Source: Synechococcus sp. UW140 (lineage in GTDB: Bacteria; Cyanobacteriota; Cyanobacteriia; PCC-6307; Cyanobiaceae). Taken from it: a DNA stretch of 64,000 bases. The translations under genes were made by a program, and so were the position numbers. The stretch is taken from assembly GCF_900474295.1 (NCBI RefSeq), contig NZ_UCOB01000031.1, positions 1-64,000 of the forward strand, written 5' to 3'. Positions within the stretch are counted from its first letter, which is position 1. Each line of letters begins with the position of its first letter. The notes beneath the pieces are model-generated. The model had not been told where the DNA came from and ran no database searches. It saw only the letters and a program-made list of their open reading frames with translations. This document shows positions 1 through 64,000 of this stretch, piece after piece.

Positions 1-52
1 CGAGGACGTCGAACCATCCCCGCTGAGGCGCGCGTCCTACAGCGATCGTCAT
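1..52 (-). CDS. psbD: Photosystem II D2 protein, 5' end only
   Basis: The minus strand read from position 52 begins ATG and encodes MTIAVGRAPQRGWFDVL, the very conserved N-terminus of the photosystem II reaction-centre protein D2. Only 17 codons lie inside the window. D2 pairs with D1 in the thylakoid membrane and binds the primary donor chlorophylls, pheophytin and plastoquinone QA. The gene diverges from ycf4; the roughly 230 bases between them (53-282) should hold both promoters, but I could not pick out a convincing -10/-35 pair. The call rests on the peptide match recalled from known D2 proteins. Confidence 0.9.
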   Translation of the reverse strand, partial: MTIAVGRAPQRGWFDVL

Positions 53-282
53 GAGTAGTGAACGGGTGCGGTTTCCCGCAGGCTGTGGGATACCCGGCGA
101 CCTTAACAATTTCAGCGTGACCCGCGGGGCTGTTTGGCATCAGCTGAAATCCGTTGTATCGAAACGCGTTTTTCGAGTTTCTTCGGATTTCCTCGCTTCA
201 AGGTTTCTGTCCTCTCACCTGACCCTGCTGGGATCAGCTTGATCCCCTTGCGGGTCACAATGGGCGCTCCCCAGGGGCATCC

Positions 283-819
283 ATGTCTGCCGATCTGCTC
301 GAACAACCGGTTCTCGGTTCCCGCCGACTCTCCAACGTGCTGGTGGCTCTGATGGTGAGCATCGGAGGCATCGGCTTTCTGATGGCTTCTCTCTCCAGTT
401 ATCTCGGTAGGGATCTGCTGCCCCTCGGTCATCCTGCAGCCCTGATTTTTGTGCCTCAGGGTCTCGTCATGGGTCTCTACAGCGTGGCCGCTGCCTTGTT
501 GGCAACGTATCTCTGGTCGGTCATTGCCATTGACGTGGGTTCAGGCAGTAACCGGTTTGATCGTGAGGCAGGGGTGGTCACCATTTCCCGTCGCGGCTTT
601 CGCAAGCCATTCAGTGTGGAGATTCCTCTCAAGGATGTGAAGGCCGTGAAGGTGGAGGTTCGGGATGGTCTGAATCCCCGGCGGCGCATCTCCCTGCGTG
701 TGCAGGGTCGTCGCGACATGCCGCTGACGCGGGTTGGTGAGCCTCTCCCCCTGGCACAGCTTGAGCAGGACGGCGCTGAGCTAGCCCGTTTCTTGGGCGT
801 CAACCTTGAGGGGCTTTGA
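283..819 (+). CDS. ycf4: Photosystem I assembly protein Ycf4
   Basis: A 178-residue thylakoid membrane protein of normal Ycf4 length. Two hydrophobic segments (about residues 16-41 and 53-83) form the N-terminal hairpin. They are followed by a soluble domain with the family pattern [19 protein letters not shown] and a basic [13 protein letters not shown] stretch. Ycf4 helps assemble photosystem I on the stromal/cytoplasmic side and is useful but often not essential in cyanobacteria. The stop codon nearly touches the next gene (ATG at 825), so the two are probably co-transcribed. Divergence from psbD is common cyanobacterial gene order. Confidence 0.93.
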
Positions 820-824
820 TTGTG

Positions 825-1517
825 ATGGCGCGTCGTTCCCTCTGGGCCAGCTGTCTGGCAACCCTCCTTTGTCTGCCTTTGTTGGTGGGTTGCAACCCTG
901 CAACCAATGCGTCTGTTCCGATTGGTTGTGCTCAGGCCAGTAGTCCCTGCCTCAAGGGCAAGGCCACTGTGCTGCTGACCACCAGTCGTGGTGAGATCAC
1001 TCTCGAACTGGATGGTGATGCGGCTCCGGTAACCGCGGGTAATTTCGTCGACCTCGTCCGACGCGGTGTTTACAACGGAACCGTCTTCCATCGGGTTGTG
1101 CGTGAACCGGTGCCGTTCGTTGTCCAGGGTGGAGACCCTGCGTCCAAAGACCCGAACACAGCCAAGGCTGCCTACGGCAGCGGCAGTTTTATTGATCCGG
1201 CCAGCGGTCAAGCCCGATACATCCCTCTTGAAGTCAAATTCAAAAAGGAAGACCAACCCCGTTATGGACGGGTGACCAGCAATCCCAGTGATCTCTTACA
1301 GATTGAACTGGCTCACGACCGCGGTGCACTGGCGATGGCCCGCTCGCAGGCACCGGATTCCGCCAGCGCTCAGTTCTACATCGCTCTGAGGCCTCTGCCT
1401 GAGCTCGATGGTCGCTACGCCGTTTTCGGACGGGTGGTGCAAGGGATGGAGGTTGTTGATGCCATCCAGGCCGATGACCGCATCACCAAGGCGGCCCTGC
1501 TGACACCCACGCCTTGA
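825..1517 (+). CDS. Cyclophilin-type peptidyl-prolyl isomerase, lipoprotein
   Basis: A 230-residue protein from the ATG at 825; a TTG at 816 would overlap the ycf4 stop and is less likely. A hydrophobic signal ends in a lipobox (LLVGC, Cys23), so the mature protein should be lipid-anchored in the periplasm or thylakoid lumen. The cyclophilin fold follows: VTAGNFVDLVRRGVYNGTVFHRV, then FVVQGGDP, and later ALAMARSQ and SASAQFYIAL. These segments carry the substrate-binding and catalytic Arg/Phe/Gln residues of the family. It catalyses proline cis-trans isomerisation to assist protein folding. It lies directly after ycf4, so a role in folding lumenal photosynthetic proteins is possible but inferred. 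Confidence 0.87.
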   Translation: MARRSLWASCLATLLCLPLLVGCNPATNASVPIGCAQASSPCLKGKATVLLTTSRGEITLELDGDAAPVTAGNFVDLVRRGVYNGTVFHRVVREPVPFVVQGGDPASKDPNTAKAAYGSGSFIDPASGQARYIPLEVKFKKEDQPRYGRVTSNPSDLLQIELAHDRGALAMARSQAPDSASAQFYIALRPLPELDGRYAVFGRVVQGMEVVDAIQADDRITKAALLTPTP

Positions 1518-1527
1518 GCTTGCTGCG

Positions 1528-1547
1528 GCTGTCGCCACAGCGACAGC
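1528..1547. terminator. Inverted repeat between converging genes
   Basis: A perfect 8-bp stem (GCTGTCGC / GCGACAGC) with a 4-base CACA loop lies between the converging cyclophilin and ilvH genes. There is no T-run on either side, so it may be a bidirectional or factor-assisted terminator, or simply a 3'-end stabilising hairpin. Confidence 0.45.
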
Positions 1548-1562
1548 GGCCAGGGCATTGGC

Positions 1563-2093
1563 TCAGGCGGGAACACGCCCACCCGTGATCGCCGCCTTCA
1601 GCAGTTCGGTGTTCACTCCGGAAGCCCGTTCCAGGGCCACCTTGCCGGTGCGAGCGATTTCGAGAATGCCATAGGGCGCCATCAGTCGCTCCAGAGCCAC
1701 AAGCTTGCCTGGGTCACCCACCACCTCAAGGGTGAGGGCGTCATCTGCCACGTCCACCACCTTGGCCCGGAAGACCTGCACCAGTTCCAAGATGGCGCTG
1801 CGCTGGTCGGGCGGTGCTGCCACTTTGAGAAGCATCAGCTCCCTTTCCACCGCTGGGATCTGCGAGAGGTCCAGCACCTGCAGCACATTCACCAGCTTGT
1901 CGAGCTGTTTGGTCATCTGCTGAAGGGTGTTTTCGTCCCCTTCCACCACCATGGTGAGTCGCGAACGCCCCTCAGCCTCGGCCGGACCGACCGCCAGGCT
2001 GTCGATGTTGAAGCCACGACGGGCGAACAGACCGGCGATGCGGCTAAGGGCGCCGGATTCATCCTCCACCAGCACGGACAGGGTGTGCTTCAT
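1563..2093 (-). CDS. ilvH: Acetolactate synthase small (regulatory) subunit
   Basis: A 176-residue protein, the normal size for IlvH. The N-terminal ACT domain is clear ([20 protein letters not shown], then FNIDSLAVG). The C-terminal half has the typical segments [10 protein letters not shown] and [15 protein letters not shown]-like (here [15 protein letters not shown]). It binds the catalytic IlvB subunit and gives valine feedback control to the first common step of branched-chain amino acid synthesis. The start codon overlaps the stop of the upstream hydrolase gene by 4 bases (ATGA), so translation is probably coupled. leuA, further down the same pathway, is at 57.8 kb in this window. Confidence 0.93.
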
Positions 2094-3100
2094 TCCCCTC
2101 GTTTCGTTTGCAGCGGACGTGTGCTCTCCAAGTTACGGTCCAGCCAGCTCAGCAAGGCCTGATGAAAGGCATCAGGTGTTTCGTCATGGGGGCAATGGCC
2201 GCTGTTGTCGATCACCTCCAAGTTCAGCCAGGGATATTGCTTCAGCAGTTGTTCTCCGATCACTAGAGGGACAAAACGATCCTCCCGGCCCCAGACCAGC
2301 AGCACTGGAATGGCCTCCGGACTGGAGGCGAGGCGTTCGATTAGAGCCGGAGCGGTGGCCCCACGCGGTCGGAGGGCCATGCCGATGCTCATCGCCCGGA
2401 GGGCACGGGCGGCCGTGGGACGCCGTGCTGGAGCGGCCACCAGTTGATGCAGCTCACGGTCGGTACGGATTGAGCGGTGATAGGCACCCTGAAGGCCAAG
2501 GCGGATCAGTGCAGTCCGGCTAATCAGCGGGATCAGCACTTCCAGAGGTAGCAGTCGCATCGCCATCACAACGAAGGGCTTTCTCAGCCGGCGCCAGAAG
2601 CGAGATCTGCGGAGTGGCAGTGGTTGCATCAGGGCTGGATCCGGTAGCGGGGCAGCGACGACGGCGGCCACCAGGTCGGGGCGGAGGACTGCTGTGGTGA
2701 GGGCTGTTAGCCCTCCAAGAGAATTGCCGACCAGCACCGCCTGCCTGGTGGCATCGGCCCCTACCACCTGTTCGAGAAAGGCGCTGAGCTGTCTGGCCCA
2801 GAGGCGGTTGTCGAGAGGTCTGCGATGGTTGTGGCCTGGTTGTTCGGAGCGTCCGAATCCGATCAGATCAAGCCCATACACCCGGTACCCCGCCTCAGCG
2901 AGGTGGAGTGCGTTGTGCCGCCAGTGGTCGCTGCTGGCACCGAATCCATGCAGCAGCACTAGTGGTCGACCCTGCCTAGGGCCGTGCACGCGCCAGTGAC
3001 TTTGCATGCCCTGCCACTGCCAACGTGCGCTTTCCCCCCAGTCGGTTTGGCGCACCACCCCCTGCCCGGCAGTCTGGAGAGCGGTTGCATCCACAGGCAT
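2090..3100 (-). CDS. Alpha/beta-fold hydrolase
   Basis: A 336-residue protein from the ATG at 3100; a GTG at 3121 is a longer alternative. The alpha/beta hydrolase fold is plain: [14 protein letters not shown] (oxyanion region), [13 protein letters not shown] (nucleophile elbow with Ser), [12 protein letters not shown] (acid) and NSGHCPHDE (His). The substrate is unknown; the family includes esterases, haloperoxidase-like enzymes and pheophytinase-like proteins of cyanobacteria. It overlaps ilvH downstream by 4 bases. Its 5' end overlaps, antisense, the uncertain 5' end of trm1. Confidence 0.8.
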
Positions 3101-4279
3101 CTGAGCCACGACACATCTCACTATCGCGAAGGTGCTGCCCAGCTGGAGCTTGGCGACGGCTTCTTCCGGCCGGAGTCCAGACCTTCTCGGGATCTCTCCG
3201 TGCTGATGGCGGCTTGGCAGTTGCGGCAGCGCGGAGAGAGTCCCTGTCGATGGCTGGATCTGATGGCGGGTTGCGGGATCCGATCCGTGCGCTGGGGGCT
3301 AGAAGCGCTGCCAGCGATCCGCACCTCATCAGCGGTCACGCTCACCGTCAACGATGCCGATGCTGCACGCCAGCTCCAGCTGCAGCGCAACCTGGCTCCA
3401 CTTCGGTCAGCGCGTCTCACCCTCGCCTGTCATCAGGAGCCGGCGGAGGTGCTGTTGCGTCGTGCCTATCTCGATCAGCATCATTTCGACCTCATCGATT
3501 TGGATGCCTTTGGCTGTCCGAATGGGCTGCTGCAGGCCAGCTTGCAAGCGCTTGCGTTCGATGGGGTGCTGCTTCTAGCCAGTACGGACGGCCGCTCGCC
3601 CACTGGTCATGACAGGGTTGCTGCGGTTCGTAAGTTCGCTGCAGCGGCGCGGACCCATCCGGCCAGTTGGGAAGTGGCCCTGCGCTTGCAACTGGCTGTG
3701 CTGGCGCGGGAAGCCTGGATGCTGGGCCGTGGTCTAGAGCCCCTGGCTTGTTTCAGTGATGGCCGCACCTTTCGATTGGCGGTGCGGATGCGGCGACGGC
3801 TGGCCGACGGGGAGGAGCAGCAGCTGGGATTGCTTGCCCGTTGTGAGCGATGTGGGGCCCAGGCGATGCAGCCACTGTTGAGGCTGCAGGGTTGGCCGTC
3901 TTGTGCTTGCGAGGGCAGCCAGGGGCGTTGGGCTGTGACGGGACCCCTCTGGCTGGGGCCGTTGCAATCGCCTGCTGTGATCAGCGAGCTACTGGAGCTC
4001 GCTGATGCTCTGGAGCACACGTTGGCGAAGCCAGGGCGTCGTCTGCTCCAACGTTTGCAGGCCGACCCGGGCTTGCCTGTGTGTTGTTGGTCGACGGCTG
4101 AACTAGCCCGACGACTCCAGCTCCAGGGGCCTCCCTCTCTCATCGATCTGGTCGGGGCATTGCAAGCGTCTGGGTATCAGGCCTGCGCCAGCGGGGTGAT
4201 GGCCGGACAGCTCCGTACAGATGCTCCTCTCGACAGCTTGTTGCAGGTTTGCCGCCATCTCGGCCGTAAGGATCGTTAA
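3047..4279 (+). CDS. trm1: tRNA (guanine26-N2)-dimethyltransferase Trm1
   Basis: The protein matches Trm1: [30 protein letters not shown] near the N-terminus, a SAM-binding loop [13 protein letters not shown], and [10 protein letters not shown] as the motif IV region. A C-terminal part with paired cysteines (CERCGAQ, then CACEG) suggests a zinc site. It methylates G26 or G27 of tRNA. Trm1 is unusual in bacteria outside cyanobacteria and Aquifex. The start is unsure: no ATG lies upstream of the conserved block. Candidates are TTG 3047 (used here) and GTG 2984, both of which run antisense over the first codons of the divergent hydrolase. Confidence 0.85.
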
Positions 4280-4307
4280 ATGGGTGTTGAAACGATTTGC
4301 CCCCACC

Positions 4308-4406
4308 ATGGCCGCGGAGATTTTTGGAACTGCTGCAATCTTTTGGGTTCTGATCCCCGTTGGTCTTGTGGGCGGAGCCTTGCTGCTCAAGCTCCAGGGT
4401 GACTGA
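4308..4406 (+). CDS. petM: Cytochrome b6f complex subunit 7, PetM
   Basis: A 32-residue single-span membrane protein starting at the ATG at 4308: [20 protein letters not shown], then a glycine-rich hydrophobic stretch ending KLQGD. Size and sequence match PetM, the small subunit on the edge of the b6f dimer, which transfers electrons between plastoquinol and plastocyanin or cytochrome c6. An in-frame open frame extends upstream to 4221, but the extension does not look like PetM. It sits 28 bases after trm1. Confidence 0.92.
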
Positions 4407-4467
4407 CGCCAAGCTCCCGATCAGCAAGTCATCCCTTTAGGCTCCTGCACTTGTGCGAGCGAACCCT

Positions 4468-5430
4468 ATGCAGGTTCTGGTGGTTGGAGCAACTGGCACC
4501 CTTGGAAGGCAAATTGCCCGCCAGGCCCTGGATGCAGGCCATCAGGTTCGCTGCATGGTGCGAACACCCCGCAAAGCATCCTTCCTCCAGGAGTGGGGTT
4601 GCGAGCTCACCCGCGGTGACCTGCTCGAGCCCGCCAGCCTCGATTACGCCCTCGAGGATATGGATGCGGTGATTGACGCTGCCACCAGTCGACCGGACGA
4701 CCCTCGCAGCGTTTACGAGACGGACTGGAACGGCAAGCTCAACCTGTTCCGAGCCTGTGAGAAGGCTGGGGTTCAGCGTTTGGTCTTTCTCTCTTTGCTG
4801 GCTGCAGAGAAGCACCGTCAGGTGCCCTTGATGGACATCAAATACTGCACTGAGAGGCTCTTGGAGGAATCAGAGCTCGACTACACGATCCTGCAGGGCG
4901 CAGCCTTTATGCAGGGTGTGATCGGTCAGTTCGCCATTCCCGTGCTCGAAAGTCAGACCGTGTGGGTGAGTGGCAGTCCTACCGCGATCGCCTATATGAA
5001 CACCCAGGATGTGGCGCGATTCGCCGTGGCTGCGTTGGAGCGTCCTGAAACCGTGCGCTGCAGCTTCCCTGTGGTCGGTCCAAAAGCCTGGAATACCGGT
5101 GAAGTGGTACAGCTGTGTGAGCTTTACAGCGGAAAGTCGGCTCGGGTTTTTCGGGTGCCGCCGGCTTTGATCCAGTTGCTGCAAGCCGTCTGCAATTTCT
5201 TCGAGTCGGCTGTGAATGTGGCAGAGCGTCTTGCGTTTGTAGAGGTGACTGGTGGCACGGAGGGGCTCGATGCGCCGATGGAGGCCAGCTATGGCGCTTT
5301 TGGGCTCGAGGCTTCGGAAACGACCGCGTTGGAGGACTACATCCGTGAGTACTACGAGACGATTCTCAAGCGACTGAAGGCGATGGAGGCTGATCTCGAT
5401 AAAGACGCCAAGAAGAAGCTGCCCTTCTGA
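4468..5430 (+). CDS. ycf39: Ycf39-like NAD(P)-binding protein (atypical SDR)
   Basis: A 320-residue protein from the ATG at 4468; a GTG at 4453 adds five residues. The N-terminal Rossmann motif is VVGATGTLGRQIARQAL, followed by DYALEDMDAVIDAATSRPDD and FLSLLAAEKH, typical of the atypical SDR/NmrA group. Ycf39 works with high-light-inducible proteins and chlorophyll synthase to deliver chlorophyll to newly made D1 during photosystem II assembly. Marine Synechococcus can carry more than one paralogue, so orthology is likely but not proven. It lies 61 bases after petM on the same strand. Confidence 0.85.
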   Translation: MQVLVVGATGTLGRQIARQALDAGHQVRCMVRTPRKASFLQEWGCELTRGDLLEPASLDYALEDMDAVIDAATSRPDDPRSVYETDWNGKLNLFRACEKAGVQRLVFLSLLAAEKHRQVPLMDIKYCTERLLEESELDYTILQGAAFMQGVIGQFAIPVLESQTVWVSGSPTAIAYMNTQDVARFAVAALERPETVRCSFPVVGPKAWNTGEVVQLCELYSGKSARVFRVPPALIQLLQAVCNFFESAVNVAERLAFVEVTGGTEGLDAPMEASYGAFGLEASETTALEDYIREYYETILKRLKAMEADLDKDAKKKLPF

Positions 5431-5593
5431 TCGCAGCCATGAGCATGACGTCTGTTGGCTTGGCGTCAATTCAAGTCAGAGCTCTAGTCGCTAGCGCAGC
5501 AAGACCCGCGAGCAACCGTCGCTACTCCCACCTGTAGTGCAGATGTACTGATTCTTCGGTAAGGTGGCCGGGTCTCCTGCGTCGTCGTTTGCG

Positions 5594-5809
5594 ATGTCCG
5601 TCGCTCAAATCAAGAATCTGCAGCGTCGCCTCGACAACCTCAACCGTGAGGCGGAGGCCGAGCTGACCCGATCCTGTGGTCATGAGCTCTGGCGCACGCT
5701 CGGTTTCGATGCCTTTGATGGGCTCGAAGATGCGGACCGCAGGGCCACTGCCAACTACTACTACGGCCAGTGGCAGACCGTTCGCGAGCTCCAGGATGTC
5801 TTGGGGTGA
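5594..5809 (+). CDS. Conserved hypothetical protein, 71 residues
   Basis: A small, charged, soluble protein starting at ATG 5594 (a GTG at 5564 would add ten poor residues). It begins MSVAQIKNLQRRLDNLNREAEAE, a probable alpha-helix or coiled coil, and ends with a tyrosine-rich ATANYYYGQWQTVREL segment. I do not recognise a characterised family; it resembles small conserved proteins of picocyanobacteria. No signal peptide or membrane span is seen. It stands alone between ycf39 and arsM. Confidence 0.7.
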   Translation: MSVAQIKNLQRRLDNLNREAEAELTRSCGHELWRTLGFDAFDGLEDADRRATANYYYGQWQTVRELQDVLG

Positions 5810-5874
5810 ACCCGAAGGCGTCGCTTGAAAGCTTCGCCTGCTTGGATAGGTGCCGAATTGATCAACTTGGCTTG

Positions 5875-6672
5875 ATGAGTAGCTGCTGTGGCCCTGCGAC
5901 GCCTCTGGATCAGACCAGTGCCGTTGAAGCCCGCTATGGCGCCGCAGCCCAAGAGCAGGAATCCTGCCTTTGTACGCCTGTCGCCTTTGACCCCAAGTGG
6001 TTGAAGGTCATCCCCACTGAGGTGGTTGAGCGTGATTACGGCTGTGGTGATCCCACTCGCTGGGTTGCGTCTGGTGACACTGTGCTCGACCTCGGCAGTG
6101 GCAGTGGCAAGAACGCTTTGATCTGTGCCCAGGTGGTGGGCGCAGAGGGTGCCGTGATCGGCGTGGATCGCAATCGCGACATGTTGGGGCTCTCCCGTCG
6201 TGCGGCCGCTGTGGTGGCGGAGCGCATCGGCTTCAGCAACGTCAGCTTTCTGGAGGGCGCGATTGAGGCCCTTGATGCACCAGGGCTGGATGGTGCTGCG
6301 TTGATCGCCGATGCGAGCGTGGATCTGGTGCTCAGCAATTGTGTGCTCAATCTGGTCAACCCTTCTGCCCGTCAGCGCCTGCTCAACAACATCCGCAGGG
6401 TGCTTCGGCCTGAGGGCCGGGTTGCGATCAGCGATATCGTCTGTGATCGCCCCGTTCCTCTCGCCCTGCAGCAGGACCCTGAGTTGTGGAGCGGTTGTAT
6501 CAGCGGGGCCTGGGAGGAGCAGGCGTTTCTCAACGACTTCAAGTCACTGGGATTCGAAGCTGTTTCCTATGCCGACCGGTCTGAGCAGCCATGGAAAGTG
6601 GTGGAAGGCATTGAATTCCGTGCCGTCACCCTCGTTGGTGCCTTGCCGGGTTCGGGGCGCTCCTGCTGCTGA
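5875..6672 (+). CDS. arsM: Arsenite S-adenosylmethionine methyltransferase (ArsM-like)
   Basis: A 265-residue SAM methyltransferase from the ATG at 5875. Motif I is LDLGSGSGKN (residues 71-80). Three cysteines sit where the ArsM catalytic cysteines are expected: Cys57 in DYGCG, Cys156 in SNCVLNL and Cys208 in GCISGA; Cys31 or Cys33 may be the fourth. ArsM converts arsenite to methylated arsenicals in the cytoplasm. The protein also has SCCG at residues 3-6 and ends in a Cys-Cys pair, possible extra As(III) sites (inference). No arsR or arsB gene is nearby. Its 3' end overlaps the converging pseudouridine synthase gene by 47 bases. Confidence 0.75.
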   Translation: MSSCCGPATPLDQTSAVEARYGAAAQEQESCLCTPVAFDPKWLKVIPTEVVERDYGCGDPTRWVASGDTVLDLGSGSGKNALICAQVVGAEGAVIGVDRNRDMLGLSRRAAAVVAERIGFSNVSFLEGAIEALDAPGLDGAALIADASVDLVLSNCVLNLVNPSARQRLLNNIRRVLRPEGRVAISDIVCDRPVPLALQQDPELWSGCISGAWEEQAFLNDFKSLGFEAVSYADRSEQPWKVVEGIEFRAVTLVGALPGSGRSCC

Positions 6673-7282
6673 GTAGGCGGTTGAGTCTCCTTGCCTCGTC
6701 GGGGCTGACTCGGCGCCACTGCCCTGGGGCCAGGCCCTCCAGGTTCAAGTTTGGTTGGCCATCCATCAGGTCGAGGCTGGTACGGATCAGTCGCAAGGTG
6801 GATAAGCCCACCGCCGCTGTCATCCTGCGCACCTGTCTGTTGCGACCTTCGCGGAGTGAGAGGGCAATCCAGCTGGTGGGGATCTTTGCTCGAAAACGGA
6901 TGGGGGGATTGCGCTCCGTCACCCCGAGACTCAGGGCTGGCTCCAGCAGTGCTGCCTTGGCGGGCAAGGTCATTGTTCCCTGAATGACCAGTCCGCGTTC
7001 CAGCTTCTGCAAATGCTCGTGTTTGGCTTCGCCTTCCACCTGGACCCAGTAGGACCGCCAGTGGCCGAAATGAGGGGAGGTGAGCCGATGCTGAAGACGG
7101 CCGTTGCTCGTGAGGAGCAGCAGGCCCTCGCTGTCAGCGTCGAGGCGGCCGGCGGCATACACATCAGGGATTGGAACCAGATCCGCTAGACAGCCCCAGC
7201 GGCAGTTGGGTTCTGGCGTGAACTGACTGAGAACGCCGTAGGGCTTGTGCAGGAGCAGGGTGGAGAGTTGTTCTGCCATCAC
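6626..7282 (-). CDS. RsuA/RluB/E/F-family pseudouridine synthase
   Basis: A 218-residue protein containing the family catalytic motif GRLDADSEGLLLL, with Asp48 as nucleophile, plus LHKPYGVLSQF and REGRNRQVRRM. It lacks an N-terminal S4 domain, as in RluE, which modifies a uridine of 23S rRNA. The rRNA target here is inferred from that architecture. ATG codons at 7282 and 7279 are adjacent and either could start it. The 3' end overlaps arsM on the other strand by 47 bases. Confidence 0.88.
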   Translation of the reverse strand: MMAEQLSTLLLHKPYGVLSQFTPEPNCRWGCLADLVPIPDVYAAGRLDADSEGLLLLTSNGRLQHRLTSPHFGHWRSYWVQVEGEAKHEHLQKLERGLVIQGTMTLPAKAALLEPALSLGVTERNPPIRFRAKIPTSWIALSLREGRNRQVRRMTAAVGLSTLRLIRTSLDLMDGQPNLNLEGLAPGQWRRVSPDEARRLNRLLSSRSAPNPARHQRG

Positions 7283-7400
7283 CGTGCACCGGCTTGATGT
7301 TGAGACATGGCCCGGGATGACGGAGAGGCAGGAGCCGGCTTCATCAACTGGCCTTGGGTGAGGCCATCCCGCTCACAATCCAGAGGGGGAGTCCATCACG

Positions 7401-7493
7401 CTAGGTAGAGCTTTGACGGGCCCGCCACAAGTTGACAACGCCGATCGAAATCAGCAGCAGTCCAAGATCAAGAGTGAGAGGCGGCAGAATCAT
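7401..7493 (-). CDS. Possible small single-span membrane protein, 30 residues
   Basis: On the minus strand an ATG at 7493 opens a 30-codon frame, MILPPLTLDLGLLLISIGVV then NLWRARQSST. It is one hydrophobic helix followed by a positive tail, the form of small thylakoid subunits of photosystem, b6f or NDH complexes. A GGAG sequence lies just ahead of the start. I could not match it to a named subunit. It is the only coding signal I see in the 7283-7596 gap. Confidence 0.4.
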   Translation of the reverse strand: MILPPLTLDLGLLLISIGVVNLWRARQSST

Positions 7494-7596
7494 TTGCTCC
7501 GATCAGCGACATGGACCCTAGAGACAAACAACCGTCCTGTGGTCGAGCAGGTCGCCACCTAAACTGTCCTCAACTACAGAGCTCAATCGCCGGCGC

Positions 7597-7866
7597 ATGA
7601 TCGAAACCTCGGGCGTGATTGAAAAGGAGCAGGGCAACGGGTTCTACCTCGTGACCCTCGAACAGCCCGCAGGTCACCAGTGTCTGTGCCGTGCTGCCGG
7701 CAAGCTCACGAAGTTCCGGATCAAACTGCTGGCTGGCGACAAGGTGCTGGTGGAGATCAGTCCCTACGACCTCACGCGCGGTCGGATTACCTATCGAGAG
7801 CGCAATGCCGGAGCCCCAGGTGGACGGCCGGGTGGAAACCGTCCAGGTGGCCCTCGCCGTCGCTGA
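7597..7866 (+). CDS. infA: Translation initiation factor IF-1 family protein (divergent)
   Basis: An 89-residue S1/OB-fold protein with the IF-1 signature AAGKLTKFRIKLLAGDKVLVEISPYD then LTRGRITYRER. Normal IF-1 is about 72 residues and has an ISGKIR motif; here that site reads AAGKLTKF, and a glycine/arginine/proline-rich tail (GGRPGGNRPGGPRRR) is added. This suggests an IF-1 paralogue or a related RNA-binding protein rather than the ribosomal-operon IF-1, which normally lies near rpmJ and secY (not seen here). Cytoplasmic and probably ribosome- or RNA-binding. Confidence 0.75.
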   Translation: MIETSGVIEKEQGNGFYLVTLEQPAGHQCLCRAAGKLTKFRIKLLAGDKVLVEISPYDLTRGRITYRERNAGAPGGRPGGNRPGGPRRR

Positions 7867-7936
7867 TCCAGGCTGAGCGAACTTGTGCCTCGCTTCCGGT
7901 CTGAAGCTGAAGTGTTTGATGGCGTTCTGGATCCGA

Positions 7937-9340
7937 TCAGCGTGCCGTTAGCAGTTGTTCGAGGGCAGCTTTGAACTCTTGGCGCTGTTTGACGCCACGC
8001 CACTGTTGTCTGAGCTCCTTGGCTTTGAACAGTTGCACCGTCGGAGTGCCGTTCACTCCGGCTTGTTCAGCGATCTCCTGCTCTGCATCGATATCGATCT
8101 CAATTCCTTGGGCTTGCCCCTCAAGTTCGTTGAGAACTCGTTTGAGCTGGGGCTTGAGCACATGGCAGGGGCCGCAACTGGGTGAGGTGTAGACGACCAG
8201 AAGTGGCTTGTCGCTGTCGTGATAGAGCTTGCGCAGCGCGTAGCTGCCCTTTTGCCATAGGGCATTGGGGTCATACGTGACCTCTGTAACGGCTTCACTC
8301 GGTTGGGGAGTCTCCGCCTGCTTGGGTTCCACCGAGTCCCGTCGCACCAGTTGGGCCAGATTGTGGTGGCTGAGCCAACGCTCGGCCGCGAGGGCGGCCT
8401 GGCAGCCGCTGCCTGCTGCGGTGATGCCTTGTCGCCATTCGCCATCAGCCACATCGCCAGCGGCATAGACCCCTTCCTTCGAGGTTTCCGGGCGCCCGGG
8501 TTCGGTGATCAGGTAACCCTTGGAGTCGCACTGGAGTTGGTCTTGCAGCAAATCGGTGTTGGGGGTGTGACCGATGGCATAGAAGAGCCCCCGAACCGGC
8601 AATTGAGTCTCTTCGCCGCTGATGCGGTGGCGGATGGTGAGTCCGGTCAACCAGTCCTCTCCGAAGGCATCCACCAGTTCAGTGTTCCAGTGCACTGTGA
8701 TCTGGGGGTTGGCCGTGACCCGATCCGCCATGGCTGCACTGGCTCTCAGTTGATCTGAACGCACCATCAGGTGCACATGGCTGCCGTACTTGGTGAGATA
8801 CACCGCCTCTTCACAGGCGGAATCACCGCCACCAACCACTGCCAGTTCTGCGTTGCGGAATTGGGGTGTGGCTCCATCGCAGATGGCGCAAGCGCTAATT
8901 CCACTGCTCCAAAAGCGTTGCTCGCTTGGAAGCCCGAGGCGATTGGCACTGGCTCCAGTGGCAATGATCAGGGCCTGGGCATGGATGGTGCGGCCCTCGG
9001 TCTGAAGCCGGAAGGGTCTTTGGCTTAGGTCGATGGCGTCGGCGTCAGCTTCCACCAGGCGCGTTCCCCAGCGTTCCGCCTGGGCCTTCATCAAGTCCAT
9101 CAGATCGGGACCGAGCACGCCATCGGGGAAGCCCGGAAAATTCTCAACGTGGGTGGTGGTCATCAGCTGACCTCCGGGGATGCCGCCCCGCTGAAAGCCT
9201 GTGATCAGCAGAGGGCTCAGATTGGCTCTTGCGGCATAGATGGCGGCGGTGTAGCCGGCTGGTCCCGAGCCAACAATGACGAGGTTTTCAACGTCACCCT
9301 CAGCGGATGTGTCGGATCCAAGCTGCCCGGGGGCGATCAT
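7937..9340 (-). CDS. ntrC-type trxB: NADPH-thioredoxin reductase C (TrxR-Trx fusion)
   Basis: A 467-residue fusion. Residues 20-330 are a thioredoxin reductase with the FAD motif [13 protein letters not shown], redox CAICD (Cys151, Cys154) and an NADPH domain [12 protein letters not shown]. Residues about 355-467 are a thioredoxin domain with CGPC at 389-392. This is NTRC of cyanobacteria and plastids: NADPH reduces the reductase, which reduces its own thioredoxin domain and then 2-Cys peroxiredoxins. The linker is rich in E, P and T. The gene is monocistronic by position. An AT-rich upstream stretch is described separately. Confidence 0.93.
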
Positions 9341-9465
9341 GACTTAGGCGGAACGGGTATGAGTTAAGCCTAGGGGTGATGGCCCGCCTCTGTTGCATTA
9401 TCTCTGTGGTGTCGCCGGATATTGACCGGAATGACGCCAAGAATTGAGATGGAATTAAAGCGAAA

Positions 9466-9484
9466 TTAATCTGGAATTTAATCT
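9466..9484. repeat. TTAATCT direct repeats, 12-bp spacing
   Basis: Two TTAATCT copies start 12 bases apart (9466 and 9478) in an AT-rich stretch (about 9450-9495) unlike its GC-rich surroundings. It lies upstream of NTRC and just past the 3' end of the small gene at 9490-9735. It could be a promoter or operator element for NTRC, or a low-complexity remnant. The direct observation is only the repeat and the composition. Confidence 0.35.
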
Positions 9485-9489
9485 TAGCT

Positions 9490-9735
9490 TTAGATTTCGA
9501 GGGTGTTGTCGCTGGCGTCTCGATCGAGTTGGGGGCGTTTACTCGGTGTTCGAGGCGCTACAAGTACAGATTCCTCAAGCAGTTCTTGGTGATCGCCGAT
9601 ACAGGTGATCCATTCTCGAAATTCCTGGGTGATTGCGTAACTGTCCTCATAGCGCTCAGCGCTGTCGAGTACTGCGATTCTTGTGCTTGCCCAGCAGGTC
9701 GCAACGCTGACTCGTCGTTCGATGGCTGCGTCCAT
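9490..9735 (-). CDS. Hypothetical protein, 81 residues
   Basis: An ATG-started frame of 81 codons on the minus strand, MDAAIERRVSVATCW..., predicted soluble and mixed charge with no signal peptide, membrane span or motif I recognise. It ends TPSKRPQLDRDASDN. It lies between the helicase (upstream on the same strand) and NTRC, and could be co-transcribed with the helicase after a 96-base gap. Opposite-strand frames here are poorer. Function unknown; a spurious frame is still possible. Confidence 0.5.
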   Translation of the reverse strand: MDAAIERRVSVATCWASTRIAVLDSAERYEDSYAITQEFREWITCIGDHQELLEESVLVAPRTPSKRPQLDRDASDNTLEI

Positions 9736-9831
9736 GATCTGCTCCCAGATGCGAACAGGCTGCTAGGTCAAGGGGACCATTTGCGCCTGAATTGTGCAGA
9801 ACTTCGCATTTTTCTACGCAGAATGATGTCG

Positions 9832-11316
9832 TCATTGCTGCAGGAAATGGGGTAATTCCGGAGTGCGCAGACGGATCACTTCGCCGGCGCCATCGTTCAC
9901 TGCCTCCAGGGGCAGGCTTGGCCCTCTCCAGCTACCGCCAGCAGTTTCTTTGGCGTCGTCTTCGGGTTGATCGCTGCGAATCCGGTAGGGCTCCGATAGG
10001 GACCAACTGCGCGCATAGCTCATCAGCAGTGGATCGGCTGGCGCGAAGATGACGGAGGGGTCTCGAGGAATGTCTTCGATGGCTGCCCGTTCCGAGGACA
10101 TGCGAACGGCCCTGGTGATGCCCTGCACAAAGCGGCTTCGGGTCACCACGGTGGTGAGGTAGGCCACCACCCTCAGCCGGGGGGCATCGAATCCTTCGGC
10201 GCACATGTCGATGCTGACAAGCCAGTCGGCCTGTCCTTCCTGAAATTGGGCGAGCCGTTGGGCGGCGTCTGGATCCTGAGAATGCACCAGGTCCACCCTG
10301 TCGCCCTCCTCCTCCAGCAGCCTCCCGATCGCCGAGGCGTGGTCAATGTCGCGGGCGATCACAAGACCACCCGCCCGGGGATGCTGTTGGCGCACACGCT
10401 CGAGTTGACGGCGCGCGCGCAGCAGCAGCTGGAGGGCAATGCTGCTGGAATCAGACAGCCGGATGGCGCGCCGCAGGTTGCGAGCACGCCAACTTTCACG
10501 TTGTTCAGCAGAGAGTGGTGACACATCCCTGTCGGGCATCCCTTCTCGGCTGTGTTCCACCCAGCCGTCCTGGAAGTGGAACTCCAGAGGGCGAACATCT
10601 CCGGCGGCAATCAGTTGCCGCGGCTCTACGCACAAGTCTGGGCTGATTTGTTCCACCAGTTGCCCTTGGGCTTCCACGCGCACGCGCCGGGCTGCGCAGA
10701 AGGCCAGGTTGTCCGCTCGGAAGGGCGTGCCTGTTAACCCGAGCCTCAGCCGGCAGCCATGGCTGAGGTCCAGAAAGGTCCGTCCCCAGATGGGCCCATC
10801 CGGTTCGTCGGGGTCCATGCCGAGGTGATGGGCTTCATCGGCGATCGCCAGGAGGTCAGGTCCACCCCATTTCTGTATTGCTGCCATCAGGGTGGGGAGC
10901 TGACGCGCCGCAGCCTGGTACGTGAGCAGCCATCCATCCGCTTGTTCTAGGAGGCCAGCATTGCTGCACGCTGACCACTCTTCAAGGCTTAAGCCCAAAC
11001 CAGCGGCCGCATCACGCCATTGGCGCAGGATCGAGGTGCGGTGGCAGAACACCACAAAGCGCGACAGCCTGCCTTCGTGCTGCATGGCTTGAAATCCGAG
11101 CAAAGCACCCAGGGTTTTGCCAGCCCCGGGGCCGGCATGCACGAGCACATCTCTTCCCTTGGTGCTGGCTGGATCACTGCGGCGCCGCAGCAGCTGGATC
11201 AGTTGTTGTTGCCAGATTCGCGGCCGGATGCGGGGTTGGTCCGCATCGGAGCAGAGAGCGAACGACGGTGCTGCGATGGGACTGATCGGAAAGATGAGTC
11301 TTTCTAACCATTCCAA
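9832..11316 (-). CDS. Superfamily 2 DEAH-box helicase
   Basis: A 494-residue protein with Walker A AGPGAGKT (residues 61-68), a Walker B/DEAH box IADEAHH (D160-H163), motif III-like GLTGTPFRA, and later helicase motifs including SIDMCAEGFDAPRLR and VQGITRAVRM. This is the ResIII/UvrB-like SF2 layout found in restriction subunits and standalone DNA helicases. No methyltransferase, nuclease or specificity subunit is adjacent, so a complete restriction system is not supported. It is a probable ATP-dependent DNA translocase or helicase of unknown role. Its start lies about 60 bases from the small plus-strand gene at 11377. Confidence 0.85.
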   Translation of the reverse strand: MEWLERLIFPISPIAAPSFALCSDADQPRIRPRIWQQQLIQLLRRRSDPASTKGRDVLVHAGPGAGKTLGALLGFQAMQHEGRLSRFVVFCHRTSILRQWRDAAAGLGLSLEEWSACSNAGLLEQADGWLLTYQAAARQLPTLMAAIQKWGGPDLLAIADEAHHLGMDPDEPDGPIWGRTFLDLSHGCRLRLGLTGTPFRADNLAFCAARRVRVEAQGQLVEQISPDLCVEPRQLIAAGDVRPLEFHFQDGWVEHSREGMPDRDVSPLSAEQRESWRARNLRRAIRLSDSSSIALQLLLRARRQLERVRQQHPRAGGLVIARDIDHASAIGRLLEEEGDRVDLVHSQDPDAAQRLAQFQEGQADWLVSIDMCAEGFDAPRLRVVAYLTTVVTRSRFVQGITRAVRMSSERAAIEDIPRDPSVIFAPADPLLMSYARSWSLSEPYRIRSDQPEDDAKETAGGSWRGPSLPLEAVNDGAGEVIRLRTPELPHFLQQ

Positions 11317-11376
11317 ACGGCTCAGGCATCCTTAGCTTCCGGCCATCAGCCCTGCGGGTGAGATCCCATTCGCGCC

Positions 11377-11553
11377 ATGGCCAGACTTCCTTACACACCT
11401 GGATCCAGCCCCCAGCAGCCACAGCTGCTGGAGCACTGCTTGGCGCTGGACTGTGACATTGATCCGCTCATCCTCCGCGCCAGGCTCCTCCATCAGCAGG
11501 GACGGAATCGCCTAGCTCGAGCCTTGGAGCAGGAGGTGATGCCGCTCTTCTGA
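11377..11553 (+). CDS. Small hypothetical protein, 58 residues
   Basis: An ATG-started 58-codon frame: MARLPYTPGSSPQQPQLLEH, then a leucine/arginine-rich helical part (LILRARLLHQQGRNRLARAL) ending EQEVMPLF. It resembles the short conserved proteins of picocyanobacteria. It is divergent from the helicase and converges on the gene at 11573. No signal or membrane segment. Function unknown. Confidence 0.55.
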   Translation: MARLPYTPGSSPQQPQLLEHCLALDCDIDPLILRARLLHQQGRNRLARALEQEVMPLF

Positions 11554-11572
11554 GCAGCACACCTCCCCATCG

Positions 11573-12151
11573 TCAGAGTGCTTCGCTGTGATTCGTCAGA
11601 AGCCTCTGCACTTCATCCAACCCTTCGCCTGCCGCTGTGCGGGCCTGCTCGAAATCACCTTCGGCACTCTCCAGAAGTTGGGAGGCGCAACGATCGAGCA
11701 GATCCTCTTTCTTTTCTCTGAGCAGGCTGAGCAGTTCACCATCAATCAGATAACGCACAGCCTGGCGTTGTAGATGCTCATCGCTGGCTTCTTCGAGCGT
11801 GCCTTCCACCAGTTCCTGGATAAACAGGCGGTGCACTTCACTGCTTCGCAGAAAGCTTTCAGTGGCGTTGATGATGCCGTCTACAAGGGTGCGGTCTGGC
11901 TCGGAATTCTCATCCGCCAGCTTGAATTCCCAATCGAGATGTCGGCGCTGCCAGCCCTCTGCATGCAGGCTCGGCATCACTGTTTGGGTAAACGTGTCGA
12001 CCGAAATCTCATAAATACGTTCAGCCAGGCGTTCGCACCATTCACGGCCGTGCTCTTGGAGAACCTCGCGCATGGCAGTGCGCTCAACCGCATGGCCACC
12101 GTGGTGGCTGTGGCAGACGCCATCGGGACACTCGATCGCCTTAAGGCCCAT
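11573..12151 (-). CDS. Conserved hypothetical protein, about 192 residues
   Basis: The likely start is ATG 12151, MGLKAIECPDGVCHSHHGGH, which leaves room for the divergent pntA1 promoter. An ATG at 12271 would add 40 residues and overlap the pntA1 start. The N-terminus has a His/Cys-rich cluster (CPDGVCHSHHGGH) that could bind metal. The rest is acidic and helical (ERIYEISVDTF, FIQELVEGTLEEASDEHLQRQAVRYL, LLREKKEDLLDRCASQLL). It looks like a conserved cyanobacterial protein, but I cannot name a family. Confidence 0.7.
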   Translation of the reverse strand: MGLKAIECPDGVCHSHHGGHAVERTAMREVLQEHGREWCERLAERIYEISVDTFTQTVMPSLHAEGWQRRHLDWEFKLADENSEPDRTLVDGIINATESFLRSSEVHRLFIQELVEGTLEEASDEHLQRQAVRYLIDGELLSLLREKKEDLLDRCASQLLESAEGDFEQARTAAGEGLDEVQRLLTNHSEAL

Positions 12152-12269
12152 GGGATTGCTCAGGGGGCTCTTTTTGCTTAGCCAGGGTGTCTTGATCACA
12201 AAGCAATCTTCAGGAAAGCTGCGGTAACCGATACGGCGACCCCGTAATCTCCCTTGGGTCGGCGGCGTC

Positions 12270-13415
12270 ATGATCTTGCCCAGACTTTTAATCCCTGTTG
12301 AGACAGCGGCGGCGGAAACACGCGTCGCTGTATCCCCGGAAACCATCAAGAAGTTCATCGGCCTGGGCTGTTCGGTTGCCATCGAGCAGGGAGCAGGTGC
12401 TTCCGCCGGTTTTGTTGATTCCTCCTATGCAGAGGCCGGGGCCGAGCTGGTGGCCGTTGGGGATGCTCAGGCTTGGGGGCAGGCTGATCTGCTCCTCTGC
12501 GTCCAGACCCCTCAGCAACAGGCCTTGGCCAAGCTGCGCAACGGTGCGTTGGTGGTGGGTCTGCTCTCGCCTTACAGCAACGAGTCGCTGACTACATCCC
12601 TCAAGAATTGTGGCCTTTCGGCCATGGCACTGGAGCTGCTGCCACGCATCAGCCGGGCGCAGTCTGCTGATGCCCTCTCCTCCCAGGCCAACATCGCTGG
12701 CTATAAGGCTGTACTGCTCGGGGCCGCTGCTCTTGACCGTTACTTCCCGATGCTGATGACGGCTGCGGGCACGGTGCAGCCGGCGAAGGTGGTGATCCTT
12801 GGTGCTGGTGTGGCGGGTCTGCAGGCGGTAGCAACCGCCCGCCGACTTGGTGCTGTGGTGTTTGTGAGTGATATTCGCCCTGCCGTGAAGGAACAGGTGG
12901 AGTCCCTCGGTGCCCGTTTCATTGAGCCCCCTGAGATGGACGACAAGCCCGCCGAATCCGGTGGCTATGCGAAGCAGGCCTCAGAGGCCTTTCTCGCAGC
13001 CCAGCGTCAGCAGCTTTCCGATCAGTTGGCCGAGGCAGATGTGGCCATTTGCACCGCCCAAGTGCCTGGTCGGCGTGCTCCCCGTCTGATCAGTGACGAC
13101 ATGCTTGACCGCATGCGCCCGGGGTCGGTGGTGGTTGATCTGGCCGTGGCCCAAGGCGGTAACTGCGCTGACACCCAGCCCTCCCAGACGGTCGATCGCA
13201 AGGGCGTGAAGCTGATCGGGGCCAATGATCTGCCCTGCTCGGTGCCCAACCACGCCAGCGCTCTTTATGCCCGCAACCTGTTGGCACTGCTGGAGCCAAT
13301 GTTCAAGGACGGCCAGTTCAGCCTCGATACCGAGGATGAACTCATCGCCGGTTGTCTGATCGCCCAGGACGGCAGCATCCGTCGCGGCGACGTTCTCACC
13401 CCCGGAGCCAACTGA
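12270..13415 (+). CDS. pntA1: NAD(P) transhydrogenase subunit alpha part 1
   Basis: A 381-residue domain I of proton-translocating transhydrogenase, here encoded separately. The start MILPRLLIPVETAAAETRVAVSPETIKK matches PntA, and the NAD-binding loop is VVILGAGVAGLQAVATARRLGA. It binds NAD(H) in the cytoplasm and exchanges hydride with the NADP(H) domain of PntB, driven by the proton gradient. Its stop overlaps the start of pntA2 (TGATG), so the three pnt genes are tightly coupled. The split alpha subunit is typical of cyanobacteria and Rhodospirillum-type enzymes. Confidence 0.95.
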   Translation: MILPRLLIPVETAAAETRVAVSPETIKKFIGLGCSVAIEQGAGASAGFVDSSYAEAGAELVAVGDAQAWGQADLLLCVQTPQQQALAKLRNGALVVGLLSPYSNESLTTSLKNCGLSAMALELLPRISRAQSADALSSQANIAGYKAVLLGAAALDRYFPMLMTAAGTVQPAKVVILGAGVAGLQAVATARRLGAVVFVSDIRPAVKEQVESLGARFIEPPEMDDKPAESGGYAKQASEAFLAAQRQQLSDQLAEADVAICTAQVPGRRAPRLISDDMLDRMRPGSVVVDLAVAQGGNCADTQPSQTVDRKGVKLIGANDLPCSVPNHASALYARNLLALLEPMFKDGQFSLDTEDELIAGCLIAQDGSIRRGDVLTPGAN

Positions 13416-13759
13416 TGGATCCTCTTTTCCTTTTAGGTGCGGCCAGCGCGGCCCAGACTCCCCCGTTGGTGGACGCCCTTTGGGTGCTTCTGCTTGGCAG
13501 CCTTCTCGGCCTTGAGCTGATCGGCAAGGTGCCTCCAACGCTGCATACGCCGCTGATGAGCGGTGCTAACGCCATTTCGGGCATCACGATGCTGGCGGCC
13601 CTAACCGCAATCATCAAAGCGAATGGGAATACACCACTGCTGATCCTGGGTTCCGTCTCCCTGGGCTTTGCCCTTTTCAACGTGATCGGTGGATTCCTCG
13701 TCACCGATCGCATGCTCGCCATGTTTAGCCGCAAGCCGGCCAGAAAGGAGAACCGCTGA
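13415..13759 (+). CDS. pntA2: NAD(P) transhydrogenase subunit alpha part 2
   Basis: A 114-residue membrane domain (part of dII) starting at the ATG at 13415, inside the stop of pntA1. It has three hydrophobic spans (about residues 20-40, 55-75 and 80-105) and conserved LELIGKVPPTLHTPLMSGANAISG, where the small residues and His face the proton channel. It anchors the NAD-binding alpha subunit and forms the proton path with PntB. The end overlaps pntB by one base. Confidence 0.95.
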   Translation: MDPLFLLGAASAAQTPPLVDALWVLLLGSLLGLELIGKVPPTLHTPLMSGANAISGITMLAALTAIIKANGNTPLLILGSVSLGFALFNVIGGFLVTDRMLAMFSRKPARKENR

Positions 13760-15180
13760 TGGACATCCTCAAGTACGCGATCGATCTGGTTGCCGTTCTG
13801 CTGCTGGCACTCGGCATCAAAGGGCTCTCCAAGGTGCGTTCTGCCAGGGAGGCCAATCAGTTAGCGGCTGTGGCCATGGCCCTCGCCGTTGTCGGTCTTC
13901 TCTTCAATTACCTCGGTGCTCCGGGTTTTACGGCTCAGGCCTGGATCTGGATCATTGGAGGCACCCTGGTCGGTGGTGTGCTCGGCGCCATCACGGCCCA
14001 GCGCGTCCCCATGACCTCCATGCCGGAGACCGTGGCGCTGTTCAACGGTTGCGGAGGCATGTCCTCCCTGCTGGTTGCTCTGGCTGCAGCTCTGTTCCCC
14101 GGAACGCTTGATGACGGCACGCTCGTCGCGATTATTTCGATCGTGATCTCTGTGTTTGTTGGTGCGATCACCTTCACGGGCTCGATCGTGGCGATGGCCA
14201 AACTCCAGGGTTGGCTCTCCACTCCGTCTTGGATGCAGAGCAAGCTTCGCCACCTTGTCAACATAGCTTTGGCGGTGGTTTGCCTGGTGGCTGCGATCAA
14301 GTTGATCGCAACCGAGGGCAACAGCCAGGAAGCCCTCTGGCTGTTGGTGATTGCCTCAGGTCTGCTCGGCATTGGCGTCACCCTGCCGATTGGCGGTGCA
14401 GACATGCCCGTGGTGATTTCGCTGCTGAACAGCTATTCCGGCGTGGCTGCGGCCGCGGCAGGTTTTGTGGTGGGCAGTCAGCTGCTGATCGTGGCGGGCG
14501 CCATGGTGGGTGCCGCCGGCCTGATCCTCACCCAGGTGATGTGCAACGGCATGAACCGCTCCCTGGTCTCCGTGTTGTTTGGTGGTGCCCTCGGGGCTTC
14601 AGCAGCTGCCGGAGGCGGAGGTGGTGAATACACCAACATCACCAGTTGCAGCGTGGAGGAATGTGCTCTCACCCTGGAGGCTGCCGAGCGTGTCGTGATT
14701 GTTCCAGGCTACGGTCTCGCTGTTGCCCAGGCCCAGCACACTCTGAGAGAAGTGACTCGCTCGCTTGAAGCTGCTGGCATAGAGGCGGCCTATGCGATCC
14801 ACCCTGTGGCAGGCCGGATGCCTGGGCATATGAACGTGTTGCTGGCAGAGGCGGATGTGCCCTACGAGCAGCTCAAAGAGATGGATGTGATCAATCCTGA
14901 GTTCCCCGCCACCGATGTGGTGCTGGTGCTCGGTGCCAATGACGTGGTCAATCCCCAGGCCAAGACCGATCCAAACTCGCCGCTCTATGGGATGCCTGTG
15001 CTGGATGTGCAGCAGGCACGCACCGTCTTCGTGGTGAAGCGCGGCATGAGCGCCGGCTATTCCGGCATCAAGAACGATCTGTTCGAGCTCGCCAACACCT
15101 CCATGGTGTTTGGAGATGCCAAGAAGGTGCTGGGTGATCTGCTGGGCGAGCTCAAGGAGCTTGGCGTCGGCAAGAAGTGA
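13759..15180 (+). CDS. pntB: NAD(P) transhydrogenase subunit beta
   Basis: A 473-residue protein of normal length: about nine membrane helices, including TSMPETVALFNGCGGMSSLLVAL and a glycine/alanine-rich segment near residue 290, then a C-terminal NADP(H)-binding domain (VIVPGYGLAVAQAQHTLREV, AGRMPGHMNVLLAEADVPY, LVLGANDVVNPQA). With PntA1/A2 it makes NADPH from NADH at the cost of protons, in the cytoplasmic or thylakoid membrane. The ATG overlaps the pntA2 stop (TGATG). Confidence 0.95.
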   Translation: MDILKYAIDLVAVLLLALGIKGLSKVRSAREANQLAAVAMALAVVGLLFNYLGAPGFTAQAWIWIIGGTLVGGVLGAITAQRVPMTSMPETVALFNGCGGMSSLLVALAAALFPGTLDDGTLVAIISIVISVFVGAITFTGSIVAMAKLQGWLSTPSWMQSKLRHLVNIALAVVCLVAAIKLIATEGNSQEALWLLVIASGLLGIGVTLPIGGADMPVVISLLNSYSGVAAAAAGFVVGSQLLIVAGAMVGAAGLILTQVMCNGMNRSLVSVLFGGALGASAAAGGGGGEYTNITSCSVEECALTLEAAERVVIVPGYGLAVAQAQHTLREVTRSLEAAGIEAAYAIHPVAGRMPGHMNVLLAEADVPYEQLKEMDVINPEFPATDVVLVLGANDVVNPQAKTDPNSPLYGMPVLDVQQARTVFVVKRGMSAGYSGIKNDLFELANTSMVFGDAKKVLGDLLGELKELGVGKK

Positions 15181-15190
15181 GTCTTTCCCA

Positions 15191-16330
15191 GTGACAGACC
15201 ACGTCTCCTGCGTGATCGAGAACCCCCGGCTGCTTGAGCAGTTGGGGGTTTCTCCGTATCAGCAGCGCTGGCCATGGCTGGGGGGAGATCTCCAGACCCT
15301 TCGCGACACCTTGCGGCCCGTCTCTCTCCCACTGGATCACGGTGCTCCGATCCAGATTTCTGTTCCTGCTCTGGCCAGTGGTGCCGCTGAAGCCGGTCAG
15401 CTACTGGCCTATTTTGATCGTCCCATTGCGCCACTGGATGGGGGCTGTGCCAAGCCAAGGGCTCTGGTGGTTCTCCTGCATGGACTAGGCGGCTCGAGTC
15501 GCCGCGAGGGCCTGCGTCGGCTAGGACTCAGCCTGCAGGGGGCAGGCTTCGCCGTGCTGCGACTCAACCTGCGCGGTGCCGATCCCGGACGTGATCTGGC
15601 CGGTGGGACGTATGCGGCTTGCTGCAACAGTGATCTTCTTCCGGTGCTGGAACGGGCACGCCAGCTGGCCGCAGACCTTGCCCTGCAGGCCAGTCAGTCC
15701 AGCTCAATTCCTCTCTATGGGGCAGGTATTTCCCTCGGAGGCACCATGCTCCTCAATGCCTGCCTGGCGATGCCAGGGGCGCTGGATGGTCTGTTCTGTG
15801 CCAGCAGTCCCCTCGATTTAGCCTTATGCAGCGCGTCGATCGAACGCCCACGTAATCGGATCTATCAGCGCTGGCTTTTGCAACGGCTGGTGCGACAGAC
15901 CCTCGCCGACCCCTTCGGTGTGAGCGCCGATGAGGAGAAGGCTCTTGGTCTGGATCCGCCGCGCACGATCCGGGCCTTTGATGCGGCGATTACGGCACCA
16001 CGTTGGGGTTATCTCGATGTGGATGCCTACTACGCCGGCGCCTCTCCCTTGCCCAGGCTGTTGGAGCAGCCGATGGCCTTGCCGCCCACGATGTTGCTTC
16101 AGGCGATGGATGACCCTTGGGTGCCGGTGGAGTCCGCCATGCGTCTGCAGAGTGCGCTGGTGGCCTCAGGCCAAGACGGCGATCTGGATCGGGTGTCGGT
16201 ACTGCTCACCCACCGGGGCGGGCATAACGGCTTTCATAGCCCTGGCGACAGTCTCAGTCAGGGCTGCTGGTCGGATCGGCTGGCCTGCGCATGGTTCAGC
16301 CGCCGCTGTGCGCAGGATCAAGGTCGTTGA
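15191..16330 (+). CDS. YheT-like alpha/beta hydrolase
   Basis: A 379-residue protein from GTG 15191, just after pntB; a GTG at 15212 is also possible, and upstream in-frame codons lie inside pntB. It has HGLGGSSRREGLRRL (oxyanion region), NLRGADPGRDLAGGTYAA, a nucleophile elbow GAGISLGGTM with Ser, and a C-terminal His in HRGGHNGF. This is the AB-hydrolase YheT/ABHD1-3 group; substrates are unknown, possibly short acyl esters. Whether it belongs to the pnt transcript is inferred from the 10-base gap. Confidence 0.82.
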   Translation: MTDHVSCVIENPRLLEQLGVSPYQQRWPWLGGDLQTLRDTLRPVSLPLDHGAPIQISVPALASGAAEAGQLLAYFDRPIAPLDGGCAKPRALVVLLHGLGGSSRREGLRRLGLSLQGAGFAVLRLNLRGADPGRDLAGGTYAACCNSDLLPVLERARQLAADLALQASQSSSIPLYGAGISLGGTMLLNACLAMPGALDGLFCASSPLDLALCSASIERPRNRIYQRWLLQRLVRQTLADPFGVSADEEKALGLDPPRTIRAFDAAITAPRWGYLDVDAYYAGASPLPRLLEQPMALPPTMLLQAMDDPWVPVESAMRLQSALVASGQDGDLDRVSVLLTHRGGHNGFHSPGDSLSQGCWSDRLACAWFSRRCAQDQGR

Positions 16331-16359
16331 TGCCTTGAATCATCTCCAGCCTCAGCCCC

Positions 16360-16545
16360 ATGGTTGAGGCTGAAGGGACTGCGATCCCCACTGTTCCGAT
16401 GACCGAACAACAGGCTGAAGTGATGCTGGCCCTCGCCGATGAGCTGATTCAAAATGGCAGGGCTGAATCGGCTGAAGTGCTGCTCTCCCTGCTGCAGGGA
16501 GAGCTGCTCTCGCCTGAATTCATGTTGGATCAGCAGCAGACCTGA
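16360..16545 (+). CDS. Small conserved hypothetical protein, 61 residues
   Basis: A 61-residue acidic, helical protein: MTEQQAEVMLALADELIQNG (from residue 14), then [21 protein letters not shown]. The ATG at 16360 and the internal ATG at 16399 are both plausible starts. It resembles small conserved picocyanobacterial proteins, perhaps a helical-hairpin adaptor. Its 3' end overlaps the converging ferredoxin gene by 26 bases. Confidence 0.6.
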   Translation: MVEAEGTAIPTVPMTEQQAEVMLALADELIQNGRAESAEVLLSLLQGELLSPEFMLDQQQT

Positions 16546-16900
16546 CGCTTGAGAGTGGTGTGTGCTTGAGCATCCATTGCTGGCAGGGCCTGCCTAGCAC
16601 CACGTGTTCGCGCAGGATTGTTCCCAGCCGTTCCGGGGTCACTTCGCGATACCAGATCCCATCAGGCCAGATCAGCAGGATCGGTCCCTGCTCGCAGATG
16701 CGCAGGCAATCAACCTTGGAGCGCAGCACCATCCCTTCAGGGCGTTGGGGATTCTCAAGGTCGAGCTCGCGGATCAGCCGCTTGAGTGCATCCCAGCTTT
16801 TGAGTCCCAGTTCGGGGTCACAGCATTTGGCTTTGGTGGGCGTGGCACAGAGCAGGAGGTGATGGCTGATGCGTGGTTCCGGCGATGGTTCGCCGTTCAT
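16520..16900 (-). CDS. Thioredoxin-like [2Fe-2S] ferredoxin
   Basis: A 126-residue protein: [17 protein letters not shown] at the N-terminus and [19 protein letters not shown] in the middle. The four cysteines (Cys18, Cys26/27, Cys69 and Cys73 approximately) and the WPDG(I/V)WY segment match the thioredoxin-like 2Fe-2S ferredoxins found alone and as the NuoE/HoxE domain. Probably an electron carrier in the cytoplasm. It overlaps the end of dxr by 4 bases (ATGA), so it may serve the electron-hungry downstream enzymes of isoprenoid synthesis; that link is inference. Confidence 0.82.
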
Positions 16901-18144
16901 GCCGCGAAGGCGCCAGCAGGGATGTGACGGGTTCCACGGGCGACCTGTTCACGCACTGCCTGACGCGCCCATTGATCAACAGACAGCACATCCTCAAGCT
17001 GGGGTTGGCTGATCAAGTCGTTTTTGTGTCGCTCACAGGCCGCTTCGATCACCTCGGGGATATCGAGGAAGTGAATCTTCTCTTCTAAGAACTGGGCGAC
17101 TGCTTCTTCGTTGGCGGCATTCATCACGGCAGGCATGGTTCCCCCGGCTCGTCCGGCGGCGTAGGCCAGTTGCATGCAGGGGTATTTGGCTGGGTCGGGT
17201 TTGCGGAAGTTGAGCTGTCCTACCTCGGTGAGGTCGAGCCTGCGCCAGGGGGTCTCCAGTCGCGAGGGCCAGCTGAGGCAGTAAAGGATGGGCAGTTTCA
17301 TGTCGGGCCAGCCCAGCTGCGCCAATACGGAGGAATCGGCCAGCTCGATCATGGAGTGAATGATCGACTGAGGGTGGATCACGATTTCAATGTGGTCGTA
17401 ATCAAGGCCAAAGAGGTAGTGAGCTTCGATCACCTCGAGGCCTTTGTTCATCAGGGAGGCGGAGTCAACGGTGATCTTGCGCCCCATGCTCCAGTTGGGG
17501 TGGGAGGTGGCATCGGCCACGGTCGCTTTCTTGAGGTCCTCGGCCTTCCAGTCTCTGAAGGCTCCGCCGCTGGCGGTGAGCTGGATGCGACGTAAGCCTG
17601 GGGTGGGTACCCCAGTGGAGAGGCGAGCGTTATCGGCCCAGGGAGTGCCTTGCAGGCACTGGAAGATGGCGGAGTGTTCCGAATCCGCCGGCAGCAGACG
17701 GCTGCCGCTCTTCTTCAGTTCTGGTAGCACCACCGGTCCGGCGGCGATCAGGGTTTCCTTGTTGGCAAGAGCGAGGTCTTTGCCAGCGCTGATTGCCGCG
17801 AGGGTCGGCAGCAGGCCAGCGCAGCCCACGATCCCTGTGACGACAAGATCGGCGCTATCCCAAGAAGCGGCCACGTTGAGGCCGTCGGCTCCTCCGACCA
17901 GTTGGGGAGCGGCTGAGCCGAGAATGTCTGCGCTGCGAAGCCGATCCTGAAGCTCTGGAAGCAGAGTTTCATCGGCGAGGGCGACGACCTCCGGGTGATG
18001 GTTCCGGATCTGTTCAACCAGAAGGGCCAGATTGCGACCGGCGGTGAGAGCCACCACCTTGAACTGTTCTGGGAACTCCTGGGCGATCTCCAGAGTCTGA
18101 GTGCCGATCGAGCCCGTGGAGCCCAGCACGCTGATGGCTTTCAC
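16897..18144 (-). CDS. dxr: 1-deoxy-D-xylulose 5-phosphate reductoisomerase
   Basis: A 415-residue protein from GTG 18144, which gives the family N-terminus [20 protein letters not shown]; the frame stays open upstream. The NADPH-binding loop GSTGSIG, the metal/active-site segment [12 protein letters not shown], and [19 protein letters not shown] are all present. It makes 2-C-methyl-D-erythritol 4-phosphate, the committed step of the MEP pathway that feeds carotenoids (crtL is in this window) and the phytol tail of chlorophyll. Divergent from the symporter gene at 18222. Confidence 0.95.
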
Positions 18145-18221
18145 GTCGATCTGGCGGTTGGATTCAGTTTCCCATGCCGAACCCTGGCAAACTTCAGCCA
18201 GCTCAAAGGGTCCCAAAGCGG

Positions 18222-19559
18222 ATGGCGGTGAAAGAACACTGGAGGTCGAACCTGGGGTTTGTGCTGGCGGCTTCCGGCAGTGCCGTCGGTTTGGGCAATC
18301 TCTGGGGATTTGCTTACCGAGCCTCTCAAGGCGGTGGCGGCGCCTTTCTTCTGCTCTATCTCTTGATCGTGCTGGTGGTTTGCCTGCCAGTGCTCGTGGC
18401 TGAGATGGTTCTGGGCCGGAGCACTGGCCAGAGCCCGTTGCTGGCGCCCGGGACAGCCGCTGATCAACGTTGGCGGCCGTTGGGCTGGCTCTTCGTCGTG
18501 GCTGCCTGCGGAATCCTTGCTTTTTACGCCGTGCTGATGGGCTGGACCGGGACCACCCTGATCCATGCGCTGATCGATGGTCTTCCCAAAAATGAGGCGG
18601 AAGCGACGGCTTTCTATGACGGACTCAGTGGTGGCCGTTCCGCATTGTTGGGCCAAGGAATCAGCTTGTTGTTGACAGCCTGTGTTGTCGCTGCAGGCAT
18701 TAGAGGGGGCATCGAACGCTTGTCACGTTGGGGATTGCCTCTGCTGTTCGTGATGTTGATTGGCCTGGTGATCTGGGCTGGGCGTTTGCCTGACGCGGTG
18801 AGCGGTTACAACACTTTCTTGCTGCACTGGGATGCAGCCTATTTGTTTGATTTAACGACCATTCGTCATGCTTTTGAACAGGCATTCTTCTCGATTGGTA
18901 CTGGCATTGGTTGCATCCTTTGTTACTCGGCTTATCTCGATCGGCGGGCGCGTTTGCCGAGGGAAGCTGTCGCCATCGTTGGCATGGATACGGCTGTCGG
19001 GTTACTGGCAGGCATGGTCACATTCCCGATCGTGATGAGCTTTGGGTTGATCGATCTTGTTGGATCCAGGCCCTTGGGCGCCATTTTTATTGCGCTGCCC
19101 ACGGGGTTGTCATCTCTGGGCGGTGTTGGTCTTGCCGTGGCGGTGATCTTTTTTGTTCTGGCTTATATCGCTGGCATTACCTCAGCGGTGTCATTGCTTG
19201 AGGTTCCTGTTGCGTCTCTGATGGATGCTCTGGGTTGGAATCGCAGCAAGGCTGTGTGCCTTTCGGCGACGTTGATTTTTATTCTCGGATTACCCGCGGC
19301 GACATCCACACCCGTGTTGTGGTGGATGGCCTCGGTGTTTGGAGGGGTGTTGTTGGTGCTGGGTGGCCTGCTCCTTTGCGTCTTGATGGGCTGGGTGCTC
19401 CCGTCGCGTTTTCAAGAGGATCTCAGCCAATCTGGAAGTTCTCCGCTTCTGCGTCGGATTCTGCTGTTGGCCTTGCGCTGGGTTTCGCCGCCGGTCGTCG
19501 CTCTCGGTCTTGTGATCAGCGTTGTTGATCTGGTGCGGAGTTGGACTGGCGCAAGCTGA
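18222..19559 (+). CDS. Sodium-dependent transporter, NSS/SNF family
   Basis: A 445-residue membrane protein from ATG 18222, which gives [30 protein letters not shown]. The sodium-site helix [24 protein letters not shown] is diagnostic of neurotransmitter:sodium symporters. About eleven or twelve hydrophobic spans follow, with [18 protein letters not shown] in the middle. It probably takes up an amino acid or similar solute with Na+. Sodium coupling suits a marine host. A longer frame reaching back to 18174 is unlikely. Confidence 0.88.
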
Positions 19560-19586
19560 GTTTGGATCGTCGCTGAACCAGAAGAG

Positions 19587-20006
19587 TCAGATCAGGGTTT
19601 GTAAAAGCATGGCCGACAGCTGGACCTCCCGGAGGAAACACAGGGAGGCCAGCATCAGCAGAATCATCGCGCCGATGAAGAGAGGCACCACCACCGCGGT
19701 GAGGTTGAGCTGAAAGACCACACTGAGGAACATCGTTGCCACTACAGCGGCGATCAGAAGGGTGGTGGCAGTGAGCAGCCCGATGGCGCGGATCGTGAGC
19801 TGCATGCGCTGCCGATAGATGCGCCGAGTTCGAGCATCCATGCCCTCGGCTTCTCCCTTTTCATGCTGCAGACGAACCTGTTTGGTGGTGTCAACGATCC
19901 GGGCCAGTCGGCCTGAGAGCACGTTCATCAAGGCGCCGATGCCGGCCAGCAGGAACACAGGTGCTACCGAGAGCTGAATCGCCTTGGACAGGCTTTCGGG
20001 TTGCAT
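19587..20006 (-). CDS. DUF2721 family membrane protein
   Basis: A 139-residue protein from ATG 20006 (a GTG/ATG at 20039 would extend it). Three hydrophobic spans: residues 10-28, 72-95 and 100-120 approximately. The basic loop LARIVDTTKQVRLQHE and RTRRIYRQRMQLTIRAI are the pattern of DUF2721 proteins. Function unknown; cytoplasmic-membrane location. It converges on the symporter gene. Confidence 0.82.
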   Translation of the reverse strand: MQPESLSKAIQLSVAPVFLLAGIGALMNVLSGRLARIVDTTKQVRLQHEKGEAEGMDARTRRIYRQRMQLTIRAIGLLTATTLLIAAVVATMFLSVVFQLNLTAVVVPLFIGAMILLMLASLCFLREVQLSAMLLQTLI

Positions 20007-20129
20007 GGTGATGGCAAAAACAAGCCAGGTGGACGGCATGACCGTCGGCTGAATCAGACCTTAGGGACGCGGTCAGAGCTTTTCATGTTTCAAGTCAGGT
20101 AGACAGGGTGCGATCACACGCGGCTACGG

Positions 20130-20363
20130 ATGTTCTGGCTGAAGCGTTGGAATTTCATCGAGAGGGCCAAGCTCGAGCGTCAGCTCTGGGATGCATTCGA
20201 GCAGCGTGAAGATCTGGAGGCCAAGGTCAAGGCGTTACGCGAGATGGTTGAGAGCGGCACGTCGACCGATCTGGCTGAAGACCGTTTTCGACTCGAGGTG
20301 TGGTCCACCACTCTTGAACGGATTCGCAAGATCGAAGTGATGATGAAGGATCAGCAGCGCTGA
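20130..20363 (+). CDS. Hypothetical coiled-coil protein, 77 residues
   Basis: A 77-residue, highly charged protein: MFWLKRWNFIERAKLERQLW, then EQREDLEAKVKALREMVESG and LERIRKIEVMMKDQQR. The heptad-like pattern suggests a coiled coil, and the hydrophobic/basic N-terminus might attach it to a membrane. No named family recognised. It is divergent from the DUF2721 gene and converges on cysS. Confidence 0.7.
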   Translation: MFWLKRWNFIERAKLERQLWDAFEQREDLEAKVKALREMVESGTSTDLAEDRFRLEVWSTTLERIRKIEVMMKDQQR

Positions 20364-20385
20364 CCCTTCTGCTCGCCGTCCAGGA

Positions 20386-21888
20386 TCAAGCCCGCCTCCA
20401 CTCCGTGATCCCACCAGGCTTGTCGATCAGTTCGATGCCCTGGGCGGTCAGTTCGTCGCGGATGCGGTCGGCTTCTGCGAAGTTCTTGGCGGCCTTGGCC
20501 GCTTTGCGCGCTTCGATCGCAGCCTGGATCGTGGCGTCATCGGCCGCGCCCGCTTGCTCCGCTCCAGGGTGTTCTTCCTCGCTTAGGCCGAGCACGGCAG
20601 CAAGTTCCCGCAGCAGAAGCCATCGATTCCGAAGGTCTGCAAGTTCTTCGGTGGATTGCTCTGGCTGGTCGCCTCGGTCAAGACGATTGGCGATGCCGCG
20701 CAGGGGCCGCGCTAGGTCGAACAGGACTGCAAGGGCTCCGGAGCTGTTGAGGTCATCGTCCATGGCCGTGATGAACCGGTCCCGGAACGAATCAAACCCA
20801 TCGTTTTGGCTGGCCGAGGCGGTTTGCGCGCCTTTGGAAAGGGCAGGTGCGTCAGGCCAGCGCAATGCGGCTGCATGGTGGTGACCAAGGGCAATGGCTG
20901 CGTTCAGTCCTTTCCAGCCTGTTGTGGCTGCATCCAGCGCTTCTTTGGTGAAGTCCAGGGGCTTGCGGTAGTGGGCCTGTAATACGAACAGGCGTAAGGT
21001 CATGGCCGACACACCATCGTCGAGCAGGGCTCGGATGGTGGTGAAGTTGCCCAGAGATTTCGACATCTTTGTGCCGCCGACATTGACCATGCCGTTGTGC
21101 ATCCAGAGTTTGGCTAGCGGCTCTCCATTCGCTGTTTCGGATTGAGCGATCTCGTTTTCGTGGTGGGGAAAGACCAGGTCGCCACCACCCAAATGGATGT
21201 CAATCGTGGGTCCGAATTCCTGGCGCACCATGGCAGAGCATTCGATATGCCATCCAGGTCGGCCGGGACCCCAGGGGGAATCCCAGCTTGGCTCACCATC
21301 TTTCGCCTTTTTCCAGAGGGCAAAGTCGAAAGGATGGCGTTTGCGATCGTCTTCCTGATCGTTGGTGCGCCCACTGGCGCCTTGCTGCTGGTCGTTGGGA
21401 TCGCGGCCACTGAGTTGGCCGTAATTATTCGCTTTGGAGATATCGAAGTAAACGTCACCACTAGAGCTGTATGCAGCTCCTTTGTTTTCCAGCTCGCTAA
21501 TTAATGTCTGGATTCCATCAATGCACCCTGTCGCTCTAGGCATGCGGTCGGCAGGTAGGATGTTTAGTCTTGCCATGTCGACTTCAAAGGCTTCAATATT
21601 GCGCTCGCTTACTTCTTCCATTGTGCTGCCTTCTGCGGCAGCCTTGTTGAGGATTTTGTCGTCAATATCGGTGTAGTTTTGTACAAAAGTGACCTCGTAT
21701 TCCTTCCAAATTAAGTAACGGCGCAGTACGTCCCAATTGATATAACTGCGGGCATGGCCCAGATGGCAGAGGTCATAGACAGTGACCCCACAGCAATAGA
21801 TCGACGCCTTACCAGGCTTCAGTGGCTCGAACGTTTCTGTTCGATTCCGCAGGCTGTTGGTGAAGCGAAGGGGCACAGGTCTGGCCAA
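20386..21888 (-). CDS. cysS: Cysteinyl-tRNA synthetase
   Basis: A 500-residue class I synthetase. The HIGH-type motif is CHLGHARSY, zinc ligands are in [10 protein letters not shown] and GWHIECSAM with [10 protein letters not shown], and the KMSKS motif is [10 protein letters not shown]. An insertion rich in Q/N/D/E (residues about 165-185) is visible. It charges tRNA-Cys in the cytoplasm. It lies 28 bases after polA on the same strand and is probably co-transcribed with it. Confidence 0.95.
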
Positions 21889-21916
21889 ACACTAGATGGA
21901 GGTTACGGCGAAGCCC

Positions 21917-24900
21917 TTACTTCGCCTCCATCCAATTCGCCCCGCTGCCGGTTTCTACTACCAGGGGCACGGTCAGCTGAACGGCGTTTTCCATGGTGCT
22001 CACCACTAGCTCCTGCACGCTGTCGAGAGCGGCAGGATCCACCTCCAGCACCAGTTCGTCATGCACCTGAAGCAGCAGACGTGCTGGCAGCCCCTGCTGT
22101 TCGAGGCCAGCTTGCAAGTGCACCATCGCCAGCTTGATGATGTCGGCGCTGGAGCCCTGAATGGGAGCGTTGGCTGCCGCCCGCAGTTGCTGGGCTTCCA
22201 GGCCACCGCGGCGGGCCACCTCCAGATCGATCTCCAAAGGGTCTTTGCCCAACAAACGGCCGAGGCCATTGCGGTCGAAATGGAAGGGACGGCGCCGACC
22301 CAGGATCGTTTCCACGAAGCCGCGGCTGAGGGCTAGGCGTTCTTGCAGCTCCAGAAAAGCGAACACCTTTGGATAGCGCTGCTTGTACTTGGTCAAGAAC
22401 TCCTTGGCTTCGGCTTGGCTGACGCCGGTCTCGCGGGCGAAGCGCTGGGCGCCCATGCCGTAGATCACGCCGAAATTGATCGTTTTACCCAGCCGGCGCT
22501 CATCAGCACTGACCTCCTCCTTGTCGAGCAGCAGACGGGCCGTGAGGGCATGAACGTCATCACCGTTTTGATAGGCCTGCTGCAGTACGTCTTCGCCGGA
22601 GAGGTGGGTGAGAATACGCAGCTCGATCTGGGAATAGTCGGCACTGAGCAGCTGCCAGCCTTCTTGAGGCATGAAGGCTTTGCGAATCCGGCGTGAGAAC
22701 TCCGTTCGCACCGGGATGTTCTGAAGGTTGGGATTGCTGCTGCTGAGGCGGCCGGTTGCTGTGACCGCCTGATTGAAGTCGGTGTGGACCCGCCCGGTTT
22801 CTGCTTCAAGCAGCTGGGGCAAGGCTTCGACGTAGGTGCTCTTGAGTTTGCTGAGCACACGGTGCTCCAGCAGCAGCGGCACAACCGGATGGTCGCCCTC
22901 CAGCTTTTCGAGCACGGTGGCATCGGTGCTCCATCCGGTCTTGGTGCGCCTGGATTTCTTGCGGTTGAGCCCGAGACTGTCGAACAGCAGCTCACCCAGT
23001 TGCTTGGGTGAGGCGAGGTTGAAGCTGGCACCAGCCACCTCTTGGGCTTCGCTCTCGAGGCGTTCAAGGGTGGAGCCAAGCTCTGCCGAGAGCTCCTTGA
23101 GATAGGGCACATCAATGCGGATACCGGTTGCCTCCATCAGGGCCAGCACCGGTTCGAGTGGTAGCTCCACTTGGTCAAGCAAGGCTGGCAGTTGCTTGCC
23201 CTGTGCCTGCAGCTGTTGGCGTAGGTCCAGGGCGAGGCGCCGGGTGAGGTGCACATCCATGGCGCAATACAGCGCCGCCTCATCCAGCGGCACTGCCGCA
23301 AAAGTGCTGGCCTTGCCGTCTTTCTTTTTCCCGACCAGATCGGAGAACAGGGTTGGGGTAATGCCGTAATCGCGCTGGGCCATCAGATCGAGGCTGTGCT
23401 TGGCCGCGGCATCGCGCAGATAGTCAGCCAGCAGCGTGTCCATCACCACGCCCCCCAGCATCAGACCATGGCGCAGCAGGATCAGGCGGTCGTATTTGGC
23501 GTTCTGCAGCGCTTTGGGGTGATCTGTGCTGGCGAGCCAAGGCGCTAGGGCCTGGAGCACGGCATCGAGCGGAAGCTGATCGGGGAGAGCCGGCTCTGCT
23601 TCCCCTTCGGCTGTTGCGGCAGGTGTATGACCCACCGGGATATAAGCCAGGTTCCCGGGCTCCTGGCCCCAGCAGAACCCCAGTCCCACGAGTTGGGCCT
23701 TGAACGGATTGAGATCGCTGGTCTCGGTGTCGAAAGCGACAGGCTGCTGTTTGTCTTGGTGGCTGTTCAGGCGTTCCACCAGGGCACTTAGCTGGGCTTC
23801 TGTCTGGATCAGCTGGGGCTGCAGAGACGGCTTGTTGGAAAGCTCCTCTGCTGACGCAGCAGCCTTGCCGTCTGGGGCTGGAACCGGCTCGCTGCCCTTT
23901 TTGGCGTGGGTTCGAGACCCGGTGGTGGTGGTGTTCTGCAGCTGGTGCTTGTTGGCCGCAAGACCACCGGTGGAGAAGGTGGCGACGAAGGCCGGCACCT
24001 GTCGCACCAGGCTGTTGAGCTCAAGGGCCTCAAGCCGCGATTCGAGCCCTTCGGCATCCACTGGCCCCAGCTCCAGTACGGGCTCCTCCGGCAGGGGGAT
24101 GTCCACCAGGATCTCGGCTAGCTCGCGTGAGAGGTAGGCCTTGTCGCGGTCGTTGCTGAGCTTGCCCTTGAGCGCCCCTTTGATCGCACCTCGGCTTGCT
24201 TTGGGACCTTCCGCCTCCACTTTGCTCAGCGCCCGGTAGACGGCATCCAGATCTCCGTTCTCCTTGAGCAGATTGATGGCGGTCTTGGGGCCGACGCCTT
24301 TCACGCCTGGGATGTTGTCGGAGCTGTCACCGGTGAGGGCCTTGAGATCTACCACGGAGGTTGGGGCGACGCCGAGCTTGGCCACCACTCCCTCTTCGTT
24401 GATCAGGGTTGGCCCGCTGCTGCGGGCGTAAGGACCACCACCCATGTACATCACTGCGATATCCCGGTCGTCATCAACCAGTTGGAACAGATCCCTATCG
24501 CCGCTGAGGATGCGAACTCGCCAACCTGCATCGGCGGCCCGGTTCGCCAGGGTGCCAAGGACATCGTCGGCTTCGTAGCCAGGCGCCAGGCAGAGGGGTA
24601 ACTGCAGCTGGAGGCGAAGGATCTCCTGCAGCTGATTGAGGTCTTGGAAAAAGACCTCAGGTGCTTCATCACGATGGGCTTTGTAGTTCGGGTCCGCCTT
24701 ATGACGGAAGGTGGGCTCGGGGGTGTCGAAGGCGATCGCTACACCCTGAGGTGTCAGCGTCTTGCAGTTGTCGAGAAGGGCCTTGAGGAACCCATAAGTG
24801 ACGCTTGTGGGGATGCCGTCTTTGGTGGCGAGCCCCCCTTCCCCACCTTTGCTGAAGGCGTAGAAGCTGCGGAAGGCCAAGGAATGGCCATCCACCAGCA

Positions 24901-24931
24901 GCAGCAGGGGGTTCTCCGGAGAAGGGCTCAT
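21917..24931 (-). CDS. polA: DNA polymerase I
   Basis: A 1004-residue polymerase with three domains: 5'-3' exonuclease (residues 1-300, LLLVDGHSLAFRSFYAF and GDRDLFQLV), 3'-5' exonuclease (about 385-600, FDTETSDLNPF and the later AMDVHLTRRL), and polymerase (600-1004; motif A SADYSQIELRIL, motif B KTINFGVIYGMG, motif C QVHDELVLEV). The FDTET motif suggests that the proofreading site is intact. An additional low-complexity linker (about 320-380) makes it slightly longer than the E. coli enzyme. It fills gaps and removes RNA primers. Upstream is an HlyD-type gene, downstream cysS. Confidence 0.96.
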   Translation of the reverse strand: MSPSPENPLLLLVDGHSLAFRSFYAFSKGGEGGLATKDGIPTSVTYGFLKALLDNCKTLTPQGVAIAFDTPEPTFRHKADPNYKAHRDEAPEVFFQDLNQLQEILRLQLQLPLCLAPGYEADDVLGTLANRAADAGWRVRILSGDRDLFQLVDDDRDIAVMYMGGGPYARSSGPTLINEEGVVAKLGVAPTSVVDLKALTGDSSDNIPGVKGVGPKTAINLLKENGDLDAVYRALSKVEAEGPKASRGAIKGALKGKLSNDRDKAYLSRELAEILVDIPLPEEPVLELGPVDAEGLESRLEALELNSLVRQVPAFVATFSTGGLAANKHQLQNTTTTGSRTHAKKGSEPVPAPDGKAAASAEELSNKPSLQPQLIQTEAQLSALVERLNSHQDKQQPVAFDTETSDLNPFKAQLVGLGFCWGQEPGNLAYIPVGHTPAATAEGEAEPALPDQLPLDAVLQALAPWLASTDHPKALQNAKYDRLILLRHGLMLGGVVMDTLLADYLRDAAAKHSLDLMAQRDYGITPTLFSDLVGKKKDGKASTFAAVPLDEAALYCAMDVHLTRRLALDLRQQLQAQGKQLPALLDQVELPLEPVLALMEATGIRIDVPYLKELSAELGSTLERLESEAQEVAGASFNLASPKQLGELLFDSLGLNRKKSRRTKTGWSTDATVLEKLEGDHPVVPLLLEHRVLSKLKSTYVEALPQLLEAETGRVHTDFNQAVTATGRLSSSNPNLQNIPVRTEFSRRIRKAFMPQEGWQLLSADYSQIELRILTHLSGEDVLQQAYQNGDDVHALTARLLLDKEEVSADERRLGKTINFGVIYGMGAQRFARETGVSQAEAKEFLTKYKQRYPKVFAFLELQERLALSRGFVETILGRRRPFHFDRNGLGRLLGKDPLEIDLEVARRGGLEAQQLRAAANAPIQGSSADIIKLAMVHLQAGLEQQGLPARLLLQVHDELVLEVDPAALDSVQELVVSTMENAVQLTVPLVVETGSGANWMEAK

Positions 24932-25006
24932 CGATGCGGTGGCGGTGCAGCAGGAGAGGCGGTGGCCTCAGGTGGTGGTGGCAAGAAGCCTCTCAGTTCA
25001 GGCGGC

Positions 25007-26176
25007 TCAGTCGCGATTTTTGGCCCAGGGGGGCAGGTCGATGAACACTTGGGTTCCAGGCTTCACACCATCAAGGATGGCGGTCTGACTGCCGCTACTG
25101 GATCCAAGCTCCACTGCCTGGAAGCGGGGCTGATCCTGATCCCCCACCAGCAGAACCCCTGGCTTACCGCTTTCAGTCACGATCGCCACCGTCGGTACCA
25201 AGGTGCTTGGTCTGGTGCTTCCGGTCTGAAAATCAACGTCGACGGTCATGCCGATGCGCAGATCTGGGGCGGGATCCACCAAGTCAAGCTCCACTTCAAA
25301 GGAGGTGACGTTGTCGGTTTTGATCGCTCGCGGCGCGATCTCTTTCACCTGGGCTGAGAAGCGCTGGTCGGGAAAGGCGTCAACGCGAACACTGGCGTTT
25401 TGGCCGATTCGAATCCGGCCGATGTCGCTCTCTGGCACCTTGGCCGCCACCTCAAGCCCTTGGGAGAGTTCCACGATCGAAGCGCTGGTGGCTCCTGCTG
25501 AGGCCGATGCGGCTGTCGTGGGAGTAACGAAGGCGCCAGGTTCTGCGAAGCGTTGGGTGATTTTGCCGGCGAACGGGGCACGGATCAGGAGTTCATCTCC
25601 TTCCACATCACGCTGTTGGATCCGTTCACGCGCTGCAGCCAGGGAGGCCCTACTGGTGAGGTAGCGGGCTCGGAAGTCGTCGAGATCGGCGGCGCTGATG
25701 GCCCCCCGCTCGTACAGGGTCTTGCGGCGTCGGTAATCAGCTGCACGGGCGTCAAAATCTGCCTGGGCCTGGCGTTCGAGGGCCTGCAATTCATCGAGGC
25801 GATCACGGAAATCCCCGGGGTCCATGCGGGCGAGCACTTGGCCCTTGCTGACAGCGTCACCCTCATCGACCAGCAAGGCCTCAAGCAGTCCTTGACGTCT
25901 TGGGCTGACGTTCACCCGTCGCACTGCTTCTAGTTCACCGCTGGCGGTCACGACACCGGGCAGCGTGCCCCGCTCCGCCGCCACTGTGTAAGCAGACAGA
26001 TCACGGTTATTCCGGCCAGGTCCGAGGAACCAGACAAAACCTGCTCCCAGCAGGAGCGATGCCCCGGCTAGCGCTGCCAGGGTGCGGCGTCGGCGTCTCA
26101 GGCCGCTGAGTCTGATAAGTGGCGTCAATCCCTTGTCGGATAGGGGCGTGGGGCGCAGGCTGGTTGGTGTGGCCAT
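25007..26176 (-). CDS. HlyD/MFP-type efflux adaptor (periplasmic)
   Basis: A 389-residue protein with an N-terminal membrane anchor (LAALAGASLLLGAGFVWFL, residues 34-52), then the lipoyl/hairpin half-motifs (GVVTASGELEAVRRVNVSPR, GLLEALLVDEGDAVSKGQVLA), a long coiled coil (residues 115-170) and the beta-barrel domain (APFAGKITQRFAEPGAFVTP). It resembles DevB/MacA-type adaptors that link an inner-membrane pump to an outer-membrane channel. No ABC or RND partner is adjacent, so the pump is elsewhere. It precedes polA by 75 bases on the same strand. Confidence 0.85.
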   Translation of the reverse strand: MATPTSLRPTPLSDKGLTPLIRLSGLRRRRRTLAALAGASLLLGAGFVWFLGPGRNNRDLSAYTVAAERGTLPGVVTASGELEAVRRVNVSPRRQGLLEALLVDEGDAVSKGQVLARMDPGDFRDRLDELQALERQAQADFDARAADYRRRKTLYERGAISAADLDDFRARYLTSRASLAAARERIQQRDVEGDELLIRAPFAGKITQRFAEPGAFVTPTTAASASAGATSASIVELSQGLEVAAKVPESDIGRIRIGQNASVRVDAFPDQRFSAQVKEIAPRAIKTDNVTSFEVELDLVDPAPDLRIGMTVDVDFQTGSTRPSTLVPTVAIVTESGKPGVLLVGDQDQPRFQAVELGSSSGSQTAILDGVKPGTQVFIDLPPWAKNRD

Positions 26177-26279
26177 GGCCCCCAGGTCTTAACTGTTCTC
26201 AACAAGTCTCGCGCGCCGGCGGCCTTCATGGTGATTGGGTGTGCAGATCATCGGAGTGCGACCCAGTTAGATTCCCGCG

Positions 26280-27371
26280 ATGCTTAAAGCCGGAATCGTT
26301 GGCCTCCCCAACGTGGGGAAGTCGACCCTCTTCAATGCCCTGGTGGCCAATGCCCAGGCCCAGGCAGCCAATTTCCCGTTCTGCACGATCGAACCCAATG
26401 TGGGCACCGTGGCAGTCCCGGACGCGCGTCTGCAGAAACTGTCTGACCTGAGCTGTAGCAAGGAGATCATCCCGACTCGAATGGAGTTTGTCGATATCGC
26501 TGGCTTGGTGAAGGGAGCCAGTCAGGGTGAGGGCCTGGGCAATAAGTTTCTGGCCAACATCCGCGAGGTCGACGCGATCGTGCACGTGGTGCGCTGTTTT
26601 GAGGATGAGGACGTGATCCACGTCTCCGGTTCGGTGGGGCCTGCCCGTGATGCAGAGGTCATCAATCTGGAGCTTGGCCTTGCGGATCTGGCCCAGATTG
26701 AGAAGCGTCGCGAGAGGCTGAAGAAGCAGATGCGCACCAGTAAGGAAGCGCAAGTGGAAGATGAAGCGCTGCAGCGCATTCAGGAGGTGCTTGAGCAGGG
26801 TGGAGCAGCGCGAAGCGTGACTCTGAATGAGGATGAAGCCGAAATGATCAAGCCCCTCGGCTTGCTCACTGCCAAGCCGATTATTTATGCCACCAATGTG
26901 AGTGAAGATGACTTGGCGCAGGGCAACCGCTTCTGTGAGGAAGTTGTTGAACTCTCTGGCAAGGAGGGAGCCGAAACGGTGCGCATCTCGGCTCAGGTAG
27001 AAGCTGAGCTGATCGAGTTGGGTGAGCAAGAGCGTGCCGATTACCTCGAGGGACTTGGCGTTATTGAGGGCGGCCTGCATAGCTTGATCAAAGCCACCTA
27101 TCGGCTGCTTGGCTTACGCACTTACTTCACCACTGGAGAGAAGGAAACCCGTGCCTGGACATTCAAGGCAGGCATGACGGCACCTCAGACCGCCGGGGTC
27201 ATTCACACTGATTTTGAACGGGGCTTCATCCGTGCCCAGACGATTGGCTGGGAGAAGCTGCTGGAGGCGGGCTCTCTAGTGGAAGCACGCAACAAAGGTT
27301 GGCTGAGAAGCGAAGGTAAGGAATATGTGGTGGAAGAGGGGGATGTGATGGAGTTTTTATTCAACGTTTAA
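26280..27371 (+). CDS. ychF: YchF/OLA1-type GTP/ATP-binding protein
   Basis: A 363-residue Obg-like ATPase. G1 is GLPNVGKST (residues 8-16), followed by [20 protein letters not shown] (G3 region), a non-canonical NxxE motif region, and a TGS domain at the C-terminus ([29 protein letters not shown]). YchF binds ribosomes and prefers ATP. It diverges from the HlyD gene, with promoters in 26177-26279. A weak CCCC-ATA-GGGG hairpin lies after the stop. Confidence 0.95.
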
Positions 27372-27525
27372 ACGTTCAGTTTCCTTATACGCATGGATGC
27401 TGAACCCCCAAACCCCATAGGGGCCTCGTCTCTGGCTAGTTAGGTTATACCTATCGACTGCATCATCCACAATCACCCACTGAATGTAGAAGCAGTGATC
27501 AAGGAATGGGTTTAGTGCTTATGCT

Positions 27526-27729
27526 TCAACTAAGCTCAATGCAATCATACTTAAGTTGCATATCAACTCCCATCACCATCAAGAAATCTAGTTCTGTCTG
27601 ATCGGAAAGGAGTAGGCAAGTTCGTTCCACTCCGTCTTTCTGATAACAGTAAGTATCGAACATTTCGGGATCCCTCGATGACTCAAAAACGTCACCATTC
27701 CTCAAGACAAACCGAGTCACTTCCATCAA
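27526..27729 (-). CDS. Hypothetical protein, 67 residues
   Basis: A 67-codon frame on the minus strand, MMEVTRFVLRNGDVFESSRDPEMF..., acidic and soluble, ending YDCIELS. It sits in an AT-richer, gene-poor stretch (27.4-30.7 kb) that looks different from its surroundings. No motif recognised. The methionines at residues 1 and 2 make the start unsure. Confidence 0.5.
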   Translation of the reverse strand: MMEVTRFVLRNGDVFESSRDPEMFDTYCYQKDGVERTCLLLSDQTELDFLMVMGVDMQLKYDCIELS

Positions 27730-27904
27730 GCATCTATTCTTCTTGTAGCCATCACCTCTTCAGAGGTCAGGTGATGATCGCTACCAAGTGTGGAAGTGCT
27801 AACTCTTTAAAGGCCGACCGGTTTTGAACTGATCAGCCTTGTGCGCGCTCCTTCTCTCTCAAAAACCGCATGAGGAGGTTATGGGCCCTAGATGGTTCCA
27901 ATAA

Positions 27905-28423
27905 TCATTTCATGCTGACTTTCGTGCTCGGGGACTGATTGCCATGTGCGATTGCTTCTAGGCGTTCGAGCCGTGCCATCAACTCTTTCTTTTGCGGCTC
28001 TATAGATTCGTGCCTTGCTTTAATCGCCTTATTTTATTCCTGGTAGTCCTATTCGCATCCTGCACTGCATCTAGCCGCGACTTCAGTTGCTCATGATTAT
28101 TGTTAGATGTTTGAATGTTTCCTAGCTTAAAAATCAAGCCAGCACGACCAGCAACGTTCGAAAGAGATCCACTCCTGTAATCTGCTTGACCACCAAACAC
28201 ATAAGAACCACCTGCGTTAAATGACAACCGGTTGTTGGCCTTCACAGCACAACCAACACTCATTGCATAACGACTGCTGTAGCCACCAGTCCCAACACAA
28301 CAAGACAATGGTGAGTCTTCTGCAACCGCTGGACGTGCTGTTATCGCAGTGGAGAGTGCTGTTGCGCCTTCTGGCCAAGAAAAAGGAGGGGTTTCTCCCT
28401 CCTTGATCCCCCTATCCAGACGC
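27905..28423 (-). pseudogene. Broken YadA-like surface protein C-terminal fragment
   Basis: Minus-strand reading from about 28423 gives an open frame without any ATG until the middle. It contains the glycine/tyrosine pattern of YadA-like proteins of marine Synechococcus: SCCVGTGGYSSRYAMSVGCAV, then NNRLSFNAGGSYVFGG and NVAGRAGLIFKLG. A coiled-coil part (QLKSRLDAVQDANRTT) follows and runs into a stop at 28000. Reading the other frame past about 28045 continues with KELMARLERLEAIA and a stop at 27905, which is the expected end of such proteins. A 1-2 base slip near 28040-28050 therefore broke the gene. The N-terminal passenger is missing. Confidence 0.6.
28377..28404 (-). terminator. Rho-independent terminator-like hairpin, minus strand
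   Basis: A perfect 8-bp stem (AAGGAGGG / CCCTCCTT) with a 6-base loop is followed, on the minus strand, by five T residues. It is oriented to stop minus-strand transcription, but no minus-strand gene is recognisable upstream (28424-28647). It lies inside the open frame of the YadA-like remnant. Confidence 0.6.
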
Positions 28424-28647
28424 CATCAAGGTGTCCTTGTGCCCATAGTGCGGTCTGATGATGGCGAATCAATAGGCAGAAGCACTGGTTGGCTGGCAAC
28501 TTTCTTTCAAACGTTTGATATGGACTACGTTTTGGTCAGAGTCGACTGTGTTTTTAATCGCAAGCCCACAGGCGACATAAAATCAACTAGGTAGCCACGC
28601 TTCGCATGTGAGCTTTCTTAACGTTTTCTTGTGAATGACTTCGTTTT

Positions 28648-28806
28648 ATGCTCCCTCTCCACCAGCAGTTTGAGAAGCGGCTCCTTGCTGAGGCGATCGA
28701 AAGCTCAACGGATCTCGATGAATTGAAATCCGTCGCTCGAGACCTGCTGGAGCTTTATTTTCAGCAGAAGCATGCAACAGCAGCGATTGTTTCCGGCAAA
28801 ATCTAA
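28648..28806 (+). CDS. Small hypothetical helical protein, 52 residues
   Basis: ATG 28648 opens a 52-codon frame: MLPLHQQFEKRLLAEAIESS, then DLDELKSVARDLLELYFQQK, ending IVSGKI. It is strongly helical and amphipathic and has a good bias for real coding. It resembles short conserved picocyanobacterial proteins of unknown role, but is not a convincing NblA. A preceding AT-rich leader may hold a promoter. Confidence 0.6.
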   Translation: MLPLHQQFEKRLLAEAIESSTDLDELKSVARDLLELYFQQKHATAAIVSGKI

Positions 28807-29071
28807 GCGTCAGGCCGCTTGTGGCGAGCTGGGGTGTGGTTGCTCGGCTTGCGGCTGGATTGGATCGGGGGCCTGTGACTTGAACGGTTCAATCGTCTCT
28901 GGCATCAATGCTGAGCCGGCCTCAATTGCCCGCATTGGCTGACATGACTTTGCAAAAGTTTATGATATCTACTCTTTCTGCCTGCTTTTGGCCGTGATCC
29001 CAAAGGGAATCAAGCGATTCCGTGTGATTTTTGAGAAGTTTGGGAAAGTAAAAATAACTTAATGCAGCTCA
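28807..29071. other. Intergenic stretch, no gene seen
   Basis: This roughly 265-base gap has no frame I trust on either strand. The right part is AT-rich (TTTGCAAAAGTTTATGATATC region around 28950-28970) and may hold a promoter for the next plus-strand frame. No hairpin with a T-run is evident. Confidence 0.4.
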
Positions 29072-29296
29072 GTGATTCGCATTCAACAATTGACGATCCA
29101 TGGTTGGACCACTTTGGGCTTCAATCTCGAGATCCACGAGGCCCTGCTCAAGGCCAAGGACCTGTCTGCGCAAACCAGTCACTCCTATCGTCTCGTCAAT
29201 GATGATTTGGAAATGATCTGCTTCTTGAGGGGTGGTGCAATGAGGCTTGGCTCGCAGGATTCTGATGATCAAGCCCCAATGGTTGTGGGTGCCTAA
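29072..29296 (+). CDS. Possible small hypothetical protein, 74 residues
   Basis: A frame from GTG 29072, MIRIQQLTIHGWTTLGFNLEIHEALL..., mid-section SYRLVNDDLEMICFLRGGA. It is soluble and its composition is plausible for a protein, but the start codon is weak, and the opposite strand carries an almost equally long frame. No family recognised. Confidence 0.42.
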   Translation: MIRIQQLTIHGWTTLGFNLEIHEALLKAKDLSAQTSHSYRLVNDDLEMICFLRGGAMRLGSQDSDDQAPMVVGA

Positions 29297-29398
29297 CGTC
29301 GCCTTTCTTTCGGTTTGCGTTGTGCTTAGCCGCGCTCACTGCCTGATCTGTGGAGTTTTGAACTGCTTCAAGTGATGCCTCCTGCTGATGGGCTCCTC

Positions 29399-30007
29399 TC
29401 AATCAGAGGAGCAGGAATCGTTGCTAGAGCTGCTATCGCTTGAGTCACATGAATTGTCTTGATTGTCATGATCCCCATGGCTTTGCATCGACCTGAAGGC
29501 CTCATCTTCGATGTAATCCTGTGCTGTTGTCTGGCTTGATTTGCGTGTCGTTTCCCTCGCTGTATCGGCTTGCTGTTTGATGCTTGCGATTTGCCAGAAG
29601 AGCCAAATGACGACGAGGGCTATTAATCCTACGGCGGGGAGATATGAGTCCAAGCCGATCTGGTAGGTGGGTGTTGGGTTGGGGATCTTGCCCTCGGTTT
29701 GTAGCGCTTTTGTTAGGTCAGCATTGAGGTCGTAATACGACTCTCCTGGTTTAGTGCTGCCTGGCTCGACCTTGGCAAGTACATAACTGTCGACGAAAAT
29801 CTGGTATGGAATGATGAAATTTTCGGTTTTAATTAGCGCTGCGTAGCAAACATTTGTGGGTTTATTTTCGTTGTCGTTGATTGTGAATGTCTTCAGTCCA
29901 TCGATGCATTTCAACTCTTCGCCGGTTCCCATTTGGTAGAAGAAGCCGAGGGCTGGTTGTGGCCATTCGGTGAGGAGTTGGCCAAAGTTTCGTGATGAGT
30001 TGTTCAC
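29399..30007 (-). CDS. Hypothetical single-pass membrane protein, 202 residues
   Basis: Residues 1-110 form a domain with two Cys (ELKCIDGLKTFTI and NVCYAAL) and conserved-looking IIPYQIFVDSYVLAKV. A single transmembrane helix follows (YLPAVGLIALVVIWLFWQIAS, about 123-143), then a charged/serine-rich tail ending in a run of Asp/Ser/Asn with Cys. The two cysteines could form a disulfide on the outer face. An 8-bp inverted repeat (GCTCCTCT / AGAGGAGC, 29392-29412) overlaps its stop and may protect or terminate the transcript. Family unknown. Confidence 0.6.
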   Translation of the reverse strand: MNNSSRNFGQLLTEWPQPALGFFYQMGTGEELKCIDGLKTFTINDNENKPTNVCYAALIKTENFIIPYQIFVDSYVLAKVEPGSTKPGESYYDLNADLTKALQTEGKIPNPTPTYQIGLDSYLPAVGLIALVVIWLFWQIASIKQQADTARETTRKSSQTTAQDYIEDEAFRSMQSHGDHDNQDNSCDSSDSSSSNDSCSSD

Positions 30008-30262
30008 GACTACTCCTGTTTGGTTTGAATAGTATGGCTTTGTGGATCGTTCGTAGATTCTTGTTCTACAAGTGGCAATAATTATTTTTGTTGTGGGACC
30101 TGCCTAGGCGTGCATTGCTGTTGAGTTGCTTGGTCGAGCCTTTTCGGGCTCCTGCCTGCTGCGCGCTTGCCGAGGGCTGTCTCTTGGCTTGAGCAGGGCA
30201 TTTGCTAGCAGCGTTGGATGGGCAACAGGTGGCCTCAGTGGCGGCCAGTCCTTCAGCGGCGT

Positions 30263-30475
30263 TTACTTGGCCTGAGTTGCCTTGACTTCGTCTCTGTAGT
30301 TCTTGCAGTTGTAAGACGAGTTGCTTACTGGCGTTGTCTCGTCTGATGCGCATCGGAAGCCTTCCCGGAACGATGCGCGTTTGGCCTCGTCAAGTTGGGC
30401 AATGCCAAGAACTCCAAGCACCACCAGTACCACCAGAGAGATGCCAGCACCTGTTCCTCTTGGGTAAAACCGCAT
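30263..30475 (-). CDS. Small hypothetical membrane protein, 70 residues
   Basis: From ATG 30475 (an alternative start at 30496 adds seven residues): MRFYPRGTGAGISLVVLVVL, a membrane span (residues 12-27), then a soluble part with two cysteines (FREGFRCASDE, SSYNCKNYRDEV). The C-terminal soluble part with a possible disulfide suggests a periplasmic or lumenal face. No family recognised. A GAGCC...GGCTC hairpin around 30137-30155 lies downstream. Confidence 0.55.
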   Translation of the reverse strand: MRFYPRGTGAGISLVVLVVLGVLGIAQLDEAKRASFREGFRCASDETTPVSNSSYNCKNYRDEVKATQAK

Positions 30476-30604
30476 GGTCTTGGATGAACGCTCCATTGTT
30501 CATTTTGGCATGACCAAGGCCGCTGAAGCTGATGGATTGGGATTAGGTGCCAGCCTGTGATGTCGTCTGTTGAATGCTCGTCTGCTCTGTTTTGGTGTGG
30601 CCGA

Positions 30605-30663
30605 GATCGCGCTTGTGAATGAACGCGATCTGTCTCGGCTGCAGAGTCAATTGCAGAGTCAAT
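30605..30663. repeat. Inverted repeat plus tandem 12-mer
   Basis: A perfect 7-bp inverted repeat (GATCGCG at 30605-30611, CGCGATC at 30624-30630) with a 12-base loop, extendable by imperfect pairing, is followed by two exact tandem copies of TGCAGAGTCAAT (30640-30651 and 30652-30663). It lies in the gap between the Coq4-family gene and the small membrane protein gene, on a strand-neutral basis. Function unknown. Confidence 0.5.
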
Positions 30664-30727
30664 CCTGCTTGGCTTGACTGCACTGATTGTTTGCTCCAGC
30701 TCGTCTCTGTTGGAGTGTGAGTGATCA

Positions 30728-31405
30728 TTAGTAAGAGGCACTAATGATTTCGGGTGCCGGGACCCTCACTCCTAGTTCTTGGCGCCATTCGTCCAGGGGT
30801 TTGTCCCATCCCTCTTCCCATGTCTGCACCACCAGTGGAGCAGCTTCCAGGCCGATGCGATTGCCATGAGCAATGCCGCAGCTGATCGCCTCTAGTTCTG
30901 CTGGTTGAAAGCGAACGGATTTGAAACTTGCCAGCAAGTTGAGGAGCACATAGGCGGGAAAGCCGATTTGGGTGGCTGTGATCGCTAGCACCCCTGATTC
31001 CCCCGCTGGCTCTGTATTGAAGCCAGCGATGACATGGTGAATATCGTGGGTGGTGGCGATCCGCTGGGTGAGCCAGAGGGCCTCGCTGCTTGTGTCGCGC
31101 GGCCGGAAGAACTCCGGGTCGTAATTCAACTTGCGAATCATGCCCGCATAGGCATGGCCCAGCGTGTCTTCGGGTAACGCAGACAGCGCATCTAAGTCCG
31201 GTTGGAATGGTGGATAGCGTTGCTCGATCAGCTCGGCGCCGCCGGGTAATGCGCGAAATCGCTCCACGCACACTGTCATCGCTTCGCTGTCGATGAAGTT
31301 GTCAACCAGATCAGCGACGCTGTCCAGTCCACCGCCCGTTTTGGCGAGATCCCGAAGAATCCCGAGATTCCTAACGGATCGGAGAAGTTCTCTGGCCTTG
31401 CCCAT
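30728..31405 (-). CDS. Coq4-family protein
   Basis: A 225-residue protein with the Coq4 pattern: THDIHHVIAGFNTEPAGE (HDxxH plus a downstream Glu, the metal site of the family), an N-terminal helical part, and FPAYVLLNLLASFKS. In eukaryotes and some bacteria Coq4 acts in ubiquinone ring modification. Cyanobacteria make plastoquinone and lack classical ubiquinone, so the role here is open: perhaps plastoquinone or another prenyl-quinone reaction (inference). It overlaps the 3' end of the MFS gene by 35 bases and is probably translated from the same mRNA. Confidence 0.75.
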   Translation of the reverse strand: MGKARELLRSVRNLGILRDLAKTGGGLDSVADLVDNFIDSEAMTVCVERFRALPGGAELIEQRYPPFQPDLDALSALPEDTLGHAYAGMIRKLNYDPEFFRPRDTSSEALWLTQRIATTHDIHHVIAGFNTEPAGESGVLAITATQIGFPAYVLLNLLASFKSVRFQPAELEAISCGIAHGNRIGLEAAPLVVQTWEEGWDKPLDEWRQELGVRVPAPEIISASY

Positions 31406-32693
31406 CGATGTCGGCCTCCAGATGAAGAGTGGCTAGTTCCGCTGTATAGCGCGGGCGCACATTCTTGAGCAGGGGGAGGCTGACGACACACAGTCCTGCC
31501 ATCAGTAGCCAGAGGCTGAGGCCATGACCTTGGTAATCCATCAGGGCTCCGGTCACGAGCGGCGCACCTGTGGCACTGATGGCGAAGCACTGGGAGAAGA
31601 GAGCCATCGCCAAGCCCCGATGTTGCAGGGGCGTTTCCTCGATCATCGCTTCTGCCGCTGTTGGCAAGAACGCCGCCTTGCCGAAGGCCATCGGTACAAC
31701 CGCGACGGTGATCAGGACAATTCCTCCGCTCCAGAGGGCTGAACAGGCCAGCAGTAGACCGCCGATGCTGAAGCTGCAGAGGCCGATGCCAAGCCCAAAG
31801 CGAAGGCTTCGCTGTGCCACCCAGTTGCCAACTGGCCACTGCAGCAGAACCAGCCATCCGAGCTCGAGGGCAATCACGACGCCACACCAGGCTGGGCTCA
31901 GGGCCGGTCTTTCCAATCCACCACGGACCAGATCAAGGGGCAGGGCACTCTGGAGCAGTGACACCATTGCCGTAGCCACGATGCTCACCAGCAGCACCGG
32001 CAGCAGTGGCATGACCCAGCCAAAACTGGAGTCGCTGTTGTGGCTGATGCCATCGTTGACGCCGATTTCTGCGTCTGCTTTGAGCAGCGACTCACGGCCA
32101 TCCGGTAGAGGCTTCACGGTGAGGATCATCAACATCGTGACCACCGCAATGGCTTCAATCACGTAGACCCCGCGGATCATCCCGAAGGCGGCGAGCAAGG
32201 CGCCTCCTAGAGCGCCAATCGCAACACCAACGGCATCCGCACTGCGGGCTAGGGCATAGCCGCGGCTGGATGGGACGCTGCCGCTGCTCAGTGGAACCGC
32301 CAGTTCGATCGCCGGGAAGTAGAGCCCAGCGGCGATCCCGATCAGCATCTGACCACTGAGATAACCCTGGAAGGTGTTGGAGGGCAGCAGCACCAGGTCG
32401 GCCATTAGTGCAAGCAGTGCGGCACCACGCACTGGCCAGGAACAGCTCAAACCGCGGTCGAGCAGGATCCCGTTCACGAGCCGCACCAAGGTGCCGACCA
32501 GTGCCGCGGCGGCTAATCCCTGACCGACCTGGCTGGCTGAGAGGTCGACCTGGTGAAAAATGATCGGAGTCATGTAGATCACGCCACCGGCGCCGATCGA
32601 CGCCAGCAAACGAATCCATGCCACTTCCTGCAATGTTGCGGGAAACTGGTTCCACCAGTTCAAGGGCCTGGGCCTTGCGACGACGACGCTCAA
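31371..32693 (-). CDS. MFS transporter
   Basis: A 440-residue protein with about twelve hydrophobic spans. The motif-A-like loop is NGILLDRGLSC after span 2, and there is a charged middle loop (about residues 195-220, KADAEIGVNDGISH). MFS substrates cannot be read from sequence; export of a small metabolite or drug is as likely as import. It starts close to the divergent DUF1400 hydrolase gene (GTG 32720), leaving only about 26 bases between the starts, and overlaps the Coq4 gene at its end. Confidence 0.8.
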   Translation of the reverse strand: MSVVVARPRPLNWWNQFPATLQEVAWIRLLASIGAGGVIYMTPIIFHQVDLSASQVGQGLAAAALVGTLVRLVNGILLDRGLSCSWPVRGAALLALMADLVLLPSNTFQGYLSGQMLIGIAAGLYFPAIELAVPLSSGSVPSSRGYALARSADAVGVAIGALGGALLAAFGMIRGVYVIEAIAVVTMLMILTVKPLPDGRESLLKADAEIGVNDGISHNSDSSFGWVMPLLPVLLVSIVATAMVSLLQSALPLDLVRGGLERPALSPAWCGVVIALELGWLVLLQWPVGNWVAQRSLRFGLGIGLCSFSIGGLLLACSALWSGGIVLITVAVVPMAFGKAAFLPTAAEAMIEETPLQHRGLAMALFSQCFAISATGAPLVTGALMDYQGHGLSLWLLMAGLCVVSLPLLKNVRPRYTAELATLHLEADIDGQGQRTSPIR

Positions 32694-32719
32694 CAGGACG
32701 TCCCACGCGGTGGTGGGCG

Positions 32720-34297
32720 GTGAAGGGTTTGGCCCTCAGTCTGCTGCTCTCACTGGTGTCACCGTGCCCAATCCAGGCCGCTGATCAGCTGGAGGTCACG
32801 TTCGATGGTGTGGTGATCCCAGTTGACATCACGGATCTGGTCGCCTGGGGGCGTTCCGGTGGTGTCTCCAACACAGAACTAGGGATTTGGCTGGATTTGC
32901 TCGAGCCGGCCAGTCGTCGGGGAATGCTTGAGCTGTTGCGAGCGCCATTAATCACCAACCGCAGCATGGCCCGACAGATGCTCGACAGCTGGGCCGGGCG
33001 TCGCCTGTTGGATGAGGTTGCCGATCTTGTGCGGGTGGATGACGACACCGTCGGCGTCACTGTGCTCAATACCCTGGAGGTTCTGCTCAGCAAGCAGCCC
33101 CACGTCACCAGTTTGGATCTGCTTGAAGCCTTGCCTGCGAAGCGGGTGCGTCTCGACCTCGACGGTTTGCTTGGAGTCGCCGAGCATTGGCGAGGCCAGT
33201 TGAAGCACCAGCAAGCCCTGGTGAATCGGCTCGATCAGATTCCGATCACTGCGGTGGCACCCAGTCAGTCGATCTCGATCGATGCCACGACCGGCCGCAC
33301 ACCGCTCCCCCAGGCTCTAACTGTTTCGCACCGTCCCAGGCCGCTGCAGTTGCAGCTGTGGCAGCCGCCTGCAGAACGGTTTCGATCCAATGCTCGCGAG
33401 CGACCTTGGATTGTGCTGATGCCTGGTCTCGGCGGCAGTCCGGATCACTTCCGCTGGCTAGGCCGTCTGCTCAGTGCAAAGGGCTGGCCCGTGGTGGTGC
33501 TCGAGCATCCCGGCAGCGATTCTGAAGCCGTGGGCGCTTGGCTTCAGGGGCGTCGTCGCCCCCCTGGGGCGGAGGTGTTGCCTGACCGTCTCAAAGATCT
33601 TGAGGCGGTCCTTCAGGCTCAGACGTCAGGCTCTCTGCCTGTTGCTGGCAACAAGGTGGTGTTGGTGGGCCATTCTCTGGGCTCCCTCACCGCGTTGTTG
33701 GCAGCGGGTCTGCGTCCACAGCCTGGGTTGGAGCGTCGCTGTCGCAAGGCGCTTGATGATCTACCCCTCAGCAATCTGTCCCGTTTGCTGCAGTGCCAAC
33801 TGAGTGCTGTTCCGCTTCCCTCAATCGAACCCCCTAGCCAGCTCCTCGCAGTGGTGGGGATGAACAGCTTTGGCAGCCTCCTTTGGCCCCGCACGCGTCC
33901 GGTTCGTTTACAGGTTCCGGTCTTGTTCACTGGGGGCACGCTCGACCTGATCACACCGCCCCTGAACGAGCAGTTGGAGTTGCTCGTGGCCACGGCTCCG
34001 GCTCCTGGCAGTGGCGCTGTGGTGGTTCAGGGTGCCAGCCATTTCTCTCCGATCCGGGTTGAAGGTCAGGCTGGAGAAAGCAAGGGCAATGACCTTTTTC
34101 AGCTCGGCGAGGAGTTGGTTGGGGTTCAACCCCTGCAGGTGCAGGCCTTGCTCGGGGAAGAAATTGTGGCCTTCCTGGAAGGGATCAATGCGACCTCTTC
34201 TTCTGCCATGCCCAGTCTCGTGCACCGTCAGGTGGGGGAGCTGCATCTGCATCGGATCGACCCTGCCGGTGCGGCAAGCCTTCTCGGTGGCTCTTAG
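32720..34297 (+). CDS. Secreted alpha/beta hydrolase with DUF1400-type N-terminus
   Basis: About 525 residues from GTG 32720 (MKGLALSLLLSLVSPCPIQA), a signal peptide likely cleaved after the A-x-A region. Residues about 25-170 resemble the N-terminal domain of DUF1400 hydrolases (DQLEVTFDGVVIPVDITDL). The hydrolase domain follows: IVLMPGLGGSPDHFRWLGRLL, the elbow VLVGHSLGSLTALLA with Ser, and GASHFSPI with His. It is probably periplasmic or on the membrane surface; substrate unknown. The upstream in-frame codons overlap the MFS gene and are not chosen. Confidence 0.78.
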   Translation: MKGLALSLLLSLVSPCPIQAADQLEVTFDGVVIPVDITDLVAWGRSGGVSNTELGIWLDLLEPASRRGMLELLRAPLITNRSMARQMLDSWAGRRLLDEVADLVRVDDDTVGVTVLNTLEVLLSKQPHVTSLDLLEALPAKRVRLDLDGLLGVAEHWRGQLKHQQALVNRLDQIPITAVAPSQSISIDATTGRTPLPQALTVSHRPRPLQLQLWQPPAERFRSNARERPWIVLMPGLGGSPDHFRWLGRLLSAKGWPVVVLEHPGSDSEAVGAWLQGRRRPPGAEVLPDRLKDLEAVLQAQTSGSLPVAGNKVVLVGHSLGSLTALLAAGLRPQPGLERRCRKALDDLPLSNLSRLLQCQLSAVPLPSIEPPSQLLAVVGMNSFGSLLWPRTRPVRLQVPVLFTGGTLDLITPPLNEQLELLVATAPAPGSGAVVVQGASHFSPIRVEGQAGESKGNDLFQLGEELVGVQPLQVQALLGEEIVAFLEGINATSSSAMPSLVHRQVGELHLHRIDPAGAASLLGGS

Positions 34298-34307
34298 CGC
34301 TTCAGGA

Positions 34308-35327
34308 TTAGTAGCGCACGCGCGGATCGAGCGTCGCGACCAGCAGGTCCACGAAGACGCTAACCATCACCACGAGAGCCGCGATGACCACGACAATCCC
34401 TTGCACCACTGGGTAATCGCGCTGGTTGATGCTCTCCTGCAGGCGCAGGGCAATGCCCGGCCAGGAGAAGGTGACTTCGATCAACAGGGCGCCGCCAATC
34501 AGCGATGCAACAGTGATGCCGGCGATGGTGAGAACGGGCAGCAGCGCATTGGGCAGGGCATGGCGCAGCACGACTTGGGATTCGCTCAGGCCGCGGCTGC
34601 GGGCAGCCTCGACGTAGTCGGAACGTAAAGCTCGGCGCAGATTGAGGCGTAGGGCGTTGGTGAACACCCCGCTGAGCAGGAGCCCAAGGGTGCAGGCTGG
34701 CAAGGCCAGATGGCGCACAGCCCCATTGAGCGCAACCCAGTCGCCGCTGAGGATGCTGTCCAGGATTAGGAAACCGCTGCCCGAGGGGGGCACCAAGCTG
34801 GGTGGAAAACGTCCACCCACTGGAAGCCAGCCCAGGATGACGGCAAACAGCAGCTGGAGCAGCATCGCCACCCAGAAGGGGGGCAGGGCATAGGTGCCGA
34901 TGCCGTAGAAGCGTCCGGCCAAATCCAGCTTCCCCTCCGGACGGGCGATGCCGCTGAATCCCACGGCCAGGCCGCTCACGGCTGCCAGCGTCAGGGCCGT
35001 GATGCTCAGCTCCAGGCTGGCTGGCAATGCATCGGCAATGATCTGGCGCACCGGTTCCTGGTTGATCAATGCAGCTCCGAGGTCGCCGTGGAGCAGCCGA
35101 TTGATGAAGTCGATGTATTGATCGCTCAGGGGCATATCCAGCCCGAGCCGTTCCCGCAGCAGCGCCTTGGCGGCGGCAGGGGCCCTGCTGCCCAGGACTG
35201 CATCCACTGGGTCGCCCGGAGCGACCCGCAGGAGAAGAAACACCAGGCTGGAAATCAGCCAAAGCATCACCGGTGCCAGGGCGAGTCGGGTCGCGCCGTA
35301 GCGCAGCAGTTCGCGTCCGCGTGCCAT
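34308..35327 (-). CDS. Peptide-type ABC transporter permease (DppB/OppB)
   Basis: A 339-residue membrane protein with six spans: LAPVMLWLISSLVFLLLRVAPGDP at the N-terminus and the EAA-like loop YVEAARSRGLSESQVVLRHALPNAL, which docks to the ATPase. It is the DppB/OppB type of permease for peptides, nickel or similar solutes. It is joined by one base to the binding-protein gene upstream. The usual DppC, DppD and DppF partners are not in this window. Confidence 0.88.
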   Translation of the reverse strand: MARGRELLRYGATRLALAPVMLWLISSLVFLLLRVAPGDPVDAVLGSRAPAAAKALLRERLGLDMPLSDQYIDFINRLLHGDLGAALINQEPVRQIIADALPASLELSITALTLAAVSGLAVGFSGIARPEGKLDLAGRFYGIGTYALPPFWVAMLLQLLFAVILGWLPVGGRFPPSLVPPSGSGFLILDSILSGDWVALNGAVRHLALPACTLGLLLSGVFTNALRLNLRRALRSDYVEAARSRGLSESQVVLRHALPNALLPVLTIAGITVASLIGGALLIEVTFSWPGIALRLQESINQRDYPVVQGIVVVIAALVVMVSVFVDLLVATLDPRVRY

Positions 35328-36940
35328 CAGCGTTTCTCCCGCAGTCGAGCCAGTCGCAGTTGGCCACTGCCGTTGAATTCAGGCGGTGCTAGGTGAGTCT
35401 GGGCCCAGGCCTTGGGGGTCACCAGCCACACCGGCAGGTATGCGGCGCCCTCTGCGGCCATTGTGTCGATGGCCAGGAGTTGTTCCAGCCGTTCCGCGCC
35501 TTTGAGGGAATCGCTGCGTCGGAGGGCTGTCTCAAGGCCTGGACGCGTCCAGAAGCTGCCGCTGATCACCGCCTCGCCGGCTTCGCAGATGTCTCCTTTG
35601 GCTTGGGTGCAGCTCAGTAGAGGAGCCAGATAAGCCTCAGGGTCTGGATAGGAGCCACCCCAGTCGAGCATCACAGCCTTGAAGGCCCCTTCGCCGAGCT
35701 GCCGGTACACAGTGGTGGACTCCACTCCCTCCAGTCTGAGACGAATGCAGTCGGGTAGATCGCGGCTGAGTTGGGCCTGCCAGGTGAGAGCCATCAGTCG
35801 ATCGGAGGGCACGTTGGAGCGATAGGTGAAGGGCAGTTCCAGGGGTTGTCCCTGGCAGTAGCCCGACTGACGCAGCAGGGTCCGGGTTCTTTCTGGCGAG
35901 TAGAGGGGCCAAGGTTCCTGGCTGCCGCCCTGGAGGCTGGGCGGAATCAGTGAGCGGAGTGGTTGGCGTTGGCCGTGGCTGACCCGGGTGCTGATCAGGC
36001 TGCGATCAAGGCTGTGGACCAATGCTTGGCGCACCTGCTTTGACAGCAGCGGTGGGGAGTTGCTCAGGAAGGTGATGTAGCCGATCTGGAGGGCAGGGCC
36101 GCTGCTCTCCAGCAGCAGGCCCTGGGCGGCCCTTCGATCCAGGGCAAGGCGCTGGTCTTCGTCAATGGATTCCGACAGCAAGACATCCACCTCACCACTA
36201 CGCAAAGCTCCAAACAGGGCTGTGGAATTGCTGAGGTTGATTAGGTCGAGTCCCGCATTGCTCGGAGGGGCGCCCCAATAGCGCTTGAACGGCACGAGGC
36301 GCTGTTGCGTGGCCCGAAAGCTGGCCAACTTGTATGGCCCTGTGCCGATGAAACGATCGTTGAGAAAACGGTCTTTGTACTTGGCGTAGGCCGTCGGGGA
36401 AATCGGCGTGAGGTAGGGGGATGTGAGCAAGCTCTCCAGTGAACTGGAGGGACGGCTCAGCCGCAGCCTCAGTACATCGCTGGCAGGTGTCTCGATCGCC
36501 TGGATGCGGTCTCCAACCACGTAGCTCTGAGTGCCGATGCGCAGAAACCGGTTCAGGCTGAAGGCCATGGCCTCAGCATCGAAGCGAGTGCCGTCGTGGA
36601 ACAGCACATCGCGTCGAAGTGGGATGGTGACTGTGCGGCCTCCATCGCTGATCTGCGGTTGCTCAGCAGCTAGTTGGGGTTTGAGGCTGCTGTCCTGTTC
36701 GCGCGTGTAAAGGGTGTCGCCGAGTGCACTGAGCAGCTGGAGTGTGCCGTAGGTACTGGCCTGGGCGGGATCCAGCGATGCGATCCGGCCAGCGCTGGCC
36801 ACGGTTAATCGATCACTGCTGCGCTGGTGTTGGCAGGCGAGCTGGCTGATGCTCAGCCCCAGCACAACAGCAACGCTGATCCAAGTGCTGCGGAACCGAC
36901 GCTGCTGCTGCAAGGGTTGAGATTGGCTGGTGCACCCCAT
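35327..36940 (-). CDS. ABC transporter substrate-binding protein (SBP family 5)
   Basis: A 537-residue lipoprotein-type binding protein: signal region WISVAVVLGLSISQLACQHQ (lipobox LAC), then LDPAQASTYGTLQLLSALGDTLY, DVLFHDGTRFDAEAMAFSLNR and GTGPYKLASF, the SBP_bac_5 signatures. It would catch peptides, nickel or glutathione-like compounds and hand them to the permease at 34308. The specificity cannot be assigned from sequence alone. Its stop overlaps the permease start by one base. Confidence 0.88.
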   Translation of the reverse strand: MGCTSQSQPLQQQRRFRSTWISVAVVLGLSISQLACQHQRSSDRLTVASAGRIASLDPAQASTYGTLQLLSALGDTLYTREQDSSLKPQLAAEQPQISDGGRTVTIPLRRDVLFHDGTRFDAEAMAFSLNRFLRIGTQSYVVGDRIQAIETPASDVLRLRLSRPSSSLESLLTSPYLTPISPTAYAKYKDRFLNDRFIGTGPYKLASFRATQQRLVPFKRYWGAPPSNAGLDLINLSNSTALFGALRSGEVDVLLSESIDEDQRLALDRRAAQGLLLESSGPALQIGYITFLSNSPPLLSKQVRQALVHSLDRSLISTRVSHGQRQPLRSLIPPSLQGGSQEPWPLYSPERTRTLLRQSGYCQGQPLELPFTYRSNVPSDRLMALTWQAQLSRDLPDCIRLRLEGVESTTVYRQLGEGAFKAVMLDWGGSYPDPEAYLAPLLSCTQAKGDICEAGEAVISGSFWTRPGLETALRRSDSLKGAERLEQLLAIDTMAAEGAAYLPVWLVTPKAWAQTHLAPPEFNGSGQLRLARLREKR

Positions 36941-37159
36941 TCAAGGGTGGCTTGCGGCTCCTTGGGCATCCTCGTGGCGATCTGATGCGTCTGACAGGCA
37001 GATCTGCCCGAGTGACACCTCAAAAACATGGGAGCCTCCGGATGCCTGGAGGGGCCACCGCCTCACCCAGCAGCGATCGTGGCAGTCATCGATTCCTATC
37101 ACTTGGAACAGATCACAGCTGTCAATCAGCTGGATGCAATCCCCCTGATGCACGTCCAT
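36941..37159 (-). CDS. Small conserved hypothetical protein, about 72 residues
   Basis: From ATG 37159: MDVHQGDCIQLIDSCDLFQV, then IGIDDCHDRCWVRRWPL and SHVFEVSLGQICLSDA. The pattern 'FQVIGIDD..HDRCWVRRWPL' looks like a conserved small picocyanobacterial protein, with beta-strand character. The frame is open upstream to 37276 with further ATGs, so the start is uncertain. It ends next to the binding-protein start, and several plus-strand frames across it are judged shadows. Confidence 0.55.
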   Translation of the reverse strand: MDVHQGDCIQLIDSCDLFQVIGIDDCHDRCWVRRWPLQASGGSHVFEVSLGQICLSDASDRHEDAQGAASHP

Positions 37160-37334
37160 GGTCGATGGTTGCATCGATTGGAGGCAGCGTTGACCGTTTC
37201 CTGGAATCAAAGCGTTCGGCATGAACGGAACAGCACAAATCGAATAGTTCTGATCTGGGCCGCTGTGAATTGTCATAACTCTGCCCTATCGCCAGGGTGT
37301 GGCGCCAGTGCGGCTGGCTTGTATGTGGTTTTGC

Positions 37335-38657
37335 TCAGAGGCAGCCGAGATGGGCGGCGATGCCGCGCACCTCGGGTAAGGCTGTGATCGCCTCCAGGGC
37401 GGACTTCATGGCGCCGTTGCTCACTTCGTGCGTGATCACAACGATCTCTGCAGCTGCATCGGTGGGGTCAAACTGCACGATCGATTGGATTGACACGCCC
37501 TGATCACCAAAGCAGGAGCCGATCCGGCCGATCACTCCAGGAGCATCATCCGTTGTGAAGCGCACATAGTTGCGCTGGCGGATCTGGCTGCTGTTGACCA
37601 GGTGGCAGGCGCGCCAGCTGCTCGCCGCTAGCAGCGGGTCGAGGTTGCCATCGCTGTCGTCGAGTTGTCGGATGCCGGCGATGTTGAGGATGTCAGCCAC
37701 GACGGCCGATGCTGTGGGGCCTGCACCTGCGCCCGGGCCGTAGAACATCACCCTGCCAATCGGGTCGCCCTCGACAAGGATGGCGTTGTTGACACCGTTC
37801 ACACCGGCCAAGGGGTGGTCGCTGGGGACCAGGGTGGGTTGCACCCGCACGGCCAGCGGTAAGGAGGTCTTGTCGTTGTCACCCTCGTCGTCTTCCACGC
37901 GCTCGGCGACAGCCAGCAGCTTCACCCCGTAATCCAGTTGCGTGGCGTAATCCACATCGCGGCTTTGGAGGTTGCTGATGCCAGCGGTGGGAATGCCGCT
38001 GCGGTCGATCGGTCCGCCGAAGGCCAGGCCGGAGAGGATCGCGATCTTGTCGGCGGCATCGAGTCCGTCGACGTCAGCTGCGGGATCGGCTTCCGCGTAG
38101 CCCAACTCTTGGGCATCCTTCAAGACCGATTGGTAGTTCGCCCCTTCATGGGCCATGCGGGAGAGGATGTAGTTGGTGGTGCCGTTGATGATGCCGCTCA
38201 CCCGTTGGATTCGGTTTCCGCCAAGGGATTGCTTCAACGGTTCAATGATCGGAATGCCTCCACCCACGGCGGCTTCAATCAGCACGTACACCCCTGCGGC
38301 CGCGGCGGCCGCGGCAATCTCTTCGCCATGGCGTGCGATTACAGCCTTGTTCGCGGTGACCACGGATTTCCCGGCGGCAATGGCGCGCATGATCAGGGTG
38401 CGTGCCGGCTCAAGGCCGCCCATCACCTCCACCACCACATGCACGTTGGCATCGTCCACAACCTCTTGGGGATCTGTGGTGAGCAACGAGGGGTCGAGTT
38501 CAACCGGGCGTGAGCGATTGAGGTCGCGAACAGCGACACGGGCGATTTGCAGGTCGCCGATCAAGGGGTGTCGGTCTTTCGGATTGTTGAGGATGGCGGC
38601 GACCCCTGCTCCGACGGTGCCAAGGCCGAGCAGGCCGATGCCGATCCGAGTCGCCAT
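37335..38657 (-). CDS. hom: Homoserine dehydrogenase
   Basis: A 440-residue protein with a Rossmann N-terminus (IGLLGLGTVGAGVAAIL), the catalytic region (GIINGTTNYILSRM, DPAADVDGLDAADKIAIL with the key Lys/Asp) and a C-terminal ACT domain (NYVRFTTDDAPGVIGRIGSCFGDQGVSI). It reduces aspartate semialdehyde to homoserine for threonine and methionine. The ACT domain would allow threonine feedback. It lies 34 bases after sufE on the same strand. Confidence 0.95.
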   Translation of the reverse strand: MATRIGIGLLGLGTVGAGVAAILNNPKDRHPLIGDLQIARVAVRDLNRSRPVELDPSLLTTDPQEVVDDANVHVVVEVMGGLEPARTLIMRAIAAGKSVVTANKAVIARHGEEIAAAAAAAGVYVLIEAAVGGGIPIIEPLKQSLGGNRIQRVSGIINGTTNYILSRMAHEGANYQSVLKDAQELGYAEADPAADVDGLDAADKIAILSGLAFGGPIDRSGIPTAGISNLQSRDVDYATQLDYGVKLLAVAERVEDDEGDNDKTSLPLAVRVQPTLVPSDHPLAGVNGVNNAILVEGDPIGRVMFYGPGAGAGPTASAVVADILNIAGIRQLDDSDGNLDPLLAASSWRACHLVNSSQIRQRNYVRFTTDDAPGVIGRIGSCFGDQGVSIQSIVQFDPTDAAAEIVVITHEVSNGAMKSALEAITALPEVRGIAAHLGCL

Positions 38658-38691
38658 GGGGGGGTCCGTTTGCGTCGTCAGTGCTACGACT

Positions 38692-39153
38692 TTATTCAGA
38701 GGCGGGTGCCGAGTCGCCCACGAAGCGTGAGGCCTGGGCCTGCATCATCCGCAGGATGTTGAGGAAGCCATTGGCGCGTGATGGGGTGAGGCTGGCCTGA
38801 AGGCCTGTTGCGGCGATAAAAGTAGGGTCGACAGCCATCACTTCGGCTGGAGTGAGGCCATCAAGGCCCTGAATCAGCAAGGCCAGCAACCCTTTGGTGA
38901 TCAGGGCGTCAGAGGCGCCCTGCCAGTGCAGGACTCCATTGTTGAGGCTGGAGTCGATGAAGACCTGGGAGACGCAGCCCTGAACGCGACGGTCTTCGGT
39001 TTGCAACTCTTGCCCCATTGCAGGCAGCTTTTTGGCTAGCCAAAGCACGTATTCGTATCGCTTCCGTGCGTCTGACGTGCCGTTGAGTTTCTCCGCCAGT
39101 CGGTCGAGGGCGGCGCTGCCGTAGCTGCTACCGGCACTGGCGGATGGATCCAT
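38692..39153 (-). CDS. sufE: SufE-like sulfur acceptor protein
   Basis: A 153-residue protein with the SufE core: YVLWLAKKLPAMGQELQTEDRRVQGC, where Cys60 is the sulfur-accepting cysteine, then SQVFIDS and ALLIQGLDGLTPAEVM. It takes persulfide from SufS during iron-sulfur cluster assembly in the cytoplasm. Located between the NikL-like gene (6-base gap) and hom, so probably in one transcript. Confidence 0.92.
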   Translation of the reverse strand: MDPSASAGSSYGSAALDRLAEKLNGTSDARKRYEYVLWLAKKLPAMGQELQTEDRRVQGCVSQVFIDSSLNNGVLHWQGASDALITKGLLALLIQGLDGLTPAEVMAVDPTFIAATGLQASLTPSRANGFLNILRMMQAQASRFVGDSAPASE

Positions 39154-39159
39154 GGCGTG

Positions 39160-39642
39160 TCAGCCGATGCGTGAGCGTCGAACCCTACCGAGCAGGGTGG
39201 TGGTGCTGAAGAAGCCCACGCCTCCGAGCGCGCCAAGCAGAAGAAGGGAGGATGGCTCTGTCTGGCTGATCGCATCGATCTGCACCTGGCCATTGCGGAT
39301 CGGTAGGGCCAGGTAGTCCCGGTGCCCAGGGCCGCCATCAACCTGCAGATCAACGGTCTGCAGGTCCGAGTTGTCTTGGTCGAGGGTCGGCAAGCTCAGC
39401 CGCAGCTGTCCGCTGGCATCGATGCGACCCAATTCCGCTCCGGCGCTGCCATCGGCCTTCATGACGCGCACTACTGCATCTTTCACTGGATCGCCGCTGG
39501 AGTAGGTGCTGCGCAACTCCAGGTTGCCGTTGAGATAGCGAAGGCTGCTTTCGATCGCATGGGCTTTGCCTTCAGCAGGCAGGCTCAGCGTCAGGGTGCA
39601 GGCCGTGGCGCCAATCATCAGGCTGCGTTTGAGGCTGAACAT
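39160..39642 (-). CDS. Envelope protein, NikL-like
   Basis: A 160-residue protein: signal peptide (GATACTLTLSLPAEGKAHA), an extracytoplasmic beta domain (residues 28-125; HAIESSLRYLNGNLELRST, SSGDPVKDAVVRVMKADG), and a C-terminal transmembrane helix (SSLLLLGALGGVGFFSTTTLLG) with a basic tail. It resembles NikL, an additional component of cobalt/nickel ECF transporters in which a post-cleavage His is followed by such a domain. The ECF core (CbiM/CbiQ/CbiO) is not in this window, so the nickel role is inference. Confidence 0.55.
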   Translation of the reverse strand: MFSLKRSLMIGATACTLTLSLPAEGKAHAIESSLRYLNGNLELRSTYSSGDPVKDAVVRVMKADGSAGAELGRIDASGQLRLSLPTLDQDNSDLQTVDLQVDGGPGHRDYLALPIRNGQVQIDAISQTEPSSLLLLGALGGVGFFSTTTLLGRVRRSRIG

Positions 39643-39798
39643 CGATCGCAGGCAAACAGCTGTTTCATCGTGCGGGCCATCACTCGGAATGGGAAGGGGG
39701 CGTCCCCGAATCCGTTGCTGCGGCCGACTGTTTTCGGCGGCGTCCCCTATGGCTCGCCTTGGCCCTTGGGTATGGCTCTTCCTGAGCAGTTGAAGCCT

Positions 39799-39824
39799 CT
39801 GGTGACGTCAGCTGGTGACGTCAG
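39799..39824. repeat. Tandem TGACGTCA palindromes
   Basis: The sequence TGGTGACGTCAGC occurs twice in direct tandem, each containing the perfect palindrome TGACGTCA. It lies in the 200-base gap upstream of the NikL-like gene and past the end of the cyclo-ligase gene. Two palindromes one helical turn-plus apart would suit a dimeric repressor, but no regulator is known to me for this site. Confidence 0.5.
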
Positions 39825-39842
39825 CCCCAGCACGCGACAGCC

Positions 39843-40523
39843 TCATTCAGCCCAGTCCTCAGCTGTTGTTGGCGAGGCTGGCTTGCTCTCTCCACTGCAC
39901 TCCACTGCACTCCACTGCACTCCACTCCACTCCACTCCCCTTTCGCTCACCCAGCCATCAAAGGGCAGGTCCCAGGCTGATCTGGGCAGGTCGACAGGGC
40001 TGATGCAGGCCTCGGCCACCACCACCATGGCCTTCACGCTCTTCCAGTGTGGGTCGGCACGCAGGCGGTCGTAGTAGCCGCCGCCGTAGCCAAGCCGGAC
40101 CCCTTTCAGATCCACAGCCAGGGCTGGCACGAGAAGGATCTGGATCTCTTGCGGCATCAGCAGCCTTCCGGTTTGTGGAGCGGGGATTCCGCTGCTGTCA
40201 GGAGAGAGTGGGCCGCCATCCCAGGGGCGATAGGTCAGTCCGCCTGCTCCATCACTGCAGGGCAGGGCCAGGGGCCAGGGCTTCAGCGCTGTTGGTAAGG
40301 AGCGGAGGTCGGTTTCGCCTGGAAGCGGCCAGTAAATGCCGATGTGGCCGCCGCCCCGGATCAGAGTCGTTCTGGCGATCATGTCCGCCAGCATGCGCTC
40401 CACTGCTGCTTGGATCAAGCGGTCATCGCGTTGTCGACGCTTGGTGCGGAAATGGCGGCGTAGCCGCTGTTTGGCTTCTTGGCCGTTGTCATTTTGGTTG
40501 TTGTCATTCGAGGACTGATTCAT
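39843..40523 (-). CDS. fthC: 5-formyltetrahydrofolate cyclo-ligase
   Basis: A 226-residue protein of the MTHFS family: KQRLRRHFRTKRRQ near the N-terminus, IGIYWPLPGETDLR, ILLVPALAVDLKGVRLGYGGGYYDRL (the ATP/folate-binding core) and DLPFDGWVSE at the usual end. It converts 5-formyl-THF to 5,10-methenyl-THF with ATP. About 25 further residues are encoded by a tandem repeat and read GVEWSGVQWSAVECSGES, which is not a family feature. It overlaps the upstream methyltransferase gene by 4 bases. Confidence 0.9.
   Translation of the reverse strand: MNQSSNDNNQNDNGQEAKQRLRRHFRTKRRQRDDRLIQAAVERMLADMIARTTLIRGGGHIGIYWPLPGETDLRSLPTALKPWPLALPCSDGAGGLTYRPWDGGPLSPDSSGIPAPQTGRLLMPQEIQILLVPALAVDLKGVRLGYGGGYYDRLRADPHWKSVKAMVVVAEACISPVDLPRSAWDLPFDGWVSERGVEWSGVQWSAVECSGESKPASPTTAEDWAE
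39891..39938. repeat. Decamer tandem repeat in the fthC 3' end
   Basis: Three exact copies of TCCACTGCAC (39891-39920) followed by degenerate TCCAC units to 39938. The 10-bp period is not a multiple of three, so gain or loss of one unit would change the reading frame of the fthC C-terminus. It lies after the conserved enzyme core. Confidence 0.85.
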
Positions 40524-41275
40524 GGCAGCAGCCCCCAGCGCCCCATCAGGGGGAGATGAAAGTGGAGTTCAGTGTCCCCCTCCGGCCATAGCGTCTCCAG
40601 CTCATTCCGCAGGGAGGTCATGAGGGCAGGCGCCTGGTCGGCGCTACGCAGCGCCGACCAAGTGCTGATAAAGCCCAACAGTTGATCCATGGACCACTGC
40701 AGTTCGATGCGCAGTTGCGAGGGGATCGGCTTGCTGGATCCAGGGAAGGGCAGATCGCTGTAGCGCTGATCCACGTGAGCGCGTTCGGGTGGCCACCACT
40801 GATTCAGGCGTTGGTGGTAAAGCTGATCAAGCCAGGTTTGCAGCCCAGGAGGGGCTCCCTGGAGAGGGTCATAACCCACCCAGACCAGTAATCCACCAGG
40901 TCGAAGCACCCGATGCACCTCCAGGTTGAATTGGGGAACCTTCAGCCAGTGGATGGCCGCAGCCACCACCACAGCGTCAAGGCTCGCGTCCTTGAGCCCG
41001 CTCTGCTCCGCCGGGGCCACGCTGTAGTGAATGCGTGGATGGGCAGGGGCTGCGGCAATTTGGGCGGGACTGAGGTCAGTGGCTTCCACACGGTCAAACC
41101 ATTGGGCCAGTCCCAGGGAGGCCTGGCCGCTGCCGCAGGCGACATCCCAGCAGCAGTGATGGTGAGGGGTTTGAGCGGCCAGCCAGTGGAACAGCTGGTC
41201 TGGATAGCGCGGTCGGCAGTGTTGATATGAGGTGGCCACTGCATCGAACCAACCGTGGTCAGGGCCGCTGCTCAT
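40520..41275 (-). CDS. SAM-dependent methyltransferase
   Basis: A 251-residue class I methyltransferase from ATG 41275 (an ATG at 41317 adds 14 residues). Motif I is WDVACGSGQASLGLA, and later segments include VEATDLSPAQIAAA and VHRVLRPGGLLVWVGY. It resembles trans-aconitate/UbiE-like methyltransferases whose substrate is usually small. ATGA overlap with fthC suggests co-translation. Confidence 0.78.
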   Translation of the reverse strand: MSSGPDHGWFDAVATSYQHCRPRYPDQLFHWLAAQTPHHHCCWDVACGSGQASLGLAQWFDRVEATDLSPAQIAAAPAHPRIHYSVAPAEQSGLKDASLDAVVVAAAIHWLKVPQFNLEVHRVLRPGGLLVWVGYDPLQGAPPGLQTWLDQLYHQRLNQWWPPERAHVDQRYSDLPFPGSSKPIPSQLRIELQWSMDQLLGFISTWSALRSADQAPALMTSLRNELETLWPEGDTELHFHLPLMGRWGLLP

Positions 41276-41317
41276 CGCAGGCACCAGGGGATGAGGGCTG
41301 GAGTGAAGACCATCCAT

Positions 41318-41810
41318 CCTTGCCTCTGATGGTGCTGCTCGCCGATCTCTCGATACGGAAATCCGTCAGGAGTAGACACGCTTCCCTTCACGGGCGTGAT
41401 CCTATGGCTGCTCCCCTCTGCGCAAGATCTAGAGATCGCGACATGCTCGTCTGTCGTCGCTTTTCTTTCGGCACGGGTGCGTTTGGGTCCCACCGCTTGA
41501 ACTGCAATCTTTGCCTGACGACTTCGCGTTTGCATTCACCGCCCGGTGCGGAATCGGCCGCTGATTGATGACGTCAAAAGCTGGGTAATTGTGATCATCA
41601 GTGTCGCTGTTCGGCTTGGGTGGTGATCATTCGTAGCCAGCTTCTGGAGGGGCGCAAGCTGGTGAGCACTCTGATGGGGTCGTGTCTCGCTTGGCATGAA
41701 GAGTCTGAGACGGCTCGCAAACAGGAATTGATCACCTGTCTGAAGCCCTATGTCACTTCATGGCACCGTGTCTGATTGGACGCCATCGTGGGTAGAGGGG
41801 GAATTGAGAC
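41318..41810. other. Gene-poor gap with one possible small frame
   Basis: A stretch of almost 500 bases without a clear gene. The best frame is GTG 41623 to 41775 on the plus strand, 50 codons, VIIRSQLLEGRKLVSTLMGS then ETARKQELITCLKPYVTSW, with helical character and acceptable codon use. I treat it as possible, not established. Hairpins or promoters for the DUF6447 gene are likely but not distinct. Confidence 0.35.
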
Positions 41811-42119
41811 ATGTTCAAAAAGCTCAAGGAGCGTTTCTGGAGCAAGTCACGGCAGCCAGGACCTGGCGCGGACTCTGTCGATGCTCATGCAGGAACCGCC
41901 CAGCCCGATGCAAGGCCTCAGAAGACTGCAGAGAATGTGATTACGGTGGACGGACGCCGCTATGACGCCGCAGACATCTCTGAGGATCTCTCCCAAATGA
42001 TCACAGATCTGATGAAGGCTGACCGCGCTCTCCGTCGCCATAGCGACAAGGTACAGATCTTGCGGCTTGGTCGGCGGCAAATGGAGCAGCAGCTTCGGCA
42101 AGGTCTTTCCAGTTTGTAG
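41811..42119 (+). CDS. DUF6447 family protein
   Basis: A 102-residue protein with the DUF6447 pattern: ITVDGRRYDAADISEDLSQMITDLMKADR and RRHSDKVQILRLGRRQMEQQL. The N-terminal 45 residues are basic and low in structure (MFKKLKERFWSKSRQPGPGA). Small, soluble and of unknown function; DUF6447 proteins are common in marine cyanobacteria and their phages. It stands alone between two long gaps. Confidence 0.72.
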   Translation: MFKKLKERFWSKSRQPGPGADSVDAHAGTAQPDARPQKTAENVITVDGRRYDAADISEDLSQMITDLMKADRALRRHSDKVQILRLGRRQMEQQLRQGLSSL

Positions 42120-42621
42120 GCATTAAGCCTCCTCGGGCCCTGTCTCCACATCAGATTGTCAAGTCTTGCTGTTGCACAGAAAGGATCCCGATCTGCCGAT
42201 CGATGTGACCTTTTGGTTCGCACTGAATGTGTTTTCTGCTCGCAACGTGTGTTGGTTGGACTTATGGCAAGTCGTCATTGGCCTTGGCCGGTTCATGGGC
42301 TTGGATTGCAAGTGCAGTGGTGACTAAAGCCAGACCAAGCAAGAATTCCATGGGGTTTGCAATCGTGAATGCCTGCTGATCTTGTGTTGCTCTTTGAATG
42401 GGTGCGGTGCAATTGATATCTCTCGCGAAAGGGTATATAAAAATGCGCTTTCTTTCGTTGGTGAGCCGATATTTCTGCCTTTGTAAATGATTTGCCTATG
42501 AATCGCTCTCTTTATGGTTGGAATGACTGGGTGCTCTTGGCCGATAGAACCGACAAGTCCATGCCTGATCTTCTGCAGAACTCAAGTCGGCCTTGGTTCA
42601 AAGCTTCCAGGACCGGGATGC
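42120..42621. other. Gene-poor gap with a possible tiny membrane frame
   Basis: About 500 bases with no confident gene. On the minus strand 42351-42262 there is a 29-codon ATG frame (MEFLLGLALVTTALAIQAHE then PAKANDDLP), one hydrophobic helix, without a clear ribosome-binding site. The stretch 42405-42500 is AT-rich (TATATAAAAATG region) and may hold a plus-strand promoter, but no gene follows it on that strand. Confidence 0.3.
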
Positions 42622-43104
42622 CTATCTCTGGAACCAGCCGGTGAGGGCCACCGCCAGTGCATCGGCGGCGTCATCGGGTCGTGGTGGCGTGTCGAGGTTG
42701 AGTTCGCGCATCACGGCATCCAGCACTTCATCCTTGTCGGCATGCCCATGGCCCGTGAGGGCCTGCTTGATCTGCATTGGGGGAAATTCCACGATCGGTA
42801 GACCGAAGCGGGTGAGCGTCATGATCACCACACCCCGCGCCTGTACCACAGCAATGGTGTTGCTCGAACGGTAAAAAAAGAACTTTTCAACGGACGCGAT
42901 CTCCGGCTTCCAGAGGCGGATCAACTGACGCAGATCACGGGCGATCTCCACCATCCGTTCGCCCTCACTGCGACCGGCATCGGTGCGAATGATGCCGCAG
43001 TCCACCATCCGCTGGCTATCTGCCCCTCTGCCTGCGCTTGGATCCACATCGATGACGCCATAGCCCACTCGGGCCAGACCTGGATCGATGCCGAGGATGC
43101 GCAT
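42622..43104 (-). CDS. ruvC: Holliday junction resolvase RuvC
   Basis: A 160-residue protein with the catalytic Asp in GIDPGLARVGYGVIDVD (Asp7), VEKFFFYRSSNTIAVVQARG (Glu) and a C-terminal DEVLDAVMRELNLDTPPRPDDAADALAVAL with the later acidic residues. It cuts four-way junctions made by recombination. It lies 11 bases after chlI on the same strand. Confidence 0.95.
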   Translation of the reverse strand: MRILGIDPGLARVGYGVIDVDPSAGRGADSQRMVDCGIIRTDAGRSEGERMVEIARDLRQLIRLWKPEIASVEKFFFYRSSNTIAVVQARGVVIMTLTRFGLPIVEFPPMQIKQALTGHGHADKDEVLDAVMRELNLDTPPRPDDAADALAVALTGWFQR

Positions 43105-43115
43105 GCTCTCTTGGC

Positions 43116-44204
43116 TCAGGCCACCAGAGCGAGTTCGAATTCAGCTCGGTCGCTGCTCTCGCTGCGTTCAAACACCTTGCAGAACACTTTGACCACGCGG
43201 TCACCAGAGTCCACCTGCTCGAGAGGGTCCTTGCGCAGGCGGTGTCGGAGGCAGCAGGAGGCGACACGGGCGACGTCCTCTTCGCTGACTTCGGTGCGCC
43301 CTTCGAATGCAGCCAGGGCACGAGCGGCGCGGTTGGTGACGATGTCACCCCGCAAACCATCTACGTCGAGTTCACCGCACACGGCCGAGATCCGCAGCCG
43401 TAGGTCGTCATCGATGCGCACCTGATCAAGGCGTTGCTGAGCTTCCACAACCCTTTGTTGCAGGGCCTTTTGGTTCGACTCCACGCTGGTACTGAAGCCG
43501 TCGGGGTCGGCGTCGAAGGCGGTGCGTTGATCCACCACTTGCACCCGTAGTTCGGGCTCGCGCACGGTGCGCACTTCCACGCTCATCCCGAAGCGGTCCA
43601 GCAATTGGGGCCGTAGCTCGCCTTCTTCCGGGTTTCCCGAGCCGATCAAGACAAAGCGGGCTGGGTGCCTGACGGACACGCCTTCGCGTTCAACGGTATT
43701 CCAGCCAGAAGCGGCAGAGTCCAGTAGGACGTCGACGAGGTGATCGTCTAGCAGATTCACCTCGTCGACGTAGAGAAGGCCTCGATTGGCCTTGGCCAAT
43801 AGCCCGGGCTCGAAGGCGCGCACGCCTTCGCTCAGAGCTTTCTCAATATCAATCGTGCCGCAGAGTCGGTCTTCTGTGGCACCCAGTGGGAGGTCGACCA
43901 TCGGTACCTGGCGTTGTTCGCTCCCAAGGCTTTCGCCCCGATCCAAACGCTCACGTACCTCGCTGCTCTGGAGGTCGGGATCGGAGGGGGAGCTGTTGTA
44001 AGGGTCGCCTGCAACGACCTCGATCCCTGGCAGCAGATCAGCCAAGGCACGGATTGTGGTTGATTTCCCGGTGCCTCGATCACCCATGATCATCACTCCG
44101 CCGATGCGGGGGTCGATCACGTTGAGTAGTAGGGCCAGCTTCATCTCCTCCTGGCCGATGACGGCGGTGAAGGGGAAAACCCTGCGCTTCCGGGGTGCAC
44201 TCAC
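43116..44204 (-). CDS. chlI: Magnesium chelatase subunit I
   Basis: A 362-residue AAA+ protein from GTG 44204 (MSAPRKRRVFPFTAVIGQEE), which overlaps the DUF3370 stop by 4 bases (GTGA). Walker A is GDRGTGKST (41-49), Walker B is LLYVDEVNLL, and RFVLIGSGNPEEGELRPQLLDRFGM carries sensor residues. With ChlD and ChlH it inserts Mg2+ into protoporphyrin IX, the first step of the chlorophyll branch. A longer frame reaches back into DUF3370 but does not fit the family. Confidence 0.95.
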   Translation of the reverse strand: MSAPRKRRVFPFTAVIGQEEMKLALLLNVIDPRIGGVMIMGDRGTGKSTTIRALADLLPGIEVVAGDPYNSSPSDPDLQSSEVRERLDRGESLGSEQRQVPMVDLPLGATEDRLCGTIDIEKALSEGVRAFEPGLLAKANRGLLYVDEVNLLDDHLVDVLLDSAASGWNTVEREGVSVRHPARFVLIGSGNPEEGELRPQLLDRFGMSVEVRTVREPELRVQVVDQRTAFDADPDGFSTSVESNQKALQQRVVEAQQRLDQVRIDDDLRLRISAVCGELDVDGLRGDIVTNRAARALAAFEGRTEVSEEDVARVASCCLRHRLRKDPLEQVDSGDRVVKVFCKVFERSESSDRAEFELALVA

Positions 44205-45634
44205 GGGCTGACACTCACAGTTGCTGTGGATTGTTTCACAGGCAGGACGGACAACACCTGCGGTGGTGTGGCATCGGCTGGATAAATGAGGCGAACCTGC
44301 ACCCGACGGCTGGCGCCTGGGGCCAGGGTGACGCGGCCTAAAACTGGACCTTCCATGCCCTGGCGCAGAACGAGGTGATACAGGCGTCGTCCGCTGGGGC
44401 GGCCTTCGCTCCCGTCCAATCCCCGCACTTCGACTGGGCCACGGAACATCACTGAACTCTTTGCGGGACTCTGAAAGCGCAAACTGCCAGATTTGCTGCC
44501 GCTCTTGATCGGAGATTCGAGGGCGATGGCGACGCTGCGCGTCTCTCGGCCTGGGTTGTGCAGCGGCAGGAGAATGTCGTACTCGACGCCGTAGTTGCCA
44601 TGGGCCGCCCAGGCAGTACCGGGGCTGAAGGCCTGCAGCTCTGCGGTCTGTACCTGGCCAGTGCCGAGCTCCCCACGCTCCAGGCTGCTGATTGGCCACG
44701 AGATTGGCGCCTGAGGCAGCGACAGAGTGCTAGTGCCTGGGTCGGTGATGGTGGCGGCCCAGCGGCTGCCCACCTGGATGCCGCTGACGCGCGAATAAAT
44801 CATTTTGCCTCGGCTTCCTCGTGGCGTCGGCTTGTGCTCTTTTGGGCTGAGCCGCCCTGAGCGCAGTAGCTCCTGCCAACGGGTCAGCGTTGGTGCAGCG
44901 TCGTTGTTGCCCTGGGCGGCCAAGGTTGCCAGATACACAGGCCCTGAGCTGCGCAGTCGCAGTTGCAGATTGCGGCCATTGAGCAAGGGGTCAAGGCCGG
45001 CCACCGGAATGGGGAGCACCATCAGGCTGCTGGGGGCTCCAGGCTCCAGCGTCCAGACCTTCGGGAGTTCAGGTGCGCTGGATCCCCGCAACAGGTCACC
45101 GGCGACGCGGCTACCCGGTCCTGCTGCGATCGGCTCGCTGGTCTCGCTCATCAGTGCAGGCAGGGGTAAGAAAGGCGCCGCCGTTTGACCGGGGGCGGTG
45201 GCCTGGGAGAGCGAGGTGCTTCCACCCACCAACTCCAGAGTCACCGGATCATCACCCACAGGCTGGGCCAGCACTGCCAGCCAGAGCGTGGAGTCGAGGT
45301 GTTCAGGGGTGCCTGCGTAGACGTGATGGCTGAACAGATCGAAGCGTCCGTCGAGAGGCTGATTCAGCCCGGGCTTATCGGGAAAGGTGGAGAGCAGGAT
45401 CCCGTCGTCAGTGATCAGTTCCGGGTTGTTGTCGTTGACCACCAACACCTGATCGAGTCCCCCTGGTAGAGCCAGCACCTTCTGCTGCCTCTGAATGGTT
45501 CGCACCTCAGCTGATGGCTCGAGCTTGTCAGTCGCGCCTGCACCTATGACGTCTGTTTCGACGCAGCACAAGCCGAGGGCGGCCAGGGTGAGAGCCATCG
45601 TTCCCCGAAACGTTCGGCGGCGATCTGTGGTCAT
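44201..45634 (-). CDS. DUF3370 domain protein, secreted
   Basis: About 477 residues from ATG 45634 (ATG 45655 would add seven). A signal peptide-like N-terminus (FRGTMALTLAALGLCCVETDVIG) precedes a long beta-rich domain with HVYAGTPEHLDSTLWLAVLAQP and AAHGNYGVEYDILLPLHNPG, patterns of DUF3370 proteins common in cyanobacteria. Probably periplasmic or lumenal. Its tight coupling to chlI is consistent but says little about its function, which is unknown. Confidence 0.82.
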   Translation of the reverse strand: MTTDRRRTFRGTMALTLAALGLCCVETDVIGAGATDKLEPSAEVRTIQRQQKVLALPGGLDQVLVVNDNNPELITDDGILLSTFPDKPGLNQPLDGRFDLFSHHVYAGTPEHLDSTLWLAVLAQPVGDDPVTLELVGGSTSLSQATAPGQTAAPFLPLPALMSETSEPIAAGPGSRVAGDLLRGSSAPELPKVWTLEPGAPSSLMVLPIPVAGLDPLLNGRNLQLRLRSSGPVYLATLAAQGNNDAAPTLTRWQELLRSGRLSPKEHKPTPRGSRGKMIYSRVSGIQVGSRWAATITDPGTSTLSLPQAPISWPISSLERGELGTGQVQTAELQAFSPGTAWAAHGNYGVEYDILLPLHNPGRETRSVAIALESPIKSGSKSGSLRFQSPAKSSVMFRGPVEVRGLDGSEGRPSGRRLYHLVLRQGMEGPVLGRVTLAPGASRRVQVRLIYPADATPPQVLSVLPVKQSTATVSVSP

Positions 45635-45659
45635 GCGCGTGCTGCCATTCGCCACTGTT

Positions 45660-46820
45660 CTAGGGAGACGGTGCAGCAGTGGCAGGTTGGACCGGTGCGC
45701 GAAGGGGCACTGGCTTTGGTTTGAGCACCGGGGCCATCGCTGCCGCCATGTTGCGGATCAGTTCGGTGGAACGGGGGTCGTTGAAGGGTCCCTGCACCAT
45801 GAATGCTGCAACGGCTCGGCTGCCATCGGGTAGTTCGATCAAGCCCGCATCGGCGTAGGCGATGCCGATGTCGCCTGTTTTGTTGTACACCCTGTAGCCC
45901 TTGATCATCAGGCTGTCATCGGGGCGGCCCTGTTCGCCGCCTAGTCCTTTGAGCAGACCACCTGGAAGCAAACGATTGGTCACTGAGGTTCCCATCACCT
46001 CCCGGAACAGGTCTCGGCTGCGGGTGCTGAGGGCTTTCCCGGTGTCCACGAGGGCAATCGCACGGGCCAGGTCTCGGGCGCTGGAGGTGTTGGTGCCCTG
46101 GAGGTCAGGCAGCCAGTTGTTCACCTCTGTAGCGCTGAGGCCTAGTGCATTGAAACGGGTATTGATTACCTTTTTGCCACCCGCTCGTTCGATCAACAGG
46201 TTGGTGGCGGTGTTGTCGCTGATCCGGATCATCTCAGTGGCCACTTCATGGGTGGGGAAGCGCGTTCCAAGAGGTTTGGTGGCCATCCAACCGGCGCCTC
46301 CGCCCACAACCGGTTTGGTGAGCGTGAGCGGTTCGTTCCAGCGCAGGCTGCCGCTGTCGAGCAGCTCAAGGGTGGTGAGCAGGATGGGTGTCTTGATCGA
46401 GCTGGCAGCAGGCAATGCCGTGTCGGGATTGAGCTCGGCGTAGCGCCCGTCATCGAGCACGAGCATGAAGGCACTGACCTTGAGGTCGTTCTGTTGCGCT
46501 GCCAGCTGACGCCAGCGCCCGCTGAGGGTGGTGACTTCCTTTTTGGTCTCGAACCGTCCGAGCTGAGTACCCCAGGCTTGGGTCGGATGCTGTTGGTTCT
46601 TCACTGCGCTCGGTGTGAGCTTGGTTGTGATGCTGTCGCGTTCGGGAAGCTTCAACCAGGCGGGCAGGTTGATCTGACCTTGTTCGATCTGGGGCGCCAG
46701 CATCTTCAGAGCGGAGCCAGTGATCACCCCGAGGCCGATGCCCATCAGCATCAACCGCAGCATGAGCCGCACCGGCTTGCCCCACCCGGGTTGATTGCGC
46801 TTGGAACGACTGCTGCTCAC
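45660..46820 (-). CDS. Serine hydrolase, class A beta-lactamase fold
   Basis: A 386-residue protein with an N-terminal membrane anchor (residues 18-40) and the SxxK motif SSIK at 140-143, SDN in IRISDNTATNLL and KTG in VYNKTGDIG. These mark a penicilloyl serine hydrolase. In cyanobacteria such proteins are usually peptidoglycan-related or general esterases; true antibiotic resistance is not implied. Next to DUF3370 with a 25-base gap. Confidence 0.82.
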   Translation of the reverse strand: MSSSRSKRNQPGWGKPVRLMLRLMLMGIGLGVITGSALKMLAPQIEQGQINLPAWLKLPERDSITTKLTPSAVKNQQHPTQAWGTQLGRFETKKEVTTLSGRWRQLAAQQNDLKVSAFMLVLDDGRYAELNPDTALPAASSIKTPILLTTLELLDSGSLRWNEPLTLTKPVVGGGAGWMATKPLGTRFPTHEVATEMIRISDNTATNLLIERAGGKKVINTRFNALGLSATEVNNWLPDLQGTNTSSARDLARAIALVDTGKALSTRSRDLFREVMGTSVTNRLLPGGLLKGLGGEQGRPDDSLMIKGYRVYNKTGDIGIAYADAGLIELPDGSRAVAAFMVQGPFNDPRSTELIRNMAAAMAPVLKPKPVPLRAPVQPATAAPSP

Positions 46821-46847
46821 CCGAGATCGATGGAGGGCTGCCAGAGA

Positions 46848-47633
46848 TTAGGGGCGGTGTTGCCGAACCGCCCAGCGGAGTTGGCGCACCATGCCGCGAA
46901 GTAGGGCCACTTCATCGGCTCGGATCAGGCCGCGCAGCAGCAACCCTCTGAGTTTGGCCATGCGGGCTCGTGCGGTGTGCTCGAGCAGAAAGCCCACCTC
47001 CAGCAGCAGCTCTTGGGCATCGTCCAAGCAGGCTTCCAGCTGCTTAGGGCCAGACGGTTCATTCGGCTCGGCAGGGGTTGGCGGAGGATTGGCCATGGAT
47101 GCCGGCACCGCCTCGGCTTCGATCGTCTGCTTCGCCGCTGCAACCCGAAGTCGGGTGATCTCGTGAAGCACGACTGCCACGGCGTGAGAGAGGTTGAGCG
47201 ATGGATAGTCGCCACTGCTGTGGAGCGTGATGACTCGCTGGCTGAGCAGTAGCTCGGCATTGGTGAGGCCATGGTCCTCCCGGCCGAACACCAGAGCAAG
47301 TGGTTGTTTGGATCCTGGCTTGATCGCCCACGGCAGCACGGCGTCAGGAGGGCCGAGAGGAATGGTGCCGTGATCCAGTCGGCCTGCTGTGGCCACTACT
47401 CGGCTGCAGTCGCCCACGGCCTCCAGCAATGTGGAATAGACGCGGGCTGCCTCCAGCACAGGGCGGCCATGGACCGCCATTCGTCGTGCATCGGCATCGT
47501 TCGGGTCGCATCGTGGTGCCACGAGGCGCAGATCATCAACGTCGAAATTGGCGCAGAGTCGGGCCACGCTGCCCACGTTCAGAGGACCAGCCGGTTCCAC
47601 CAGCACCACACACAGCGATCCCCTCAAGCTCAT
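46848..47633 (-). CDS. TrmJ/TrmH-type RNA methyltransferase (SpoU family)
   Basis: A 261-residue protein with the SPOUT motifs: VVLVEPAGPLNVGSVARLCANFDV at the N-terminus, LALVFGREDHGLTNAEL and SLNLSHAVAVVLHEI. This is the TrmJ/LasT pattern that 2'-O-methylates tRNA at position 32. A C-terminal helical extension (from about residue 175) follows. It overlaps cytM by 4 bases (ATGA). Confidence 0.88.
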   Translation of the reverse strand: MSLRGSLCVVLVEPAGPLNVGSVARLCANFDVDDLRLVAPRCDPNDADARRMAVHGRPVLEAARVYSTLLEAVGDCSRVVATAGRLDHGTIPLGPPDAVLPWAIKPGSKQPLALVFGREDHGLTNAELLLSQRVITLHSSGDYPSLNLSHAVAVVLHEITRLRVAAAKQTIEAEAVPASMANPPPTPAEPNEPSGPKQLEACLDDAQELLLEVGFLLEHTARARMAKLRGLLLRGLIRADEVALLRGMVRQLRWAVRQHRP

Positions 47634-48052
47634 TCAGGGGTCGTGAAGGTTTTGAGATGGGCCAGCAGATCGGCCATGTCTTGCGGTTCGATCTCGAAGC
47701 GGGGCATCGGCGGTGTCTGACCACTCACCACCTGCTGGATGATTTGAGGATCGTTCAGGCGTGATTCCAGCCCGTTGAGGCTGGGCCCCACTAACCCCTG
47801 GCCGGCAATGCCATGGCAACCGGCGCAGTTGATGCGAAAGAGCAGGCCACCATGCTCGGCATCACCCGAAAGCGAGCGAGTCGCAATCACATAGGGATCA
47901 CGGCCGGCACTGCGCATCAGCCAGAGCAGCAGCACGATGCATGTCAGCGCCGCCAGCGTGACCAGTCCAGCAATTAAGCCCCGACGTCGCGGCGGCGTTG
48001 CTGCAGCAGTTGATGACGGGGAAGTCACGATCGCGTCCAAGCCATGAAACAA
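47630..48052 (-). CDS. cytM: Cytochrome c, CytM-type
   Basis: A 140-residue membrane-anchored c-type cytochrome. One transmembrane helix (residues 25-47) precedes the haem site CAGCH (76-80), with Met ligand likely in [11 protein letters not shown]. CytM is a conserved cyanobacterial cytochrome linked to the balance between respiration and photosynthesis. GTG 48028 is an alternative start. It heads a long minus-strand operon ending in chlI and ruvC. Confidence 0.85.
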
Positions 48053-48081
48053 TTGTGGGCAAGTTTTCCATTGGGCGCGAC

Positions 48082-48195
48082 ATGATCGAACCCCTGCTCT
48101 GCGGCATCGTTCTGGGTCTGATCCCCGTCACCTTGTTGGGACTGTTTGTTGCGGCTTGGAATCAGTATCGCCGGGGCAGTGCTCTAGGGGGCTGA
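48082..48195 (+). CDS. petG: Cytochrome b6f complex subunit 5, PetG
   Basis: A 37-residue single-span protein from ATG 48082: [20 protein letters not shown], then [17 protein letters not shown]. It matches PetG exactly in size and in the [22 protein letters not shown] pattern. It is divergent from cytM (29 bases between starts). Its 3' end overlaps the rsmD 3' end antisense by about 68 bases. Confidence 0.95.
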
Positions 48196-48757
48196 GAAAC
48201 ATCACAGAACTGTTGCCGTAATGGCGTTGATCCACTTCCCGCCACCCTTTCGGAGTGGCGGGTTTTTTTGTCTTGGTGTGTTCGCAGAGCACGACGGCGT
48301 CTGGTCGCAACCACTGCCCGCTGATCAGAGCGTCCAGTCCTGCCCCATAGAGCCCTGAGCTGTAGGGAGGATCGAAGTACACCAGATCAAAGCCAGGATC
48401 GTCGTCAGGGCGTCCTCGCTTCAGCCAGGTGACCAGGTCGCGCTGCACAACCACGACCTGCACAGGGTCGGGTTGGCCGGAGGCGGTGGCTAGCAAATTG
48501 CTGCGGCAGATGGCTGCAGAGGCTCCATGGGCCTCAATTGCAACCACCCGTTGCGCCCCGCGTTGGAGTGCTTCACAGCCCATCACACCGCTGCCGCTGC
48601 AGAGGTCTAACCAGTGGGCACCGTCGAGACGCGGCCCCAGGATATTGATCACCGCCTCACGCACTCGGGCTGTGGTTGGGCGAGTCTCTCCTCCCTTTGG
48701 ACTGCGCAGTTTTCGTCCGCCGGTGAGCCGAAGCTGACCCTGGCCGCCGCTGCTCAC
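48128..48757 (-). CDS. rsmD: 16S rRNA (guanine966-N2)-methyltransferase RsmD
   Basis: A 209-residue enzyme from GTG 48757, chosen because GTGA overlaps the hisH stop; longer starts would overlap hisH more. It has [28 protein letters not shown], motif [17 protein letters not shown] and the N6/N2-type motif [12 protein letters not shown]. It methylates G966 of 16S rRNA. The C-terminal end runs antisense over petG and its terminator. Confidence 0.92.
48238..48269 (+). terminator. Rho-independent terminator of petG
   Basis: An 8-bp stem (CCCGCCAC / GTGGCGGG) with a 9-base loop is followed by seven T on the plus strand. It starts 42 bases after the petG stop. It lies inside the coding sequence of rsmD on the opposite strand (about codons for GWREV to KKPATP). 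Confidence 0.88.
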
Positions 48758-49389
48758 TGGGGAAGAGGTGCGCCCTGATCCAGCCAGCTCAACCACCGCT
48801 TCAGTAGCCGCTGGCCGGCTTCACCGGATTTTTCTGGGTGGAACTGGCAGGCCCCAAGCCGTCTCTCCCAGACGATGGCCGTGGCCTTGCCCGCGCCAAA
48901 TGGGGCGGTCGCGGCCAAGGCGGCGGTGTCGGCGGGATGGGCGGCGTAGGAATGCACGAAATACATCCACTCCTGATCGTCTTGGACGCCTAGTAGCGGC
49001 GAGGTCTGGCAAGACTGGAGTCGTGCCCAGCCCATATGCGGGATACGTTCGCCCTGGTCAGCAGGCAGGCGCTCTACCCGTCCAGGCAGCATGCCAAGCC
49101 CAGCTCGGCTTCCCTCGTCACTCGCGTCGAATAGAAGCTGCAGACCCAGACAGATGCCGAGCAGTGGCCGCTCATCCTCGTGCCATTGGCGCAGGTCTGG
49201 CACCAGCCCTGTGGCCTCAAGTCGTTCCATCGCTGGGTCGAAGGATCCAACCCCAGGCAAGATCAGGGCGCTGCAACCGTCGAGGTCTGCCGCATGATGC
49301 ACGGCTTTCAGTGACAAGCCAAAACGGCGAAAGGCAACCCGCACCGAGTGCAGATTGCCCATCCCGTAATCAATCAGACCGATCGTCAA
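48754..49389 (-). CDS. hisH: Imidazole glycerol phosphate synthase subunit HisH
   Basis: A 211-residue glutaminase with the triad Cys80 (GICLGLQLLFD), His184 and Glu186 (CQFHPEKSGE), and N-terminal IDYGMGNLHSV. With HisF it makes IGP and AICAR in histidine synthesis. It follows trxA after a 14-base gap and overlaps rsmD by GTGA. Confidence 0.95.
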   Translation of the reverse strand: MTIGLIDYGMGNLHSVRVAFRRFGLSLKAVHHAADLDGCSALILPGVGSFDPAMERLEATGLVPDLRQWHEDERPLLGICLGLQLLFDASDEGSRAGLGMLPGRVERLPADQGERIPHMGWARLQSCQTSPLLGVQDDQEWMYFVHSYAAHPADTAALAATAPFGAGKATAIVWERRLGACQFHPEKSGEAGQRLLKRWLSWLDQGAPLPQ

Positions 49390-49403
49390 GTTGACGAGTG
49401 CAA

Positions 49404-49727
<324 letters not shown>

Positions 49728-49826
49728 TCTCTTGACCTTGGTATGTGCGGAAATTTAGCAATGGTTTTAAGGAAAACCCGGGTTTCACGCCCCTTTAGGG
49801 AGGAACTGTGATCAACCCCTGAAGAC

Positions 49827-49848
49827 AAAAAGCCCGAACGCGTCGGGC
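49827..49848 (-). terminator. Rho-independent terminator after guaB3
   Basis: On the minus strand a GCCCGA / TCGGGC stem with a CGCGT loop is followed by five T. It lies about 100 bases past the guaB3 stop and about 100 bases ahead of the trxA start, so it separates the two transcripts. Confidence 0.8.
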
Positions 49849-49951
49849 CGGAGGGTGTGAGGAGTGTGTGGGCCGGAGCCCGCACGCCTGAAGATTAACG
49901 CTTGTCTCAGGCGTCTCAACCATCTTCGTTGCTTTGCAGTGGTCGGGGTTC

Positions 49952-51115
49952 TTACTTGCCCATGCCCAGCTGTTGGGCTTTTTGATAAACCTTGCCTTCC
50001 GTGAGGAGCGATGGGGCGACGACCACTTCGACTTGCTGCATCTCTTTAATGGTTCGGGCTCCGAGGGTGCCCATGGATGTTTTCAGGCAGCCGAGAAGGT
50101 TGTGGGTGCCATCGTCGAGCTTGGCGGGGCCACGCAAGATCCGCTCGAGGCTGCCTGTGCTGCCAACATTGATGCGGGTGCCGCGGGGAAGCACGGGGCT
50201 GGGTGTGGCCATCCCCCAGTGGAAGCCTCGACCAGGAGCTTCTTCGGCGCGGGCGATTGGGGAGCCGATCATCACGGCGTCAGCACCACAGGCGAGGCAC
50301 TTGCAAATATCACCACCGGTCACGATTCCGCCATCGGCAACGATCGGTACGTAGCGGCCACTTTCGCGTTCGTAGTCGTTTCGAGCTTCGGCGCAGTCCG
50401 CAACGGCTGTGGCCTGAGGGATGCCGACGCCAAGCACGCCGCGAGAGGTACAGGCTGCCCCTGGGCCAATGCCCACCATCACACCTGCGGCTCCGGCGCG
50501 CATCAGCTGCAGGGCGACGTCATAGGTGACGCAGTTGCCAATCACAACGGGGACACCCATGTCACGGCACAGGGCCTCGAGATCCAGAGTCTCTTGGCCT
50601 TCCGGGCCGATGTGATTCGTGGAGACGACCGTCGCTTGCACGAAAAAGAGATCGGCACCTGCTTCGGCAATGGCCTTGCCGAAGCGCATGGCGGCCACGG
50701 GAGTCCCGCTCACCGCGGAGATGCCACCCTGAGCCTTGATCTGTTGAATCCGCTTGCGGATTAGGTCTTCCTGTACTGGCTGGCTGTAGATCTCCTGCAT
50801 CAGTGGAACGAATGCGTCCTTGGCCACCGCGGCGATCTTGTCGAGTACCGCATTGGGGTCCTCGTAGCGGGTCTGGACCCCCTCAAGATTCAGCACACCC
50901 AGGGCGCCGAGCTGAGAGAGCTTCACGGCCATGTCCACATCGACTACGCCGTCCATGGCACTGGCAATGATCGGAATCTCACGTTGAATTCCGCCCAGGC
51001 TCCAGTGGGTGTCAGTCACCTCCGGGTCAACGGTGCGGCCGCCTGGCACCAGGGCTATCTCGTCGATGCCATAGGCCCGACGGACAACTTTGGAACGACC
51101 AAGCTGAATGTTCAC
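49952..51115 (-). CDS. guaB3: GuaB3-type IMP dehydrogenase
   Basis: A 387-residue protein that lacks the CBS domains of the main IMP dehydrogenase. It has the catalytic Cys222 in GIGPGAACTSRG, the MNIQLGRSKVVRRAYGIDEI N-terminus of GuaB3, and FFVQATVVSTNHIGPEG. GuaB3 forms a separate branch of the IMPDH/GMPR superfamily, and published work supports IMP dehydrogenase activity in some members. It diverts IMP toward guanine nucleotides. An inverted repeat lies about 30 bases upstream. Confidence 0.9.
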   Translation of the reverse strand: MNIQLGRSKVVRRAYGIDEIALVPGGRTVDPEVTDTHWSLGGIQREIPIIASAMDGVVDVDMAVKLSQLGALGVLNLEGVQTRYEDPNAVLDKIAAVAKDAFVPLMQEIYSQPVQEDLIRKRIQQIKAQGGISAVSGTPVAAMRFGKAIAEAGADLFFVQATVVSTNHIGPEGQETLDLEALCRDMGVPVVIGNCVTYDVALQLMRAGAAGVMVGIGPGAACTSRGVLGVGIPQATAVADCAEARNDYERESGRYVPIVADGGIVTGGDICKCLACGADAVMIGSPIARAEEAPGRGFHWGMATPSPVLPRGTRINVGSTGSLERILRGPAKLDDGTHNLLGCLKTSMGTLGARTIKEMQQVEVVVAPSLLTEGKVYQKAQQLGMGK

Positions 51116-51145
51116 CGCAAGCGAATGAAAGATCAGGTCAAGCTA

Positions 51146-51184
51146 CCAAGCGGCCTTGGCTTGATTGGCCGCTTGGCTTGATTG
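51146..51184. repeat. Inverted repeat and direct repeat upstream of guaB3
   Basis: A perfect 10-bp inverted repeat (CCAAGCGGCC at 51146-51155, GGCCGCTTGG at 51167-51176) has an 11-base loop. A 12-base direct repeat (TTGGCTTGATTG at 51156 and 51173) overlaps it. It lies between the CURT1 gene end and the guaB3 start. It could end the CURT1 transcript, though there is no T-run, or act as a leader structure of guaB3. Confidence 0.6.
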
Positions 51185-51205
51185 AGATCTTGCCAGGGAG
51201 ATGCT

Positions 51206-51964
51206 TCAGTTTTTGCTGCCGGTGAAGGAGTTCCAGCGTTCGCGCAGGCTCTGGAGCACGTCGCGGCGTTCGTCGCTTCTGACCAGTCGTGTCACGGAGA
51301 ATTGGATCATCCAGCAAATTCCCACCAGCTCGAAAAGGCGGGGAGCAAGGGGGATGGTGTCAATCGCGCTGAGGAGTCCGGAATAGACCTTGATCAGCAG
51401 TACAACGGCGATCAGGATGGCCACAATCCGCAGCGGCTGGCGCAGTTGATTGAGCTGCTCGCCGAGATCGTTGCCTTCCCACCAGGACGTCAGCTTGGCG
51501 GTGAGCAGTTTCCATTCGCCACCGGTGCTGGCGTCGTCATCGCTGCCACTGCCGGCAGGGATGGAAATCCGTTCGGCGATTACGGCGTCGTCGCTCGGTG
51601 TTGATGCTGGAGGCGTGGTCGGAACTGAGGGAGGGGGCGTTGTCCCCGCGGTGGTTGACGTCTCAGCCGAATCCTTCTGGCTCGGGGAGGTTGGTGGCTG
51701 TGCGCTTGTGGAGGAGCTGGAACTGAAGGGGGCAGGAGTTGTTGGCATGCCTGTCCCTGTCACTGCCGAGAACGAGGGAGTGGACGGTGTTGAAGGGGAG
51801 GGTTTGGTTTGTGGATTGGTCGCGTCGTTGGCTGCTGCGTAATCGCTCGCTGCGCCATCGCTTGCTGCGGCCTCGGAGCTTGTGTCGCCAGCAGAAGTGG
51901 TGTCTCCGGAGGGAGAAGAAGGGGTGCTCGAAGAGGAGGTTGAGATATTGATTTCAGAGCTCAT
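51206..51964 (-). CDS. CURT1/CAAD-domain membrane protein
   Basis: A 252-residue protein from ATG 51964. The N-terminal ~150 residues are a low-complexity Ser/Thr/Pro/Ala tail; the C-terminal domain has an amphipathic helix (EWKLLTAKLTSWWEGN), two membrane spans (RIVAILIAVVLLIKVYSGLL and LFELVGICWMIQFSVTRLV) and an RRDVLQSLRERWNSF helix. This is the CAAD/CURT1 domain that shapes thylakoid membrane edges and is also appended to some cyanobacterial tRNA synthetases. The tail is probably disordered. Confidence 0.85.
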   Translation of the reverse strand: MSSEINISTSSSSTPSSPSGDTTSAGDTSSEAAASDGAASDYAAANDATNPQTKPSPSTPSTPSFSAVTGTGMPTTPAPFSSSSSTSAQPPTSPSQKDSAETSTTAGTTPPPSVPTTPPASTPSDDAVIAERISIPAGSGSDDDASTGGEWKLLTAKLTSWWEGNDLGEQLNQLRQPLRIVAILIAVVLLIKVYSGLLSAIDTIPLAPRLFELVGICWMIQFSVTRLVRSDERRDVLQSLRERWNSFTGSKN

Positions 51965-52105
51965 CGCGGGTCTCACGCGTTGTAGGCAGGCAATTTAAGG
52001 GCGGTCGACGGAAAATGTCTGCCCGCAGCATTGATTGGTATTGATCGCAATAACTGGTGAGTAGCGCTCTGCCGCGATAAAGTTGTTGGGTCTTTTAGGT
52101 CTTGT

Positions 52106-54811
52106 ATGGCGGATCCAGTGGGGCCCGGCAACGGTGGTCCTGGCGAGTCCGACGACCGGATCATCCAGACGGATCTGCGCAACGAGATGTCGCGTTCCTA
52201 TCTGGAATACGCGATGAGCGTGATCGTTGGGCGTGCTCTGCCTGACGCCCGCGATGGTCTCAAGCCCGTGCATCGCCGCATTCTCTATGCGATGTACGAA
52301 CTGGGGCTCACCAGCGATCGGCCTTACCGGAAATGTGCCCGTGTGGTGGGCGAGGTGCTCGGTAAATATCACCCCCATGGCGATACCGCCGTCTATGACG
52401 CCCTGGTGAGGATGGCCCAGGACTTCTCTATGTCGATGCCGTTGATCGACGGCCACGGCAACTTTGGTTCGGTTGATAACGACCCGCCGGCGGCGATGCG
52501 GTACACCGAATCGCGTCTGCGGGCTCTTACCACCGACAGCCTTCTCGAAGATATCGAGGCTGAGACCGTTGATTTCGCTGACAACTTCGATGGGTCTCAG
52601 CAGGAACCTACGGTGCTGCCTGCCCGGATCCCCCAGCTGCTTCTGAATGGCTCGGCAGGGATCGCCGTCGGGATGGCGACCAATATCCCTCCCCACAACC
52701 TCACTGAGCTGATTGATGGCCTTCTCGCTCTGATCGAGGACTCCGAAATCGATGACAGCGCCTTGATGCGCATCATCCCTGGCCCCGACTTCCCCACGGG
52801 AGGTCAGATTCTCGGCCGCACCGGCATCCGTGAGACCTATCTCAGTGGCCGTGGCTCGGTGACGATGCGAGGCGTGGCTGAAATCGAGACCATCGAAGCC
52901 CCCGGCCGGCCAGACCGCGATGCCGTGATCATCACGGAGCTTCCTTATCAGACCAACAAGGCGGCTCTGATCGAGCGCATCGCCGAAATGGTCAACGACA
53001 AGAAGCTGGAAGGCATTTCCGATATTCGCGACGAAAGTGATCGCGACGGCATGCGCATCGTGGTGGAGCTGCGCCGCGACGCTTATCCGCAGGTTGTGCT
53101 CAACAACCTGTTCAAGCTCACACCGCTGCAGAGCAATTTCAGCGCCCATATGTTGGCGCTGGTCAACGGTGAACCGATCCTGCTCACCCTGCGCAAAATG
53201 CTGCAGGTGTTCCTCGACTTCCGCGTCGAGACGATCGAGCGACGGACTCGCTACTTGCTGCGTAAAGCAGAGGAACGGGACCACATCCTCCTCGGTTTGT
53301 TGCTGGCACTCGACCAGCTCGATCCGATCATTGCCCTGATCCGGGCAGCGTCCGACACGGCAACGGCCCGTCAGCAGCTGCAGGAACGTCATGGCCTCAC
53401 CGATGTGCAGGCGGACGCGATTCTGCAAATGCAACTGCGTCGCCTCACAGCTCTGGAAGCCGACAAGATCCGGCTTGAGCATGAAGATCTTGTGACCAAG
53501 ATCGCTGATTACAAAGACATTCTTGGTCGCCGCGAGAGGGTTTTCGGGATCATTCAGGACGAGCTCAGGCAGCTGCGTGAGCGCCACCAAGTGGAGCGCC
53601 GCACTGAAATTCTCGATGTGGCCGGTGGCTTGGACGACATCGATCTGATCGCTAACGAGCGTTCAGTGGTGCTTGTGACGGAAACGGGCTACCTCAAACG
53701 GATGCCGGTGAGCGAGTTCGAGGCCACAAGCCGAGGGACGCGTGGCAGAGCCGGAACCCGCAGTCAGGGTGAAGAGGCGGTGAAGCTGTTCATCAGCTGC
53801 AACGACCACGACACTCTGCTGCTCTTCAGCGACCGTGGTGTGTCGTACGCCCTGCCGGCCTATCGCGTGCCTCAGTGCAGCCGCACCGCCAAGGGCACTC
53901 CCGTGGTGCAGTTGCTGCCGATCCCGAGAGAAGAAGCGATCACCTCGCTATTGGCCGTGTCGGAGTTCAACGACGACACCGATCTGCTGATGCTCACCCA
54001 GGGGGGCTTTATCAAGCGCACCCGCCTGTCGGCCTTCAGCAACATCCGTTCCAATGGTTTGATTGCCATTGGCCTGGAGGAGGGGGATGCCCTTACTTGG
54101 GTGCGACTGGCGGTACCCGGCGATAGCGTTTTGATCGGCTCTCAGGCCGGCATGACCATCCACTTCCGCCTCAGCGATGAGGAGTTGCGCCCGCTGGGAC
54201 GCACGGCACGGGGGGTGCGTTCCATGAATCTGCGCGACGGAGATGCGCTAGTGAGCATGGATGTGCTGCCTGTTGAGCTTGCCGATCAGGTGGCTGAGAG
54301 TCATGAGGATGGGGCAGATGAGGACGAGGGATCCACTGCTTCGGATGGCCCCTGGGTGCTGGTGGCCTCGGCCGGTGGTCTTGGTAAGCGAGTGCCGGTG
54401 ACGCAGTTCCGACTCCAGAAACGGGCCGGTATGGGCCTTCGCGGTATGAAATTCCGCAAGGAAGGTGATGCGCTGGTCGCCCTGCGGGTGTTAGGTGCCG
54501 GAGAAGAGCTGCTGCTGGTGAGTGAAAAAGGTGTGATCGTGCGAACCAGTGCGGATGCCATTCCCCAGCAGTCCCGAGCTGCCACTGGCGTGCGACTCCA
54601 GAAGCTTGATAAAGGTGATCATCTGCTCAAGGTGGTGCTTGTTCCACCACAGGCGGAATCCGATGCTGATGAGTCCATCGATGAGACTTCCGACCGTCCT
54701 GATGGGGCCGAGGCTGATGCAGTCGATGCTGAAGCAAGCCAGGCAGATGCAAGCCGTGCAGATGCGGCCAAGGCGGAGGCCCCTGAGCCTTCCTCTGATC
54801 AGGACGGCTGA
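52106..54811 (+). CDS. gyrA: DNA gyrase subunit A
   Basis: A 901-residue protein. Catalytic Tyr133 lies in [12 protein letters not shown], and the quinolone region is [15 protein letters not shown], with Thr94 at the usual Ser83 site. The C-terminal pinwheel shows repeated blades ([54 protein letters not shown]). A box-like RGTRGRAG takes the place of a strict QRRGGKG motif, so a ParC-like paralogue cannot be excluded. An acidic alanine-rich tail (about residues 850-901) is appended. It precedes crtL with a two-base gap. Confidence 0.88.
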
Positions 54812-54813
54812 CC

Positions 54814-56088
54814 TTGGCTGAAGGCCCGGATGTGCTGGTGCTCGGGGGTGGACCCGCAGCCCTTTGCATCGCCTCAGAATTGGTGCTTCGTGGAGTGCAC
54901 GTCGAGGGGATCAGCCCTGAGTCTGTGCAGGAACCATGGCCAAACACCTACGGCATCTGGGCGAATGAGCTCAAGCAGCTGGGGTTGGAACACCTGCTGG
55001 AGCACCGCTGGAGTGACACCGTCAGCTTTTTTGGCATGGGCGGTTCGCCGGATCAGGATCAACCCACGGCGCATGGCATCGATTACGGCCTGTTTGATCG
55101 GGCCTGCTTGCAACAGCATTGGCTGACGCGTTGCGGGCCGATGCGCTGGCATCAAGACACGGCCGAGCGGGTGGAGGCCGGGCATCAGTGCACCACAGTG
55201 ACGTGCGGATCCGGCCAGATCTTGCAGGCTCGATTGGTGATCGATGCAACTGGGTCGCGCACGCCACACATCAAACGGCCGGATCATGGCCCGGTGGCGG
55301 GGCAAGCCGCCTATGGCCTGGTTGGGCGCTTCTCGAAGGATCCGATTCCTTCGGGTCAGTTTGTGCTGATGGATTACCGCTGCGATCACCTCAGCGCTGA
55401 ACAACGCACGGAACCGCCGACGTTTCTCTACGCGATGGATCTGGGTGACGGTGTGTTTTTTGTGGAGGAAACCTCCTTGGCCCTGGCACCGGCCGTTCCC
55501 TTCGACGTGTTGAAACTGAGGCTTCAGCAGCGCCTAGATCAGTGCGGTGTTCAGATCGAGGAGGTGCTGCACGAGGAGTTCTGCCTGTTCCCGATGAACC
55601 TCCCGTTGCCAGATCTGCTTCAGCCAGTGCTCGCATTCGGAGGGGCGGCAAGCATGGTGCACCCCGCTTCCGGGTACATGGTGGGCTCGTTGCTGCGCCG
55701 TGCCCCCGCTGTGGCGCAGGCTGTGGCCGATGCGCTGACAGAGCATCCCGGGCTGGGTTCGGCGTCTTTGGCGCGTCGAGGATGGCAAGCACTTTGGCCC
55801 CTGCAATTGGTGTTGCGCCATCGCCTCTATCAGTTCGGGCTAGGCCGTTTGATGGGCTTCAACGAAGCGTTGCTGCGCCGTCATTTCGCCACCTTCTTCT
55901 CACTGCCACGAGACGAGTGGTTTGGCTTTTTGACCAATACCCTGCCGCTACCGCGGCTCATGGTGGTGATGCTGCGCTTGTTTGCCTTATCCCCTTGGGA
56001 GTTGCGACGGGGGTTGGTGCTGGGGGCAGATCCAAGGCAGCATCCGCGCTGGGGAGCAGCCGATTCAATTGTTCTTCGGCACGATTAA
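54814..56088 (+). CDS. crtL: Lycopene cyclase (CrtL type)
   Basis: A 424-residue flavoprotein from TTG 54814; no better ATG fits the conserved N-terminus. Dinucleotide motif VLVLGGGPAALCIASEL, then WPNTYGIWANEL (conserved cyclase motif), DYGLFDRACLQQHW, VIDATGSR, QAAYGLVGRF, and FFVEETSLA. It closes lycopene ends to beta or epsilon rings for beta-carotene and zeaxanthin, in the membrane. Marine Synechococcus carry two CrtL paralogues, and I cannot tell beta from epsilon type here. Confidence 0.9.
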   Translation: MAEGPDVLVLGGGPAALCIASELVLRGVHVEGISPESVQEPWPNTYGIWANELKQLGLEHLLEHRWSDTVSFFGMGGSPDQDQPTAHGIDYGLFDRACLQQHWLTRCGPMRWHQDTAERVEAGHQCTTVTCGSGQILQARLVIDATGSRTPHIKRPDHGPVAGQAAYGLVGRFSKDPIPSGQFVLMDYRCDHLSAEQRTEPPTFLYAMDLGDGVFFVEETSLALAPAVPFDVLKLRLQQRLDQCGVQIEEVLHEEFCLFPMNLPLPDLLQPVLAFGGAASMVHPASGYMVGSLLRRAPAVAQAVADALTEHPGLGSASLARRGWQALWPLQLVLRHRLYQFGLGRLMGFNEALLRRHFATFFSLPRDEWFGFLTNTLPLPRLMVVMLRLFALSPWELRRGLVLGADPRQHPRWGAADSIVLRHD

Positions 56089-56107
56089 GCGCTTCCCCTC
56101 CTCGTCC

Positions 56108-57682
56108 TCAGGCATTCGCAGGAAGCTGCCGCCAATCCGCCGGTTGGATCAATGGGAAGAGGGCGTCTTCTGCTTCCACGTCCTCCAGCCAGTGTTCGGG
56201 AAGCTCTTCGCGTCTTTCGATTGCGGCCATCAGTTGCCAGAAGCGATACAGATGGCGTTCCACGCGCTCCCTCGCCAGGTCGGTGGTGGTGCCGGAGCGC
56301 AGGATGAAACTCCAGTCAGATGACTGGGCTAGCAGGAGTTCCCGGCCTGCTTGGTGGAGCAGGCGCAGGTCGGCTTCGCTGCCAACGCCTCGGCTGCTGC
56401 GCTCCACCATGGCCTGGCCGGCTTTGCTCCACTCGGGCACGATCCAGGCATTGGTGTCGTTCAGCCAGTAGTCGTGGAACCCCCCGCGGCCCCAACTGGA
56501 GGGGCAGGGATCACACACCTGCAGGTTGGGGGTTCCGCCCAAGGCAGCCCGCAGACTGCTGAAGCGAACACCTTGCTCAGGGCCCTGACGGAACAATTCG
56601 GCCAGGAACCGAGGGCCCTCAAACCACCAGTGGCCAAACAACTCGGCGTCAAAAGGGGCCACGAGCAACGGTGCGGTTCCCATCCCTGCCTGGAGGTTGG
56701 CGAGCTGGTCGCGGCGACCCTGGAGAAAGTGTTGGGCGTGCTCGCGGGTGCGGGCTTGTGCCTGTTCCGGTTGATAGGGCTGTTTGGCATCAAGCGGTGC
56801 ATTTTGGTCGCTGACCCGGTGCAGCTTCAGCCCCAGTGGGCGCTGGCCGGGAAGGCCATGGGCGGCGATGCGCTCGGGGGGAAGGTCCCAGCCCAAGTCG
56901 CGGTGGAATTCGCGATAGGCCGGATCGCCGGGGTAGCCATCCTTGGCTGACCACACCGGCAGGGTGGCGTCGCTGTCGCGTCCGAAGAAGGCCACACCCT
57001 GGCGGCTGCAGATCGGTGCATAAACGCCGTAACGAGGTCGGGGTTTGGCATGCAGGAGCCCATGGCCGTCGAGCACGGCGTAACGCAGCCCGGCATCCCG
57101 CATCCAACGATCGAGACCTTCGTAGTACGCGCATTCCGGTAGCCAGATGCCCAGAGGGCGCTCCCCGATCAGGCGGTGGTGTTCGCGAACTGCTGTGCGC
57201 AGCTGGGCACGGACAGCTTCCGGATGCTCCCGCAACAGCGGTAGATAGCCGTGGGTGGCGCCGCAGGTCAGTAGGTCCAGCACCCCCTGCTGTTGCAGAG
57301 CGGCGAAGCGTGCGATTAGATCTCCATCGCAGTCCTGCCAGCGTCCTCGGTGCCGGGTGATGGTGGCTTCCAGATGCTCAGCTGCATCTTGACGATCGGC
57401 TGGAGCCTCCTTGAGCAGACCAAGACGGGCATCAATCCAGGCGGGGAAGCGCTCTCGCAGCGTGGTGTCCGCCAGCAGCGACAGCAGGGTGGGAGACACC
57501 CCCATGGTCAGTTGCGGATGCTGGAGTGGATCAGCTGCCGCAGCCTCAAGCGTTTCCAGCAGCGGTAAGTAACACTCGATCAGGGCCTGAAAGAACCAGT
57601 CTTCTTCCAGGGAGTTGGGCTCGGAACCCCGCACATAGGGGAGATGGGCGTGGAGAACTAGAGCCAGTGCTCCGTGAGCCAC
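56108..57682 (-). CDS. GH57 family alpha-glucan enzyme
   Basis: A 524-residue protein with the five GH57 signatures: LHAHLPYVR, GATHGYLP, GIWLPECAYYEG (Glu183 nucleophile), and FDAELFGHWWFEGPRFL (Asp). GH57 enzymes of this length with a C-terminal helical domain are 1,4-alpha-glucan branching enzymes or alpha-amylases, and act on glycogen in the cytoplasm. It converges on crtL with a 19-base gap, and diverges from leuA. Confidence 0.88.
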   Translation of the reverse strand: MAHGALALVLHAHLPYVRGSEPNSLEEDWFFQALIECYLPLLETLEAAAADPLQHPQLTMGVSPTLLSLLADTTLRERFPAWIDARLGLLKEAPADRQDAAEHLEATITRHRGRWQDCDGDLIARFAALQQQGVLDLLTCGATHGYLPLLREHPEAVRAQLRTAVREHHRLIGERPLGIWLPECAYYEGLDRWMRDAGLRYAVLDGHGLLHAKPRPRYGVYAPICSRQGVAFFGRDSDATLPVWSAKDGYPGDPAYREFHRDLGWDLPPERIAAHGLPGQRPLGLKLHRVSDQNAPLDAKQPYQPEQAQARTREHAQHFLQGRRDQLANLQAGMGTAPLLVAPFDAELFGHWWFEGPRFLAELFRQGPEQGVRFSSLRAALGGTPNLQVCDPCPSSWGRGGFHDYWLNDTNAWIVPEWSKAGQAMVERSSRGVGSEADLRLLHQAGRELLLAQSSDWSFILRSGTTTDLARERVERHLYRFWQLMAAIERREELPEHWLEDVEAEDALFPLIQPADWRQLPANA

Positions 57683-57812
57683 GTTCCAGTCCCAGTAATC
57701 GAATGAATGTACCGGTAATTGCCGCAGTCTCTGCGGGATTTGACACGTGCACTCGCCTAGACTGATCTAACTCATAGTCATTCCGACTAGCACTGCTCTC
57801 GAGGCTGTTGCC

Positions 57813-59435
57813 ATGGCCAAGGATCCCGGCCGCGTTCTGATCTTCGACACCACCCTCAGGGATGGTGAGCAATCGCCTGGTGCCAGCCTCAATCTTGAGG
57901 AGAAGCTTGCGATCGCTCAGCAGTTGGCACGCCTTGGCGTGGATGTGATCGAGGCGGGGTTTCCCTTTGCGAGCCCCGGTGATTTTGCCGCTGTGCAGCG
58001 CATCGCCCAGCAGGTGGGTGGTGAACAGGGGCCGATCATCTGCGGCTTAGCCCGTGCCTCCCGTGGCGATATCAAGGCCTGTGCAGAGGCGGTGGCGCCC
58101 GCACCCCAGAGGCGGATTCATACCTTTATCGCCACCAGTGATATCCACCTTGAGCACAAGCTGCGCAAGAGCCGCAAGGAGGTCTTGGCGATCGTGCCCG
58201 AGATGGTGGCCTACGCCCGCTCTCTTGTTGAGGATGTGGAGTTCTCTTGTGAAGACGCTGGCCGCAGTGATCCTGAGTTCCTTTATGAGGTGATCGAGGC
58301 GGCGATTGCTGCCGGGGCGAGCACGATCAATATTCCCGACACCGTGGGCTACACCACCCCCTCCGAATTCGGTGCCTTGATCGCCGGCATCGATCAATAT
58401 GTCCCCAACATTGATGAGGCTGTGCTGTCCGTGCATGGCCATAACGACCTCGGTCTGGCGGTGGCCAACTTCCTCGAAGCGGTGCGCTATGGCGCTCGTC
58501 AGTTGGAATGCACGATCAATGGAATCGGTGAGCGAGCCGGCAATGCCGCCCTGGAGGAGTTGGTGATGGCGCTGCATGTGCGTCGTCGCTTCTACAACCC
58601 CTTTTTCGGACGTCCTGAGGATTCGCCGACACCACTGACAGCGGTGCGTACCGAAGAGATCACGAAGACCTCCCGGCTGGTGTCGAACCTCACCGGCATG
58701 GTCGTGCAGCCCAACAAGGCGATTGTGGGGGCGAATGCCTTCGCTCATGAGTCGGGCATTCACCAGGATGGTGTGCTCAAGAACAGGCTCACCTACGAGA
58801 TCGTTGACGCCCGCACGGTCGGACTCACCGACAACCGTATTTCCCTTGGCAAACTCAGCGGCCGCAGCGCTGTGCGAGCTCGCCTGGAGGAGCTCGGTTA
58901 TGACCTCAGTCGCGAGGATCTGGATGAAGCCTTCTCACGCTTCAAAGATCTGGCCGATCGCAAGCGAGAGATCACCGATCGTGATCTGGAGGCGATCGTC
59001 AGTGAGCAAGTACAGCAGCCTGAGGCCCGCTACCAGCTCAAGCTGGTGCAGGTGAGCTGCGGCAGCAGCCTTCAGCCCACCGCCACTGTCACCCTTGCGA
59101 ATGAGGACGGCCAGGAGCAAACATCCGCTGCCATTGGCACCGGTCCGGTGGACGCGGTGTGCCGTGCTCTTAATGCTTTAGCGGGCGAACCGAATGAACT
59201 GGTTGAGTTCTCGGTGAAGTCGGTCACCGAAGGCATTGATGCCATGGGAGAGGTGACCATTCGCTTGCGTCGCGAGGGGCAGCTATTTTCTGGGCACTCC
59301 GCCGATACCGATGTGGTGGTCGCGGCGGCCCAGGCGTTTGTGAATGCTCTCAATCGCCTCGTGGCCGGCAGCCTTCATCAGCCGATCCATCCTCAGCGTG
59401 ATGCTGCTGAAGTGGCGTCCCGTCCCAGTCTTTGA
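57813..59435 (+). CDS. leuA: 2-isopropylmalate synthase
   Basis: A 540-residue enzyme: metal-binding [12 protein letters not shown] (Asp12), HGHNDLG with the HxH motif, and a C-terminal allosteric domain ([31 protein letters not shown]). Catalyses the first step of leucine synthesis. The upstream gap 57683-57812 includes TTGACA-like and TAGACT-like elements with non-ideal spacing. The permease gene follows after six bases. Confidence 0.95.
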
Positions 59436-59441
59436 GGCGTC

Positions 59442-60278
59442 ATGGCCACCTCAGCAAAGACTCGCGCTGGAGCCCTGTTGCAGCTACTGCTGCTGATCTT
59501 GCTGGCCCTGGTGGTGCTCGTTCCCTTGCTCTGGCTGGTGAGTACCTCCCTGAAGGGACCAGCCGAAGATATCTTCAGTTCACCACCAGCACTGTTGCCG
59601 GCCCAACCCAGCCTCGCGGCCTATGGCCGCTTGTTCCGGGATAACCCCCTCGGCCTTTATCTGCTCAACAGCACGATCGTGAGTGTGCTCGCGGTCGTTG
59701 CCAACTTGCTGTTCTGTTCCCTCGCGGCCTATCCGCTGGCGCGGATGCGTTTCGCCGGTCGGGGATTTGTGCTGGCCCTGGTTGTGGCCACGATCCTGAT
59801 TCCCTTTCAGGTGGTGATGATTCCTCTCTATCTGTTGATGGTGCAACTGGGCTTGAGGAACACCCTGATGGCATTGGTGATCCCCCAGGCTGCCACTGCC
59901 TTCGGTCTCTACTTATTGCGTCAGAGCTTTCTGGCGGTGCCGGTCGAGCTTGAGGAGGCGGCCCGAATCGATGGCTGCAGCAAGCTTGGCGAATGGTGGA
60001 ACGTGATGATCCCAGCCGCCCGTGCCGATCTGATCACCCTGGGCATGTTCGTGTTCATCGGCACCTGGAGCGATTTCCTGTGGCCGCTGGTGATCCTTGA
60101 TGACCCTGGGTTGTACACCCTTCCACTGGGTCTCCAACAGCTTGCCAGCAGTTTCTCCCTGGATTGGCGCATCGTCGCCGCTGGTTCTGTGGTCTCGATC
60201 CTGCCGGTGCTGATCTTGTTTGTGTTGCTCCAGCGCTTCATTCTCCCCAGCGCGAGCAGCGACGCGGTGAAAGGTTGA
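59442..60278 (+). CDS. Carbohydrate ABC transporter permease (GgtD/UgpE-like)
   Basis: A 278-residue membrane protein with six spans: LLQLLLLILLALVVLVPLLWLV at the N-terminus, STSLKGPAEDIF, and the EAA loop ELEEAARIDGCSKLGEWWNVMIP, which contacts the ATPase. It is the MalG/UgpE-type permease. Marine Synechococcus use such a permease (GgtD) for the compatible solute glucosylglycerol and sucrose; this assignment is inferred. The partner permease, binding protein and ATPase are not in this window. Confidence 0.85.
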   Translation: MATSAKTRAGALLQLLLLILLALVVLVPLLWLVSTSLKGPAEDIFSSPPALLPAQPSLAAYGRLFRDNPLGLYLLNSTIVSVLAVVANLLFCSLAAYPLARMRFAGRGFVLALVVATILIPFQVVMIPLYLLMVQLGLRNTLMALVIPQAATAFGLYLLRQSFLAVPVELEEAARIDGCSKLGEWWNVMIPAARADLITLGMFVFIGTWSDFLWPLVILDDPGLYTLPLGLQQLASSFSLDWRIVAAGSVVSILPVLILFVLLQRFILPSASSDAVKG

Positions 60279-60638
60279 TCAGCGGCTTGGTTCAAGCTTG
60301 AAGGACTGGAAGGGATCAAAGCCCTCTGCAGGTCTGGCTTGCTGGCGAAGTGATTGCTTCAGTTCGATCAGTTCAGATTGCTGTTGTGCCATCCGGCCGA
60401 TGCGATCTTCCAAGTCCCGCTGATTGGTTTGGAGCTGCTGGAGCTGCTGCTCCAGCAGCTTGCTGCTCACTGAGGGGTTCTCCTCCAGACGTTGCTCGAG
60501 ATCTGCGAGTCGTTGTTGGATCCGGTTGATGGTGGTGGTGTGCTGTGCGAGGGCCTGCCAGAGCACCATGAACAGCACCGCGAGCATGCTGATCCCCGCA
60601 ATTGGGATCAGCATCCAGACCATTTGTCTCGCCTGCAT
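60279..60638 (-). CDS. Hypothetical membrane-anchored coiled-coil protein
   Basis: A 119-residue protein: transmembrane helix (MVWMLIPIAGISMLAVLFMVLWQAL, residues 6-30), then a long glutamine-rich coiled coil (INRIQQRLADLEQRLEE, LEQQLQQLQTNQRDLEDRIGRM). The two methionines (60638, 60623) give alternative starts. No named family recognised. It diverges from the Nif11-domain gene. Confidence 0.72.
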   Translation of the reverse strand: MQARQMVWMLIPIAGISMLAVLFMVLWQALAQHTTTINRIQQRLADLEQRLEENPSVSSKLLEQQLQQLQTNQRDLEDRIGRMAQQQSELIELKQSLRQQARPAEGFDPFQSFKLEPSR

Positions 60639-60712
60639 CTGCGCCGATTGCGCCTCTTGCGACAGTGCTAGCAGTCCTGACGTCAGGATGGGCTTGTGGA
60701 TGGAATGTGTTG

Positions 60713-60958
60713 ATGGCTTTGAACGATTTGGATCAGTTGCTGGCGTTACGCAGTGAGGATCCTTCTCTTGCCGAGCGGATGGCCGGCCCCCTCGATCTCG
60801 AGGCCTTGATTGCGCTGGCGGCCGAGCGTGGACTCACCGTCACAGAAGCCGATGTTTTCGCTGCCCAGCAACGGGAGAATTCAGATCGGTCCTCCGCTCA
60901 GCTTCAGCAGGAGGCTGCCCAGGAGTCCCGGCGTCTCCGCCATTTCATTCAGGGTTAG
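60713..60958 (+). CDS. Nif11-domain small protein
   Basis: An 81-residue protein from ATG 60713 with the Nif11 pattern: LNDLDQLLALRSEDPSLAER, then PLDLEALIALAAERGLTVTEADV. In picocyanobacteria this domain forms the leader of lanthipeptide-like prochlorosin precursors. Here the C-terminal part is charged and Gln/Ser-rich, has no cysteine and no clear Gly-Gly cleavage motif (it ends HFIQG), so it looks like a non-precursor Nif11 protein. No LanM-type gene is nearby. Confidence 0.78.
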   Translation: MALNDLDQLLALRSEDPSLAERMAGPLDLEALIALAAERGLTVTEADVFAAQQRENSDRSSAQLQQEAAQESRRLRHFIQG

Positions 60959-60967
60959 CAAGGGCTG

Positions 60968-61195
60968 GTGTTGCACGACACCGCATGCTCAGGCCCTTTT
61001 GCGGAATCTTGGGGAGGACGATTCCTTCGCTTTGACGTGGATTCCAGCAATCGGTCCATTGAGCGCATCGGCTCTGAAGGCTCTCGACCTGTCTGTGACC
61101 ATGCAAATCTTCTGTTGCTGCGTTTTGACGACAGCCAGGATCTGATCGATCAAGATCATTTCCTGGCCTGGGATGAACTGTTGGGCTTGCGCTGA
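60968..61195 (+). CDS. Possible small acidic protein, 75 residues
   Basis: A frame from GTG 60968, ten bases after the Nif11-domain gene: SWGGRFLRFDVDSSN in the first third, then LLLLRFDDSQDLIDQDHFL, acidic throughout. It may be co-translated with the Nif11 protein. Two cysteines (Cys7 and Cys43 approximately) are present. No family recognised. The opposite frame is less protein-like. Confidence 0.42.
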   Translation: MLHDTACSGPFAESWGGRFLRFDVDSSNRSIERIGSEGSRPVCDHANLLLLRFDDSQDLIDQDHFLAWDELLGLR

Positions 61196-61213
61196 GCACC
61201 CAGAATCGAGCTC

Positions 61214-61420
61214 TCAGCGCAGCATCACCACGTCTGGTGTCACTCCAAGAATCTGGCCGATCCAGAGCGCGTGGGTGACAGCTCCTTCGTGGGTGTGAAA
61301 CGCCCAGGCATTGTCTGGGGAGCTGACGTTCTCAATCTGTTCATCTTGGGCGTTCACCCTTAGATAGGTCCCAGCGCGGGGGCAGCGGAGCACGAAGCGC
61401 TCGATCGAGAAGTCCGTCAT
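61214..61420 (-). CDS. Hypothetical protein, about 68 residues
   Basis: From ATG 61420 (an ATG at 61429 adds three residues): MTDFSIERFVLRCPRAGTYL, then NVSSPDNAWAFHTHEGAVTH and ALWIGQILGVTPDVVML. Soluble, with beta character, no motif recognised. It converges on the small acidic frame at 60968. Confidence 0.55.
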   Translation of the reverse strand: MTDFSIERFVLRCPRAGTYLRVNAQDEQIENVSSPDNAWAFHTHEGAVTHALWIGQILGVTPDVVMLR

Positions 61421-61543
61421 CTTCATCAACGATCTCGTTGAGACTCACTATTTCGATAGCGATGGCGGGCCCTTTGAAGGCCCTGATCCTTTGTTTTCTT
61501 GCGGTTTTCATCAACGGTTTGTGACAGCTCTGTTGACGCTGGC

Positions 61544-61990
61544 CTATCCGTCTTCGCTTGATTGCTCCGTTGGCATGGGCGAGCTACGGAGCCAATGCAG
61601 CCCTGTCGGCGCGCTGAACAGGCTCTGATGGCCGCCGCCGCGAAACCACGCCTGGTCTTGGGGTTGTAGTGCCGGTAGGGCAATGTCCCATTGCTGCTCG
61701 AAGTAGGTAGTCGCTTCCTGCTCAGGGGCTGGGTCGGGCTGTTCCCAGTGCACAAGGGCAAGTTTGACGGGGTGGATCGACAGCACGGCCAGTCGCTCGC
61801 CTTCGTCTGGGGCCGGCACGATGCGTTCCTCGATCGACTCTTGGCTCACGAACAGGCGCAGGCTTCCATGGCAGTCGCGTCCGTCCAAGGGGTATTTGCA
61901 CAAGTACAGCGCCCTTGCCTTCTTGAACAGGGGTGAAGGCGCTCGCTGCATCAGGGATTCGTAAGCCAGCTGGAGCCTTGCGTTCGGCAT
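61544..61990 (-). CDS. Conserved hypothetical protein, 148 residues
   Basis: From ATG 61990: MPNARLQLAYESLMQRAPSP, then RALYLCKYPLDGRDCHGSLRLFVSQE, VKLALVHWEQPDP and YFEQQWDIALPAL. The frame is open to 62164, but the upstream residues are a poor fit. It has two cysteines and a basic/aromatic pattern. Looks like a picocyanobacterial conserved protein with no known function. Divergent from the gene at 62004. Confidence 0.62.
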   Translation of the reverse strand: MPNARLQLAYESLMQRAPSPLFKKARALYLCKYPLDGRDCHGSLRLFVSQESIEERIVPAPDEGERLAVLSIHPVKLALVHWEQPDPAPEQEATTYFEQQWDIALPALQPQDQAWFRGGGHQSLFSAPTGLHWLRSSPMPTEQSSEDG

Positions 61991-62003
61991 CGGAGCGTGA
62001 TGT

Positions 62004-62315
62004 TTGAACTTTCCGGCCTCGGAGTGGCGCCAACACCGGCACCGAGGCGAGACTGGGGACAGTTTGCAGTCTGTACCAGTGGGAGAGCGTTGCCGGCCGC
62101 AGTACCGACTCGTTGCTCTTGATGGCAGTCCGCATCCGGTGCTTGATGCCCCATACGACTCCATGGAAGCGGCTGAGGCTGCTGCTCAGCGATGGTGCAC
62201 TGGTCAGGGTCGCGCCTTTGCGATGGGGCAGAGCGGGATTGGCGTCGAAGTTCAGACCAGTTGTGGGGAGTGGCGCACCGTTGGCTATCCGCTCAGTTGC
62301 CTGCGCTCTCGCTAG
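62004..62315 (+). CDS. Hypothetical protein, start uncertain
   Basis: The C-terminal 75 residues are well formed: CRPQYRLVALDGSPHPVLDA, EAAEAAAQRWCTGQG and GIGVEVQTSCGEWRTVGYPL. The frame begins at TTG 62004, but GTG 62079 is at least as likely a start, because the first 25 residues look random. Soluble and cysteine-containing, of unknown function. It lies 24 bases ahead of the thiamine-binding-type gene. Confidence 0.6.
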   Translation: MNFPASEWRQHRHRGETGDSLQSVPVGERCRPQYRLVALDGSPHPVLDAPYDSMEAAEAAAQRWCTGQGRAFAMGQSGIGVEVQTSCGEWRTVGYPLSCLRSR

Positions 62316-62342
62316 ACCGGAGTGAGGTGATCTTCGGCTGTG

Positions 62343-62651
62343 ATGTGGGTCAGTGTCGACCTCTGTGTTGTGCCTCTCGGTGTCGGGGTCTCCTTGGCGC
62401 CTTATGTCGCCGCCTGTCAGCGGGTGATTGAGCAGGCGGGGCTCGACCACGAGCTTGGTCCGAATGGAACCGCGATTGAGGGTGAGTGGGACGCGGTCTT
62501 TGCTTGCGTGAGGGACTGTCATGACGCTGTGCACGCTTTGGGCGCGCCCCGCGTTTACACCACCTTGAAGGTCAATACCCGTACGGATCGGCAGCAGAGT
62601 TTTCGCGACAAGGTCGTCAGCGTCCAGGCGTCGACGCTTAGCGGTGCCTGA
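62343..62651 (+). CDS. MTH1187/YkoF-type thiamine-binding domain protein
   Basis: A 102-residue protein from ATG 62343: VDLCVVPLGVGVSLAPYVAACQRVIEQAG, then LGPNGTAIEGEWDAVFACVRDCHDAVHALG and RVYTTLKVNTRTDR. This is the MTH1187/UPF0045 pattern (about 100 residues), whose structure binds thiamine-like ligands in some members. Function in cyanobacteria is not established. GTG 62340 is an alternative start. It converges on nothing and precedes the HExxH gene by 87 bases. Confidence 0.8.
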   Translation: MWVSVDLCVVPLGVGVSLAPYVAACQRVIEQAGLDHELGPNGTAIEGEWDAVFACVRDCHDAVHALGAPRVYTTLKVNTRTDRQQSFRDKVVSVQASTLSGA

Positions 62652-62738
62652 AGTCCGAAAACCGGAGAACTTCTGTGCAAAACACCAACGCCTGAGCGGT
62701 CCTGAGTCCAATGAGACTAGAGATGCGATTGGCTTGTT

Positions 62739-63248
62739 TTGCGGATACGTGCTCTGGGCTGTGCCCTTCTATTCGGCTTGGCGATCGGTGCAGGCTCCGG
62801 TCTATCGGTCCGGGCTGAAACCTGGGACAGGATTGGTCGTTTTGCTGCGACGCTCCGCAAAGCCGGCACGTCCACTCTGGTGGCCAGGGATTGTCCGAAC
62901 ACCTTGCTCGGTGCTTTCCATTCCGAACGCAATGCCCTGCTGATCTGTGCCAACAACCTCCCCAACGATCCTGCGGAGATCTGGGAGGTGCTGGCCCATG
63001 AGGCGGCTCATGTGATGCAGCATTGCCGCGGTGGCCCGCTGCTGGTGGAGGGTCAGATGGACGATGCGATTGCCCGGGTGCGCTCCCGTTCGCCGCGTCT
63101 GTTCAAGGAGCTGAGTCTCTATCACAGCAGTCAGCACCGCGATGAGGTGGAAGCTCGGCTGGTGCAAACCCTGCCCCCCGATCAGGTGGAAGCCTTGTTT
63201 CAGCGGTTCTGCGCGACGCGACTGACTGGAACGAGCTCGGATTCGTGA
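62739..63248 (+). CDS. Secreted protein with HExxH motif
   Basis: A 169-residue protein with a signal peptide (MRIRALGCALLFGLAIGAGS, then AET at the expected cleavage site) and the zinc metallopeptidase motif LAHEAAHVMQHC. A further acidic residue ligand may be in DDAIARVR or DEVEARLV. Four cysteines could form disulfides. It is probably a small periplasmic metalloprotease-like protein, but the catalytic proof is lacking. GTGA overlap joins it to the next gene. Confidence 0.65.
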   Translation: MRIRALGCALLFGLAIGAGSGLSVRAETWDRIGRFAATLRKAGTSTLVARDCPNTLLGAFHSERNALLICANNLPNDPAEIWEVLAHEAAHVMQHCRGGPLLVEGQMDDAIARVRSRSPRLFKELSLYHSSQHRDEVEARLVQTLPPDQVEALFQRFCATRLTGTSSDS

Positions 63249-63268
63249 ATGTTCGGGAGGTGAGTGCC

Positions 63269-63595
63269 ATGGATGAGCAGAAGCCGATCACGCCACTCAC
63301 CGGCCCAGTGTTTGATGACGAGGGTCGACTCACTTACATGGGGGTGGATGGACGCCGCTATGTCGTCGTCGATGGCGTCGATTTTGATGAGCAGGACGCC
63401 GCCAAGGTGATGAAGGTGCTGCAGTTGGCAGGCGGGGTGTTTGAAGAGATCGAGCAGCATTGCCGCCATTGGTTGCAAATGGTGGACGACTCACCCCTGA
63501 GCGAGGAAGAGGCCTTGTCGTTGCTGTTGGCCACTCTCGAAACCGTTTTGGAAAGAAAGCAAGATGACCAGCAGGACCCTGGCCAAGGGAGCTGA
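63269..63595 (+). CDS. Hypothetical protein, 108 residues
   Basis: From ATG 63269 (or GTG 63245, which overlaps the previous stop by 4 bases and adds eight residues): MDEQKPITPLTGPVFDDEGRL, then YMGVDGRRYVVVDGVDFDEQ and VMKVLQLAGGVFEEIEQHC. Acidic and soluble; the VDGRRY pattern recalls DUF6447-like proteins (41811), but the match is weak. Coupled by position to the HExxH gene. Confidence 0.65.
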   Translation: MDEQKPITPLTGPVFDDEGRLTYMGVDGRRYVVVDGVDFDEQDAAKVMKVLQLAGGVFEEIEQHCRHWLQMVDDSPLSEEEALSLLLATLETVLERKQDDQQDPGQGS

Positions 63596-63638
63596 GGGTG
63601 CGCCCTTACGGTGTGACTGTTAACGCAATCGGCCGGCG

Positions 63639-64000
63639 ATGAATTCCAGCGTGCGGGGCTATTGGCTGATGACCTGGCTGGGGTTGGTGGGCAATGTGAT
63701 CGCCTTACCGCTGATCGGTTGGATCGCTTTTCAGGCCCCGTCCCTGCGAGTGACCCATATTAGCCTCGCTTTTGGCCTTGCCTGGCCTGCTGCGGTTGTC
63801 GGCATCGTGGCCTGTGGTGGCCTGCTGGCAGAACGGCGCTGGGGTGGGATTGTTGCCATCGTGGCTTTGTCGATGGCTTTGGCTGCTTCCTTGCCTTACG
63901 GCATCGTGCGCTTCGCCCTGCTGCCCCTAGATCAGTCGCTCAACCTCGGCCTTGTGTCCATGTCTCTGGCCCTGGTGAACTTGTTGGCGCTTCTCTATTG
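63639..64000 (+). CDS. Multi-pass membrane protein, cut at window end
   Basis: ATG 63639 opens a frame with no stop before 64000 (120 codons visible). It begins MNSSVRGYWLMTWLGLVGNVIALPLIGWIAFQ, and the visible part has about four hydrophobic spans (residues 8-28, 40-65, 72-95 and 105-120). No family motif seen. It is separated by 43 bases from the gene at 63269. Confidence 0.7.
   Translation, partial: MNSSVRGYWLMTWLGLVGNVIALPLIGWIAFQAPSLRVTHISLAFGLAWPAAVVGIVACGGLLAERRWGGIVAIVALSMALAASLPYGIVRFALLPLDQSLNLGLVSMSLALVNLLALLY

What the first reader, a model, noticed from the sequence alone, without database searches (positions are those of the whole stretch)
60713..61420. Nif11-domain protein without a precursor core, with small neighbours
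The 81-residue protein has a clear Nif11-type domain but no cysteines and no Gly-Gly cleavage motif, and no lanthipeptide synthetase is nearby. A small acidic frame with two cysteines follows within ten bases. Nif11 proteins without core peptides have no known role in picocyanobacteria. The acidic frame could be a partner or a separate peptide.
Basis: partly seen in the sequence, partly recalled or inferred. Interest (0 to 1): 0.55.

Follow-up and report, generated by a model that had tools for sequence, protein, structure and literature searches.

The report
Nif11 leader with a frozen tail
This small protein looks like the leader half of a peptide-antibiotic precursor, but its end is fixed instead of variable, and it occurs once per genome in many ocean and lake picocyanobacteria, so it is probably an ordinary cellular protein rather than a hidden antibiotic.

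Summary
The Nif11 protein (60713-60958, +, 81 aa) is real: Pfam Nif11 37.3 bits against a cut-off of 23.8. It is one of 14 Nif11 matches in the genome, but not a canonical lanthipeptide precursor. It is found in 30 of 30 same-genus genomes and, as one strong copy, in 124 of 251 genomes of the family. In 40 orthologues the last 11 residues (ESRRLRHFIQG here) are 89% identical pairwise and the leader-like part 54%; in 31 GG-type precursors from four relatives the figures are 7% and 67%. The old cleavage site is recognisable but decayed: GG in 0 of 40, Gly-Ala in 8, never hydrophobic at -4. The genome has no LanC-like domain.

The 60968 frame is partly right. A relative with 99% identical Nif11 has a stop in its first part. 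The conserved gene has 52 codons, 61037-61195, follows nif11 wherever this could be told, and its relatives are under purifying selection.

In Cyanobium-type relatives a DUF427 gene follows nif11 (28 of 32 loci). Best reading: a leader-derived adaptor, not secreted, whose fixed tail binds a partner. The function is inferred, not shown.

The parts
60713..60958 (+). orphan Nif11 gene (81 aa, pI 4.55)
   Evidence: Pfam Nif11 37.3 bits; 30 of 30 same-genus genomes; purifying selection against relatives; pI
60713..60922 (+). leader-like part, residues 1-70, matching TIGR03798 positions 1-67 of 68
   Evidence: predicted helices 2-15, 17-24, 29-38 and 45-78
60923..60955 (+). fixed tail, residues 71-81 (ESRRLRHFIQG), in the position of a precursor core
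   Evidence: 89% mean pairwise identity in 40 orthologues; codons vary while residues do not
61037..61195 (+). conserved small gene of 52 codons (GTG start, inferred from conservation), C-terminal motif like FL-x-W-[DE]-[DEN]-L-[LIV]-G-x-R
   Evidence: selection measured in five relatives
60279..60638 (-). divergent neighbour: 119 aa, hydrophobic N-terminus and coiled-coil-like helix, fast evolving
   Evidence: found upstream of nif11 in 28 of 30 loci; only matches below the curated cut-offs in Pfam
61214..61429 (-). convergent neighbour, 71 aa, no family above cut-off, conserved
   Evidence: 29 of 30 loci (in the missing one, L015, the contig ends first)

Best explanation
It is a stand-alone, leader-like Nif11 protein, not a canonical RiPP precursor. 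A small helical Nif11 domain (residues 1 to about 56) continues into a long predicted helix that ends in a nearly invariant basic-aromatic tail (RRLRHFI-x-G). The tail sits where a precursor has its variable core, and the protease site before it has decayed, so the protein most likely stays whole and inside the cell. Mechanism proposed: as RiPP leaders dock to enzymes, the Nif11 domain docks to one protein and the fixed tail is a short binding motif for another, making it an adaptor or regulator. The best candidate partner is the DUF427 (beta-tent) protein encoded just downstream in Cyanobium-type relatives and kept elsewhere in this genome. Shown: domain, one strong copy per genome, fixed tail, decayed site, gene linkage. 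Inferred: intracellular, adaptor role, DUF427 as partner.
For: Profile matches. One strong full-length copy in each of 124 of 251 family genomes; in a class-wide sample of 291 genomes full-length matches occurred only in the family. The 40 orthologues form one clade in a tree without the tail (95/99; bootstrap not settled). Tail 89% and leader part 54% identical, against 7% (core) and 67% (leader) in 31 GG precursors from four relatives; Cys+Ser+Thr 3% of the tail against 26% of those cores; GG in 0 of 40. Position -4 is R, Q or E in 40 of 40; in the C39 peptidase LahT150 it is usually Val, Leu or Ile, and Lys or Asp there blocked cleavage while Thr did not (PMC6363468, passages). No LanC-like domain in the genome. 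A long-type DUF427 gene begins 1-161 bases downstream (stop to first aligned base), same strand, in 28 of 32 Cyanobium-type loci, and lies within 200 bases in 42 of 71 genomes compared by coordinates. Of 251 genomes 108 have both genes, 111 neither, 32 one alone. Locus L091 carries both neighbourhoods: leuA and ugpE upstream, DUF427 downstream.
Against: No function, expression or binding was tested. The tail part of the model has low confidence (block means 45-66), so a folded binding helix is not shown. 16 of 251 genomes have nif11 without the long DUF427 and 16 the reverse. In the 71 compared, 19 more pairs lie within 5 kb (two of them convergent) and 10 are far apart or on other contigs; in the 16 same-genus genomes listed (the window's included) the genes are unlinked by coordinates. 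Co-occurrence is confounded by shared descent and genome reduction. 8 of 40 members have Gly-Ala at -2/-1, an accepted double-Gly variant, and Leu-7 is kept in 40 of 40. A gene 1.8 kb downstream (62739-63248) has a weak match, far under the cut-off, to a RiPP-type HExxH peptide hydroxylase model (17.9 against 40 bits). LanC-like was the only modifying domain sought genome-wide.
Confidence: 0.55

Rival explanations
1. Fixed-core peptide: the tail is cut off, by a protease other than a classical C39, and serves as a conserved signal or cofactor, as happens with invariant-core peptides such as those of PQQ and mycofactocin (recalled).
For: The tail is in core position behind a recognisable leader motif (compare LSDEELQRRAG with ELSDEELEAVAGG in Table 3 of PMC2887384, passage) and is the most conserved part. 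8 of 40 keep Gly-Ala. A DUF427 gene of unknown function follows in Cyanobium-type relatives, and a weak match to a HExxH peptide hydroxylase lies 1.8 kb downstream here.
Against: GG in 0 of 40, -4 never hydrophobic; among ten proteins scanned around the gene no exporter or modifying enzyme reached a cut-off (the one transporter part is an importer-type permease); no Cys and hardly any Ser or Thr in the tail.
Confidence: 0.12
2. Relic: a leftover lanthipeptide or bacteriocin precursor that lost its core and enzymes.
For: The nearest non-orthologous matches are GG-type leaders in picocyanobacteria.
Against: Purifying selection, e.g. 1 non-synonymous against 9 synonymous changes to the closest relative; fixed tail; one strong copy in 124 of 251 genomes.
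Confidence: 0.05
3. Decoy leader or chaperone for the genome's own GG-type Nif11 peptides: it binds the C39 exporter but cannot be cut.
For: The genome has GG-type Nif11 proteins and three C39 genes; Leu-7, important for C39 recognition, is kept in 40 of 40.
Against: Not linked to any C39 gene; two of the three hydrophobic anchor positions (-12 and -4) are lost in the window protein. Its distribution was not compared with that of C39 genes.
Confidence: 0.12
4. Redox or iron-linked adaptor acting with the neighbouring ferredoxin.
For: A 2Fe-2S ferredoxin (Fer2) follows nif11 in 18 of 30 loci. Transcripts of a 'Nif11 domain-like protein' rose with iron in an ocean metatranscriptome (PMC9723758, passages); the passage does not say which Nif11 protein.
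Against: Not at the locus in the window nor found near nif11 in any of the 32 Cyanobium-type loci; seen in part of one genus only, so likely a later insertion.
Confidence: 0.08

Closest known systems
Nif11-like leader peptide family / N11P (TIGR03798)
   Same: Nearly the whole leader model aligns (residues 1-69); 40 of 40 orthologues match at E <= 0.01, the best 3.7e-18, so automatic annotation is likely to call many of them RiPP precursors.
   Different: No GG, fixed tail instead of a variable core, one strong copy per genome, and the window protein falls just below the curated cut-off (32.1 against 32.3 bits).
Prochlorosins / synechococsins (ProcA/SyncA)
   Same: The nearest non-orthologous matches, in genomes G004, G082 and G123, are GG leaders with variable, often Cys-rich ends; I call them prochlorosin-like by sequence only.
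   Different: No GG and no Cys in the tail (3 of 40 orthologues have a Cys in the leader part, the window none); no LanC-like domain in the genome.
Group F Nif11 proteins of marine Synechococcus with conserved -GEYH/N- end (PMC10783134, passages)
   Same: Also Nif11 proteins with a conserved C-terminus and unknown function; the window's genome has one ending GEYN (L001).
   Different: Different tail, different protein.
Unk10 of the chromatic acclimation (CA4) island (PMC3877281, one passage)
   Same: Nif11 domain protein of marine Synechococcus of unknown function.
   Different: 107-118 aa and in the CA4 island; this one is 81 aa, beside a ugpE-like permease gene.

Membership tests
Nif11 domain (PF07862) | profile score over the curated cut-off | tested here: met
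   37.3 against 23.8 bits
Nif11-like leader RiPP precursor (TIGR03798) | profile score over the curated cut-off | tested here: not met
   32.1 against 32.3 bits, a near miss; other orthologues score far higher (best E 3.7e-18)
Nif11-like leader RiPP precursor (TIGR03798) | double-Gly cleavage site | tested here: not met
   GG in 0 of 40; Gly-Ala in 8 of 40, hydrophobic -4 in 0 of 40; the window has A-Q at -2/-1
Nif11-like leader RiPP precursor (TIGR03798) | hypervariable core after the leader | tested here: not met
   tail 89% identical in 40 orthologues, against 7% for 31 precursor cores
Prochlorosin-type lanthipeptide | LanM synthetase in the genome | tested here: not met
   0 LANC_like (PF05147) matches in a draft of 99.98% completeness
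Nif11 RiPP of another class | other modifying enzymes (YcaO, radical SAM) in the genome | not tested
   no genome-wide search was made
Nif11 RiPP | linked C39 peptidase-transporter | tested here: not met
   three C39 genes, none on contig C15
Known fold in the PDB | structural match to a solved chain | tested here: inconclusive
   no Foldseek match at E <= 0.001 and best Z 3.0 in the second look; 9zn4 'Nif11 domain-containing protein' only weakly by sequence, E 0.18

The most novel reading that the evidence does not exclude
A RiPP precursor whose core has become frozen across a bacterial family: the nearly invariant RRLRHFI-x-G tail is released as a picocyanobacterial peptide signal or cofactor, with DUF427 as a processing or receiving partner, so that a kind of protein usually seen as a variable weapon has become part of the basic equipment of the Synechococcus/Cyanobium lineage.
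Probability: 0.12. Interest if true: 0.8.

Novelty: new variant of a known kind. Interest (0 to 1): 0.5.

Why it matters
Nif11 proteins are commonly named RiPP precursors by automatic annotation, and a survey of marine picocyanobacteria counted 206 clusters with other Nif11-related precursors (PMC10783134, passage). Here is a widespread orthologous group that matches the leader model yet has the opposite conservation pattern: the 'core' is frozen and the leader drifts. It offers a sequence test (tail conservation, state of positions -1, -2 and -4) for separating real precursors from leader-like proteins, makes the open question of what Nif11 proteins do outside RiPP pathways testable on a single-copy gene in culturable Synechococcus, and ties it to another protein of unknown function, DUF427.

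Tried and rejected
Palindrome TCCTGACGTCAGGA upstream of nif11 (centre 31 bases before the ATG): present only in the window and its closest relative among 30 loci; its 12-base core with up to one mismatch occurs at 13 places in the genome against 12 for the reversed control, so not the operator of a regulon.

Glutamine synthetase link: two of the papers found with 'DUF427' concern DUF4278, a prefix match. Dropped.

Mass evidence: PMC8002600 (one passage) assigns m/z 9067.28 to a Nif11 protein of SYNS3 (strain CC9311, recalled). Several orthologues weigh near that, but which Nif11 protein it is could not be told. Not used.

Phage origin: no tblastn match in 50,697 phage records at E <= 0.01. 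Rfam: one match in the window, Yfr1, 11 kb away. tRNA: none in the window.

Structure: Foldseek found no match at E <= 0.001; the second look covered its 12 chains only, best Z 3.0, alanyl-tRNA synthetase fragments on top. Taken as uninformative.

Tree: 70 columns for 88 rows, bootstrap not settled, long branches, outgroup not on one side. It supports the orthologues as one clade but not their place relative to GG precursors, so whether the fixed-tail protein came from a precursor or the reverse is open.

Literature: searches with 'Nif11' (one search listed 10 of 60 papers) listed no paper that I recognised as being about this protein. Of twelve papers opened I saw passages only, no whole text and no supplements. 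The library holds only open-licence papers.

Full report
What is there. Residues 1-47 match Pfam Nif11 at 37.3 bits, cut-off 23.8, and residues 1-69 match nearly the whole NCBI leader model TIGR03798 (positions 1-67 of 68) at 32.1 bits, just under its cut-off of 32.3. The genome (2.70 Mb, 35 contigs) holds 14 Nif11 matches, 13 over the cut-off, no LanC-like domain and three peptidase C39 genes on other contigs. Some other Nif11 proteins of the genome do have Gly-Gly, for example two ending GVGNSGL.

Orthologues. A protein search of 60 genomes found it in 33: the window's own, 30 of 30 same-genus genomes, and two of six others of the family. In the 30 loci read (29 of the genus, the window's included, and one, L020, of a second genus) each gene is 81 codons; 29 start with ATG and one alignment starts at TTG. 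A profile search of 251 genomes of the family gave 129 with any match: 124 with one strong copy each (E below 1e-19) and five with weak or partial matches only. In 291 genomes of the class, full-length matches (E 2.1e-26 or better) occurred only within the family; other cyanobacteria matched only part, mostly within the first 56 residues and at most to residue 65, with E 1.8e-5 or weaker. A scan of genome contigs gave 48 loci, 47 of them relatives (Synechococcus, Cyanobium, Aphanothece, one Prochlorococcus, uncultured and other cyanobacteria) and one weak Phycisphaerales match. Lengths are 81 or 84 residues.

The tail. In 40 orthologues the last 11 columns have 89% mean pairwise identity and the part before them 54%. 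For 31 GG-type Nif11 precursors from four relatives (20 of them from one genome), the leader is 67% and the first 11 core residues 7% identical. The precursors are largely paralogues within few genomes, so the two sets are not strictly comparable, but the reversal is plain. In 30 loci the codons for R73, L75 and R76 take five, five and six forms for one residue, so selection acts on the protein, not on the DNA. Cyanobium-type members read like LSDEELQ-x-RAG-x-EARRLRHFIPG, which lines up with the leader motif ELSDEELEAVAGG of Haft et al. (PMC2887384, Table 3, passage). The double glycine is gone: GG in 0 of 40, Gly-Ala in 8 of 40. Leu-7 is kept in 40 of 40, Leu-12 in 28 of 40, and -4 is R, Q or E in 40 of 40. 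In LahT150, a C39 peptidase acting on Nif11 leaders, Lys or Asp at -4 blocked cleavage while Thr did not; Arg, Gln and Glu there were not in the passage (PMC6363468, passages). Of the 31 precursors, 28 have one of V, I, L, M, T or A at -4 by the script's count. Cleavage of the window protein by a C39 peptidase is therefore unlikely; for the Gly-Ala members it is less excluded.

One origin. In a tree of 88 proteins from which the tail was left out, the 40 orthologues form one clade (95/99), but 70 columns do not place it relative to GG precursors, and the bootstrap had not settled.

Structure. AlphaFold2 with 40 sequences gives four helices, the last one long (45-78); mean pLDDT 77, falling to 45-66 in the blocks of the tail region. 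No useful structural match was found. A solved 'Nif11 domain-containing protein', 9zn4, matches only weakly by sequence (E 0.18).

The second frame. The 75-codon frame from 60968 is open, but in G011, whose Nif11 is 99% identical, one C-to-T difference makes a stop in its first part. The conserved gene is shorter: a start codon lies 52 codons before the stop in the window, G011, G014 and G018, and 51 to 56 before it in eight more genomes of the genus and two of a second genus, several beginning M[ST]FW. All end in a motif like FLSWDDLIGQR. In five relatives dN is 0.16-0.31 and dS 0.71-1.62 (one pair saturated), with the last 20 codons most constrained, so it is a gene; for the window itself the comparison with G018 over the last 57 codons gives dN 0.32 and dS 1.2, while that with G011 has only six changes, three of each kind. 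In 251 genomes it has 11 clear matches, E 1e-9 or better, and two weak ones; by coordinates all 11 clear ones lie just downstream of nif11. In G014 the two genes are on different contigs and adjacency cannot be told. No Pfam family matches it convincingly.

Neighbourhood. In most same-genus loci the order is leuA, ugpE-like permease, a divergent 119-aa protein, nif11, a variable slot, and the convergent 71-aa gene. The slot holds the small gene, a 2Fe-2S ferredoxin, both, or neither; the ferredoxin is there in 18 of 30 loci but not in the window (in L015 the contig ends too early to tell; Fer2). In loci L061-L092, Cyanobium-type and largely from lakes by their record titles, the downstream neighbour is a long-type DUF427 gene, 1-161 bases away on the same strand in 28 of 32; in L082 it is 2.1 kb away, and none was found in L064, L065 and L069. 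SRAP lies upstream in L076, the one locus tested by profile. L091 combines leuA and ugpE with DUF427, which suggests that nif11-DUF427 linkage is old and was broken in the marine genus. The window's genome keeps the long DUF427 on another contig. In 251 genomes both genes (DUF427 at E <= 1e-40) are found in 108, nif11 alone in 16, DUF427 alone in 16, neither in 111. This is not corrected for descent, and many reduced genomes lack both. Of 71 genomes compared by coordinates the pair is adjacent (within 200 bases, same strand) in 42, otherwise within 5 kb in 19, and apart in 10. DUF427 has a beta-tent fold and unknown function (PMC4287342, passages).

Against the reading. A gene 1.8 kb downstream (62739-63248) matches, far under the cut-off, a model of RiPP-type HExxH peptide hydroxylases (17.9 against 40 bits) and, nearer its cut-off, peptidase M76 (22.4 against 25.2 bits). 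YcaO and radical SAM enzymes were not sought genome-wide.

Interpretation. The evidence speaks firmly against a lanthipeptide precursor with a hidden core, and against a relic. What the protein does is inference. A leader-like domain of a kind that docks to enzymes, with a frozen tail and a decayed protease site, is most simply an intracellular adaptor. The main rival is a fixed-core peptide. Both are testable by mass spectrometry. No paper listed in my searches was recognised as describing this protein, though papers report other Nif11 proteins with conserved ends or without known function.

Noticed in passing
L157 (G000:C8:79300-79900) and L158 (G000:C3:61200-61900): Two GG-type Nif11 proteins of the same genome share the end GVGNSGL after GG; the genome has C39 peptidases but no LanC-like domain, so these may be exported without lanthionine modification.
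   Followed up: no
window 61214-61429 (-): A 71-aa protein with no family above cut-off, conserved downstream of nif11 in 29 of 30 loci.
   Followed up: no
L017 and relatives, between nif11 and the 71-aa gene: A 2Fe-2S ferredoxin gene present in 18 of 30 loci and absent at this place in the window.
   Followed up: partly
window 62739-63248 (+): Small protein with HEAAHVMQH; weak matches below cut-off to peptidase M76 and to a HExxH peptide hydroxylase model.
   Followed up: no
window 49829-49885 (-): Yfr1 small RNA, 67.8 bits.
   Followed up: no
window 60675-60688: A perfect 14-base palindrome TCCTGACGTCAGGA upstream of nif11, shared only with the closest relative among 30 loci.
   Followed up: yes
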